Source of the DNA: Neelides folsomi
Taxonomy: Eukaryota > Arthropoda > Collembola > Neelipleona > Neelidae
DNA length: 64,000 nucleotides
Assembly: GCA_034687125.1 (NCBI GenBank)
Contig: JAQGBZ010000246.1
Coordinates: forward strand, 1 to 64,000
Direction: 5' to 3'
Position numbers and translations under genes: made by a program. How positions within the stretch are numbered: the first letter of the stretch is position 1; every line of letters starts with the position of its first letter. This document shows positions 1 to 64,000 of the stretch, one piece after another. The notes beneath the pieces were generated by a model. It saw only the letters and a list, made by a program, of their open reading frames with translations, was not told where the DNA came from and did no database searches.

Positions 1-418
1 ATATATTTATATGAAAAAATTAAAGAAAGTTATTAATTATGATTTTAAATTTAAAATATGACATTATCTTTTAATGAGGTGTCAAAAAATCTTATTTTAA
101 TTAAAAAAATATGATTAATTAAATTTAAATATTTTGAAAATCTGCTCGCCTTGTTTCAAATATATTTTTCATTTAAATTATAACTAAAAATTGATAAATA
201 CATTGTTATTTGGATTTATAGAATAATCTAAATTAAAGATTTTTTATTAAATCATGTTTTTATCAAAAAATTCCCCAAAATCTCGATAAATCCCGGTAAA
301 TCTTATCGAATTTTGCATTTGATAATTTATCGAATTTATCGATTTATCCACTCAATTTTTATCGGTAAACGATATATCAAATATATCAAAACGATTAATC
401 GGTAATTGACATCCCTAA
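1..418. mobile_element. Terminal part of a probable hAT-like DNA transposon
   Basis: The stretch 270-418 is full of direct and inverted copies of the words CGATAAA/TTTATCG and ATCGGTAA. It stops abruptly at about 418. Read on the minus strand from there it begins TAGGGATGTCAATTACCG, which resembles the AGGG(A/G)TG-type terminal inverted repeats of hAT elements. No matching second terminus or transposase frame is visible, so the rest either lies left of the window or is lost. Seen: the repeat words and the sharp end. Inferred: the hAT assignment. It could also be another degenerate repeat family. Confidence 0.4.
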
Positions 419-553
419 TGAGGATACATCTGTAATAGGATTAGCTTACAGCATATTATCATGCTTAGCATATGAACATGTAACTATGCATTTTGTTATA
501 TAATTTGACTTTCATGTTTTAAATAAAATCTTTGTTCAGTCTTGGGAGGTAAA

Positions 554-2056
554 ATGGGAGGAAAGAAGAAGAGCAAAACAGAAGCGGCCTTTGATAGGGT
601 AACGGATCAATCAATTATCGAATCCCTCGTCCAATCTTCCTTCCTCCCAGGCGATGATAAGAACGGATTCGGGCGAAGGAAAACCGCTGCCGGTATTCAC
701 CTAACTGGTCCACATAGAGATCAAATAGTCATCAATGGTCATTTCATATCTAATTCAGATGAGGCCCGGAACCAGCGGCTGACGGCGATTTTGGCGGAAG
801 CTGACCAAACTGAGACGGAGTTGACCCAAACTTCTCCTTATGACTTTTCTTCAATGCCTCGTCCACACGATCAGACTCTCAATGTATAAATGTTAAATAT
901 ATCTTAACTATCTACCTGTACTCTATGTGTGAATTTAATAGTATAATTATATTTAAATGTAAGAATTCTTATTAAAAAAAACCAATAACCATCAAAATGT
1001 ATATTTACAAATAGCTGATTAAAAAGAAGCCAAAATTAAAGTTGACCAGACATATTGAAAATCGAAGGGCGTTGGCCAGTGCTCGTGAAAATGATGGGAT
1101 TTACGGATCTCCTGACGAAGACAAGTTAAAGTCAATATTAAAGAAAACCACTCAGCGGTCGCTTTATGAGAAAAGAATGAAGTATTTGGAGGATGGTGGA
1201 AAAGAAGATACATTGGGATGTCGTTTGACAGGAGGAACGATGGAAAATCCAATCGATCTCGCATATCTCGCCCAGCTCGCTCGCTCCAGTCGTTTGGGCT
1301 CTTCCAATAGCACTACCAAAGACTCATTCAAACCAAAAAAAGAGAAAATTGAGAAACCGGAAAAATTAGATTTAAGGTCAAAGAGTAAACCAAATTGGTC
1401 GGTGATTCCCGGAGGGACGAAAGTAATGGGAGAATTCGGACTTCCTCCCAAAATTCCAAGAGCGAAGAAGGCAATTAGCATAAACGAAAATCTTAAAACT
1501 ATTTGTGTTAAGGATGGTCGAACTTATTACGAATCAGAGATCCCTACTCCGACTTATAATCAATTCCTTCCCACTTCTGCTTTGATCCACTTCAAAACCT
1601 CCAAGTACTACAAATACTTAAATACTATAATATAGATTATTTTAAAATCTTTATTAAAATTAATTAAAGTAATCAAAGTGAACATTATTTTAATAGACTC
1701 ACAACATACCTAAGCGATGAAACTGTCGAAGAAGAAGCAAAAAATAGGAAAAATATGTTTTGGGAGCTTTTTGATTTCCGAGGCTTTTCTCCTTCTCAAA
1801 TTTCATTCAAAGCCGATGAACAAAAGAACAAACTTCATGTAAATTTAATACATATAAATTAATCGACAATTTAACAATGTACTTACTCAAATCTTATATA
1901 TTTATGAACTTTTAGATAATTGGATTTCGAATGAAAACAGAGAGGCTCAACTCAAGACACGTTGTTGAAGTCCTTAAGCTTCCTAAAGCCGTCGCTCCCA
2001 ATATGCTCCGAGTTGGTCGAGAACCGAATGGATATCTAATTATTGAAGAACTCTAA
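554..2056 (+). CDS. HSP20/alpha-crystallin-like C-terminal domain protein, 400 aa
   Basis: Four exons, 554-883, 1015-1604, 1697-1838 and 1916-2056, give an unbroken 400-residue frame. The first 300 residues are hydrophilic and lysine-rich (MGGKKKSK start) and match no family I recognise. The last 100 residues resemble the small heat-shock alpha-crystallin core: a beta-rich stretch around WELFDFRGFSPSQISFKAD, then HIIGFRMK, then VLKLPKAVAPNMLRVGREPNGYLIIEEL. This matches the usual LP..V....V....DG.L.I pattern of sHSPs. A splice acceptor (TTGTTCAG) lies 18 bp before the ATG, so an upstream non-coding exon is likely. The gene may be a small chaperone with an unusually long N-terminal region. The exons are secure; the function is inferred from the C-terminal fold pattern only. 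The TTG upstream at 542 is not used as start because a canonical ATG follows in frame. Confidence 0.65.
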
Positions 2057-3498
2057 ATTCTATCATTTGATTTTTTTTACATTGATTCCAAATCCTGTTA
2101 AACAAACATAAATATAATAATAGTTTTAAGAAAAAACCAACATTGATAATAAATTGTTCAGTATGATTAATTAGAAATTTTATATTTGTCCATTATTTTG
2201 AGATTATGATAGGGTTAATACAAAGACAATAATATTTTAACGACAATGACTAATTCAATTTTTCAGTATTGCAGATATATCTGGAAAACACAAATCGAGT
2301 GAGACAAAGGATCCATGGCACTGCACAAAAAACATATAGTTTGTTTTGAAATTAAAAATAGATTTATATGAAAATCTCTATAAAACTATTTTATAGAGAT
2401 TAATAATAAGCAATAGCGTATATGATAATAAAAGGTTCAGTTATAAGGTCAAAGCCCAAAATTTTATTTAATAATGATTAGATTCATCTTCATTTCTTTC
2501 ATCGTTCAACAAACATTTTCACTATTTAATTCATCAGTTTGAAATCTAAAATATACATTGTATTTTTATGATAGAATAGATATTCTCGTTTTCGAATTGT
2601 CGTGAAGTTCTTGCATTTCAGTTAAAACATCCTCGGTCACCTTAATTCTACAACATTTAATTTTTCCTACTTTCCCCTACTTCTGCATTAAACATTTTTA
2701 TTAACTTGTAGTTTGATAACATTAAATTCTTAATTTATATTTCTAATATATATAATATAACAACAATAAATTCTTTTTTTATTATTTTGCATCCGTCGCT
2801 GCACTTCTCCAAATATCTTCAACACATAATCATTTTGCAAAACAGTTTTTGTATAACTTACTGTAGATATTTTTTATGTATTATCTCTTATAACATTCTT
2901 CAATATTTGAAACTAAAATATATTTTATATTTTTTTCATATATAATATCTTAATTATTATATATTATTTTTTATAATTTTTGTCTCATGTCCCTCAATAT
3001 CTAAAATATTTTAAATACATGTAATCTTAAAAGTTATAAATTAAATTAAAAACAAAAAAATGATTATATAATAACAATAATATTTTAAGGAAGTTGCAAA
3101 GTATTTACATAAAATTGTGTGAGAGGATCTTCTGTTCCATTTTAAAACTTTAAATGCTAAAATGATAGCTGCTACATTTACTAGAAAGTACTCATATGAG
3201 AGAGATGCGGTTTATACTGTCTGTATATTTATCATTAATTTAAAAATTAAGTAGTTTGTGCACCTTTGCATGTGGTTCTTTTCAATAATTAAAAAATGCC
3301 TCTTGTGATAATTTTGTTATACAATGTATGTGTGTAAATGTATATAATGTGTGTTGAGTTGAAGAGCTCCGAATGTATACAATTTACATTATTTTGTCAT
3401 TTCAAATTAAGTATAAATATGGTATATTATATACTTTGATATATAATAATTAATGTAAAGTATATCCTACTATGCTAGGTATGTGATTATCAAGGTCT
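2057..3498. other. Intergenic spacer, nothing recognised
   Basis: AT-rich spacer between the 3' end of the HSP20-like gene and the 3' end of the minus-strand winged-eye-like gene. The two genes converge here. I see no coding frame, RNA gene or repeat array. Confidence 0.6.
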
Positions 3499-6400
3499 TC
3501 ATTTCAGATCCTCTTTGATTTGGAGATTGAAAGTATATGGGTCGTAGAATCCAGCGTTGTAGTACACGTCTTTCTCCTTCCTCCGATTCTTCCCCACTGA
3601 GATCTCGCCAAAACGACCCTTGAACTCCTCAAATGGGAGAACTTCACATTTACGTGCAATTGTTTGCACATCATTCTCATCAATATGTGGAGACTCGAAT
3701 AAAGCACCCTAGAATTAAAAGTTCATTAAAAATAAATTCTTATATTTGATATAAACAATAACAATACATGCAAATAAAGTTAATTGTGAGAAATAATTGA
3801 ATTTTATAAATTACTGAATATTTGAGTGAAAGAGCCTTCTTCCGAGACTTGACTTCTTCCGGATGATAGAACCAACGCACATTCACCACCTTTTGCCCTT
3901 TCTTTTCCCAAAATCTCTCAACTCGACCTAAGCACAAGTTAGTTTTTAAACTTTCAGTAGCTCAGCACAAACATTACGCAATGGAGAATTTAACTATTAT
4001 TATAAAATGGGATTTAAATTTATTTTAAAAATGTTGGACACTTCAAATGAATAAACAAAGTAAAATAATTCAGTTTCAATGAATAAGTCGAATTCATTTA
4101 GCACAAGCTACCAGATTGATAAATCATTGAGTAAAGTATCATTCGCTAATCGTGCTCAATAAATGAGAAGAAAATAAATTAATTTACTCACCAATAAAAG
4201 GGCGTTCATTCCCATTAGAAATGAAGAGAGCTGCATCTCCCACATTGATAACTTCATCGCCCCGTTGGATTCCTCGGAAGAATTCCTTATTTCGGTTTTT
4301 CTTGGTCTTTGGGCGCTTGTATCCGAGGCCGTTCCATGTCCAATACAGAACTTTATTTCCTTTCTTCACTTTGAATGGAAACTTGTCTTCTTCATCATCC
4401 TCATCAGATTTAAGTTCAGAATCTGCCCCTTCGCTCCAACCATTTTGACTTCCAGCGGCTGATGAATGTCGCCGTTTACGATGTTTCTTCTCAAGAGTTA
4501 AAAGTGGATTTGGATCGTACGCTGAAATAAAACACGATAAATGTTAATTATCATACTTATGTTAACAATCAGTAGTTTAATATAGTTTCAATTTTATATC
4601 AAAGAAACTTATCATTCAATAAAATTTAACATAACATGTCAATGATATCAGTCTCGATTAATTTATTACCTCGAATAGGATGATTCTGTGAGAGGAGTCG
4701 AATTTCATCCGTTTTAATAAAACCGGTGTCTCCATCATCAAACTCAATTGGAACAAGGTCAGAATTTGGCTGGGCAGAGTCCAGAGAAATTCTCCCAGGA
4801 TAAAGGCCACTGTATTGAGGTGACCAATACGCACAGATTCGTAGACCATTCTCCAATTCGATTGGTTTTACCTCCCGTATACATTTCTACAAAATAATTA
4901 TAAAATTAAATACAATTTCATTTAACAATCTCGCTTTGAAATATTAGCACATACTTAAAATTAAAAGAGAAACTATTTAAAAATAAGTGAATGTATGAAT
5001 AGACCCATAAATTGAAGGAAATGCCTCAAATTTTGTAAAGGGTCATAAACAAATTGAATTTCGCAAAGGCTACCAGATTGACCAAACATTGAGTGAATGG
5101 ACATTCGCTAAATCTCTGCGGTCAAATAATCAAAACTAAACTATTCTACCTAATTAACTTGAATATATCTGTAATTTGCTATTAATTTGCTATTAAAATT
5201 AACCCAATAGATAAATTGCATTAAATTCTAAATTATTTCCTACCTCAAGAACTTCTTCAGCCGAAAAGATAATATGCGGGGGCGCTCCTCTCTCATTATC
5301 CAAGGTGACTCCATAAACATCCGGTGGTTGGAGAGCATTGAGCTTCCCGGTGTAAAACAGTCCTTGGATGTCCGTCAAAATCCTCATTTCTCCCTCAAGG
5401 TCTTCCACCGTATGGAGCACAACTTCCCTCACCTCCTCCTTTCGCTCTTCTTTCCTCAGGAGATCAAAGTCGTCTGATAAGTAATCGTCTTCCTGGTCCA
5501 TTGTCACTCTCATGATTGGTTCGGCCTTCAAAGTCGGCCTCATATGTCTTCCTTCCCCACTAGCCCTTCGACTCGAATCGGCTCTTTTCCTCCTAACCGT
5601 TTCCCCACTTGCTCTTCGACTCACTTTACTTTGGGCCTTTTTCTTTGGAGCGAAATGAGAGAAGGATTTGGAACTCATGGAGCTTTTAGAAGACGACGCA
5701 CTGCTTCGTCTAGCTCCGGAGATCTTGGCTGGTTTCTTCACAGGTTTTCTATGACCTTCCCCATTAAGCGGGGATTCAACAGGGGTCAATGGTCGCACAT
5801 TTTGATGATCCTTCGAAGGAGAAAAATCCGGTGGTTTGCAAATGGCCCGAACTGCATAAGTTGGATTCGCAGTCCATTCATTTTCTTCTTTTTTCACTTG
5901 AGCTGCAGCTGCTGCTTTCTTCTCGTTTATCTTATTCAGAGTTTTGAGACAGGTGAGGGCGGCTGGAACAGGTCCGAAATTAAATCCCTGTGGGAGAAAT
6001 AAACCTCCTTTATTTTCTCGTTTCAAATGATCTTTCCCATCTTCACATCCTTTTTCCTTCCCAATGTTCCCAATGTCTTTCCCATCCTTTTCCATCTTGG
6101 GAATCAGGGGAGAATCATTTTGTTTCCCTTCATGTTTTTCAGGATTAATTTTGATTTCTTCTTTCAAAAGCTGTGAAGGATCTTTTAGAAGTTGGAGATT
6201 TTTAAGTTGCTTCACTTCCTTCAAATATTTTTCCTTCATTTGGAAACTTCGTCTCATCTTAGATTTAAAATCCTCGTCGGCTTCTCGCTTCGAATACGGC
6301 ACATGTTGAGAATACTTTAATTCCTTTTTTGAATACTTCTGATCTGAAGGCCCAGGTGCCTTCAAATTCCCCTTGTACGAGAGCTGGTCAATACTTTTAT

Positions 6401-9391
6401 TATTTTGATTACTATTCGAGTCCGTCGAATGCTGAGTATTCTTTTCTTCCTTCTTCTTCATACTGGCAAGGATGCTCACAGGCGGCTTTTTCTTCTCGTC
6501 ACTCTCCAAAGAGAATGAGAGGAGCTTGGAAGGGAAACATTCTCGCTTCTCCTCTTTCTTAACATTAAAACTATCCTTTGACTTCTGAGTCTTTGACCCA
6601 GAATTCAAAGTATCACAATTCCTTGGCATTCCCCCTGACCTTTTATTCCCCCATTTCCCTTCTCCATTCAATTTCCCATTCGATTTTCCCCATTCTTTGT
6701 TGAGTGGACTTTTCGGTTTTACGGTTGGAATCTTGAGAACGACGGGGCTCGGTGGTGAATGTAAAGAGGACGAGATTCGTAAATTCTTTCCAGATCTAAA
6801 TGACTCTGTCCATTTGTCATCATCTTCTGAAAATTCAAAATGATCGATGGCAGGAGCCGCCGCTGATGGTGACACGGTCGGGACAGAGGCTGAAACTGAG
6901 ACTCCAACTCCAACAAGTGAGAGAGCCTGAGGAACAGAAACAGGAGTCACTGGAACATTGGCCACATTGGAAGTCATCGTACATGGGCCATTGGGAGAAA
7001 ATGGGATTTTGTGCTCAACCGACTTTCGTCTCAAATAAGCCGGGAGAGTTCCAAACTCCTGAGCGACGGTGGCTAAGAGATTCAAATGGTTCGTCTCTTC
7101 CCCTCTCAAGGGGAATTTTTCCTCTTTAACCTTCTCTGATGGAATTGGAAGGATCTTCAAGTTCTTCACTTCACTCTCGCTCTTCAACAAAGTTTTTTCT
7201 TGCTCTTTATTATGAGAATTAACTTTCAATTTATTAATATCAATATCACAATCGGTCGGTTCCGTATTAGTAGAACTATTCAAGTCTTCGTTTCTTTCCT
7301 CTTCTTCCTTCTTCACTCTGGCCATTATAATTGCATGGAAGTCTTTTCTGTCCCCGTCCTTCGACCGTCGAATGTTCCGGACAACCTCTCCTGGTGACGC
7401 GGGCGATTTGCCCATATCAGGTACAGAAGACGGGGAGGAATTTTTCCCAGGCGAGTCTTCAGGAGACAACAATGCCACGTCGTCCCTTCGCTCAATGAGG
7501 CTTTCAAGGCGTTTGAAATCGTTCTTTCCTCCAGACTGTTTCCGAAGAAAAGAAGGCGATGATGGGAATTTGCGAAGATCTCCGCCGCTGACCGTCACTG
7601 GAGACGGAGTAGAGGAAGTGATAGATTTGGGCGAGAGGGTCGAAGAGGAACCGCCGAACATTTCCCACCCACCTGGGCCAAGGACACTTCCAGGGGACGA
7701 AGACGGAATGTGGAGGGTCGGGACGGGGCGGAGGGGGCTGTGGAGATTCTCCGCCTGGGCTGCTCGATGTTGGAGCTCTTGGTGGTGAGCAACAGCTTGT
7801 TGCTGTTGTTGATGTTGGAACAGATGATACTCGTAGTTACCGAGGACTTCAGGAGAGTAGCCGTAGAAGTAATGAGGATAACCGTAGGCTCCGCTGGCTC
7901 CACTTAAATCGCGACTTCCTTCGAGTAAACTGTATTCACCGACTGCTCCTGAATCAAATTATGCGAATTATTTATATGTAAGTATTAACTTTCAATAATA
8001 CCATACTTTGATAAGCTATCCATGAAAGGGGCTTTATCGGCTGGAGAGCCGGATAAGCTAAATGCGCATTTCAATACAATCATGTGCAAGTGACGCATAA
8101 GAACGTTTTCTGAATAACATTAGACCAAGAGCGTCATTGAATGACTCATCTTTTCCATATTATAAAAAAGGCGGCGTAATTCAAAGTTTATTTTAACTTT
8201 TAAGTCTAATTTTTAATATCTTAATATTTAACCTGTCTTGGGATTGACCCTGAGTGAGTGATCTATTTGAAAAAAAATGATCTAATATAATGTATCATCT
8301 TCGAATAATGTATTAATTTAATGTAAATATTTAAGCATTTATATATTTAATATCTAATTTATTTTGGGATTTACATGTATAATATTCAATATGGTACATG
8401 TTATAAAATGTAGGTATATTTGTGAAATTATTTATGTAAGTAGGTAAATAACCTTATTGCATGAATTGAAAATTGATATTCTTTGTATAATTAGGCATAT
8501 CCACTTATTTTGAAATTTACAAATAGCATCAAAAAATTTCTATTTCAAATTAATTATTATTTCTTATATTTAGATATATTTAAATAAAATCAACGAACCT
8601 TGATGGTACTGATGATAAAGATGAGTTTGCCATTCTCCAAAATGAGCTTCCTGATACCTGGGTCCGTAATGGAGGTCAAGAGGCGGAGGAGGCGGTGGCT
8701 GTTGTGGACTATGCGGAGTCAACGCCTTGTTCGTCCCATCTTTCTTCTCCTTTTTCGGCAAGAATTTCTTGGATGGAAGTGGCGGGGTCGGAGCAGGCGA
8801 ACCTTTCGCCTCTTTCTTTGGTTCCGGTGACGGCATGTTTGGTCGGGTTTTTACTCCAGATCTCTGCCAAGCCACGGCGATCCCCACAGGGATCTTTTTG
8901 CTGTTGTTCTCTTCAGGACTTTTCTTCTCCGACTTCGTGTCCTCAATCCTCTCACAGGTCTTTTGGAGTTTCTTAAGAAAGTTGGCGGGCTGAGGACCAT
9001 CCTTCGGATCTCCACTGCTCCCCTTCTTCCTGCCTACCCCATCTCCAGCCGATCGATTGTCTTCAGTCTTATTAGCAATATTTTTATTACAAGGTGTCTG
9101 GTTGTGACCTTTGGGATCGACTAAGGCTCGAGCCTCAAGTGGGGAATCCCCACCGGACCGACCATCAAGGCTTTGATTTTTCTCTTCATCTCCCTGCCCA
9201 TTCTTTTCCAAATGGTCTTTCCTTTGTTCTCGGTCGGCGAGGGAGGGTGGAGAGATTGGGTACTTGGGCTCCGACTGATTATTGGTGTCTTCTGGAGGGT
9301 CAACTGACGAGTTGAGAGATATTTGAACTGAGTTGCTGAGTTTCAGACGGTGGTTGTCGCTGGTTCCTCCGTGGTCGGGCGTGGAGGTCAT
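3499..9391 (-). CDS. wge: Winged eye / BAHCC1 / TNRC18-family BAH-domain chromatin protein, 1455 aa
   Basis: Six coding exons on the minus strand: 8599-9391, 5244-7948, 4670-4886, 4192-4521, 3815-3927 and 3499-3708. Every phase closes. The start ATG (9389-9391) has an in-frame TAG 26 codons upstream. The first 1165 residues are low-complexity (Ser/Pro/Lys-rich, a PPPPPP run near 240, HQQQQQ near 300). Residues about 1170-1240 match the Tudor-like module of the family (VKPIELENGLRICAYWSPQY, then VEFDDGDTG with I for V). Residues about 1315-1440 are the BAH domain (VGDAALFISNG, RVERFWEKKGQKVVNVRWF, YHPEE, HIDENDVQTI). Family members bind histone marks and act in chromatin silencing; the Drosophila gene affects eye and wing identity. 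The protein is much shorter than vertebrate BAHCC1 and TNRC18. Two introns host H/ACA-like RNAs. The symbol is assigned by homology of the C-terminal module. Confidence 0.88.
4029..4156 (-). ncRNA. Intronic H/ACA-type snoRNA candidate, copy A
   Basis: It lies in intron 3928-4191 of the winged-eye-like gene, same strand. Hairpin 1 is closed by AGCAC (4156-4152) pairing GTGCT, with inner stem TGATA/TATCA. The unpaired pocket strands between the two stems contain TTAGCGAA on the left and ATCTGGTAGC on the right. Directly after hairpin 1 comes AAATGA, a perfect H box (ANANNA). Hairpin 2 is weaker (GACTT with AAGTGTC), followed by CCAACATTT, i.e. an ACA box three bases from the inferred 3' end. 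The total of 128 nt is typical for the class. A paralogue sits in another intron of the same gene at 4989-5120. The target RNA is unknown. Confidence 0.7.
4989..5120 (-). ncRNA. Intronic H/ACA-type snoRNA candidate, copy B
   Basis: It lies in intron 4887-5243 of the winged-eye-like gene, same strand. Hairpin 1 is closed by seven pairs, CGCAGAG with CTTTGCG, and has inner stem TGTCC/GGTCA. The pocket strands are almost identical to copy A (TTTAGCGAA and ATCTGGTAGC), while both stems differ in sequence but still pair. Hairpin 2 has outer stem GACCC/GGGTC (5044-5040 and 5006-5002) and inner stem TTGAGG/CCTTCAA. ACA follows at 4994-4992 in ATACATTC, three bases from the inferred end. The H box is not canonical here (AAATTC in the expected place). 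Length is 132 nt. Confidence 0.68.
8031..8098. other. Strong stem-loops inside intron 1 of the winged-eye-like gene
   Basis: The 650 bp intron 7949-8598 contains a GC-rich patch in AT-rich sequence. It forms a hairpin at 8031-8058, with CGGCT/AGCCG around a four-base loop and flanking arms continuing the pairing. Beside it, GCGCAT/ATGCGT can pair across 8062-8098. No H, ACA, C or D box is placed correctly on either strand, so I do not assign a class. Confidence 0.4.
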
Positions 9392-9469
9392 GGCAAGGAA
9401 GAACGAACGAGGGCCTCGACACTCGTCATGTCTTCGTGTAGACTTATCTTGGCGGGGGCGGCTGACCTA

Positions 9470-12400
9470 CGGCGGAGTCACATGTTACTGAGGTCGGGGA
9501 TTCCTTTTGGATGCTGCGCAGGAGGAAATGCGTTCAACTCGGTCGGAGTCAAGAGACGACGGTTCGCCCGGGGGAGGGGCTTTCCAAGGCGAAGGTCATT
9601 GAGGAGACGAAAGAGCCGAGGTGGCGCAAAAGACAAAATAAATCCAATGCCTCTCCAACTTGCCCCGATGTCCTCAACATCTCCTCTATACAACTACAAC
9701 GCAGTTAATAGATACGACGAAGAGTCTTTCTCCGTTCTCCCATCCATATCCATTGCATTGCACATCGTATCGCATCATCCCCATTGCATTCGCCTTACAA
9801 CTCTTCGGGGACTAGTGAGACTGGCCGAGACGAAGAAACTTCGTCTCAGTATGCCTCACTGTTTTGAGCTTAATTTTGACACAAAAGAAAAGCAGAGCAT
9901 TCAGTTTCAAGCAAAGCCAATAAAACCTTTTACCTATATCCTATATCCCATTTAATAAAATTGGAATCCATTTATAATAATAATAAACATCAAACTTTGA
10001 TGATCAAAGCATATTATAAACATAGAATTCATTGATCCAAATAATAGATAAGATTTGATCTTATATCTGTTTTTCATTTTCTAAATGAAATAAACATTGT
10101 TTTTCTTTATTTTTGAGAAAGATTTGGCGTATTTGTCAATGAATGATAATGAATATTTTGATCGCTCCAATTAGAGAGGGAGACTGAATTAGAATTTATA
10201 ATTATTTACATGCAATATTTTGATAATTGTTAGATGGCTGACGATTGCTGAGACCCGAGACCGCGACTGACTATGAGAATTGTAGTTAGTTCTTAAATTA
10301 TATTTATAATATAATGCTTTGATTTTCAAATGCAATGCATCCGCTTACAGTCCCCACTCCCAACACTTTTCGAATCAAACAATAGATATTCTTACGATCA
10401 GATATAAATGATTTTATGCAAATATGAGAATTTTTCTGTAAATTAAAGGAGACAATTGAATGTCATTTAATTTTACTAACTTTCATGCATTCATTCAATT
10501 TTATTGTCCATCTAAGGTTAAATTTTTATTATTAAAAATCGTTATTAACCTTGAGCTCTTAGAATTCAAATAGTTTTCCAATGAAGAATAGTATTAATAT
10601 TAAGTATTTTATAGTTATATTAATTATTTGAATAACGTCTAATATAAACGAGTACATGAGTAGCATTATGTTTCGCCAATATATGAAATGATTTTAATTC
10701 ACTCCTTCAAATATTATGTATAATGTTGACTGTAGTATAAGCATATAAGGCATACTTTTGTGTTTATACTCTGTGGTCTACTTTTATTCACATAATTATA
10801 TTTATTTCATTTTCAGGGGAATTTAGTTGTTCGTGATTATGAATATTTATAATAGCATATAACGCTCTACTTTACAATGTTCTGATCTTCCAGTATCCAT
10901 ATTTTACAAAAATTCCCATTGACCATTGTGTTTCATTTGTTCAAAATTAAATTTTTAGCATTTAAAAAATCCAAAATAGTCATCTTTGTATTTTTATAAA
11001 AAATATTTGTTTGATTAGAAAGCACCAGGTTAAAAACAGTTTGAGGTATTCTTGTTTTTGGTCACACGATTTTTCAATTATCCTAATTATCAATGACAAT
11101 AATATAAACTTGCAAGCAAATGCTTGTCAAATGAAATGATTTTGACCAAATGTGAAATTAGTGAAATGTGCATTCAATTGAGGAAATGAAGTGTGTAATT
11201 ATATAAATATTTTTAAACCCCAAACGAGTTCTTGGTTTCTCATTAATTTAAGGATCTTTCCCACAGAGGAATATTGCTTTTATCAGAAATGCTTTTATCT
11301 TTAAATACCTTATAGTAGTAGAATCAGAATCAGTGTGTCAACTTCATTTTTACATTCCCCAGTTTTTCTTATTGTGTATGTAAGCGATTTGCATACTAAT
11401 TCTTGATTAGCTATATAGTAATAGTCAGTTTGTAAATTGTAAGTCTATCAGATTGTCTCTAAAGAAGTTTAACAAAACTACTTAACCCTTATATGGATAA
11501 TTTAAATATGTAGAGTATGCATAATTTATAAGAGACATCCGAGGATGAAGATTTTAAAGAATTCTTTACCAAAAACATTTCAATGCCCCTAGATAGATCT
11601 ACTCAGCAATACTCGTAAATGCCACAAAATTACAAACAAAGGTAAATTAAAACTTTCTAAACCATCATTTAGGTTAAATTTAAATTGACATTTTTTTCTT
11701 ATTTGACTCTTCATTGGATTTAAATTATCTGACCGTGACTGTATCACCGTCCCATTAAACCTTTTTATAATTAACCTCATATTATACTAGGTAAGTATGT
11801 ATTAGAGCTTTTAAAACTATGTATAAAAATAAGAATAATAACAAGTTATAATGGTACTAGTAGGTACATGTTTATATTTTTTATATCTTTAGTATTCTTA
11901 TTCGTGTTATTCTTCCATATCACGAATACTCGTTTTACATTGTTTATTGTCTTTATGAAGAATAAAGTGACAAAGATTTTGAGATCTCATTAATACTTAG
12001 GTAGATAAGAGAATGGGTAGGAGAATGAGAGACTGAGAGAAGATTGAACTGCGAAGGAGTGAGAGTCTCTATATTTTATTTACGTATAATATTAGCATTA
12101 TGTATTATAATTATATTTAATTCAATACTGGTTACAGTAATTAAGGTTAATTAGGCAAAGCCGAAGTCAATTTTATAAAGTTATACTTGATTTAAACATT
12201 GCAACATCACTAATTATAAGCTATATTATAATAACATTTGGTTATTAACGATAAACATTAATTGTATTTGTAATACATGAATGCATACATAAATGTTTAA
12301 TAACATTTTGTCAATGCAGTGCACGAATGTATTTAAGACCTTTAATTACTCAGATTCATAGACAAAATAAGGAAGTTAAGTTTTCACTAGTATAAAAGTA

Positions 12401-15079
12401 AATATAATAAACAACATTTATAAGTTCATTTCTGGTTGATTCCACCAACTTAAAAAGACCTATAATTTAAAGACTTTAATCTTTTAAAGTCTGGAGTCTC
12501 TGGAGTGAATATTAATTTTCCAGATTTGATTCATTCAAGACTAATGTGCACTTACTTTTACACGTGTGTTGATCAAACTTGTGTTTTAAATTTATCCTCA
12601 GTTTAATAATTAATAATCAAAAATTTAAGAATATAAAATAATATTTGAATATTTCCAAACCTTGTGGAGATCAATTGTTCATACAATTATTTATTTCCTT
12701 TTATTCAAGTTAAATTTATCATAATCATAGTGCTTAACAATGGTGTTTGTTTAATAACCATTTTGTAGCTGCATCTCTATTAACCATTGTGCATAGTGTA
12801 TTTATTAATGTGCAATAAGAAAAATGTTTATCAATAATAGAATAGCTAATAGTAATGAATAGCAGATGTGAAATCTCGTTTTAAGTGTTTTAACATTCCA
12901 AGAGCGTATTCGACCAGAGACCTTTCAATTTACAAACTTCTGTACTTCTTCACATTTTCACTTTGTTCCTTTGCGAGTTTCTCTTTGCCTTCTTGCCAAG
13001 CTGGAAAAATCCTTTTTCTAAATTGATTTGCGACACCGATATTATGTGTTTTTAACCTTGTGACTTTATTATTTCAAGAATCCAGAGCAGAGGACAATCA
13101 CCTAATTAATTGTAAGTTAATCCTTAGTATTAATAATGAAGTTATAAAAATAACCAAATAAACACGATAGATAACGCATACCTACTACATAGATTCATCT
13201 GCCATTTAACATGAGGATTAAGAAAGTAAAAGTTCCCAAAGACTCTTCTCAAATAAATATTCTTAACAGATTTACATCGTTAAGATTTAAATAACATACA
13301 ATTTGGTAAAGTACATATTTTAGTAGGGAACATCGTACATCTACGATATTAATATGCTTACATAGGTATATTGATATATTTATCGGTGTATACAATATTT
13401 TAAGCATGCAGTTTATGTATACCTAGTACATGCAATAAAAACATAAGGATAAATCTTTATAAATATTAAATGAGGGCTTATTCAATGACCTTAGACCTAC
13501 ATTTATTGAGATCCAAGTGTGTGAAACAAGTATGCAAATATAAATAATTGCATTAATATCGCATACGCATATCTACAGAGTATTTATATATAAATATTTC
13601 TGTACAAAATACGTAGTAAGCTCACAAATATTTAGAACTGTAGATGAATATTTAATTAATGATCAATATTTACTCTCAATAGGTACCTAATAAAAAGTTA
13701 CATACACTACAATACGTAAATATGGAGTACATATATGTAGTAGTGTGCAATGGTATTATTACCTTACAGGTATATATTTTATTTGAAATTGCATATGAAT
13801 GAACGTATAGAGTAATACACATTTCACACCTAAACATCTCACACCAAGTGTATTCTCTAATTTATTAATAATTGGCAATGACAATTGTCATTACATACCT
13901 TCCTAAAAGAGAAAATGAAGAAGGAATATATTTGTGTCAGTATCAATTACTTATAATTATGTCACTTGTAGTGTACTTATTGTATATTTATATTAAATGA
14001 GCAGGAGCAGGGAATACTGTCAACAATCTTACATTTATGATGTATGGTAACATGAACAAATGAACAAACATTAATTCCTAAAAGTACACATAGTACAGTA
14101 CATACTGTGTATTTGACAATCCATTGAGTTTGTGATCGTCATATCTTAATTTTTATTAGTTATTTTTTAGTGAGTGTGATGTCATTAACATCTCTAGCTA
14201 AAAGACCCTTGTATGTATTATTTACTGTTCTATTCTAAGCTAGATCATTATTGGCCTTATGAAAACAATGAAATGGCATGATGTTATATATTAGATGCAT
14301 GTAAAGTAGAGCATATTTATTTGAACTTTATTTTCTGGGTCTTGATCGAATGAAATGATATGTGGATTAATGTTGAATTAAAACCAGGATCTTAATTGAG
14401 GACCTCTCGAGAGATGAGCATTCGGGTGCGACGGGTGGAGTCGACGAAAGTGCGAGGCGAGCAGGCGACAAGTCAAGAGTCTCCTCCGGTTTGTCCTTTA
14501 TTTCTCTCTCCTTGTATAATCTCCCTCATTCGTATTTAATTTAAACAAAGAGTGCTATTCAAATGAAATGAACGAGTGTGTAATCCTCCAGATCAGTAAA
14601 TGAGTGTGGTTCAACAAAGCTTCAAGCATCTCCTCCAACTTCTCCAAAAGTTCCATATCAAAAATCTGAACATTCTCAGGGCGCCTTTGTTACACAATTT
14701 CATTCTTTTCATTCCCCACCGTCCCAATGTTTTATCTCATTTTTAATCCACTGAATAAACAAGGGTTCTCAGATTACCTCAAATATGGAAATTCGGGTTT
14801 CCTTGCTTTGGCGGAAGTTGAGTGGTTCTTAAACCAGGAGTGAGAACGAATTTCCCATAGTCAATGAGTGAAATTCCAAGGTTTGGTTAAAGAACTTATT
14901 CAGTACAAAATTGCAACTTGTTGGCTGTTTGTTAAAAGTTTGAGTGATTGGGGGATTTTTTAATATTTGACCAGTTTGGAGGTTTTGACATTAAAGCTAC
15001 CTCATTTACTCCATAAATTATTATCATTGAAAGCGATATTTAGCAATGGTTGGTTAAATTGCTATCATTGCTACCTATT
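9470..15079. other. Divergent intergenic region between the winged-eye-like gene and SLC22
   Basis: About 5.6 kb separates the two divergent start codons. The segment 9400-9720 is GC-richer and is probably the 5' UTR or promoter of the minus-strand gene. The segment 14400-14510 is a second GC-richer patch (around a GTCGAC and several CG dinucleotides) that could be promoter or a non-coding first exon for SLC22. The sequence between, about 9960-14380, is AT-rich with many TACATA and TATACCTA words. I see no gene in it. Confidence 0.5.
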
Positions 15080-17914
15080 ATGAAAAGGAATAAAAATAAA
15101 CGAACTCCTTCTGCAAAGTCTGCAAACCATCACGAACTCACAGAACCTCTCAAAAAGGTAGTCATTTTTTATACCAATTGGTATTTCCATAAAAGGATTC
15201 GATTTCACCTTTATTTTTCATGATCCTCTTCCAGTAACGAAAAATTGAATTTATTCCCTCTTTTCCATACACTCTCGTTAATAAAGAACATTTAAGGCAT
15301 AACATTTACCTTAATAAAAAATATAAGTAAAAAATCTTTTTCATAAGTACTATCAGTTTTAATAAACAGATGGATTTGTTACATGAAAGTTAGTTAAGGT
15401 AAAGTGATTTTCATTGTTTCTTTTAAAGGGCTTCAAAAATGAATCTGAAATCAATGACTTTGACGACATTGTATCAGCAGTTGGATCACAAGGAAAATAT
15501 CAACGCTTTCTCCTTTATGCCGTCCTTTGTCCGATTACGACAGTTGAGCCAATATTTACCCTCAATGCTATCTTTATGCTTTTCGAACCCGATCATTGGT
15601 GCCATGTGCCTGGAAGGAACGGAACTGATTTGAACCTTTGGAAGAATATGACCGTCCCTTGGTAAGGTGCTTAATTAACTGTGTTATAAAGTTGTACTTG
15701 TACACATTATATCACCTATATAAAATCCATAATATTTAATGGACCATGTTTAGATTAGTGCAAATAAAATTATGTAAATGTAATTGATTATGATTTTTTC
15801 TATTTATTTATCAAGGGAGGATGGACCTGATGGGAACATGAGGTTAAGTCAATGCCACATGTTCAATGATACCGGTGGGAGGGTGGAGTGTACAGATGGA
15901 TGGGAATATGACACGACGGATTATTCTCACACAATACCCGGAGATTTCAATTGGGTGTGTAGCAGAAGTCATTACTCGACTGATGCTTTCACTGCCATGG
16001 CCGTTGGAAATGCCGTTGGAACTATTATTTTCGGATATTTAGCCGACAAGTATAATTCAATAATTTAATCTTTAATAAATAAACATGATTTTGGATGTAG
16101 TTCACAGTTGCTCCTTGACTGTTTAATGAAAATGATTTTCATGGACATTATTAGGATTGGAAGGAAGCCGATTTTCTTTCTTACTTGCCTCATCAATATT
16201 TGTTTCCGAGTTGTAAGCTTATTCATTCCGCAATATTTTTTCGCATTTCTCGGGATTCAATTTCTCATTGGAACTGCGTTCCCAATGATGTTCATCACAC
16301 TCTCAATGATTGCGGCAGAAATTAGTGATAAAGGTAAAAAAACCTACTGACTATACCTACTACAGGTAGTATAATGTACACAATATACTTAATATGATTT
16401 TGTGGGTAATATAACTTTTGTTTAATACATTGTACTTACATTTAGCAATTTGCTCAATTAATAAAAGTTTAATATATTTTATGTAAACTTTTAGAGTATC
16501 GAGCATGGATCTACGCAGTCTGTTGGATGATTTGGGTTGTCGGAATGGCCTCATTACCTCTTATAGCCTGGCTATGTCGGAATTGGTTTTTAATTGGAGT
16601 GGTTACTTCCGTGCCCGGAATTTTACTCTTTCTTTACTACAAGTGGATTCCTGAATCTCCTCGGTGGCTTTGCAGTGTGGGAAGGACCGAAGAAGCCAAG
16701 AAGGTCTTATTAGATATTGCAGAAGCCAATGGGACAACTCATGTTATAAGTGAAGAGAAATTGGACATTCTCTTGAAGCAGTTGGCAATGAAAAGCGAAT
16801 CTCAAGCTTCAGTCGGAACTTGGACACTGTTTAGTAGGAAGAGATTGGCGAAAAACACAATTATGTTATGTGCGTCTTGGTCGATGAATGCACTCATTTA
16901 CTATGGAATAACGTAAGGTTCTAATAAGTATAAACATTCACTAAATTCAACCACACAATATTAATTAACAATTATGATTTTAACTATTTTAACGTTCAAC
17001 TATGACAGACTCAATTCAACCCAAATGAGTGGAAACCAATTTGTGAACTTTTTTCTTCTCGCCATCATTGAAATCCCGGCTGGTTATCTTGGAGGGATCT
17101 TGGCTGAGAAATTCGGAAGGCGTTGGACTCAAGTTGGATTTTTTGTTATTTGCGGTCTTGCCTGCATAGTGGCGGGCATTGGAGTCCCATATCCATATCT
17201 GTTCTATTTAATAATCATCGCTGTAATTACAGCAAAGTAAATAACCGTCTATTGTTTTTTAAGATATATAAATAATTTATATTAATTGGATTATTAGTTT
17301 TAAATGTGTCTCTGTTGCTGTTTTGGTTAGTAGGTTCATATAAAAATTGTTTTATATTTAATATTATATATTTTGTCTATTTAGATTCGCAATTACTCTT
17401 ACTTTCCTCGTCGTTTATTTGCAAGGAACAGAAATATTCCCAACAATGATTCGATCAACTGGGAGTGGATTTGCAGCTACAATTTCTTCTATAATTGGGA
17501 CTCTTGGACCATACATAGTCTTTATCGTAATATTAATTACATAATAATTAATATTAAAATATTATAATATATATTTTATTGTTTTTAAACTCTTATTTTA
17601 AAGATTTTTATGATTTAGGGAAAATTTCATGTTGGAGCTCCGTATTTCGCCATGGCTGGTCTTTCAATTATTGGACTAATCGCTTCAGCCTTTTTACCTG
17701 AGACACTTGGAGGTATGATAAAATATAATTTATATGATATAAGGTCCTGTGATAAATGTGTAGGAATTAATAACTGATGGTTAAATTATTAGTAAATCTA
17801 CCAGAGACGATCGAAGAAGCTAATGATTTTGGAAAAAATGACAAATTCTGGAGTTTGACTCCGAACAAAGAGATCCCCAACAATAATGAAAAGGGGGAGA
17901 AAAATCCTTCATAA
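15080..17914 (+). CDS. SLC22 family organic cation/anion transporter, 575 aa
   Basis: Nine exons: 15080-15157, 15429-15661, 15816-16049, 16155-16333, 16495-16912, 17009-17236, 17385-17526, 17619-17712 and 17793-17914. All junctions are phase-consistent. This is a major facilitator superfamily carrier of the plasma membrane for small organic ions or zwitterions. Signatures: a hydrophobic first segment after QGKYQRFLLYAVLCPITT; a large Cys-containing extracellular loop ending CTDGWEYDT...DFNWVC; MFS motif FGYLADKIGRKP; the SLC22 hallmark WIPESPRWL after TM6; a second loop motif GGILAEKFGRR; and GTEIFPTMIRSTGSG near TM11. The C-terminus is short, hydrophilic and Asn/Lys-rich. The length is normal for the family. 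Substrate and exact subfamily cannot be told from motifs. Introns are 92-271 bp. Confidence 0.92.
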
Positions 17915-18567
17915 TTTTTACCAATTTATCTTTTCTTTAAAAATATTCATCAAAAATATGTAAAAATGAATAATAATGAGATTTTTTTGTTTAAAATTGA
18001 AACAATTCATCCATTATTTATTCTTTAAAATGTTGAATCAATCGTGTAAAGTAAATTGAATTAACAATAATTGAAATCCAACAATAATTACTAATACAGT
18101 GTAATTTTACTTAAACATACAAAAATCTTATTATAAGTATATAATTGTAAAACTCATAATAAACACCCCCAATTAATGATCTGTTTTTTATGAATGTGTA
18201 ACATAAGTGCTGTATAGTAGATACATAATATGTAGTGGGTTGATAATAGGAAAAACATTTTTTAATAAAGTAAACTTTGACTATTAACGACACACGAAAG
18301 TGTACACAAGAGAGCATATTAGAGTAATATGCATAATTAACACAAACATAAAATTATAATAATATCATTATTAATCGTTAACTACATATTATTAAGTGAG
18401 TGTGGTAAATCCATAAAAGATACCCTTTTAATAAAACATAAGTAAACAATATTTTTACTTAATAATATTTAAAACCATAAAAGTATTAAATATTTTATTA
18501 TAGTAGTGGTACAATACAAATAGTATATTTAATTATAATGGTTAACTTTAGTTTATGAATAAGTGTT
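17915..18567. other. Convergent intergenic spacer
   Basis: AT-rich 3' flanking sequence between SLC22 (+) and SUCO (-), holding poly(A)-signal-like AATAAA words on both strands and nothing else I can identify. Confidence 0.5.
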
Positions 18568-21500
18568 TTAGTCTTTTTTGTCAAAAATATGAACGAGACT
18601 CATGAGTTTCCCTTTCTTTTTCGCCTTGACGGTTGGGACTATCTGATCAAGGTCTGGAGGTTCTTTCTTCGAAACAGTTTTCAATTCTTGAAGGCTCTCT
18701 GTCGACGCTTTTGGCTCTTTGTGGGCAATATTCAAATTCCCATCGTAGCTTCGACTCGCTTTCAGAATTTGATTAGGAACCATCGGACCATGAATGTTGT
18801 TTGGTCGAAATGTGAACCCAGGGCTTTTCTTTTTCTTTTTCTTCTTTGGCTTCAAATTTTCAAAATCATTTGAAATCCGCTTTCTTGAAAGATTTGACTC
18901 TGTCGGAAGAACCGGCCTCCGCCCAATCATTTCTTCTTCTAATTCTTTTAAACGCCTTTTAACACTTGACTTGATTCGCATCACAAAAAACAGAATCCTA
19001 AAAATATTTCATAATTTATTTGTAAAAATCATTTATAAGTTTTAAAATATGTAGATTATTATAAGTTTTACAATGTTTATAATTTATTTGTTCATTGATA
19101 TTAAGATTCTCACCCGCAAAACTGTATAAAAACGAAAAAGAAGAGAAGCCCTCGTTGGAGTTCAAGTTCAGCTAGTCGATCACGAAAACTCCCTTGAATT
19201 CTCAATCCAACTAGTTCATTTCTCTTCAGAACTTCTTCGAGATATTTAATACGAAGAGTAGAAATATTTAAATTTTTTCTCATGATCTCAGCATTCATGA
19301 CATAATCTTCGGTTTGTTTCTTAAACCTCATAGATAGTTCTTCCAAATAACCAGAGCTCAGAGTTTGATTCCTCTCCAGAACCTTAATGCGATTCGAAAG
19401 GCGCACAAACACGGATTCCTTCATTGGAGGAACTTCTTCATTTTCAACAGGCTGTGGTATTGGAATTGGCTCTTCTTTTCCATTGCTCTCGCTTGGTCGA
19501 ATTTCTTCTTTTGGTTCACTGGCATTTACTGGTTCTAGAAATTCACAAAAGTATTATACGTTTTAAATACTGAATATTAAATGATTAATTATTCTTAGCT
19601 TCATAAATTATGAAATTTTTAAATGAATGAAAAGTTAAAAACTTGTAAATAAACTTACGTGTGTAATTAAATGTCTCGTAATCTTCAATGCAAACTTTAA
19701 GTGGCCGATGATGATGACAAGCAGCGATGAGGTGTTGTGGAGAATACACCGCTACAAGAAATCCTTCTAATTGATGAGGAGAACCTACGGATGATCCAGA
19801 GAACGTTCCATGACAGTAATCCCATCCACACCATTCACTCCATCCGAGGATCTTTCGAAGAAGACGTGATTCGCAACTTAAAAGTCTTTCCACATCTGCT
19901 CGCCCATCTTGCTCCGGAACACATTGGCTCACACTCATACAACTATTAGTCTTCTGCTCAACAGATGCTGAAATTGGGATTAATTATTAATAAGAATTAA
20001 TTGTGATTAAATATTCCAATTAAAATGATTTGGATCATAATCAAATATATTGATACTGATATGCCAATTGAAATTAAAACTTACAGGGAGTTATAAGAGT
20101 GTTCGTGACTTTCTGAAGAAACTTTCCTATCACATTAGATGCAGAATTAAAAACAGATTGCTGATTTGGTTCAGGAGCAATTTCTCCTTCCGAAAGAGAG
20201 GATTCTGTTTCTTCTTGATTATTATCAATTTCTAGTACATCATATCTGTGAAATAAGGATTTAAATTGTAATTAAAATAATAATTACTTGAAGTTAAAAA
20301 TCAGTAGTTTTTAATTTATTTCACTTACTCGCTCTTTCCAAAAACTTTGAGTAGTGAAAGAGGACAATAATGTTCTGACCCCCAATGTGAGATAATTTGG
20401 ACTCTGAGGTATTTCCCAAAGGTTGATGAACCATTCGAAGGTAAAACAAAACTATGAATATTTCTTGAATCGGGAGCTTCAAAAGGCCCAAATCTGAGCC
20501 ATTCACGTGCAGGAAATCGGTCAGAAATTGAGAGTTCAAGAAGCTTTGGAGAGGATGAAAATAATTCCAAGTTTCCTAAAGCCACTTTCTCAATTTGAAG
20601 ACTCTCACAGAGCTCAACTGTGAAATATATGGATACGCCGCATCTATAAAATAAAAGTTATTAATTTTATAAACAAAACTAAAATAATATTTTAGGAATT
20701 AATTCTTTAATTACCATTATTGTTCATTATTAATAAATTATATAATTTACCTATTGAGCATATATTCATCGTGACTAGAAGAAAGAATTCCACTCGGATT
20801 CTGAGTTTCAGGATTGAATCCTATCACTTTCGCTCCACAATCAGGTGAGGCAAAGTTTTTACCATCTTGTCTGGTAATGTTGTTCGTCTTCCTCACTTCC
20901 GGCTTCTTTTCTAGTTGGAGTTTCGTCCATTCTGAAAATGACGGAATTCCAGTCTCATTCTCTGACTTTTCTTCTTCTTTCTTCTCCATATTTTTCTCTT
21001 CGCCAATTTCTTCTTCAATCCCTTCATGCTCTGTATCATTCTCATTTGATGTAAAAGCTGAGGTGTCATTTTCGCTCGTTTCTAACAATTTTTCTTCTTC
21101 GGGTTTCAGTGGCTCTTCTGGTTCAGAAGCGACGTCAGGAAGATTTGACACATCTTCGCTTTTCTCGACTTCCTTTCCATAATCTAATATTGGAATTTCT
21201 GGTTCCTTCGGAATGATTTCTTGAGCCTTCGGTGGTTCCTCACCAGACGCAATAAGGATTTGGTCCGGGAGGTCATTTGGTATCTTATTTAAGTCATTGT
21301 CATCATTTGATGGGGTCTTGAGATCTGGAGAGTTTTCAGGTACAACTGGAGGCGAAGTCGTGCTGCTAATTTCTTGCTCATATTGCATAAACTCCTCGTT
21401 CGCCAAATGTAACGTGGGAATCACGTTGAGAAATAAAACCGTGACGCTGCAATGGACGAAATTAAATTTAGATAATATAAGGAAATGTTTCTCAATTAAT

Positions 21501-21569
21501 TAAATAAATTTAATATTATTAAAATTTTAATTAAAATTTTTCTTACCATAATAAGAGAGCGTGTCTCAT
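18568..21569 (-). CDS. SUCO: SUCO/Opt1-type SUN-domain protein of the ER, 784 aa
   Basis: Seven exons on the minus strand: 21547-21569, 20751-21446, 20329-20643, 20085-20245, 19659-19967, 19114-19534 and 18568-18997. The frame is closed and 784 residues long. Residues 1-22 form a signal peptide ([20 protein letters not shown]). An acidic Glu-rich region follows to about 175. The central SUN-like domain (about 195-350) carries [39 protein letters not shown] and [19 protein letters not shown] Cys-rich segment with CGWDYCHG lies near 440. Further on comes the family coiled coil ([30 protein letters not shown]) and then one membrane span ([18 protein letters not shown]) with a basic cytosolic tail. 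SUCO/SLP1 proteins are ER membrane glycoproteins that protect folding proteins; in vertebrates the gene supports bone formation through collagen secretion. The gene is head-to-head with TMF1, 685 bp between start codons. Confidence 0.92.
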
Positions 21570-22254
21570 TATGTCATTTTAAGAAATCGAAGAACGAAGA
21601 TGAATATAAAAACATCTAAATTAAAAGGGATCCACGCAGTTTAGATTCACATTAAACGACATTTACTTTCCTTATTCAACACTATGATATTCAATTGATC
21701 GCATTCAGCGGATCCATTGAATTAATAGCCAAATATAATATAATAACAATTAACTACTGGGAGATGATGAAAGTACTGATGATCGGGGAAGAATGTGTGT
21801 AAAAAGGTCCGTTGAATTGAATGAGGAATTGAATCATTGAATTGCATTGAATTGGAGGAAAGTTTGAATTTCCGCGGAGGACATTGCAAATTCTACGTGG
21901 AGAATTCTCATTTCCGCACACCAATATCCGTCAAATTCCGCTCATTGAAATATCATCTCTAAATAATCATGTTAGGATAATTAAAACATTCCCAAATACT
22001 CAATGGCCTATTGGCATCCCAGCAAGGCAAACTAATTTTATAGGCCATTTATGGATACGAGGTAACTCACCTCATTCGGCCGGCCTTGTCAAAATTCACA
22101 AGTGCAGTTAACCATTCATTCACTCCAGCTCCGTTGTATTATTGTATTGTAGGTCGATAGGGCAATATCCTTAACAAGAGAAACGTCTCTTATTTCAAAC
22201 ATGATCCTTGTCATTTAAAATTACTTAGCTTTAATCCCACACGAGCGGAGAAAA
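21570..22254. promoter_or_regulatory. Bidirectional promoter interval SUCO / TMF1
   Basis: The 685 bp between the divergent ATGs of SUCO (minus) and TMF1 (plus) must hold both promoters. It is AT-rich with GC-richer patches near 21870-22100. No TATA box stands out for either gene. That it is regulatory is inferred from the arrangement only. Confidence 0.5.
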
Positions 22255-25200
22255 ATGAGCTGGTTTCAATCGACCAACTTTGCAAGCCTCGCAAAAACAG
22301 CTCTTAAAGAGGCTCAAAAGACCATCGACAAGGCCCTGGATATCAACCAGTCAGAGGAGGAAGTTGTAAGCTCAACAATTTCAACAGAGAAAAATAACAC
22401 AGGTAAATATCATTAACATTTTATAATGTTTATAGTTTGCTAATAAAAATTACAAATATTTATTTACAATTTTATTATATGTAATAATGTGTCTAGTAAT
22501 TACCGATTCGATTTACAGGGACTGAAGAAGACTTCTTTTCTACATGGGGTGTGAGCGAAGTGTTGAATCTTCAAAAAGATTCTCCGGTAGATGAAGGGTC
22601 AAAAACGATTGACACCATCCTATCACCACCAAGAAAGTCAATGGCTCTTGTCAGTTCTCAACTCGAATCCTCCCACGAGATTCCTGCCGAGATGAGACGA
22701 AGTCTTACAACTTCCATCGATGTTCAACTACTCCCAGCTGAATCAAATCAAGGTCCCTCTGACTCTTTCCAATCCCTTTGGCACAATGAGGACTTTGAGT
22801 CAGATTATAAAAATAAGGAAAATTCCGCGCCGCTTCTCGACCTCTCAAGTTCCATATCCTTAATTGAGCCTAATTCTACCAGTTCAACTTCTTCGTCCAA
22901 CAAGAGCAATTTTACTTTTATTTCTTCTGTGGCTTCTTCTCTCACCTCAACTTCTCATCATGGGATTGGTCCAGAAGAAAGTTTTACAGATTCCTCCTCT
23001 TTTCATTTAATCAAGGATGTCGAAATTCAACCTGTTAATTTATCCGTGACTGAAACCCCCGAAAATGTTCCAATTGATTTACCACTCGAAGGCCAAAAAC
23101 TAACAGTTGAAACTAACATGTCAGAGATCATGTCTCCAGACCCGACGTTCGGAATTGCTGAGTCAGCAGAATTTCTATCAAAATCAGACCTTATTTCTAA
23201 AACAGATGTTATTTATGATAAACCGCAGAAGCCGCAAGAAATCTCTGCATTAACATTTATCGATACAAATAATTTATTAAATTCGCAAGGGCAAACCGAT
23301 GCGCCTATTTTTAATATTTCGAGCGTAGCTAACGAGGAAATTAACAAAGTTGAAACTACTAACGAGGATATTGAGGGATCTTCAAATTTTACCAATGAAA
23401 AAGAAGGTGTCAATACTGAACAGGGAACTTTACCTAAGAGAAACTCCGAGTCATCTGAAGAGAATGCTGAGGAGAGTTCGCCAAAGATTTCTAGTCGAGC
23501 CAATTCCTCCATCTCCGTTGTTAGTGAGTGCAACAATGAAAAAGAGTCATCCTCCCTCGCATCTCCCCCTTTTCGAGAATCTGAGTCTCCCAGCTTCGAA
23601 ATAATCCCTCATGGTCAAGAAGGAAGGAACGTGGCGATGGAGTCACTTTCATCCACTGTTCTCGATTCCCAACTTCTCATCGCGACCGTGCCTAATGAAT
23701 TTGACAAAGAAGATGGAAAGAAACTTAAAGGTCATACTAAAACATCCTCGTCAAATTCTTCCTCGGACATTGAAGTCATCCCCATTGATTGTCCTGATAA
23801 ATTCGTGGTTTCAACCACAGAAGCAGAAACACAAACGGATTTTCTCCCTGAACCAACTTTGTCTCAAGTTCAGGCGAAGAAATCAACTGGTGGGACAGAA
23901 AAAGATTTAGAAATTAAACAACTACGGGAAGAAGGTAAAATAATTAAAAATTAAAAATCTTAAAGATGAAAGTAATAAACTATGTTAATTAAATATACGA
24001 ATAAAATGAAATTCTATATTCAATCTTTGGAACAATTGCTTAATTTATTTGTTCTTAATGTATAATAGGAGAAAAGCTTAGCAAAAAACAGTTTGAACTT
24101 GAGAACGTCATCAAGAAACTTCGAGGGAAGGAGAAAGAGTCGGACAATGTTGTAAAAGGATTAAAAGACCAATTGAGTGGAAAGAACGCGGAGTTGGAGC
24201 GGCTCATGAAAACTTTCGTTACAAAGGAAGGAATTGAACAATCCCAGAACGAGAGCATTCAGAGACTTAATGTCGAAAAGAGGAAACTTGATGCCACAAT
24301 TGAAGAGCTTAAATCACAATTAGAGGACTCGAATGAAAATTGTTCTTCAATGAAAAAATCCTTAGAAAACGCATCAATGTAAAAACTTTTTCCATATGAT
24401 CTAATTCATTCCAAATCACACTTTATTGAATTATTTAAGGATGCATAAATTAATGAATAATTTACAAATAAAGCTATTTTAATAAATGCAATCAATGTCA
24501 TTGTTTACTAAACAAGTTGATGTTATTGAATTTTGATACAGAGAAATCTTTGAGCTGCGTGAAATAATTGATACATCGCAAAGAGAAAATGCCGAACTTG
24601 ATGACCTCACAAGAGAAAAGTCAGAATTGAAAAATCGTAACGAGTCCTTACAAAGGGAATTGGATCATTTGCGATTAACATTAAATGATGCTCAGCAGAA
24701 GGCTTCAGCTACTGAAAGAAACCTTCGAAATCAAAATCAAACCTTGACGCAGAGGGCTCACGAGTTGGAGCTGATTGTTTCAGATGTTTCTGCGGAAGTG
24801 GCAGATGCGACCATGCCACTCTCACTCGAAATTGAAAAGCTCCAGAAAGAACTCCGAACAAGGAATTCTCAGAGTGAGAAATCAGAAAGTGTGCTCTTAA
24901 CAAATATTTCAACACTTGAGTCAAAGTTGAAAGCTTCGATTGAGAAAGAAAAGATGTCAAAAGAATTGTTAAGTAGAAGGGAAACGGAACTTCATGATCT
25001 TGAATTTAGGTAAAACTTTAACATTTTAAATCAATGCTTAAATATTAACATTATTTTAAATAAATATTATTTGTCTTTTGTCTATTAATTAAAAATTTAA
25101 CAAAAAATAAATAATTTAAAATATTGATATTTGTTTATTGTAGATTACGCAAATCAGAAGCCGATGTTAATCAGTTTCGGGAGCATAAAACGGCCGAAGC

Positions 25201-26070
25201 TGAACTTGAATCACAAAGGCGGCTCAAATTGAAAGAAAGGGAAGTTCAAATGAGACAATTAACAACAGAAATCGATAGTTTAAAAAGAGAAAAATGTGAT
25301 ATTGAGCTGAAATTAAAAAATGAGAAATCAAGTCATGAAGAAGAACGTCGTAAGCTTCAAACAATTATCGACCAACTTCAGCGGCATAAAGCCCAATCCG
25401 ACCGACATGAGCTGGAGAGCGGAGAGGATAGCCCGAGAAATTCAATAGTATCTGAAGCATCATACCTCGAAGAAGTATTTGATCCCAATTCAACCAATAT
25501 TCGTTCAATGACTCCTAAATCTTTCTTCGACTCTTTCTCAACAAGCAATGCTATTGAGAGTCTCCAAGGCCAATTGAGGATGCGAGATGTCGAGCTTGCT
25601 CAGCTTTCCGATGAAACTGGGAAGAATGAAAAAATTCGCAAGACTCTGAACGAGGAAATTGCCAATCTCACACTTCAAAATCAAGAGTTCAGGGTACAGA
25701 TGGAGAAAATACAAATGCTCCAAGAGAAACTTGAAGAAGTGGAGAAAAACTATAATGCTGTACTTCAGGTATATTTCTATACTATACTGTATTTAGTATA
25801 TATTGAATTAATAAATTCATGTTTAGAAATTTAATTATTAACACAATTTACATTTACTATAAAAAACTAATTTATTTTGATAGATGTACGGAGAAAAAGT
25901 GGAAGAGGCAGATGAGTTGAGAATGGATTTACAGGACGTTAAAGAAATGTACAAGCTTCAGGTATGTTGTCTTTTAAAAATTAATATTTTTTAACTCATA
26001 AAATACCATATTTAGTTTATAAATTGTTTTTATGCAATTCTTTCAGATTGAACAATTACTGAAGAAATGA
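22255..26070 (+). CDS. TMF1: TMF1 golgin (TATA element modulatory factor), 1022 aa
   Basis: Seven exons: 22255-22402, 22519-23934, 24069-24378, 24542-25009, 25144-25768, 25884-25961 and 26047-26070. They give 1022 residues, close to the roughly 1090 of human TMF1. The N-terminus MSWFQSTNFASLAKTALKEA plus KTIDKALDI is the conserved start of the family. Residues about 50-480 are Ser/Thr/Glu-rich and disordered. From about 520 onward the protein is nearly continuous coiled coil, with the conserved end KVEEADELRMDLQDVKEMYK just before the stop. That end belongs to the domain that binds Rab6 in vertebrate TMF1. TMF1 is a peripheral golgin that tethers retrograde vesicles at the trans-Golgi; the DNA-binding function implied by its name is disputed. 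The last exon encodes only seven residues. Confidence 0.93.
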
Positions 26071-27081
26071 ATGCTACACAGATTAATCGTTTACATATTT
26101 ATTAATATTAATATCCAACACTTTTCAACACAATATTTATTTTATTTTTTATTATCCGTACCTCGGATTGCTAACTAAAGAAATCATAATAATATATATT
26201 TATTAGACTATGAAATCCTGATATAGTAATGTGATAAATGAATAACTTGAGAATTATTTATTATTTGGGTATTTGCAATAAAGCGGAACGCAGGAATTGA
26301 GTGTAAATTCATTTCGTAATTAATCATATTTTGCTTATTCCAAATAGTATCACATATCAAATGTTTCATAAAGTTGATAATATATTTTATAATAACATAA
26401 CATAAATACAATTAATAATTTGATAAAATTAATTATACTTAATACAAAGATATACATATATCAAATATGTAAAATTATCCTAAAAAGATTGCGTAACAAA
26501 ATCACGAAAATCGTAAAAAACATCGAAAATCGACGAGTTCAATTAATATTTTGAAAAATTATTGGAAGAAACACCCCACTACTTGATTTCCACTGACAAT
26601 GAATGACAAATTAAAATACAACCAAAAAATAAAATAGTAAGTTAATATTAAAGTAAAATGGAATTTATTCCATTTTTAAGTTTCCTAATTCTATTTAACA
26701 ATAAAAGAGAATTTGGTAATTCATTTTATCAAACCTCAGCTCTATTGCGAAAACGCGAAAAGATAAAATTCAATAATTAGCTAAATACAAAAAATGACAC
26801 GTTTTTAACAAAAATTAAAACAAGACAATTATACAAAAATTTCACTTTGCATATATTGTATGGTTCGATATGCAAACAATATCAAGCTAATCATTTAATT
26901 GTGGCCTTGAAATTGAATAGTAAATCTGACATTTGGATGATAAAAACCTTCTATTATCCTTGATAAAAACTAATAAACTATATTAGAATGAAAATTCCCA
27001 AAATGGGACTAGACAAGAAAAAGTTTAAAAAGATGAGAAAATGAACGGTTAGAAGAACAGGAATTGATCATTGTGGAGCGA
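26071..27081. other. Convergent intergenic spacer TMF1 / CDK9
   Basis: About 1 kb of AT-rich sequence between two converging 3' ends. Part of it near 27000-27080 is likely the CDK9 3' UTR. No further feature seen. Confidence 0.5.
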
Positions 27082-28952
27082 TTAGAAGACTCTATCCCTG
27101 AATCCTTCGTTCACATTTGGCCTTTGTTGTGGTGGTGGGGCGGGTGGTCGCGGGCCGCCCGGTCTTCTTGGTGGAGTCAAATACTCGAACATTGATTGGA
27201 CATGGTGTTGGAGCATATTGGCGAGATCGAGCGGCATGGGGTCAGTCCAGAAAAAGTCGTGGTTCAGGGCCGTGTCTGCATCAATCCTCTTCGAAGGATC
27301 CAACGTTAAAAGTTTGTCCAGAAGGTCGCAAGCATAAGCATCCTTCACGTAAAATTTCAATCGATCTTTTACCTATTAAACAAATTAAAAAAATTATACA
27401 GATAATTTGGAAAATTAATTTTTATTCTAATTTCCACTCATCACAATTTCACAATATCTGATTGTTTATTATTGCACCTATTTTTTTGGACAATATTTAA
27501 ATTTGTAGTTAAATGTTGACTTACTCTTCTTTTTTGACCTTTAGGAAGATCAAGTCTTTGGTACAGTTCAAGATTCTCAACGCCGGGCCAAACTTCAGGA
27601 GTGATTGAGCCACCAAGTTGAGAAATGAGAGTGATTTGCTGTTGTTCAGTTGAGCCTTGCATAATCGGAGAACGAGTCCACATCTCCGCCATAATGCAAC
27701 CGGCTCCCCACATGTCAACTGCTGGACCGTAGTTCCTCTCACCCAACAAAAGCTCAGGAGGACGATACCTTTGACATTACATAATGACAATAATGTGGAA
27801 TCGCCTGACTCAACCATCTACTTTAATTAACTGCCAAACAAAATGCATCAATCTAATTATCTCCTAATCGCATCAAAGCAAAAAATGACTATCAATACAA
27901 CTTTATAATTTTAAGTTGCAAAATTTAATTTTAAGACAATGATGATTTCAAGCAATTTTATTATTTCCACTAATTGGATGTTAATTTATTCTATGAAAAG
28001 CAAAGCACCCATTGAATAGGTGAGGAATGCAAAGCACTAATATGAATCTTGAAAATGATTTTTACCATAAAGTAACAACGCGGTTGGTGTATCTGTTCGG
28101 TTGATTCTTATTAATAGAGAAAGCTCGCGCCAAACCGAAATCGGCCAATTTGAGTACACCTGCTTTCGTGAGCAGAACATTAGCAGCCTTCATGTCTCGA
28201 TGGAGGATCTAAAGAAATTGAGAAGATGAGAACGAAGCTCCCACCCTACAATCCCTCACATCCGGACACAAATATCAAAATAATGATTGGAAACTTGGAA
28301 AGTTATACTGATGAATAATTTTACTTTATTTGTATGAATGTAATATAGGCCGTTCAGGAGTTGCTGGATCACTTTTTTAATTTCCCCAAGTGAGAACTTG
28401 ACGTTGACGTTTGACAGCAACCCGGCGAGGTCATGATCGCAGAAATCAAAAACAAGGTAGAAAGTTGACCTGTGTCGATTGTGACTATTCGCTTTCGTTC
28501 TGCAGATTTCAAGGAGGTTCACAACATTGTCGTGTTTGAGCAATTGAAGGATTTTGATTTCTCTCAGGGCTGTAATGGGAAAACCTTCTTTTTCATTATC
28601 CATCAACACCTTCTTGAGTGCAACCGTTTTCTTCGTCTTCTTTTGTCGGGCCTTGAAGACCTCGCTAAATTAAAATTAAAAACCATTATTCTACGAAACC
28701 CAATTAAGCAGAATTACTAATTTATATAGTTTAATTTTATTAATTACGAAATGCTTATTAATGAGTAAATGAATTACAATGAATTAAATGCCGATGCCAA
28801 TTTAAATTAAATTTAACAATATTATAGTAACGTAAGTTTAATTACCCGAACGTCCCCTGGCCGATTTTAGAGAGCTTTTCATATTTTGTGACATCATCAC
28901 AGAAAGGGTAGTCAAAATTTTCGATGTATTTGTCCCTTTCTGCACGGTTCAT
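27082..28952 (-). CDS. CDK9: Cyclin-dependent kinase 9, P-TEFb kinase subunit, 374 aa
   Basis: Five coding exons on the minus strand: 28846-28952, 28325-28664, 28066-28208, 27525-27768 and 27082-27372. The product has 374 residues; human CDK9 has 372. Seen in order: Gly-rich loop IGQGTFGEVF, the VAIK-type lysine in TVALKKVL, the PITALRE helix that names this kinase, catalytic [16 protein letters not shown], and the activation loop [17 protein letters not shown] with the T-loop threonine. Then come [16 protein letters not shown], the CDK9-specific KGQKRR, and the C-terminal FEYLTPPRR with a Pro-rich tail ending RVF. CDK9 with cyclin T phosphorylates the RNA polymerase II tail, NELF and DSIF to release paused polymerase. 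The ATG at 28950-28952 opens [20 protein letters not shown], matching the usual start; the frame also stays open further upstream into a separate GC-rich exon. Confidence 0.96.
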
Positions 28953-29703
28953 CGCACGATGGGCGCTTTCTTCTTGAACCTACGTACAAGATTGAATACA
29001 AGACGTCAAAATTCGTTGCGACTCCCCAAAAAAGAAATTTATTTTTTTAAAAATTGGGCCATTAAGTTTCTGCATAACTTCCTATGGAGATTACGAGCGC
29101 ACGGATAAAAATTAATTTACAATTAGTGGGATCGTAGTTAAAAAGTTGCAAGTGCCTTTGCCTTTTGTAATTGCTCATAATTACAAGATTGTGATGGTCT
29201 GGATGCGTTTTATGAAATGGCGATAGGTTTATCATGATGATGTAATAATAGAAATTAATTGTTTAAATTGTAAAATTAAATCGTTTTTTTGTTTTGAACA
29301 TTTCAAACTCCTATTTATTTTTTAATCTCAATTGATTGATTGCTGGAAAGTTAAAAAATGCAAAAATGCATTTCTTGATGCCCAAACTGATCAAAGGTGG
29401 TGAACTCGCTCTCACGAGCCTCGCCAATTACCTTATTAAAAGGTTTCGGTCGTTTGGTTATTCACCTTCAAATTTAACGACCTTTCAACCTCTCGCTAGG
29501 TCCAAGTGAGGGATCGGAAAAGGCCAATTTGGGTTGAGGAACTTCCCTACTTGACCACTCAGCGGGCGGAAAGACGCAAAAGGCGTAAAAGGGGCAATTG
29601 ACAATTAAAAATCCCAATTTGGGGAAAACATCAGTTAAAGTAAGTGTGGTTGGGGGGAAGAGGGGGGAGAAGGAGCGGGAGTGTTCAAAAACCCATCGCT
29701 CAC

Positions 29704-30013
29704 CCTCGACCTCCTTCGCCGCCGCGTCCGCGAGATGCCGTTCTCCCCACCCCGCCCTCCTCCATTCTCGTCCAGGGTGTAATTCGGCGGGTTTGGCGGC
29801 CTTCTTCCCGTGTGTCGATGGTCCGGCCGGGGGTGAGAGGACCCTGAGACCCGCCTCGGAGCCACTGCGGGTATTTCGGGGCCGGACAGGTCACTCGGGG
29901 AGCAGAGGGTGGAATTGAAGGGAGGTCGGAGAAGAAGCCCACCAGCCCCAACACACCCGACTCGAGTGAAACTCCCCTTCCAAATACACACACTTCCTCT
30001 CACTTCGCCTTCC
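29704..30013 (-). other. GC-rich 5' exon of CDK9 (mostly UTR, open frame)
   Basis: On the minus strand a strong donor (GAGG then GTGAGC) ends an exon at 29704. A matching acceptor (TTGTACGTAG, then GTTCAAG) opens the next exon at 28979. The exon is about 60% GC in a 30% GC region. In one frame it has no stop codon and runs in phase into the CDK9 start (RRRRSR then [10 protein letters not shown]). It has no in-frame ATG. The 3' boundary is seen; the 5' boundary is estimated from the TATA box. Confidence 0.55.
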
Positions 30014-30042
30014 TCCACACTCGGAGGGAACAAAACATGGCC

Positions 30043-30048
30043 TATATA
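30043..30048 (-). promoter_or_regulatory. Probable TATA box of CDK9
   Basis: The minus strand reads AGTTATATAGGCC immediately upstream of the GC-rich exon. Transcription would then begin near 30010-30018. Supported by position and motif only. Confidence 0.4.
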
Positions 30049-30049
30049 A

Positions 30050-30914
30050 CTCCCCTATACCCTCCACCTATCCACCTAAGCTCCCCTTCAACGTCTCTGG
30101 ATGCAGATCCCATATAACTCTGTACTTCCGAGAGAACCCATATAGTCAATGTACATAGCATCTCTTGTATCTTGTTGTTCCTCAATGTTGGGATAACCAG
30201 GAGATGGAATTTATAAAACCATTTATAACACTTTCCCTTCTTTCCCTTTTCTTTCTCCTGGGCGAGATCGGATTTAATTCACTTTTGATTAGCGAATTGA
30301 ATTGATATCAATTGGCCTTTTTTCATCTATCCCTTTCATGATAGGAATAGAAATGTTATTGTTCGAAATGCCAAACTCGCCATATAGTTCTTTGATATCT
30401 CCCTTGAATTTTTACTTCCTATTATCAAACACCTATTGGATTGGATTCTTATTAGCGTATAGAGGATATTATATCATTTTGATGTATAAACCGTAATGGA
30501 TATTGGAAAGATATTATGCAAATATGGGATATCTTTGGGTTAGTTATATTAGGTATAATTTAATAATAATAGCTTAATAAGATTTAACTAGGAATCAAGA
30601 AAACGGGTGAAAGGTCTTTAACGGTTAACGAGCGCAGTTTATCTCTTGAAACTACCTTATAAATTGCAAGTAGGCAATAAATCTATCTGCAATAGGTTGT
30701 GCTGTTGTGCATTACAAAACTAAAGGGACTCAAAGGAGTTTATAGTTAGAGAGTCATCATCTAATGTACTTATATAAATACATGACATTAACATTTAGTA
30801 TTTACGATTAGTTAGAGTTGATACTCATTATTCATGTATAGTGATCGATTTCTTTTCACATTATTCATTAATTTAATTCGATATGGAGAAACTTAATAAA
30901 TGGTATATGACCAA
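30050..30914. other. Intergenic spacer between CDK9 promoter and DHPS 3' end
   Basis: About 0.85 kb. The part next to CDK9 (30050-30120) is C/T-rich on the plus strand. The remainder is AT-rich and includes the DHPS 3' UTR. No other gene seen. Confidence 0.45.
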
Positions 30915-32298
30915 TTAGAGAGTTTTATTGAATACAGAACGAGCAAAAGTTTGAGCCACGACGATAGGGAATACAAGAGTTGCATCTGCATAGACTTTGA
31001 CTGGAGCTGCATCCTTTTTAATTTTGCCCCAAGAGACAGCTTCATCCGGTCGAGCTCCTGAATCGCTCCCATCAAATTCTTGACCTGTGTTTATAAAGAC
31101 GGCGTATTCGCTTCCGTTCCTCTGCATAAAACATAATAATACCATTATACAATCATACTATTCAATTAATCGTAAGTCAAATGAAGTAAATGATATATGA
31201 AATTATTGTGTATTGAGTGTTGGTGGTATTGGTTAATTGGTTGAATGAAGCTGTAGTTAATAAACGAAATAAGTAATTATGCGACATACCATTAAATTCG
31301 CATTGCAAACATGATGTTTAATGAGTCCGCCCCCAAGGATCACAACTCCCGTTTTCTTTGCTCTCATCGCCATGCAATTCAATGCTTTGAGATCTCCTAA
31401 TATGTCAAGAACAAGTCCTGGTTTCTTGAAGGAATGGAAAAACATCACATCCCCTAAAGATCCATCCGTAAGGGCAGGACTGTAAACCGGAATATTATTC
31501 TTTGCAGCCCAGTAATAAATTGAGTCCTCATTCCCTATCTTTTCCCCGAGCATTTTGATCATTTTTGATGGGGTCCAAACCTAGAAACGAAAAGAGATGG
31601 TTAAACAACTCAATTACTTTTCCTGTTATGATCAACCTCTTTAGTGGACTCTTGGATTGTGATCATTTCATCAAGTATGGGGCTCATCCAATCTTCAAAT
31701 TTACAATAGTTGTCATTCGGCACGAGCAGATTCCCTATCCTATTAATTCCTTTGTCTCTCAGCAGTTTGCCAGGTAGATGAAAGTCTCCCAATAAAGTGT
31801 CGCTGAGACATTTAATAAAATCCTCTTCAACCCCTCCTGCTGTCGTCACGAGGCAATCAACGAGATTCTCTTTCACGAGAAACTTAATCGATTCTCTCAA
31901 CCCGCTTGAGACGAGGTTAGAAGTGTAAGCAAGGAATATGGTACAGCCCCGAACTGATTCACCGCTAACTTCATCAAATATCTTTTCCTCTCGGGCTTTT
32001 ATCTATTAAACGTTATAATTGCATTTTAATTAAAAATCGATATTTGGATTCATACTGGTGTGAATGAACATCCTTGTGATTTGGCATTTGAATGAAACTT
32101 AACCATTCGATTTATTTCATCCACTGCTAGCCCAAAGTTCGTAGCTTGAAATCCCGTTCTCTTGTATGAATTGAGGATGGCTTCATAATCAATACCTTTT
32201 GACCAGTCATAACCTTTAACTTTTTCTTCGTAACCTTCAAGCTTTTCGCTTTTGAGCAGCACGGCTTCTTCTGCAACTTTCTTGGACTCCATCTCCAT
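30915..32298 (-). CDS. DHPS: Deoxyhypusine synthase, 368 aa
   Basis: Four exons on the minus strand: 32056-32298, 31637-32002, 31290-31580 and 30915-31121. All junctions are in phase 0 and the product is 368 residues, as in human (369). The enzyme transfers the aminobutyl group of spermidine to one lysine of eIF5A, using NAD, in the cytosol. Seen: [10 protein letters not shown] near residue 28, the NAD-fold blocks [17 protein letters not shown] and [10 protein letters not shown], the central [20 protein letters not shown] and [22 protein letters not shown], and the active-site block [20 protein letters not shown] with the lysine that forms the covalent intermediate. The donor of exon 2 is GTTGAT, off consensus but required by the conserved join STKEVWTPSKM. 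The ATG pair at the start (MEME) leaves a two-residue choice. Confidence 0.96.
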
Positions 32299-32839
32299 TA
32301 AAATCCTAATCTCCTTTGATTTCCCTATAAAGTTTTCCGGGTATTACTTATGGGTAATGCAAGACAATTCAAAAGTAAACTCTAAATACTGGTTTTAGTA
32401 TTTAAACCTTCCACTACATTTCTCGTATGAGCAATAGTGAAATGTGTTACAAGTTACTTGACTCTCATATAGAGTGCTAAGTTTGAAGGGAGAACAGCAC
32501 CTCAGTTCGCCGACGGAACCATCAAAGTAAGGTGAGTGTTTAATTACTTTTAAAAATGAAATTTAAAAGATTAACTTACTTCCCCCGATCCCTTCGACTT
32601 CTTCAACCAACTCTTGATAAGTTGATGACCTTTAACGAGTCGATTTAAGCTAAATTCGAAAAGAAACTCGAGTTCGGTCTTTTTAGCAAGGCATGGTATG
32701 GACGCTTATGGCGCCCGACCGTGGCTCCTTGAAGAAACTCGACCGCATTGCTCCCATATACTCTCCAACCCATGTTACCCTATACAAGAATTTTAATTTG
32801 GAGTTATTTAATAAGCTATAATTTAATTTATTCCATAGG
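32299..32839. promoter_or_regulatory. Shared promoter interval DHPS / RPL28 with RPL28 5' UTR
   Basis: The two ATGs are 541 bp apart and divergent. RPL28 has a non-coding first exon ending at about 32530 (AAAGTAAG then GTGAGT) and a 308 bp first intron ending CCATAG at 32838. Both core promoters must therefore fit within roughly 32300-32500. No clear TATA box seen. Confidence 0.5.
32636..32731 (+). other. Two stable hairpins in RPL28 intron 1
   Basis: Hairpin 1 (32636-32670) pairs CGAGT with ACTCG and, inside, CGATTTA with TAAATTCG around AGC. Hairpin 2 (32687-32731) pairs CAAGG with CCTTG, CATGG with CCGTG, and GG(A)CGC with GCGCC around TTATG. The GC content is far above that of the other introns. 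No C/D or H/ACA boxes are correctly placed. Role unknown; a regulatory structure in a ribosomal protein intron is one possibility. Confidence 0.4.
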
Positions 32840-33629
32840 ATGTCGTCGCATTTGAATTGGCTAATTGTTCGAAACAACAATGCCTTCATCAAGAAGGCCC
32901 GCAACATTAAGCAGCCCTTCAGTGTGGAGCCTAACAACTTGAAGAATGTCAGCTCCTACCGCTACAGTGGACTTGTCCAAAGAAAAACTGTCGGCATTGA
33001 AGCTGCTCCGGATAAGAAGGGATTCGTTCTCGTCACACGGAAGACCAAGGGACAGGTAAATGGATCTTTCATTCTTACATCATTGCTATTATTCCTTTTA
33101 TGATGATCATTACCACCAAGATCGCATATGAACCCTGACGACAACATTTGCTAATCTGATGAAGTATTTTAAAATCAGCATCTTTTTCTAAGAGACCATT
33201 GTTCATTTTTATAACGTGTTGATTGAATTTACAGAGGAAGCCTTCACAAATGTTCAGTAAGACAACAATGAAGGCCGCTGGACCCCGAAGGCCCCTCAAT
33301 AAGTTGAAGAAGACACTTATGAAGAACAAATACAGGAAGGACCTTACGAAGGTATTTAAATTCATATTTTTAATCATGAATATCAACATATTGATAAAGT
33401 TCCTTTTCTCTTATGATGACTCTTACCACCAAGATCGCAGATGAGCTCTGACGACAATATTTGCTAATCTGATGAAATATTTTCATAATTACAATTATTT
33501 GAAAGTATGGTTTTGTTCGTATGCATTAATTTTTTGTTTCTTTTTAAGGCGGCGTTGGTGAGAGCATCCGTAATTCTCCGATCCCAACGACAGCCCAAGA
33601 AGAAGTCGAAAGGAAAGAAGGCAGAATAA
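32840..33629 (+). CDS. RPL28: Large-subunit ribosomal protein L28 (eL28), 137 aa
   Basis: Three coding exons, 32840-33055, 33235-33351 and 33549-33629, plus a non-coding first exon. The product is 137 residues, the same length as human RPL28. Seen: [78 protein letters not shown] and a lysine-rich end GKKAE. The ATG lies one base after the splice acceptor. The protein is a structural component of the cytosolic 60S ribosome. Introns 2 and 3 each host a U24-type C/D snoRNA, so the host transcript couples ribosomal protein synthesis with rRNA modification. Confidence 0.97.
33095..33165 (+). ncRNA. SNORD24: Box C/D snoRNA U24 (SNORD24), copy 1, in RPL28 intron 2
   Basis: C box TGATGA at 33101-33106 and D box CTGA at 33156-33159, with CTTT/GAAG able to pair outside them. 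The first guide, TACCACCAAGATCG (33111-33124), is followed by a degenerate D' (CATA) and then a C'-like TGACGA. The second guide, CATTTGCTAA, ends just before the D box. Both guides are the U24 guides, complementary to the conserved large-subunit rRNA stretch GATCTTGGTGGTAGTAGCAAAT. From memory, in human U24 the ATTTGCTA guide comes first and the CCACCAAGATC guide second; here they are swapped. Confidence 0.88.
33408..33478 (+). ncRNA. SNORD24: Box C/D snoRNA U24 (SNORD24), copy 2, in RPL28 intron 3
   Basis: C box TGATGA at 33414-33419 and D box CTGA at 33469-33472, with TTTC/GAAA as the closing stem. First guide TTACCACCAAGATCG with D' CAGA; C'-like TGACGA; second guide CAATATTTGCTAA before D. 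This copy keeps a better D' and a longer second guide than copy 1. The two share the whole core CTTATGATGA...CTAATCTGATGAA, so they are duplicates. Confidence 0.9.
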
Positions 33630-35143
33630 ATAATAAACTCATCAGTTTTTGATTTGACAATGGAATGTAAAATTATTGAGCACATTTTATTTTCAATCTT
33701 CGTGTCGAAGTGTCAACATTTGTTTTAATTTAACGAGATCAGTCCAACAATGACCAAAGGGTCGTATTATATCTATTATTTGGTAATACGTGTTTAAATG
33801 CATGCCACAACAGTTTTTTTAATACACTTGGTACAAGTTATATAGATAGCTAAAAAATTTGCTCTAACATTAAAAAAAGTAAATTCGATTTAAATGCTAA
33901 TGACTGAGAGGGGTATGTAGAAAAATATTTACGGCATCGGGACTTTAAAAATTCGTTAATTAACTTTATAGTGTGAATTGCACGTAATGCATCTAATGCC
34001 TAATTTAATAAATACTCCTAAATCTTTTATATAAAAATATCTGACAAGATTATGTTTAAATATATTATGCAAGAGGTTATTTTATTAATTGCCGTTTGGA
34101 AGTGAAATGCTTATTTTTAATATACGAATTTTTATCAATTAGCTAAAAATGCTTTCACCCTAAGGCTTTCATGATTTAAGGCGTTTAACAACATTTAACT
34201 TTCAAGTCACTTGAAAGTTTTGTCGGAGAATTTTATAATCTTTTTTACAGTTAATTATAAATATATCTAATAATTATTTCAACATTTATTTTACATTTGT
34301 GTTAAACCTATCGACTTTAAAAAATAAATTTACAATTAAAGAGTAACTACTTAATAATTCCTTATAGTGTTATAATTTTCATAATCTTTCAAAAGGCAAG
34401 TGCATTTTTACAGAATCCGATCAGGTTAAATTTCAACAGCTAGTAGCGCTAATAAATAAAATTATATTAATCTTTTAATGGTAAATATCAAATTAAGTCA
34501 GAATGGAAATAAATGTATTTTTCTTTAAGAACCTATTAAATAAATTACTCTTCAATGATCCAACATTCAATATTTTCATAAATTATAACTTAAATCAAGG
34601 CATATTAAAATAAAATAAAGATTTAAATAGCAAGGGACAATTGATCTTTTGGTTTAAATGTATAAAATAGCACTTAAAGAAATATAAATTACCAAAAAAG
34701 ATAGATTTATATTATAAACTTATTTTAAAGTATGATATTACATAGACGATAATATTGAAATGATACATTAAACGTAATTACAATAAGATCATACATAAGA
34801 TATATCATTTTGTACGAAATAATCGTGAGGCAAGACCAAGGGGTTCTCACAAATTAATAATTTTGTAGGTATTCAGTTATTTTTTATCTTAATTGATAAT
34901 TTAAGACGTGGTGTACAAATTTAGTAAGATGTGTAATATTCACTATATATAATATAAAAACAATTTACACTAACAAAAACAGTGTTGATTAAATCAAAAA
35001 AAACAATAATTCATTAACATTCTATAAATTTACTAGAGCATAATCCATTTTGTTATTTTAAAATTAGAACAACAGTTTTATAAGGATACACATTAGAAAA
35101 TTACAATAAAAATGCGATGGCTTATGAACATGAACAGTATTAA
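33630..35143. other. Convergent intergenic spacer RPL28 / RPRD
   Basis: About 1.5 kb of AT-rich sequence between converging 3' ends. No coding frame, RNA gene or repeat array recognised. Confidence 0.5.
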
Positions 35144-37715
35144 TTAGAAGTTTCCTCCTCTGGTTCTAGGAGAAGATCTTGGGAATCGTCCCCTGAAAGA
35201 CGATCGGAAATTGTTTCCTATTCCGCTGCTGCCTCTACTACCTCGTCTCGGTGGACTCATCACCCCTGGGGGACCATCTGACATATAATCGTATTCTTCA
35301 GGAGAAGCACTCCCTCCATTTACTCCTGGCACTAGAAAAGAAAATTAAAGTAATTGTTTAATTTTGCCATTTTTATATGTATAATTAATCCTTAAAGTAC
35401 AAAATCCAATTGCCAATTATTACCGTCATGTGCAAGCTGTTTTCCTTCAAAAGTTTCATAATTGTTGAAAGGCTGAGACGGAAAATTTTGATTTGGTTGC
35501 ATGTGCGTTTGACCTCCCATTGGAGTATCCAGTAGAGGTCTTGATCGATTCATTCCAATAGGGTTTCTTGGGGAAAATCCTCGTTGTCTTGGCCCACCTC
35601 GGTTCATTCCTCTACCCCTAATGTTTGGTCTTCTTCCATTTCCTCTGAATCCTCCAAATTGGTGCTCATTTTGTTGATTTGACTCGTGTGGATTTTGCGG
35701 AGGAGGGAATGGCGGATAAGGATTAAACCTCCCAGGATTATTCCCAATGACATTATTCCCCATAAAGTCTCCATACTGACCAAATCTAGGCGGTTGGTTC
35801 ATATTCGGAAATTGGGGGTTCATATGGCTCATGTTCGGAGGCGGTTGTTGAGGATTGATATTGTTATTATTGTTATTCATATTCATTTGGGGATGCATTT
35901 GATTCTGAGACTCGATTGTCTCATAGTCGCTCAATTGTTGATTATTGTGTTTTACAGGAGAAAGAGTTGCTGAGGGCTCAGGTGGCGGTGGACCTCCAGG
36001 AGGCAGAGGAATTGAACTAACATCTGATAAATCAAAAGAGTTGGGAGGATAGCGATTTTCTGTTGTTGGTTGAGACTGCGGTTGGAAGTTTGGGAGTTGG
36101 AAAGGAAGTTGATCGGGTGTTTGATAGACGTTAGAGGAAGATTGAATAAAGGGACTTTGTTGTTCGGGTGTTTGGTATATTGAACCACTCGATTGTGTAT
36201 TGAACTGGATGTAATTGTCTTGCCAAGGGGGTTCGTAAATTTGCGGAGGGTGCGGAGCGATTTGACCCAATACAGATATCGAAGGCATCGATGGCATTTG
36301 AGGCGACGGGGGACGAGGAGCAGATGGCAATTGAACATAAGAAGGAATTGGTGGAGGTTGAAGGTGTTCTTCGGGTTGCGGCGAAGGAGGAGAAGGAATT
36401 GGACTAAAATCTCCTTCCATTTCTATAAAATAATATTTTTATTATTAATTATTTTGCTGATTTTTCCTCTAATCTAATTAAATATGGTAAATTAGGATCA
36501 AAATCAGTTTGATAAAATATTTTGTTGGTTGATTTGATATTTGTACTTACCATCGAATGCTTTGATTTTCTCGTTTACTTTTTCAAGCGTTTTTTCGACC
36601 CTTGTTGTAAAATTTTTATAAGCTGAGTTTACAATTTTCGCTTCGCTTCGAACATTTTCATAAAATACAATGGCGATTTCGGCCGCTTCAACAATTTTTC
36701 TCCGTTCATCTACTTCAGATTGGAGTTTGTTTTCTGACTCTTGAACTTCACTTAACAGTTTGGTCATTTCTGTAATGACGTCCAATCCGTGTTCTCGATT
36801 GTTGATCGATCCTTTCAGCCTACACAAAAACAAAAAGGTAAATAAATAATGTTAAGTATCCAAAATAAATAATAGGACTGCATTTGAAATTGAAAAATAT
36901 TTTGACTCACGCATTGGATTCAATATTGAAGTAGTGTTTTGATTTGAAAGCAACGCCAAGATGAGATTTGATTCTTGAGGATTTCACTTTATTAACTAAA
37001 AAAGAAGGTTGAAAAGCTTGAACCTTCGCTGCATCAGCGGTATATGTTTCAGGCTTTCTCTTTTCAACTTTATCTTTTGCCGGAACATTATCTATTGCAA
37101 ATATAAATTAGTGATCTTTAATAATAATACCATATTCGAGAATAAAATAAAAGTAAAAGGAATATTTAGCTATAACTCAACTTACTGAGTAAAGATAAGA
37201 GATCAGCGACAAAGTCTTTGGAATAGACATTCCTCTCTTCCCAAATCTTAAATATTCTTGCGATGGCCGAAGAAACGGCTGAAGGGGTTCGAACAAGCGG
37301 AGTCGCCTTCTGAACTGCACAAATCCAAAGATTTACAACGACAAGATCTCCTTTTCTCTTCGCGTGTTGGACGACGTCATTAGCCAAGTAAAAGAGAGTT
37401 AGACGTTTCTCTACGGGGCCTTAAAACAAACCAATTAAATTAATTTATATTTAATATATATTACAAGAACTATTATATAATTTAATTATAAAAAATATTT
37501 ATTTTATAATCGGATTTTTACTCACTTTTCTTTAGAACCTTGAACCAGGTGTCAATAACAGCACTTGATGACTTTTTATTCGCCTGACACCATAATGACA
37601 GACCTTGGACGCTCTCCTGTGTATCTCGGAGCCCCTCGAGACGCTTTTCAAGGAGGGAAACATCAATTGCTCCTTCAGAGTCCGGTCCATTGGAGCCGCC
37701 GTCGTCTCCACTCAT
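35144..37715 (-). CDS. RPRD-family CID protein (RNA polymerase II CTD-binding), 686 aa
   Basis: Six exons on the minus strand: 37526-37715, 37186-37419, 36911-37091, 36551-36819, 35424-36422 and 35144-35331. Frame closed, 686 residues. The CID (about 20-150) begins with LEKRLEGLRDTQESVQGLSL and includes TLFYLANDVVQHAKRKG and an Ile/Trp-rich helix (IARIFKIWEERNVY); it binds phosphorylated polymerase II tails. A coiled-coil CREPT-type domain follows (about 205-295). The remaining 390 residues are Pro/Gln-rich, then Arg/Gly-rich (RRPNIRGRGMNRGGPRQRG), ending RGRFPRSSPRTRGGNF. The long C-terminal tail makes it more like RPRD2 than RPRD1A/B (about 312-326 aa). I chose the ATG at 37713-37715 (MSGDDGG); the frame is open upstream but without ATG. 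The gene is head-to-head with SIRT5. Confidence 0.88.
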
Positions 37716-38140
37716 CGCCCCATCAAATGATTGAACACTTTCGAGAAACTTCACTGTCACCCCCTCATCCCACCGTAATTTATCCCCTTACTTGGTACAA
37801 TGGCCTAAAGGATCCAGGATACCAAGAGGGTAAAATTTTAATTACAATTAGAAAATTCCCTAATAATTCTTATTTTACCTCTGTCGGTTCATTTATTCGC
37901 CATATTCGTGACGTCGAGCCAAAGAGCAAAAAGCTATAGGTCTGCGTTTAGCTTATATTGTGCACATTTGATCCATTACTCCCCCTCTGCTGGTTGGAAG
38001 CCGAAGAGATTTATTTATTGTACGTTATTTTATATTTATTGTGTAGAGTTCATTTTATTATTGGGAGTTCTTTGTTCTCCTTCATATTTACAGTTTTTTG
38101 ACATATAATCGACAGAATTTAATCAAGATATGAATTAAAA
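37716..38140. promoter_or_regulatory. Bidirectional promoter interval RPRD / SIRT5
   Basis: Only 425 bp separate the divergent start codons. A CRE-like GTGACGTCGAG is present at about 37907-37917. Promoter role is inferred from the arrangement. Confidence 0.5.
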
Positions 38141-39460
38141 ATGAAACCATCTAGTGACATGAAAGCATTTAGAGAAATCTTTAAGAAGTCGAAGAATATT
38201 GTGATCCTTACAGGAGCCGGTAAAGTTAATAATTTACTTATCTCAATATTTTTTATCATATTATAAATTTTTGTTGCAACTCAAATTAATGCTTCTTTAA
38301 TATTTGACATTTCTTTTATTGAAATAGGAATATCAGCTGAAAGCGGAGTTCCAACATTTCGGGGAGCTGGTGGCTTTTGGAGAAAATATAAATCACAAAA
38401 TCTTGCCACTCCAGAAGCATTTCGTAAAAGTCCTTCCCTTGTATGGGAATTTTATCATTATCGGAGAGAAGTTGTTTTCATTAAACATCCCAATAATGTG
38501 AGAGACATTAATATTTATATTTATGGACAATGATTAAATAGATTAAACTCATAAAAATTTTATATCTTTTACTTTCAGGCACATAAAGCAATTGCGGAAT
38601 GTGAAAAAAGATTAAAGGCCGAAGATCGAAGGGTTGTTGTTATCACCCAGAATGTTGATGAGCTTCATCGAAGAGCGGGTACTGAAAACATTATTGAACT
38701 TCATGGATCTTTGTTCAAGACAAGGTGCACAAAATGTGGAAAATGTGATAGTAATTTTGATAGCCCTATTTGCCCAGCTTTAAAAGACAAAGGGTAATTC
38801 CATTGATATTGTAGAAATTATGTTTGTGTGTTCATTATTCATTATATTAAGTAATATTTTTCATATTTTTTATAGTAAATTATTCTTTAAATCAATTTTA
38901 TTGCCCAATGTCAAATAGAGAGCCAGATCCAGAAGCGATTGATGCATCAATTCCAGAAAGCGAACTTCCACGTTGTTTATCTTGTAGTGGTCTTCTGCGC
39001 CCTGACATCATTTGGTTTGGTGAAGGCCTTAAGGATGAAGACCTTTTAAATGCAGGTAATTTTTATTAATCAAATCAAATATTTTTTAACATTTTCTTAA
39101 ATATCATTTTTATAGAAAATGAGCTAGAAAAATGTGATCTTTGTCTCGTCGTTGGGACTTCTTCTGTTGTTTATCCTGCTGCGATGTTTGCTCCTCAAGT
39201 TGCAGCTCGAGGAGTTCCTGTAGCGGAATTTAATTTGGAGTCCACGCCTGCAACTGATGAATTCAAGTATGTTTGAGAATCTGAACATGTAACATAGTTT
39301 AGCTGTTGAAAATGTATCTTAAAAATGGCGGGTATACATGTATACTGTATACATGTGGGTATACGTGTGTATTGTAGTTTTAATCTGTGTTCATTTTGTT
39401 TTCAGTTTTCATTTTCAAGGGCCTTGTGGAACTACTCTACCCGAAGCTTTAGCTCCATGA
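38141..39460 (+). CDS. SIRT5: Sirtuin 5, NAD-dependent protein desuccinylase/demalonylase, 268 aa
   Basis: Six exons: 38141-38219, 38328-38497, 38579-38793, 38919-39055, 39116-39266 and 39406-39460, giving 268 residues. Seen: NAD-binding [20 protein letters not shown]; the class III acyl pocket motif with Tyr and Arg in WEFYHYRRE, which selects negatively charged acyl-lysines; [13 protein letters not shown] and the catalytic His in ELHGS; four zinc cysteines (CTKC and CLSC); [28 protein letters not shown]; and the C-terminal [15 protein letters not shown]. The second zinc pair is spaced C-x2-C, against C-x4-C in human. The N-terminus ([17 protein letters not shown]) is short, and I see no convincing mitochondrial targeting peptide, unlike human SIRT5 (310 aa). 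Either targeting differs or an upstream exon is missed. Confidence 0.95.
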
Positions 39461-41008
39461 TTAAATGATTGATCAATTAAAGTTGTTAAAAAAATAACGT
39501 TAAAATTATTTTTGTCATTTATCCATTTAACCATTTTGATTAAAGAAAGGATATAAAAGAATACGTTTTCTTTTTTATTGTTAGTGCATAATTATGTAGG
39601 TGTATAATGAAAAACCAAAAAAGAAGTGCTAAAAGTTTATTTTAAAAGAATTTTAATGTTTATTTTCTTTTCGAATATGTACACGTTTATTGAATTGTGA
39701 TGTACCTACTCTTTGTTTCTTAATTAATTAAGTTCATTTTTATGTTAAAACCTTTTACATCACGTTAAATATTTAATTATAACATATTCGTTTACAGGCT
39801 TTTGCAAATATTCGAGTTTAAACTACAGATAGACTAGATTAGAATAAATCTACAGACATCAACCAACCACACTATGTATTACATAAGATTATAGTATATG
39901 CGTATGGTCTAATTGATCTTCCAGTTGAAAGTCGATATATGTAAACATACGTTTTCTTTCTAAGCGTAAAATAATAAGATTAATGTTAAAAAGGATAAAA
40001 TATTAACACAATGATACAGATAGCTCACACATTATAAATTATATGTATGTATATTATGCAATTTTTAAATTATTTCATAATTCAAATGTTTAGTAAAGAA
40101 TGACTAGAATTTGACTACTACCCAACAGCAGAAAGGCATGCGCTCCCTTTATCAATGTTAGACGAGGGGTCGCGCAAACCTTTATGCTCCTGGGTAGAAG
40201 ATGGGTAATACTTTTAAAATATAAATATTAACAAAAATCATTAATTTTCACATCGAGAAGCTACCTTATTTATTTGTATGTTATTCACATGGGTGTTTTT
40301 ACATATTATATGATACAAACCTAACTGTGGAATTCATATTATTATACAGTAATTTTAATATTTATAAAATTAAATACAAATGCTTCTGAACTTACTGATT
40401 GAAAATTATATGTAATACTATATACTTACTGGTACTATTGGATCATAGTCAAGACTAGTTTGACTATTGCTGAACTAATTTGTAAAATCTTTTTTGCAAA
40501 ACAGATATATAACTAACCACAATGTTCCACCAATAATTAAATTGATCTATATTACATATAGGTTTTTTGTATATTAAGTACTACCAGTATTTGATAATAT
40601 TAGTGTAACATTTAATTGTAATATCATATATCAGCATTATTGAACTAAAATTTGATGTTTTTTCTGAATAATGTTATATTGCATTACTCTGATATTACTC
40701 TATATTTCATTATAATACAAACACTTATTGTTTAGTTGGTGAATTGAGTCTGATCCTTATCATATCAGTATTTCTCACAACACGAAAGTGTGGTCTGTAA
40801 CTGTACATAGTTTGTGTACAAATATAAATTATGAATGAAACAAATTAATCCGACATAATTATAAAGTCTTCGAGCTAAAGAGAGAAAGAGAGCTCAAATG
40901 ATATCAATTACAAATTGGATATCGAATACCACGAGACATAAATTAACTAGTTACGTTTCAATTATTATTGATAATTGATATCGATTATAATTACGTTGGT
41001 GTAAAATC
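39461..41008. other. Convergent intergenic spacer SIRT5 / Lim3
   Basis: AT-rich spacer of 1.5 kb between converging 3' ends. It is featureless except for the GC-rich hairpin at 40118-40197, listed separately. Confidence 0.5.
40118..40197. ncRNA. Pre-miRNA-like hairpin
   Basis: An 80 nt imperfect hairpin. CTACCCA pairs TGGGTAG, AGCA pairs TGCT, AAAGG pairs CCTTT, TGCGC pairs GCGCA and CCCT pairs the AGGG of GAGGGG. These are separated by small internal loops (2x2, 1x1, 2x2, 1x2) around a loop of about 15 nt. It is GC-rich in a very AT-rich spacer. The geometry is that of a microRNA precursor, but I recognise no known miRNA family in either arm or strand. Strand is undecided. Confidence 0.5.
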
Positions 41009-44000
41009 TTAATACTGGGGATTAGCATTTGAATCAACGTCTGAGAGCCATGAGGCGGGCGAAGGCGGATATTCGTGATATGGGTGAGGTCCATTGGCCA
41101 TCGGACCATGATCGCCGCCACCAGCTCCAACAGGGGACGAGCTTAGGCCACCAGTCCCACCACCCCCTGAACGAAACAAATAATTAGTTTAACTTCTAAA
41201 CAGACTTTTTTGTAAAGGTTAGTTAATGTTTGTTAAATGTAGTTGTTTAAAACATGGCTCAACGTGCTTTGTTACCTAACGAAGGGTATACCGGGATTCC
41301 GTCTGGAGTGAAATGGGGAAAATGATGGATGGATCCGCCGGAAGACTCATGACCCAAATTGTAAGGTGACGAGTTACCGCCATAGTTCCCATGTTGGCTC
41401 GGCGTCTGCGGTGCTCCCACTTCCGCCATGTCCACAAACCCATCGTTGCTGCTCAGATCACCTAATACATATCCCATCCTCAATTATTTATGCTTCAATC
41501 AACTTGACAAGTCCACCTTTAACAGAAAGAAATTCAATAACTTTTCTTATTGATTTTCTAAACTTTCTCTATTGGGAAAATTTCTATTTTGTCTTTTTTC
41601 TTCGTGCTAACATTTAAGGAGTTCGTTCAACAACTATCCTACTTACTTTACAGTGTAATCTATAGTTTTATAACTAAATCGGTTAATAAGTGGAATGCTT
41701 CTCGTACCATTTATTTAATTAAGTATTTTTTACACTATTAGTTAATTAAGAAAGTGGTAAGTACATAATATTAAAATAAGTCCTAGCATTAGTAATAGAC
41801 TTCAGAAATTAGTAAGAATAAATAACACCATGAAAAAGGGCTGAAGGGAACGGATCATAATTTAGCGGATGTCCATAACATTAATTCTGTTGCGGATAAG
41901 AGGGCGAGGGTGTGAGTTTGATTTGTGGATTCAACCCGATTCCCTCTCTGGTCATATCAAACTATCCTATAGAGTAAATATGAGTGGAAGGAAGGAGAAA
42001 TGAATACATGACAAAGGATTATGTCGAGCTGAGGGAACGTCCTTTTCATCTCCGAGGATCCACTCTCGGATATTCATCGAAATCTATTAACAAATTGACT
42101 CTTTTCCCTCCGCTCCCAATCCCTCAAGAGACCCTCAGAAGCCCTTTAAGCTCCCAGACTCCCAACTCTCGACAAATCCCCATGAAAAAAAGAAATCCTT
42201 TTTCCTTTCATCAGTCTCTCGATAATTACTTCTAAGCATTCCTTTTATTCCACTTGCTGCATAATATTTCACTTAGGTATTATCTTTATCATCATATCTA
42301 TCTGTACCTACGGGGTGTTTACTATGTAGTGTTCTTTTCGAGAGCTTACTAAATAGCTTATTTTATTAGCTGCACTTGGATTTTCTATTTATTACAATAA
42401 GGATTTGTATTATGTTAAGCATTATATTATTTAATTTGTAATAATTTAATATTGTACTGTGATTGAAACCAGATTCAGAGTCGGATCCGCCGCCCCCGTC
42501 TTTTAGAATGTCCGTTTTCCCATCGGACCTCCCGGAGCCTTTGAGTCCTCTGAAGTATTGTCCCCATCTCGATCGTCCCGCGTCTTTCTTCAGCCGCTTC
42601 TCCTTCGCCCTCCTGTCATAAGAGAAAATAGAATTTAGGAACGGGGCCGTTCTTGAGACCATTATTATGACTATCATTTCTCATCCCTCTGGAGAGTGAA
42701 TGGGGAGAGGAAGGGATCGGCGAAGTTTACGGCTTCGGGAAGAAGATTCATCTTGTCTCATTCCCAGATCCCGAAGAGACTTGGGGACAGTCTCTTAGCA
42801 ACGAAAGTACTACTAATGTCTCCCCTTCTTATACGCCCTATCTCCAGAGCCCCTATAAAAGCTAGTAATTCGGTATATAGCCCATCCTTGGCAGTGCAGG
42901 GTGGTGGGATGATACATATGAGGAGCTCCCTGGTCCTTCATTCGGGCAAGGAAGCCGTAGTGGGAGTTTTTGTGACCGCCACTCTCCTCCCTCTCTCACC
43001 CATCCAAAAGACCAGGGAGGTTTAATCATATTCCGCCCTGAAAATCTCCCTTCTCATTATTCTCTGCCTGATTAAATCTCTTTGGTTCTCGGGATCCGAA
43101 TTATGTGCTGAAGGATCACGAAATACCCGATGAAAGAGGAAATGAGAACGAACCGATGAGTCTTATTTAGGCCCAATACGGCTTTCCAATCCTCTCTGGG
43201 GAATGGAAAGAAGACTTACAAGTTTCTCTTCAATCTTCCGCCTTCTTTTCTAATGGTTCGGATCTTTTATTCTCTCAATTCTAAAAGATCATAAGCCTTT
43301 TTAAGACAAATTAAGCTTTACAAATGCTAAAGATATCTCAATTGCTATTTACTAAACTAACATTTATTCTAAATGTACATCTAATCAATGTATTCTATTT
43401 ATACTTTGGTATGTGCTATTATAAACTCTTTTAAATACCAAGTATTATTATATTCTTTTAAGGTCTTTCAGTTTAACTCTTTCCATATTGAATCGAAATA
43501 AACTTTTTTCTTGATTTTAACTTTAGATTTTATTATTTATTCAGCAATTTTTACCAAAAATTCATTTTGCGCTTTTGCCTTTTCAAAGAACTTTAAATTA
43601 TACTGTACTCTATGCTATTACTGTGGAGCGGGAGACAATATATCAGAGACTATCAGATAATCTCTCTATATACCTACATTACCTGGTACGTATGCCTAAA
43701 ATGTACCATACCTATAGACTTACTTGATATTGAAATTGGAACAATGAAGTAAAAGAATGGGTAGACAGAGAAAGTGTTTTAATTTTATGCACAGCTGTAA
43801 ATAAAACCATTCCTCGAACTTCTGCACATTCCTTTGTAGAGAGAAATTCGAGTTGGCGTCGAGGGAAAATCTCTTTGTGAAAGCCCAAGAGATTCCCAGA
43901 GAGAAGTTTATGGGAGCCATACTTTTAATTTTACGACGCGGGTTGTAAAAGTGAAGGGAGCGGAGAAGAAACTTGGATTTTACGAGGACGAGCCGAGTGC

Positions 44001-47000
44001 AAGAAAGAGAGAATAAACTTCAATGGCGACGACGACGGCGGGGAAGAAGGGCCCCAGAAACGACGTTCCGGGAGTGATTAATTGTTTTACGAAAGTGGTG
44101 GTCGCCACGGGGGATTTAAACCCGAGTAATTGTCCGCCCGCCATTCTTCCTCCCGGGGGAATTCTCTTAACAGCTTCCACTTAGCCATTCAACTATTCGC
44201 ACTTTTCCGGGACCGGAAAGTTACACACAACATATGGACATTAACCCACAAAACGTCCATATTTGTCTTTACCATTCTCTTATATAACAAATTCGAGATC
44301 GTTCATGAATGATAATTTGATGATCTCAAACAATGAAAATTGAAATGGCCAAATCTCACCTATTTTGGAACCAAACTTGGACTACTCGCATGTCAAGCCC
44401 TGTGTCTTGTGAGAGTTGTTCTCTGACATGTCGGGCAGGTTTGGGGCTCGCGTTGTAGGCGTTTTTCAATGTCTCTAACTGCTTAGCTGTGATGGTCGTC
44501 CTGGGTCGTTTGTTTGGAGCGTCACCTCCGGAGTCCGAACAGCCATTCCCATCTATTTCCCAATTGACTTTGAGGGGATTTCCTTCGTGGAGGAAATACG
44601 AACCTAAGATCAGCTGACCTTTCGATTTCGCTGCATCATAGTCCATTTTACAAACAAGCTTCCGGTCCTCCATCAGGTAAAACTCATCTCCAGTGTTCAA
44701 TTGTCGGGAACAAAGGATGCAGACGAAACATTGAAGATGGTACACATTGTCTTGGGCTCGTCGCACCACTTGAGTGGGTGGAATTCCTTGCTCACACCCT
44801 GCACATCTCGTCCCGAACCGTCTGACCAATCGAGAAAATTTAATAAATCGGTCTCAATGGTTAAGAATGCCTCCAGAGAGGATTTTAACATTTATGCTTT
44901 TGTTAATTGTAATTGTAATAAATAAGTTTATACGAGCAATTAGCAAACGATACAAAAATAATAAAATTGAGACTTCTCAATAAAGCATCATATTTACTTT
45001 CATATTCTCATACTGATCTCATTTTGGTAGGAGAAATTCATATGTAGATGCCATTAAATATTAATAAGATTTTACATTAGAAATACAAATTAGAAAAACT
45101 TTAAATGCTAATTCGAATGTTTTCAAAAAATTGTAAGAAAATTATTCAGAGTACAGAATTGAAACTTTGGAACAAAATAAGGAATTCATAAGTTATGACT
45201 AACTTTGAAGAAACTCTTCGCATTTGCCCAAAATTTTGGCAATGCATAATGTAGTAATGGATTCTTGAGTGGTTCTAACGATAGTTGAAGTAAAAAAAAC
45301 GAGGCAACGGAAATGGAATCCGCACGTAAAGAATAAATAAGTTATGTAAAAGCTGAAAGGTACAAAGCGAGAGAAGCAAATCAAAAGAGAGATGAAGGAG
45401 ACGTGGAAATTACTTCGAATTGTGAGGAATGGCATACTTGAAAAAGTCTTCCTTGCAGAACAGTTGTGCATTTTTCACAAAGCACTTGTCGGTGAGGGAG
45501 GCGTCGCAGTCGGCACATTTCAAGCACCTCGAGTGCCAAGTTCGGTCAACTACTTTCAGAATAAACCTATCAAGGATCATTCCCTCGCACCCAGCACATC
45601 TTGGAATTGTAGCTGAAAAAAATAATTATTTATTTAGTAAATGATCATTTTAATAAGCCTTTATATTCATACTCCTATTTTCTAATACTTATAAAGTAAC
45701 ATTTTGCTCAGGGCTTAATGCACTTAAATTTAGCACAGGTATAAGTATTATTTGTAATTATCAGAACTTGTTTTAACCATATGTTTATTTTCTATTGGGC
45801 ATTCTTAAAGCTGTCATTATCTTCCATTATGGAATTATTTAGTAAAAACAACAGAGAGACATACATTTATAAATAGCCCTAATGGACTTTGTTTCGTGAT
45901 GATGAAAAAGAGAAAAGGAGGGAATCGATATTCAATTCCCTTAAAATCAACCTTCCAACATGCTCTAGATTCCAAGCGAGATGGGCGATGATGAACCTGA
46001 TGGGGAATAATGGGAATTAATGGGTGTCCGAGCCGGGGAGCTTTGGCCATCTGGCCCATTGTTTCACGGGAGGAGACGGAGGTGAAGTCAAGGGTGATCA
46101 CGGAGGATTTCTCCATCCCTCCCACCTATGGCGCCCGGGACCAGCCAGGAACCCAATGAACCCATATGTGCTCTCATGAATAAGGCCTCTGGCTCCTAAA
46201 GGGTTCTCCCCTTGTTGACTCTCATCCACTAAGCATATTTCACGAGTGAAATGGAAACTAATTTCATTAGGACTTTTGGTCACACGTTAGAATTGTCATG
46301 TCCTCGATGCATTGGCAGTCATTTCCCCCCTCGCCACTTACAATTCAATCCAATAATCCACTAACGTAACAATCCTTCACGTTTTTAATACAAGTTACGA
46401 TATAAAGCCACAAGTTAAATATTTATGAACTAACGTTTACACTTTTAAACCATTTTTAACTTTAAACTTTAACATTTATGTTTTGTTAACTAATGATAGT
46501 TCGCGTTAAAGTTATAAATGAGTTTATTCATATGTTATATAAGAATATGGTAACTCTATAAAATTGGTAAGAGTTAAAAAAATTAAATTTTGAACAAGAA
46601 ATTGGAAAATTGAATTGGTCCTTGAGGAAAAAAGGAAAAATACTTGAGAGAGTTTTGATTACGCTTGTTCCATTTTCTCTCCTATTTTTTTTTAATAGTC
46701 CTTTTTTGATTCTCTTTTCATATTTGCACTCTCCTCGTCGGCGTTGACGGTGAGGAGGAAAATTGGACAAATTCCTCCCTACCTTGCCCCAATGCTCTCA
46801 CTCGAGTTTTCTTTTAATCAGGGAGTATTTGAGAAATGTATTGGGAAGGTTTATGATCTCCACCGCAGGAGAAGAGTTGGAGAAATGATATTACTATCAG
46901 ATATTCAATTGCTCACCCTCCAGTTCCCCTTCAAATGTTGACTCTCTCTCTCTCGGCTTTTTTACCCAAAAACCCCAAGAGGATTCCTTTTCATTAATCT

Positions 47001-50000
47001 TCTATGAGGAGAACAATTGTGTTTGCACTTTTTACTACTCTTCCTTCAAATGCTCTCTACAAATAAGGATATGATTCACTTTAATTCCATTCTTTACCTC
47101 TTCATGAAGAGGGCCAAAGGGTTGGCAACTTATTTACTTTCAACTTCTCCAAATTTGGGGTTCATTTGAGATTCTCGTCATTTTAATCTAATCAATTTAC
47201 AATATTAAACCAATTTACAAATTAAATGTAATGGCAAATATCTTATTAAAACTTTATGCGCTCGTAATCCAAGAAAGTTTTATACATTAATAATCTTTGT
47301 TAATTCTGTAGGTAATTCTAAAACTGACATTGACGGATAAAATGCAATTTACAGTGTAAGGTATATTAAACAAATTAAGAAAGTGGGTTTACAACTTTGT
47401 GATAATATATTATGGTCTCATTAAGAATGTAGGTTTGGGAGTAGGATGAAATTAGGATGGAACCACCCTAATTGTAACCAAATATTTAGATAATCCTGGA
47501 GAATGGTGGGGGCTTATCGGGTCGGTAGGGATTTCCTTTTTGACACGCGGCCGACGTGTGCCGTCTTTTCCGCTCTTTTCAACCCTTTCATTCCCCGCCT
47601 ACCTCAAGCTCATGAAACAAATCTCTGCAATTTTATCCTCCTTGAATTCTCTAGTTCTTGACAAAGATGGATCAAAGCCTAATATTTTATGTAAACATTT
47701 ATCAAAGTTGACGAAGCCATTTGCCAGAGTCGTTTAGTCAAATGCCATCTTTATTTCAAAAAAAAAATTCAGAAATGGAAATTTTAAAACTTCAAACAAG
47801 ATGATTTGATTATTTAGTTTGCATCGAGAATAGGTACTCGCATTCAGTATTTTATCCTTTATAAATATTTATCTTCATCGTTCTTCAGTCATTCTGTTAA
47901 GCAAATCCCAATATCATCGAAATCCTTTTCTCTTTAGAAAATTATAAAAAGTAGAATGTATAAAACAACTAACAATTGTACCGAATGTTACAAATAATAT
48001 TATGTCATATTACTTCATCATCAATAGATCTGTAAATGGTTTTGAAGAGGAAAATGTGTTGAGAGTCGCTTTGAATTAAAATCTCATCTCGTCCTCATTG
48101 AAATTGATTTCTACCTGAGAGCTCGCGTCTGTTCTCTTTTGTCCTCTCCTCTTTAAGCCCTACTCATGTACTGAACAATTGGTGTTGAAAGAGGGGGAAT
48201 ACCATAATAGGAACAGGTGTCGAGTTTTTAAAGGCAGAGATCTTTATCCGATTCTTTTCATTCATATCCCTTTTTCCGTGTTCGCTCAATGATGACAATG
48301 ATGAGCTAATGGAGCACCCGGAAGAAAATTACTCAAAACAAGTCATTCTTTATCAGACTATTTAATTCTAATTCCCCCCTTTGGTGGTTCGTCAATGCCC
48401 GATCTCTCTCATTAATTGATTCTCATTAATCCATCCATATAAATATATTATGATGCCCAAATGGGTTTCTCGTTCCAACTACTGTATAAAAAACCATAAT
48501 AAAATTAATCAACGTAGAGAATGGTATACCTCTGTTCCAACTCCCTCTTATCTCTTAATCTAATAATCTAAATGAGATTTCTACTGGTTATTACATGGGA
48601 TTATCAATACCTTATGTTCCTTTTTATGAAGGTATTTATTTAATTTTAATCTTTAATTACTGGGATCAGTCAACAGCACAATCATATTGTACATTATATT
48701 TTTTGTACCTCATTTGAGTACAGAATTTGGCATTATCCATAAAATCCTTAAATCATACTACTAAAAGTAAAATATCAGTAAAATATTTACAAATACAAAA
48801 TCTAAACAATACATATTGTATACTAAATCTATACCATACTTACAATTAATCTAAATCATTGGATATTTATTCTATAAGTCAATTAAATACCCATTTAAGT
48901 ATACATGCATCAAAATGTAAAGAAAGGTTTCATTTGTTCTTCTACTCCGAACTTGTGTCTATGAGTCAGTCTGAGAATTGAGAAGAAAGTGAAGGAACTA
49001 TAGCCTCATGAAGTTTGGATATTTCTTGAGATTTGATTGTGATAGGGTGAAGTTTTGGGAGGAAGGGGACGGAAGAATGTAGATATGTATTCCGATGTTC
49101 GTGTGAATGGGGGAGGGAGGGAGTTCGGGTCGATTTCTCCCGGTTCCCCGCTGTTTCTAATCAAGGAGATTGAAGTGGGTGGAACTCCGACGGCCGACGC
49201 CCGCCACGAACTCCCTCCCTTTCTCCTTCCTTTCCTACAATCACTCCGACAAATTAAGGGACCCTGTCACCTACCTAACACTCACATTAACCATTTCAAG
49301 GCTCTCTATTCAACCTAGTTTTTATAAAGAGATAACGTGGGTTAGATTTTAAAGATCCAAGAATTCCAATTAATTTATTTAATGAATAAATAACGCTGGT
49401 AAATATAAATTTCATGTCATTCTGTATGCATGTAAGCTTTAAGCAATTCTTGCTTAATACGTGTGACATGAACTTGACAAAATATTTTTAGATTACCTTT
49501 GTTTTTATAAACATTTGACGGTTGAATTTGAAGAAATATTGCCAGACGATAAAATAATAAATCATATTTTGCATTTATTCAATTGACTCGTGGGTTGTTT
49601 GTAAACTGTCGCAATTTTAAGTCAATTTTAAGTTCATTTTTTAAAAATAATTTTACAATCAAAATAAAATTCATTTGTCAAAACAGAAACCTCTTGACAT
49701 TCATCGTTTATCATAACTGAATTCAAACTTACACAGCCTATACCCACTTCTTTTGTTTGAAAGTACAAATAAGGATATTTAAGTTATGATTATGGTGAAT
49801 ATAGAAAATTATTGTTCTTTACAATATTTGATTTGTCTTGAACTAAACACGTGTAACCTCTTTCTGGTTAAAAAAATAAAAACCCAAATATCAGGAAACG
49901 AACAATTTTTTAAAAAAATCAAATAAATATTACAAAAAATCATATTAGAACATTTATCAAACGGTTGATTCAAAATAAAACAAACATTTTTATTAAGGGC

Positions 50001-53000
50001 ATTCGATTATGATAATTGTACACATATTAATATTATGAGTTTATGACTCACAATTATAGCAGAAATTTCAACATCTGACTAGACAAGGATATGAATATAG
50101 TTAGCAGTTGATGATTTTAGATTTCAAATTGAAGCAAGTCAATAAAGGCAAGCTTGAATTGAATCTATAATGATTTGACCATATTGGAGAGTAAATAATG
50201 GCAGTGAATATAAATGGTTTGACAAAGTGGGTGACTCGGGAGTCGAAATCCGAGATGAAAGGAAGATGAATGCAAAAATATTCATTTTGGGCCATAAATC
50301 ACCTGTTACTTGGTAAAGCATGATGGTCTAGGGATTGGAAGGGATGATGAATTCATTAGCAGGCCGGCGTGTAATGGTTGAGGGTGATCCGAAGGGTCCC
50401 ACCCTTCGCCCAGTTGTCACGCAAGGATCTAACCACCTGTCATCCTCCTCTGAATCTCCTAATGGACCACATTACCGAATGACCCATCCGACCCAACCAA
50501 CACTTTTATTGCCCTCCCGCACGAGACGACGACTCCTTTTCACTCCCCGCTCAATAGACCAGAATATGCAGACAGTGCAAAACAAGGGCGCTCGTTCTCG
50601 GATAAATCATCCCTTTACTACTCCCTCTATTCCATTAAAGCTCTTAAATCAGTTCAGCTTATTAACTTTTCCTCCCATTCAAACGCTGCAGATCCCATTT
50701 CACTATTTCTTCGCCTCTCTTCATCATTCTTGTCAAATAAATAATATAAATTACTTTGTTCTAGTATAGCAAATAAAGAGACATTACAATTATACATACA
50801 TATAATAATATAATAGTTAATAGAAGTAGCTTGTGTAAAACACTTATAAACTATCCCTAACTTATTTACCTCATAATGTAATAAAAACGATAGTAGTGAA
50901 TGGTAGTACTAAAGTAAAATACTAAAATAATTCAAAAAGACTACTAAAGACGCATTTTACAGATAGTTTAGAGTAATTTTACAATGTTTGTTAGAACTTT
51001 AAAGATCCAATTAAATTCATAAATAAGTGCTGGATGGACTTTAGCGTTGTTTTGAATTTTTGATAGAACGACGTTGTAAGTTAAGCTCTCGTCAGAGCGA
51101 TTAGGAAGCTTAATAGCCAAGAGTTGTTAATGGTCAACTTGTCGGAGATTAGGAGCCAAATGAAGAAGATTGAAGTGCCGGTGTGCATGTCGAGTGTATG
51201 TCGAAGAGGATTAAAGAGGAATTAGGGATTTCTTTTGTTAAGGATTCCTTTTGAGGTGAGATGGTTTGGTAAGATGCGCACGTGAGGGGCTTTCACTCCC
51301 TCCGCTCCGACACACGTCCAGCCACGTGTGTTGTCGTTGTCCTTTTAAGTTAATTGTGGAGGATGAACAAGGGAGATTTTTAAACCTGAAATTGCCCTGT
51401 TTTCCTCAATGGGGTGCGGACAGGCTCAATTTGTTCTCCCTCCCTTCTCTCATCAAACCATCATCATTTACTCATTTCCTCTCCGGGCACCCGATGGGAA
51501 CCGAGTGGTCCAAGATGGAGTGAAATGCAAAATAGCACGGTTTAAAGCCACGTGTGGGGGATGGCTTCTGGCTTCGTAGACAATGTTCAACACTTTTCTT
51601 TATAAATTCCCATTCTTGTAAAGATTGAAATTTTCAATCATTCAAATGGGTGGTTCGTATTTTCATTATTCTTTCATTCCAAACCCTCATGTTTTATATA
51701 TATGCGGAACAAAAGAAACTTTAATATCTCTCAACAGTCTCAACATACAAAAAGCAGAAACAATAAAAAGCGTGCGGTCGCCTGTTTTCATTGTTAATAA
51801 ATTGATAATGCGCCATTTTGCAATAAAAAATACAAATCATTCCCATTTCTTTTTAAAATATAATATTTTATAATGTTTGAAACATTTTATCAGAATAATC
51901 ATATTTTTTATTATTAATCCAATTAACTCTAATTAGAAAGTGTTAATAAGAGATCACCTACATCATATAATTCTATACTTATTCGTCTGTACATAGTTAA
52001 TAAAAAACATACATAAACATACTTACCTAAACAGATAATATATAGAAAAGCATTATCAAGAATAGCTCATATTTATACAAAATAAGAATATGGGAATATT
52101 GAATCTTGTCATGTCTAGGACTAAAGTCGCAGAGTGTGAAAGAATGGTTTATGAATTCATGACAGGAGGGAATAGCTCACTCATTCAATAAAAGCCAAAG
52201 TGGAGGGTTGTCGGTGAAGTATGGAGGTCTTTAGGAGGGAGAAAGGAGTAGAGGGGATAATTATTCATCCACGCCGCTTCCCTCCCATATGGACATCCCA
52301 ATCGACTCTGCATATCCTCCCTGTCTGCGCTCCTGTTTTATGAATGTTTTGGAGGAGAGCCCTTGGGGAACATTACTTTTTATCTTCATTCCCCCTCATT
52401 GTCTCTCGGTTGGGTCCGGTGAGAGATTCCGAAGAGCGGGTTGGTGTGAGCGGAGAAAGCCCGCCCTTTCATATCCACCCTGCTTGGTCGTAAGTCAAGA
52501 GAAAAGGACGGTAATTGGATTTGTAGGGGATTAGTCGGAGCGAGGGCAGTTGATCATGCGAGGAAGGAGACATCCACGGCCCACATCATTCCACCCAAAG
52601 GAACCACCAAGTTCCGGCAAACTCCCCACGAATAAAATCTTATCCATGTCTCATATTCAAGATGGATCGCCCGCACAAATATCCCTCGGCTACATACACT
52701 CATCTTTCCCATGCAATATTCAACCATTTCCTTCACTTTCTTTCATGTACTCTTTCAAGAATTTCAACCCAAGAAGACACAGAAGCAAATTTACATTTAA
52801 ACATTCCTGCTCGTACTGTCAATAATAATAAATAATAAACAACAATGTAAACAAAATAAACCCGATAAACCTTAGACAAAGATTTTATTCAAGCATGTCT
52901 AATTCATTTGAGATTTTTAGTTATCTAATTGAATAACAATTAATGATTATAAACTATTTAATCCTGTTATTATTTGTGATTTATTGGAAAAATTAAGTGT

Positions 53001-54848
53001 TTTTTTATTTATAATATACGACAAATTTACATTAAAAAGGCTTTTATAAGATTAAAAAAGGATTGTTGCTTTTAAAAAAATGTTTAAAAGTTTGTATTGA
53101 GCTTTTGGTGTTCATTGTAAATAGTTTTCTCATTGTAACATAAAACTACTAACGGCATTAGTTTTTTTACAGTAAAAATCAATATATTCCATTATTAAAG
53201 TTAATTACGTCGGGCTGTTTCACCTGTTGCCCCTTGACCCCTTGTATGAGATAATAGAAGGTCTTCCAGGCCGTGACGGATTGCGGAATCTCATTCTCTC
53301 TCAACTGAAAGAGTGTCGAGTGGGGATTGGTGAGATAATTGCTTTCACACGGAAACCTCCATTGTTCTCTCATGGTAAATCAGAGACAAAAGCGTCTCAT
53401 ACCCTTAGACCTGTCACAGGATGGAAAGGGGAAGTTGTGAATGAAGGGCCCGGCACGTGCCTCACATTTCCCTTCATTCCCCATTTCGCCTTTTTTGTGT
53501 GTGTGGTCCGCTCTAAACCCTTTTTAATAATCACGTCCTCACTCCTTTGCTCAAACCTCTTCCTAATTACTCACCCGTTCCGACAATCGTGGGAGTAGTT
53601 TTCTATTGACAAATATTATTTTTTACACACGACGCCTAATAGTAAAACCTTGCTTCAACTGTCATTAAATCTCAATTTACCGCCAAATCCCTGGCAAGAC
53701 CGCGGAAGGCAAATGGAAAAGTGACGCTAATCGTTGTTGGTTATAACTACAAAACAGAGTATTACAAACATTGTATTGTGTATACCATACACTCTTATAT
53801 GGACTTTTGTATGAATAGTATAAATGATTCCTTTGGGTCTCGAGAGGGTCTTGGAAATTCAATTAAACCTTTTCGTAATTTCACCCGGTGGTTCCTCATT
53901 ATTCTGGATATGCTGCACATAACTACTCATTCTGAGTATTATGGAGTGACTCTTTGTATGGGGAAGCGTTCGTTAAAATAGGCTTTCTCCCAATGGGGAT
54001 TGGGAGGGTCAGAGGTTGTAACTCATTTCTAATTTGATTATCATTTGATTCTCTTACAATTCCGCTTTATTTCCCATCTTTCCCGCAGCCCTGACACTCC
54101 AACCAGCGTGAGGTCGTGGGAATTGGAAAAGAATATTATTCAATTACTCTTTCCCTTGTACTTTCAGTTTAAAAAGCGCATAAGCTACCGACACACTTCG
54201 ATGTCTCTACTGGGAATCATTTGATGTGCTTTTCCAGTTCCAGCCTTCGACTCCCATTGAGCCAAAATTACATTAGGATTCTTATTAAATTTGTTTGTTT
54301 ACTATACGAATATGAAACATTTCTTTCGGTATTCATAAAACACTTCAAAGCTCCACTTTCAATAATCACTTTTTGCTCAAATATCAGTAAATATCTCATT
54401 TATTACAATTTACTATTTTTATCAAGCTTAAAAATTATAATCTATACTTTACACCATTGCCGCCTTTATTGAGTAGGTATATGATGTTACTTAGATATGT
54501 ACGTGTATAATTTCTTGACTTTTAGCATTGTTTATGCATTATGTGTTCCATAAATATCAAATGCAAGTTCATGCAAGTTACAAGAAGTTGTAAAAATGAA
54601 TATTGAAATTAACCTTCAAGGGCCCGATTTCTTGATAGGAGTGCGAGAAGGACGTCAGGTGTTGGATCACTCCCAGAGCTCCTGTGTTCGGTGACAAGAT
54701 TAAGGGGCGGAGGTACACTACTCTGTGGAGGAATCGCCCCGCCCAAGGTCCCACTACCGTTTCTTAGTCCCGCAAAGGCAGCGGGTAAATGTCCCCCGGA
54801 AGGAGAACCCATTCCTGAATCCGATGGACTCACGAGGGCCGCACACAT
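41009..54848 (-). CDS. Lim3: LIM-homeodomain transcription factor Lim3 (Lhx3/Lhx4), 452 aa
   Basis: Six exons on the minus strand: 54614-54848, 45438-45612, 44360-44821, 42470-42612, 41276-41461 and 41009-41166. All phases close (452 aa). The ATG at 54846-54848 has an in-frame TAA two codons upstream. Exon 1 ends [14 protein letters not shown], the Lhx3-type leader before LIM1. LIM1 (about 82-137) contains [19 protein letters not shown] and KEDFFK; LIM2 (about 143-195) contains [17 protein letters not shown] and [15 protein letters not shown]. The homeodomain (about 240-299) contains [21 protein letters not shown] and [20 protein letters not shown], followed by the Lhx3/4 signature [10 protein letters not shown]. 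The C-terminus keeps [12 protein letters not shown]. Lim3 specifies motor neurons and, in vertebrates, the pituitary, in complexes with Ldb and Islet. The LIM2-homeodomain linker is about 25-30 residues longer than in vertebrates. The donor after SDSES is GTTTCA, off consensus. Confidence 0.94.
45613..54613 (-). promoter_or_regulatory. 9 kb first intron of Lim3 with GC-rich islands
   Basis: This intron is about 30 times longer than most in the window. It alternates AT-rich sequence with GC-rich patches of 100-400 bp at about 46005-46150, 46735-46960, 47500-47620, 49040-49290, 50335-50560, 51250-51560, 52230-52640 and 53220-53540. The patches lack convincing reading frames. Enhancer or silencer modules are the obvious guess for a neural LIM-homeobox gene, but this is inferred from composition and position only. 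Confidence 0.4.
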
Positions 54849-57800
54849 TATTTAAATTTATCACAGTCGGCGTCACCTCACCCTTAAGTCTCCTTGGAAT
54901 ACAACTTTCGAGTTTAAATGTCCTAGACTCGATTGGCCTAAAGGACGAGGCAAAAGCTGAAGATGGGCTGATTGAAGTTTGTAAGATCTAAATGAAGTCC
55001 CTGATAGATCAATGGCTATATATGGGGATTTTGACTCTGTTCCTCCTCCTGTTCCTCCGATGGTCATTCGGGAAAGTGGGAATATTTCGGTGGAAACTTC
55101 CATGACCGACCACATGCGCCTCTTTCTCTCTCGGCCTCAAGTCCTCATGGCCAATAGGGTGGTTGACGGGAGTGGCGAAGCTGCAACTGCGCCAGGATTA
55201 ACTCCCTTATCCTCTGCCTACTACCAACCCTACAAACAAGTAATAGAAATACGAGAAACTTAATGTTAGAACTGAAACTGGAAACTATGAAAGAGAATCC
55301 TTATAAGAATAATTCAAAAAAGAATATAAAAAACATTCTCATATATTAAAACATACCTAATAAGTACGCATATTAGTAGTATTTAGGGCTAGTCGCATTT
55401 TATAATATCCGCATTGTATGTCTTATCTAATCTTACATATATTTTTTTACTCCTGTTTACTATGTATAGTAGTATTGAAATAATATCGAACTTGCGAGAA
55501 TGGAAGTACCATATTATTAAATTGCAAATAATAAATATGCAGTATAGTATACCTATTGCATAGAGTACAGATATGTCGAGTGTATTATTACATTATGATT
55601 AAAGGGATTCAACAATTTTTATACAGATTTTCTATTTAATTTTAGACAAATACTTGAAGAATCAAAGATTTAATGAAAGTGCATAAGATATAAAGATAAT
55701 AAATACATTGGAAATATGTAGCATACATACTTATAAGATATTATTTTACAGGAAGACTCTTTCTAGTAGAAGGAATTGAAGTAATTTCTTTAGACTACTT
55801 TTCTCATATAAGAAAGAGATGAACTTTCTCTCACTCTGTTTGATTTCATTCCATTATCCGCCCCACCCTTCATCCTCCTCTCCCATGTTTTCATTTATTT
55901 GGATGCATTTCTGCCCCTCAGCTACGAACATGAAAAGAGTTTATGAACCAAGAAACTTTTCATGCAAAGTTTTCCTTACGAATTACACCAGCAATGCAAA
56001 GAAGTAAACAATCTTCTAGACTCTGGAAAAACTTTAACCATCCTACTGCCTTTTCTCAAACTTGGTAAATATTTAATTTGAGATTATAAAACAACTTGTT
56101 TTTAAACTTTCACTTAAAAATGGTATTTTAATCTTATAACAACGTATGGTTTAGTTTTCATATTTCTGGTGCTATAAATATTGTAAGTAAAGTGGAGACT
56201 CTTGGGTGAAAAATGAAAGTAATAAAGTAATCAATAAGTAATTCGTGAAGACATTTTCTCTCAGGCGAAATGAACATTGTTTTCTCTGAGGTGAGATATG
56301 GAACTCGATTTGGGTATGTCAAGAAGGTAATTCTCTTCTCGGTCTTTTCTCGCTCTTCCAAATTACTTGAACAAATCAGGAAGGTTGGATGGTGGAGATG
56401 AACACAAAATGCATCTCCTTGTCCTACCGACACTCGAGGAAAATTCCCCCATCCCTTCACAGACCCAATTACATTAATATTTACTTCAAATTTGCATACC
56501 CGACGAACCCCCTCAACTCAACAATGTGATGGGAATTTCTTTGCTTTCTTATACTTCGTATGAAAAATTATGGTTATAAAAATGAAATGACACACTAAAC
56601 AATATTGTTATATGAAACGAAACAATGCTTCATTATTTTCATCATTATTATTTTTTAATTGATCACATTTATATCAATAACAATAATGTTTACTCTGAAG
56701 TTGAAAGTAGTTTATTCGACTCGATCATAGTATAATGGATATAATAATGTTCTTTACCAATTTAGCAAATATTTGTCAAAGATCAACATAAATAAGTGTT
56801 TCATCAAAGTAAAGTGCCCAAACAAGTAAATTGGCTCGTTGATGCATTGTTCACTAGAAGTTCATTATTGTTTATAGTTGAGTATATATTATAACAATAG
56901 TTAATTGATTAATTTTTTAACTTGGGAAATTATATTCAAAAAGACTAAAAGTGGGAGTTTTCCTCAACAAGAATAATATTTTATTCAACATTTCCTCTTC
57001 GTTTAATTAATGCTGAACATGGGGGATAAAAGGCTTGATTTAAAATTGATCAATCAATCAGGTTAAAAGAGTTTTTCTGTCCAATACATTGAGTGGTTAG
57101 GAAAATACAGACGAGATACTCGTAAATACGAGTTGCATGACTTGGGACAAACGATGGGCGAACCGAATTTCTTCCAATACTCCTGCACGGAACATAACTC
57201 AATTTTTATTTCATGTCTTATTCATACGAGTACTCGTATAACTAACGAAGTTGTAACAAAGTACTTAAGTATTATAGTAAGTAATCCAAAAATGAATGAG
57301 TGAATAAATACAGAAATAGCTCAGAACAATAAATATTTATATACAATGGAGGTTTGGAGTCCGATCATATTCATCCCGGATGTTCCAGTTTTAGTCCAGA
57401 GATAATGAAGCTGTTTGAAGTAAACTGGTGTTTAAGGAGACAAAAGGGACCTGACCTTCTCACTGGTGTTTTTGAGTCCAGTTGGGACGTTTTAAAGGTT
57501 CTCCTCCCCTCGGTTGATGATAAAAGTTATGGGCGAGGAGTTATTCGTATTTATGTTCCCCATCCCGTGAAAGCCCGGGTTTCTTTTCATGGTGTAAGCC
57601 AGTGACAAAGACCCCCTGCAGACCACACCATTTGGCCAATTCACTCATATCCATTCCTCCCGTTATCTACCCCCAGCAAATGTAGTATGAAAGGGGGTCC
57701 TATCAATAATAAGAATTATGCCGCACTATCACGTACATCATTACATTCTTTAAAGGACTAACTCTAACCTAATAAGAACAAACAAAATAAACCCAATTGG

Positions 57801-60800
57801 AAAAGTGCAGAATCTAATTAATTATAAATACATAGAGATTCCTCATTATGAATGATCAATTTTTCTCTCTCGATACTAGAGTTTCAAGAATGGGTATTTT
57901 TATTTAATGATTAAACATAAGAAAGTAGCAGAGGTTTTATTTGAAACTTTTACCTTTTTGAAGCTTATTATTTATAATGTATTTAATTCTACATAAATCT
58001 TCTACAAACCAAAGCTTACGAAACCCAAAATTTCTCAGACTTTTGACTTACCTTTTGTCGAATTTAACTAGAATTAGTCTGAGGAAAAGACGAATGGAAA
58101 TTTTATTGTCAGAAAGGGATTTGTACATTTAAGTTCTTGCATATTGTTATTTCTTAAGAGTAATTGGGTGACTCAGAGCTCCTCAGAGATCTCATTATTT
58201 GTTCCAATTAGCCCTCAAGTCTGCAGAGTTAGGAAAAGACTCGTAATTATAAGGAAGGGCTAAGAAGGAACAAATGAGGGTAAAGCCTTTCTTTTGACTG
58301 CTCTGGATGAGCGTCGAGGCCCTTGGAGAGATGAAACGATCTGGAGAGAGAAGGGGCATTTCCAAATTCAAGTCCCATGAGGAAAAACGGCCCAACCCCC
58401 CTTTTACAAATCTCATTCCGATCCCGAATCGATCCACCAAGTCAATCGAATGATCAGCATATGAAAAACGCCAGGATCCCTTCTCATCCTTCTGTATACA
58501 ACCTTTTTATACCCCTTTACCAAACACACACTTCCAGAGCCAAACCGAAAAATTGACTAATGGGTCCAATTAGCTTGTTTATTAACACTCGACATTTTCA
58601 GAATTATGTTTTAGACTTATAATTTTTCAGAATCTTTTCTTACAAAGACTACCCATACCCACTGTAATAATGATATAATGATAATTGATATAGTGTAATG
58701 TAATGTATGAAAGGAATTTTGTGAATTTAAGCAAATGTGATTTATTAAGTTTATTTAAATAATTGACTCTCTAGCTTGCTTGCAAACAAGTGAAGGTCAA
58801 TGTCGGGAAATCCTTTTAAACCGGACAAGAGGTTAGCGATATGGGATTTAATTTGTCCTCTATTTCTTGCTGCATAAGATAGGTTGGGTTAGTTTGGCTT
58901 AGGTTTGGTAAACGACAGATGCGAATGTCTTGTGGGGTGCGAGGTCACTATGAGATGCCGTGAACGTGAACTGCCGACTCCTCCAGCTTGCATGGTGAGT
59001 TGGGTCTAAAATATAACTTAAATGTTAATACCTTTCCTTAACTAACTCTAATACCTGCATGTACTATAAGTTCTTCTATTTATGAAGAGAGTATGTGTAA
59101 TCATCGTCAATATAAAAACACACATTGCACCAAAACGAGTTTAAATTAAATTAAAGTATTAATAATATGAAATGTTAAACTTACTCCCAAAAATGGACTA
59201 CGGTATGGGTCGATATGAGCCTTATTTTGAATCTATAATAATCATTTAAAAATAGTTAATCCAAATTTTGCCAATTGGAATTAATACTTGATAATTATGA
59301 ATTAAACAATGATTGATATCAATTACTGGAAATCCACCCTCGATGGATAAAGCGAGGCTGTAATTGGAAGCAGCGAATACAACAAACCCTACCAAAACAA
59401 TCAACCTCATAAGTTTTCAATATAAGAAGTTAGTAATATTCTAATTAATATTGTAAAAGTAATAGGAAATAATAATCTTAAAATTTAATATCATTGGGCT
59501 ACTTACTACTTGCCCTCTAAATTAATAACCGTTTGAACCAAAAAAATAATTGGGGTTAATGGGGTTAATGCTAATTTAGTTAACGATTCGTGTGTGCGCG
59601 TATGAAAATAAACAATTATTAAATCTTTAGCTTACATCTATAAGATGTTTATGGAATGAAATTGAATGGGGAAGCTGAGATCTAACATTTGATTCAAACC
59701 GTTCAACTCGACAAGGGTAGCGTCCTCTTCTCTTTCACTGCTTCAAGCGGGAGTTTTGTCCCGGAACCCAAGCAGATGTCTCACGGTCCCATTTGGCTGA
59801 AGAAATACGGATCTATTTACCCACAGCACGACCAGGATTCCCGCATCCTTCACATCCCATTCTTGTCTCGATAATTCATCAAACATTGATCTGTAATATT
59901 ACGAATAACAATTTTGCGCCTATTTAATTTATAGTATAATATAATGTAAATAATTATAAGTACTTATAAATCATCAGAATATGCGTTCGATATTATGACT
60001 AACTACTTAATTACAATACTTGTATACCTACTCTGCTACAATAAAATAAATAAATAGTACATAGGTAGGTAGTTATAATGTAAAAGTACACACAGTAATA
60101 GTATAGAACAGGTATTTAAAAATGCTCAATAAACAATATAATTCTACTCCATTTAAGACAAAAGCACAGAATATTAATGTTTTATCAATTTTATTTATTA
60201 AGAATAAGATCATTATAATAAGCATATCCATTCATAAATTAATTTGAATATGGACCTATGCATTATATCAAATAATATGGATTAATAGAGTATGTATTGT
60301 ATGTACTGTATTTATAATATAAGTTGTATTTCCTATTCTACCTATATTTGTATATGTGGTGATTTTTTGCTTTTGAAGTAATTAAGCGTAAGGAATATAA
60401 TTAAAAAAAGACTGAGAAGGTTAATTAACAGGCAAGTGGAGCATTGATTGTTATTAATGAAATTAACGATGATTGGTAACGGGATTGGTGGGAAGGAAGA
60501 AGTTGCACCCTCCCGAGTCCCGAGACAATCCTAAAGGAACTTCCTAACAAGCCTCATTCACATGCCACACTCTCCGTATTTCATCTCTAGCAGAGACAGT
60601 CGTCAAGTCCCACAACCAGGCACCATATTGAGGATGATGTTTGAGAGATAAGGAATCAAATATTGCGGGCGGTATAATGAACGAGGGGCTCGTGGAATCA
60701 ATAATTAAACTCATTACGGGGAAACAAAAGGGCGCCCGGTTGGATTGAGGAAGATAGGGAGTCTGCGAGGTTCATTAATATTTGTTAAATTGGAGGCCGA

Positions 60801-63800
60801 GTCTCTGTCTCACAAGAGTTCATATGAACGAGAGTTCCCCTGCAAATATTCAGACGGCCCTCATTAACGCCATCGAGCTTCTTTCCATTTGATTCCCGCA
60901 CGCCTGAGGGCCCGAGACTTCCAATAATGATTCGCCCTTCAGGCACGATGCTCCTAATTGAAAATTAAACTTATAAAATCCATCAACTTTATCCTCCTTT
61001 CATACATGGAGATATGAGGGACATGAGGGAGATATGAGGGAACTCCGGGTCTAATTCTGAGCTCTATTTGCTCTAACCGCCCCCAATGAATTTCCGATCC
61101 GGCTGTTCTCTCTTTTAATTGAATTCCCCATTTCCTGATTTTCAATTAAAATTTAATACCCTCATCACACCTCGCATATTCCTCCTCACAAGCTCAGGAA
61201 TTTTCAATGTTTACCTTTAAACGGTATTTACGACTAATTGTAATTAGCAATTACCAAAATAAATAACAAAATTAGAATCTGTTCCGGAAACATACAAAAT
61301 ACATAGCGGCCCCAGTCTTGATTAATACAATATTGGTATTATTTACTTGTAAGTTTCAAATGAGAAACTTCCAAAGGGGAAATGGTATTGGAATAGGTAA
61401 TTTGATTAAAAGCCCAAGTGTCGAAAAGTGTATATTTAAGGTTAGGAAATTGAAAGTTGATGTTGGAAGGGGTTAAGGAGGGCCGTCGTGGAGATTGAAC
61501 TCGTAGAGGGAATGAAGTGGAAAAAAAGCGTATTGGGAAAGGGCGTGAAAATGAGGTTCCTTGCCACGTAAAAGACTTGTAAAACGGGTGAGAGAGTGAG
61601 TGAATGTGGAGAAGTGGGCGGTATAGGGATCTTTCCATCTTTCCCCAACTTTCTGTTGATCTAGCCCTTCACCATACCACGTCTAGCTCAGATTGCATTA
61701 GCCCATCTCTCCCGGCCGAGATTTCCAGAGTGACTTTCTCAGCTTTTCTCGGTTCAATCAAGTCAAAGGAAGTCAAAGCAATCTGAATCGAAGACGACGA
61801 GCCAAGACTCAATTTGGACGACGAGGAGTTTTTTTAAACATCCATGAGGTCCAAAAACGAGAATTCCAAATTCATCGACTCTTCATATACTCCCAAAGAA
61901 ATCAGAAAATATATGTAGTTTTACAAATTCTAGTAAATTCATCTCAAACACGCCGCAAGGAAATTAACCACATACACACATCCACACACACGACAATGAA
62001 TTCCATAAGGCCTTCAGAGATAAATTGAGAAATCGTCATCATATTTCAAAAACTTGATTTCGATCCATTTTTTCTTCCAAATATTACAAGTAATTCACTA
62101 AAATATTTTCATAGTTTTGTTTTATGTTATTAAAGTTATTATGTTACAGATATCTGTATTAAGTATTTCCGTATTACTCTTGTCTTATTAGACTTATTAC
62201 ATGTAAACAAAAAATACATTCATTTTATACCAGTTTTTAATAAAAATTTTCCAATTTAGGTAAGGCATGTAAGGTAAAATGGCAATATTAGATATTAGAT
62301 ATACTTAAATATTTAGCTAGTAAGTCAAAAACATATATGAGCATGAAGACATTAGGTATTATATAATACTCGTAGTAATATATTGACAGCGTCTGCCGTC
62401 TTTCTTCATCTATTCCTGCCTGGAAGGCTGATTGGAAAATTGGGAATAAGCCGTTCCTCGTTTGCGGGGCTCTGAGTGCCCCAGGACTGGAAATTGATCA
62501 AATCAAATCAAGGTTGATTGGCTAAATGGCAAATTGGATGATTGGATGTCAAACAGTGGGGACCTTCGAGGTATTTTCACGCCTCTCCTCTTCCCCTAAA
62601 AGTTTATTCATAATAGCGTACATACGGGAGATCTGTCAGGGCCTATTACTCCACAGCTTCACAATCCCACCATCCTCAAACACACTTTTCCCCTGAATGT
62701 CGTGTGCATTTGGGTCTTTTCTCCTCAATTTAACCCAATGAGTGTCTCCAGCAAGGTTCGGTTTGAGCTTCTGATGAGGGCAATTTCGCAATTGGAGGAA
62801 ATGCCCCAAAGGTCAAATTCTCATATCGGCTCGTCATTTGCGAGTTTGGGTGATGGAGGTCTTGGTACAGGGAAAGATTTAGAAGTCTTAGGTGAGCTTT
62901 TCTCTTTTATTATTCATTCAATCTGGTGGAATCGGTTCCTTCGGCCCTCCCAACCCAATTGATTGCATGGGAACCACAGAGGATCCAATTCCTCTTCAAT
63001 CGCCGGACCTGGGGCGGGTTCGGGAGGGAGAGGAATTGACTTCATCGGCCCTCCCATGCCAAATCCCTAATAATTCATTCAAATCAACCTTTCTTTACTT
63101 GGGAAAACCAATTTGAACTGAACATTCTGATCCAATCTGTTTCTTATTTTCTCACCCTCATCTCTGCTCTGATTGCCGGGAGGAGGTTCACTTTGATTGA
63201 TTCGATTTAATACTTCCATTTGAATGAAATTTTGAACAGATTGCTCTTCTATTATTAGTAAAATCAATTTTTAAATTACACACACCCTTACCAATATCAC
63301 TACCGAAGTAATGTATATGACCGAAGTTATGTATTAAACCAAGAATACAAAATACAAATCAGTTGTTATTTTGTTATGTATGTAAATAGTTAAATAGTAC
63401 AGATATTTATGCACAGTACGTGTGTTTAATATAATTTATTAGTATTATTAGTTGTGCTGTCTGTGTATTTACTTATATAAAAAATCTAAAGAGTTGTTTG
63501 CCAAGTTTATTTTTATCTAGAGTACTAACGTAAGGACAGTTATTTTATAAAGAAATATTATTTTCAGTTAAAGAACTTACCATTTGAAAAATAAAAACTT
63601 GAAAAAATATGAATGAATAACGTTTTGAATAAGAGTGTTGAACAATTCGATTTGAATTGAATAATAAAAATTGGAAAGTATTTGTAAATAGAAATTTCGA
63701 GCTGGGCGATCTGAAATTGAGGGAGAGTGAAAGCATTTTATTTGCGTTTGAAATGTAAATTGAATCTTTCCCTGTCCGTCTGTCCCTCGGAGGGATGGCC

Positions 63801-64000
63801 CTTGAATATCTCGAGGGTGGCCGAGGAGGAAAGTGGAATAATAAAAAGAGTAAATGGAAGGTGTCAGATTCAGGTATGGATACCGGGAGACGAAACTGGA
63901 AATCTCCCCCTTCTTTGACTGCCCGTCTCACAATGAGACATAATGTCCACTTTTAAGTTGGGGAAAACGAAGATTTTTTCCCTTTCTTCTCTTCAGGAGG
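54849..64000. promoter_or_regulatory. Lim3 upstream region, gene-free, with GC-rich islands
   Basis: No gene model can be supported in this 9 kb. It continues the island pattern of the first intron: about 54990-55230, 56330-56520, 57350-57680, 58190-58420, 58790-59000, 59690-59880, 60480-60960, 61440-61880, 62390-63110 and 63740-63920. The first kilobase should hold the Lim3 promoter and 5' UTR. A short perfect tandem word (GAGATATGAGGG) sits at about 61009-61040. The frame 59689-59874 and the frame 62744-62890 (ending at a GTGAGC) look slightly coding but match no family I know. Confidence 0.4.
57118..57239. repeat. Pair of palindromes built on ACTCGT
   Basis: ACTCGTAAATACGAGT (57118-57133) is a 6 bp inverted repeat with a 4 bp spacer. 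ATACGAGTACTCGTAT (57224-57239) is a perfect 16 bp palindrome of the same half-site. They are 90 bp apart in the Lim3 upstream region. Confidence 0.6.

Follow-up and report, generated by a model that had tools for sequence, protein, structure and literature searches.

The window analysed here is a 64,000-nucleotide stretch of the genome of Neelides folsomi (Collembola). Its forward strand carries a gene for the ribosomal protein RPL28 (eL28), whose joined exons match the Pfam family Ribosomal_L28e (E 1.4e-33). Among 42 matched PDB sequences, the best two for the encoded protein were 4v6w and 6xu6, which we take to be Drosophila ribosomes. Upstream of RPL28 and on the opposite strand, an open frame at 31610-32002 (- strand) resembles deoxyhypusine synthase by eye. 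A sequence-only reading of this DNA had placed a box C/D RNA in each of two consecutive RPL28 introns, and the boxes, their spacing and the Ribosomal_L28e match bear this out. Splice sites and exon joins were read from the sequence, and the boxes and spacing by eye and by alignment of the two copies. The features are as follows.

33056..33234, + strand: RPL28 intron with copy 1, GT...AG, 179 nt
33096..33164, + strand: copy 1, U24-like box C/D RNA, mature ends guessed, C to D at 33100-33159
33100..33106, + strand: copy 1 box C, ATGATGA
33113..33123, + strand: copy 1 guide 1, CCACCAAGATC, upstream of D'
33125..33128, + strand: copy 1 D' box, CATA, degenerate, spaced from the guide as box D (CUGA) is in the Rfam consensus
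33135..33141, + strand: copy 1 C' box, CTGACGA, degenerate, the same in copy 2
33146..33153, + strand: copy 1 guide 2, ATTTGCTA, upstream of D, doubtful
33156..33159, + strand: copy 1 box D, CTGA
33352..33548, + strand: next RPL28 intron, with copy 2, GT...AG, 197 nt
33409..33477, + strand: copy 2, U24-like box C/D RNA, mature ends guessed, C to D at 33413-33472
33413..33419, + strand: copy 2 box C, ATGATGA
33426..33436, + strand: copy 2 guide 1, CCACCAAGATC, upstream of D'
33438..33441, + strand: copy 2 D' box, CAGA
33448..33454, + strand: copy 2 C' box, CTGACGA
33459..33466, + strand: copy 2 guide 2, ATTTGCTA, upstream of D
33469..33472, + strand: copy 2 box D, CTGA

Both RNAs share the layout C - CCACCAAGATCG - D' - C' - ATTTGCTAAT - D. 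Copy 1 reads ATGATGA (C) - TCATTA - CCACCAAGATCG - CATA (D') - TGAACC - CTGACGA (C') - CAAC - ATTTGCTAAT - CTGA (D), and copy 2 follows the same plan with CAGA as its D' box. In each copy, a C box of the RUGAUGA type lies near the 5' end, a D box of the CUGA type lies near the 3' end, and antisense elements stand just upstream of D' and D. The D' and C' boxes are degenerate in both copies when compared by eye. From C to D each RNA measures 60 nt, shorter than the 70 nt that had been claimed for it.

For intronic C/D RNAs in mammals the favoured distance between the D box and the 3' splice site is 70-80 nt. This distance is 75 nt in copy 1 and 76 nt in copy 2; in three other C/D candidates of this genome, two in a ROCK gene and one in EXOSC10 (described below), it is 73, 72 and 69 nt. 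The introns of all five RNAs are 168-197 nt long, the intron donor and the D box of one ROCK RNA ("ROCK a") being our own reading. The terminal stems are less uniform. As good a stem arose in 118 of 300 shuffles of copy 1, which is at chance level, and in 8 of 300 shuffles of copy 2, which places this stem above most shuffles; those of the three ROCK and EXOSC10 RNAs (266, 155 and 202 of 300) do not rise above their shuffles. The weak stem of copy 1 would fit non-expressed relics of a snoRNA family. We regard this explanation as very improbable, because the guide cores and boxes C, C' and D are invariant between two otherwise diverged copies, and because both RNAs sit near the mammalian optimum distance.

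The two guide words are those of U24 (SNORD24, RF00069) and face the same stretch of large-subunit (LSU) rRNA, although for guide 2 of copy 1 this pairing is doubtful; their order is opposite to that of U24. The Rfam SNORD24 consensus runs AUUUGCU, then GUGAUGA, then ACCACCAAGAUCgCUGA, so that ATTTGCTA belongs at D' and CCACCAAGATC at D, the reverse of what both RPL28 copies carry. Human U24 has the canonical order and is likewise opposite to the RPL28 RNAs. Published work agrees: in chicken U24 the 3' element, at box D, serves the first C site and the 5' element, at D', the second (PMC2653536), and in yeast U24 the D guide directs C1437 and the D' guide A1449 and G1450, sites that have their counterparts in Arabidopsis (PMC8053127). 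A further canonical-order U24 was found among GTDB contigs (L062, JAIYDP010000141.1, 6158-6224), with a SNORD24 score of 41.1 bits against a cut-off of 41. The reversal proposed by the sequence-only reading thus holds against the Rfam consensus, chicken, yeast and Arabidopsis U24, and this contig. The contig is titled as part of a Verrucomicrobiaceae bin, which suggests that its U24 is eukaryotic contamination of that bin.

A search of the GTDB contigs, in which eukaryotes occur only as contamination, gave no match to the reversed pattern with boxes. A somewhat looser canonical-order pattern gave three matches (L060, L061 and L062); L062 alone was run against Rfam, and by eye L060 and L061 lack a CTGA after the guide. 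In viral contigs the reversed order occurred only as chance matches. No report of a reversed U24 appeared among the literature matches listed, and a printed one may still exist; neither U24 nor U76 occurs in the available main text of a Drosophila S2 preprint (PMC13228274), and the available parts of PMC8522698, PMC2656528, PMC6461891, PMC2246290 and PMC5122169 hold nothing on guide order.

An Rfam scan of the whole window returned no match above cut-off, and a scan of 33000-33560 with E values up to 10 returned 12 matches, all under their cut-offs, of which the top two were SNORD24. The copies scored 23.9 bits (copy 1) and 23.6 bits (copy 2), below the gathering cut-off of 41. In these alignments ATGATGA takes the place of C', which would allow the canonical order to be kept if each RNA began about 30 nt upstream with a ATTTGCTA-like D' guide and ended just after CCACCAAGATCG; a candidate word, ATTGCTAT, does lie upstream in copy 1. 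We rejected this arrangement as extremely unlikely. The scores are under the cut-off, and the same lax search found matches in 11 of 14 control genomes, none above cut-off; the upstream word is absent from copy 2, and the D box would have to be CATA or CAGA. Moreover, the stretch shared by the copies continues through the second guide and CTGA. We therefore describe the RPL28 RNAs as of the C/D type, which should work like U24, and do not file them under Rfam SNORD24, because both guide order and score were compared with that family and neither agrees.

The halves of the RNAs were also exchanged by script. Alignment scores against the SNORD24 consensus then rose from 38 to 50 for copy 1 and from 39 to 59 for copy 2, and against L062 from 30 to 42 and from 28 to 52, where the best of 500 shuffles reached 31, 24, 24 and 22; the gain mainly restates the guide order, with the boxes and spacers contributing little.

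We analysed the predicted targets with a stand-in for the 28S rRNA of this species. Patterns for the 28S target (up to 2 mismatches), the alpha-sarcin loop and 18S rRNA (up to 1 mismatch) each gave no match in the assembly, from which rDNA seems to have been left out. The target stretch was therefore taken from an LSU rRNA fragment of another eukaryote (L063, 324.6 bits), in which this stretch agrees with the Rfam LSU consensus. The fragment itself (IMGVR_UViG_3300029277_000005, 4115-4503) occupies one end of a contig catalogued as viral. A 28S primer called universal, aligned with krill sequence, covers the same stretch (PMC2517594).

Guide 1 forms 15 contiguous pairs in copy 1 and 14 in copy 2, one of them G-U in each case, and places D'+5 on the equivalent of C2338, the U24 site, in both copies and from the D' side; none of 300 shuffles reached the duplex energy of either copy against the LSU fragment. 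Guide 2 forms 8 contiguous pairs in copy 1 and 11 in copy 2 (AATATTTGCTA), with D+5 on the equivalent of G2351 and D+6 on that of C2352. Its duplex energy was reached by 70 of 300 shuffles for copy 1, which makes that guide doubtful, and by 5 of 300 for copy 2. The claim that each copy carries both U24 antisense elements accordingly stands for guide 1 in both copies and for guide 2 in copy 2, and falters at the 8 pairs of copy 1. The sites named with it were C2338 and its neighbours near C2352: guide 1 does point to C2338, whereas guide 2 points to G2351 by the D+5 rule and to C2352 only at D+6. As a control, the same script applied to L062 assigned C2338 to the D guide and either A2350 or G2351 to the D' guide, according to the D' box chosen. 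The D+5 rule is not absolute, since in a test construct the methylation guided by the C'/D' side of yeast U24 fell on position 6 (PMC5389607). Sources also disagree on the second vertebrate U24 site, which is given as C2352 (PMC3412847), with its equivalent in chicken (PMC2653536), and as Gm2351 in a table of PMC8817022.

The 8 pairs of copy 1 raise the question of whether the RPL28 RNAs are effectively single-guide RNAs, in which CCACCAAGATC alone is functional and ATTTGCTA would be a U24 remnant in decay. The nearest parallel is in Neurospora, where the counterparts of U24 and U24b are CD50 and CD51: CD50 guides the C site, solely from D', as CCACCAAGATC is placed here, whereas, unlike the RPL28 RNAs, both are single-guide and the second site is served by the separate CD51 (PMC2780460). 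The A2350 site, moreover, has other candidate guides in the N. folsomi genome (see below). On the other hand, ATTTGCTAATCTGATGAA is identical in both copies, and the 11 pairs of guide 2 in copy 2 exceed all but a few shuffles. On balance we consider the single-guide explanation unlikely.

Next, we asked how often such an arrangement occurs in the 75.1-Mb assembly (840 contigs), with expected counts calculated from the base composition of the window. The reversed guide pair was found by pattern search at two places, which are the two RPL28 copies, against an expectation of 0.003, and the full C-guide-guide-D arrangement is expected about 1e-6 times and observed twice. The C box followed by CCACCAAGATC also occurs at two places, both of them RPL28 copies (0.47 expected). 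The exact canonical-order pair has no match in the assembly, a pattern search that a diverged copy could escape. A DNA query with copy 2 returned only the two copies, and CCACCAAGATCNCTGA with up to one mismatch occurs at five places, one being copy 2 and the other four lying outside any C/D context by eye. Single words carry less information: ATTTGCTA alone is uninformative, with 6 occurrences in the window against 4.13 expected. In viral contigs, used as a control, 23 canonical-order and 23 reversed-order word matches were found, none of either with C and D boxes. Chance could produce the single guide words; for the full arrangement we rejected it on the expectation and the viral-contig controls. 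An RF00069 search of the assembly at a lax threshold gave six places, none above cut-off. Two are the RPL28 RNAs, one (L008) carries an A2350 guide, and three (L003, L004 and L007) show none of the guide words within the 120 bases inspected at each place.

The two copies, 313 bp apart, are 87% identical over bases 1-79 of an 81-base query. Neither guide core differs between them, nor does box C, C' or D; the differences include one base of D' and one C/T change just before ATTTGCTA. Local alignment of the two introns yields 80 columns, around the RNA only, so the snoRNA is the visibly duplicated unit. A tandem duplication of the whole intron, as the sequence-only reading had it, is unsupported by this alignment.

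The weak SNORD24 match in L008 led to two further C/D-like RNAs, located in consecutive introns of a gene whose best PDB match is Rho-associated protein kinase 2 (ROCK). A third lies in an intron of EXOSC10 (Rrp6).

L008 765-824 and 1506-1560 (G000:C10, about 198928-199724): two ROCK C/D-like RNAs, U76-like, with the D' guide on the A2350 equivalent
L066 1500-1559 (G000:C329, about 48007-48066): EXOSC10 intron RNA, a copy of one ROCK RNA

In the ROCK RNAs, ATTTGCTACT stands upstream of a TTGA D' box; its contiguous pairs number 13 and 11, and D'+5 falls on the equivalent of A2350. This is the placement of U76 (SNORD76), the vertebrate guide for A2350, and chicken U76 likewise holds the guide for the equivalent site at D' (PMC2653536). 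The ROCK and EXOSC10 RNAs differ from U76 in their hosts, and no Rfam match in L008 exceeds its cut-off; we call them U76-like by target only. The second guides of the ROCK RNAs gave no convincing match in a 100-nt LSU piece. The A2350-guide pattern occurs at three places in the assembly, the two ROCK RNAs and the EXOSC10 RNA, with 0.41 expected by composition. The EXOSC10 RNA is identical to one ROCK RNA over 61 nt, and a lenient local alignment extends over 105 columns (87%), which leaves little likeness in the flanks. From these comparisons the EXOSC10 copy is apparently a recently moved snoRNA.

These RNAs bear on how unusual the history of the RPL28 pair is. The new host gene and the duplication had been counted among its unusual features. 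Both are, however, ordinary: U24 is hosted by RPL5 in sponges and by RPL7A in human (PMC3412847), host locations of snoRNAs drift (PMC3511168), chicken U38 isoforms occupy introns 4 and 5 of RPS8 (PMC2653536), and this same genome holds another C/D pair in consecutive introns (ROCK) and a moved copy (EXOSC10). We therefore attribute the host change and the adjacent-intron duplication to ordinary snoRNA mobility, and the reversal of the guides is the unusual part. An exchange between D' and D is unusual in view of the argument that the eukaryotic particle has two non-equivalent sides: Nop58 is assigned to C/D and Nop56 to C'/D', and when C' or D' was lost, methylation upstream of D' was the only one affected (PMC5389607, PMC8413462).

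Taken together, the RPL28 RNAs are probably two paralogous intronic snoRNAs, of the C/D methylation-guide type, that fill the role of U24 but carry its two guides in swapped places. They share with U24 the two guide words, the LSU stretch and the C/D boxes; they differ in guide order, in the register of the second guide on G2351, in the RPL28 host, in their presence as two copies in consecutive introns, and in scoring under the Rfam cut-off. We infer that they are expressed, assembled and active in methylation: after splicing, trimming would release them from the RPL28 introns, and they would bind the core C/D proteins and direct fibrillarin. From its place upstream of D', the CCACCAAGATC guide would direct 2'-O-methylation of the LSU C2338 equivalent (yeast C1437), and the ATTTGCTA guide upstream of D that of the G2351 equivalent (yeast G1450), a role that is credible for copy 2 and doubtful for copy 1, while the A2350 equivalent would be served separately by the U76-like RNAs in the ROCK and EXOSC10 introns.

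As for its origin, a permutation or recombination of the halves of a U24-type RNA, followed by duplication into the next intron, appears likely. A tandem U24 dimer may have lost its flanks, leaving permuted halves, or single-guide halves may have recombined. A fuller version is tentative, and we would put it a little below an even chance: two ancient methylation sites would have swapped catalytic positions in the snoRNP, with C2338 now served from the C'/D' side and the second region, re-registered to G2351, from the C/D side, while A2350 passed to the U76-like RNAs and the modifications were kept.

How old the exchange is bears on its reading. The reversed order may be an old form of the clade, common among arthropods or other invertebrates and simply not represented in the Rfam model. 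The 13% divergence already present between the copies fits such an age, as does the affinity of the host eL28 to PDB chains that are presumably from Drosophila. Nothing direct speaks against it; the failure to find the reversed order in GTDB contigs has little weight, given that eukaryotes are there only as contaminants. We hold this possible, with the balance leaning against it, and it is compatible with two paralogous RNAs doing U24's work in exchanged positions. Whether the reversal is species-specific or arthropod-wide decides much of the finding's interest. If real, an order-swapped U24 would offer a natural test of whether an rRNA site depends on the side of the snoRNP that serves it. 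It would also indicate that two guides found together from yeast to vertebrates may come apart, shift register and change order with their predicted targets kept, and the RPL28 RNAs would represent a type of homologue that order-dependent models such as Rfam's miss.

The predicted guides in this genome would together cover the equivalents of C1437, A1449 and G1450, all methylated in yeast and Arabidopsis (PMC8053127), the RPL28 RNAs taking C and G and the ROCK and EXOSC10 RNAs taking A. A comparable division of the triplet among different guide RNAs is found in Dictyostelium, where the grouping differs: CD19 is listed for C and A together and CD16 for G apart (PMC8817022), whereas here C and G go together and A stands apart.
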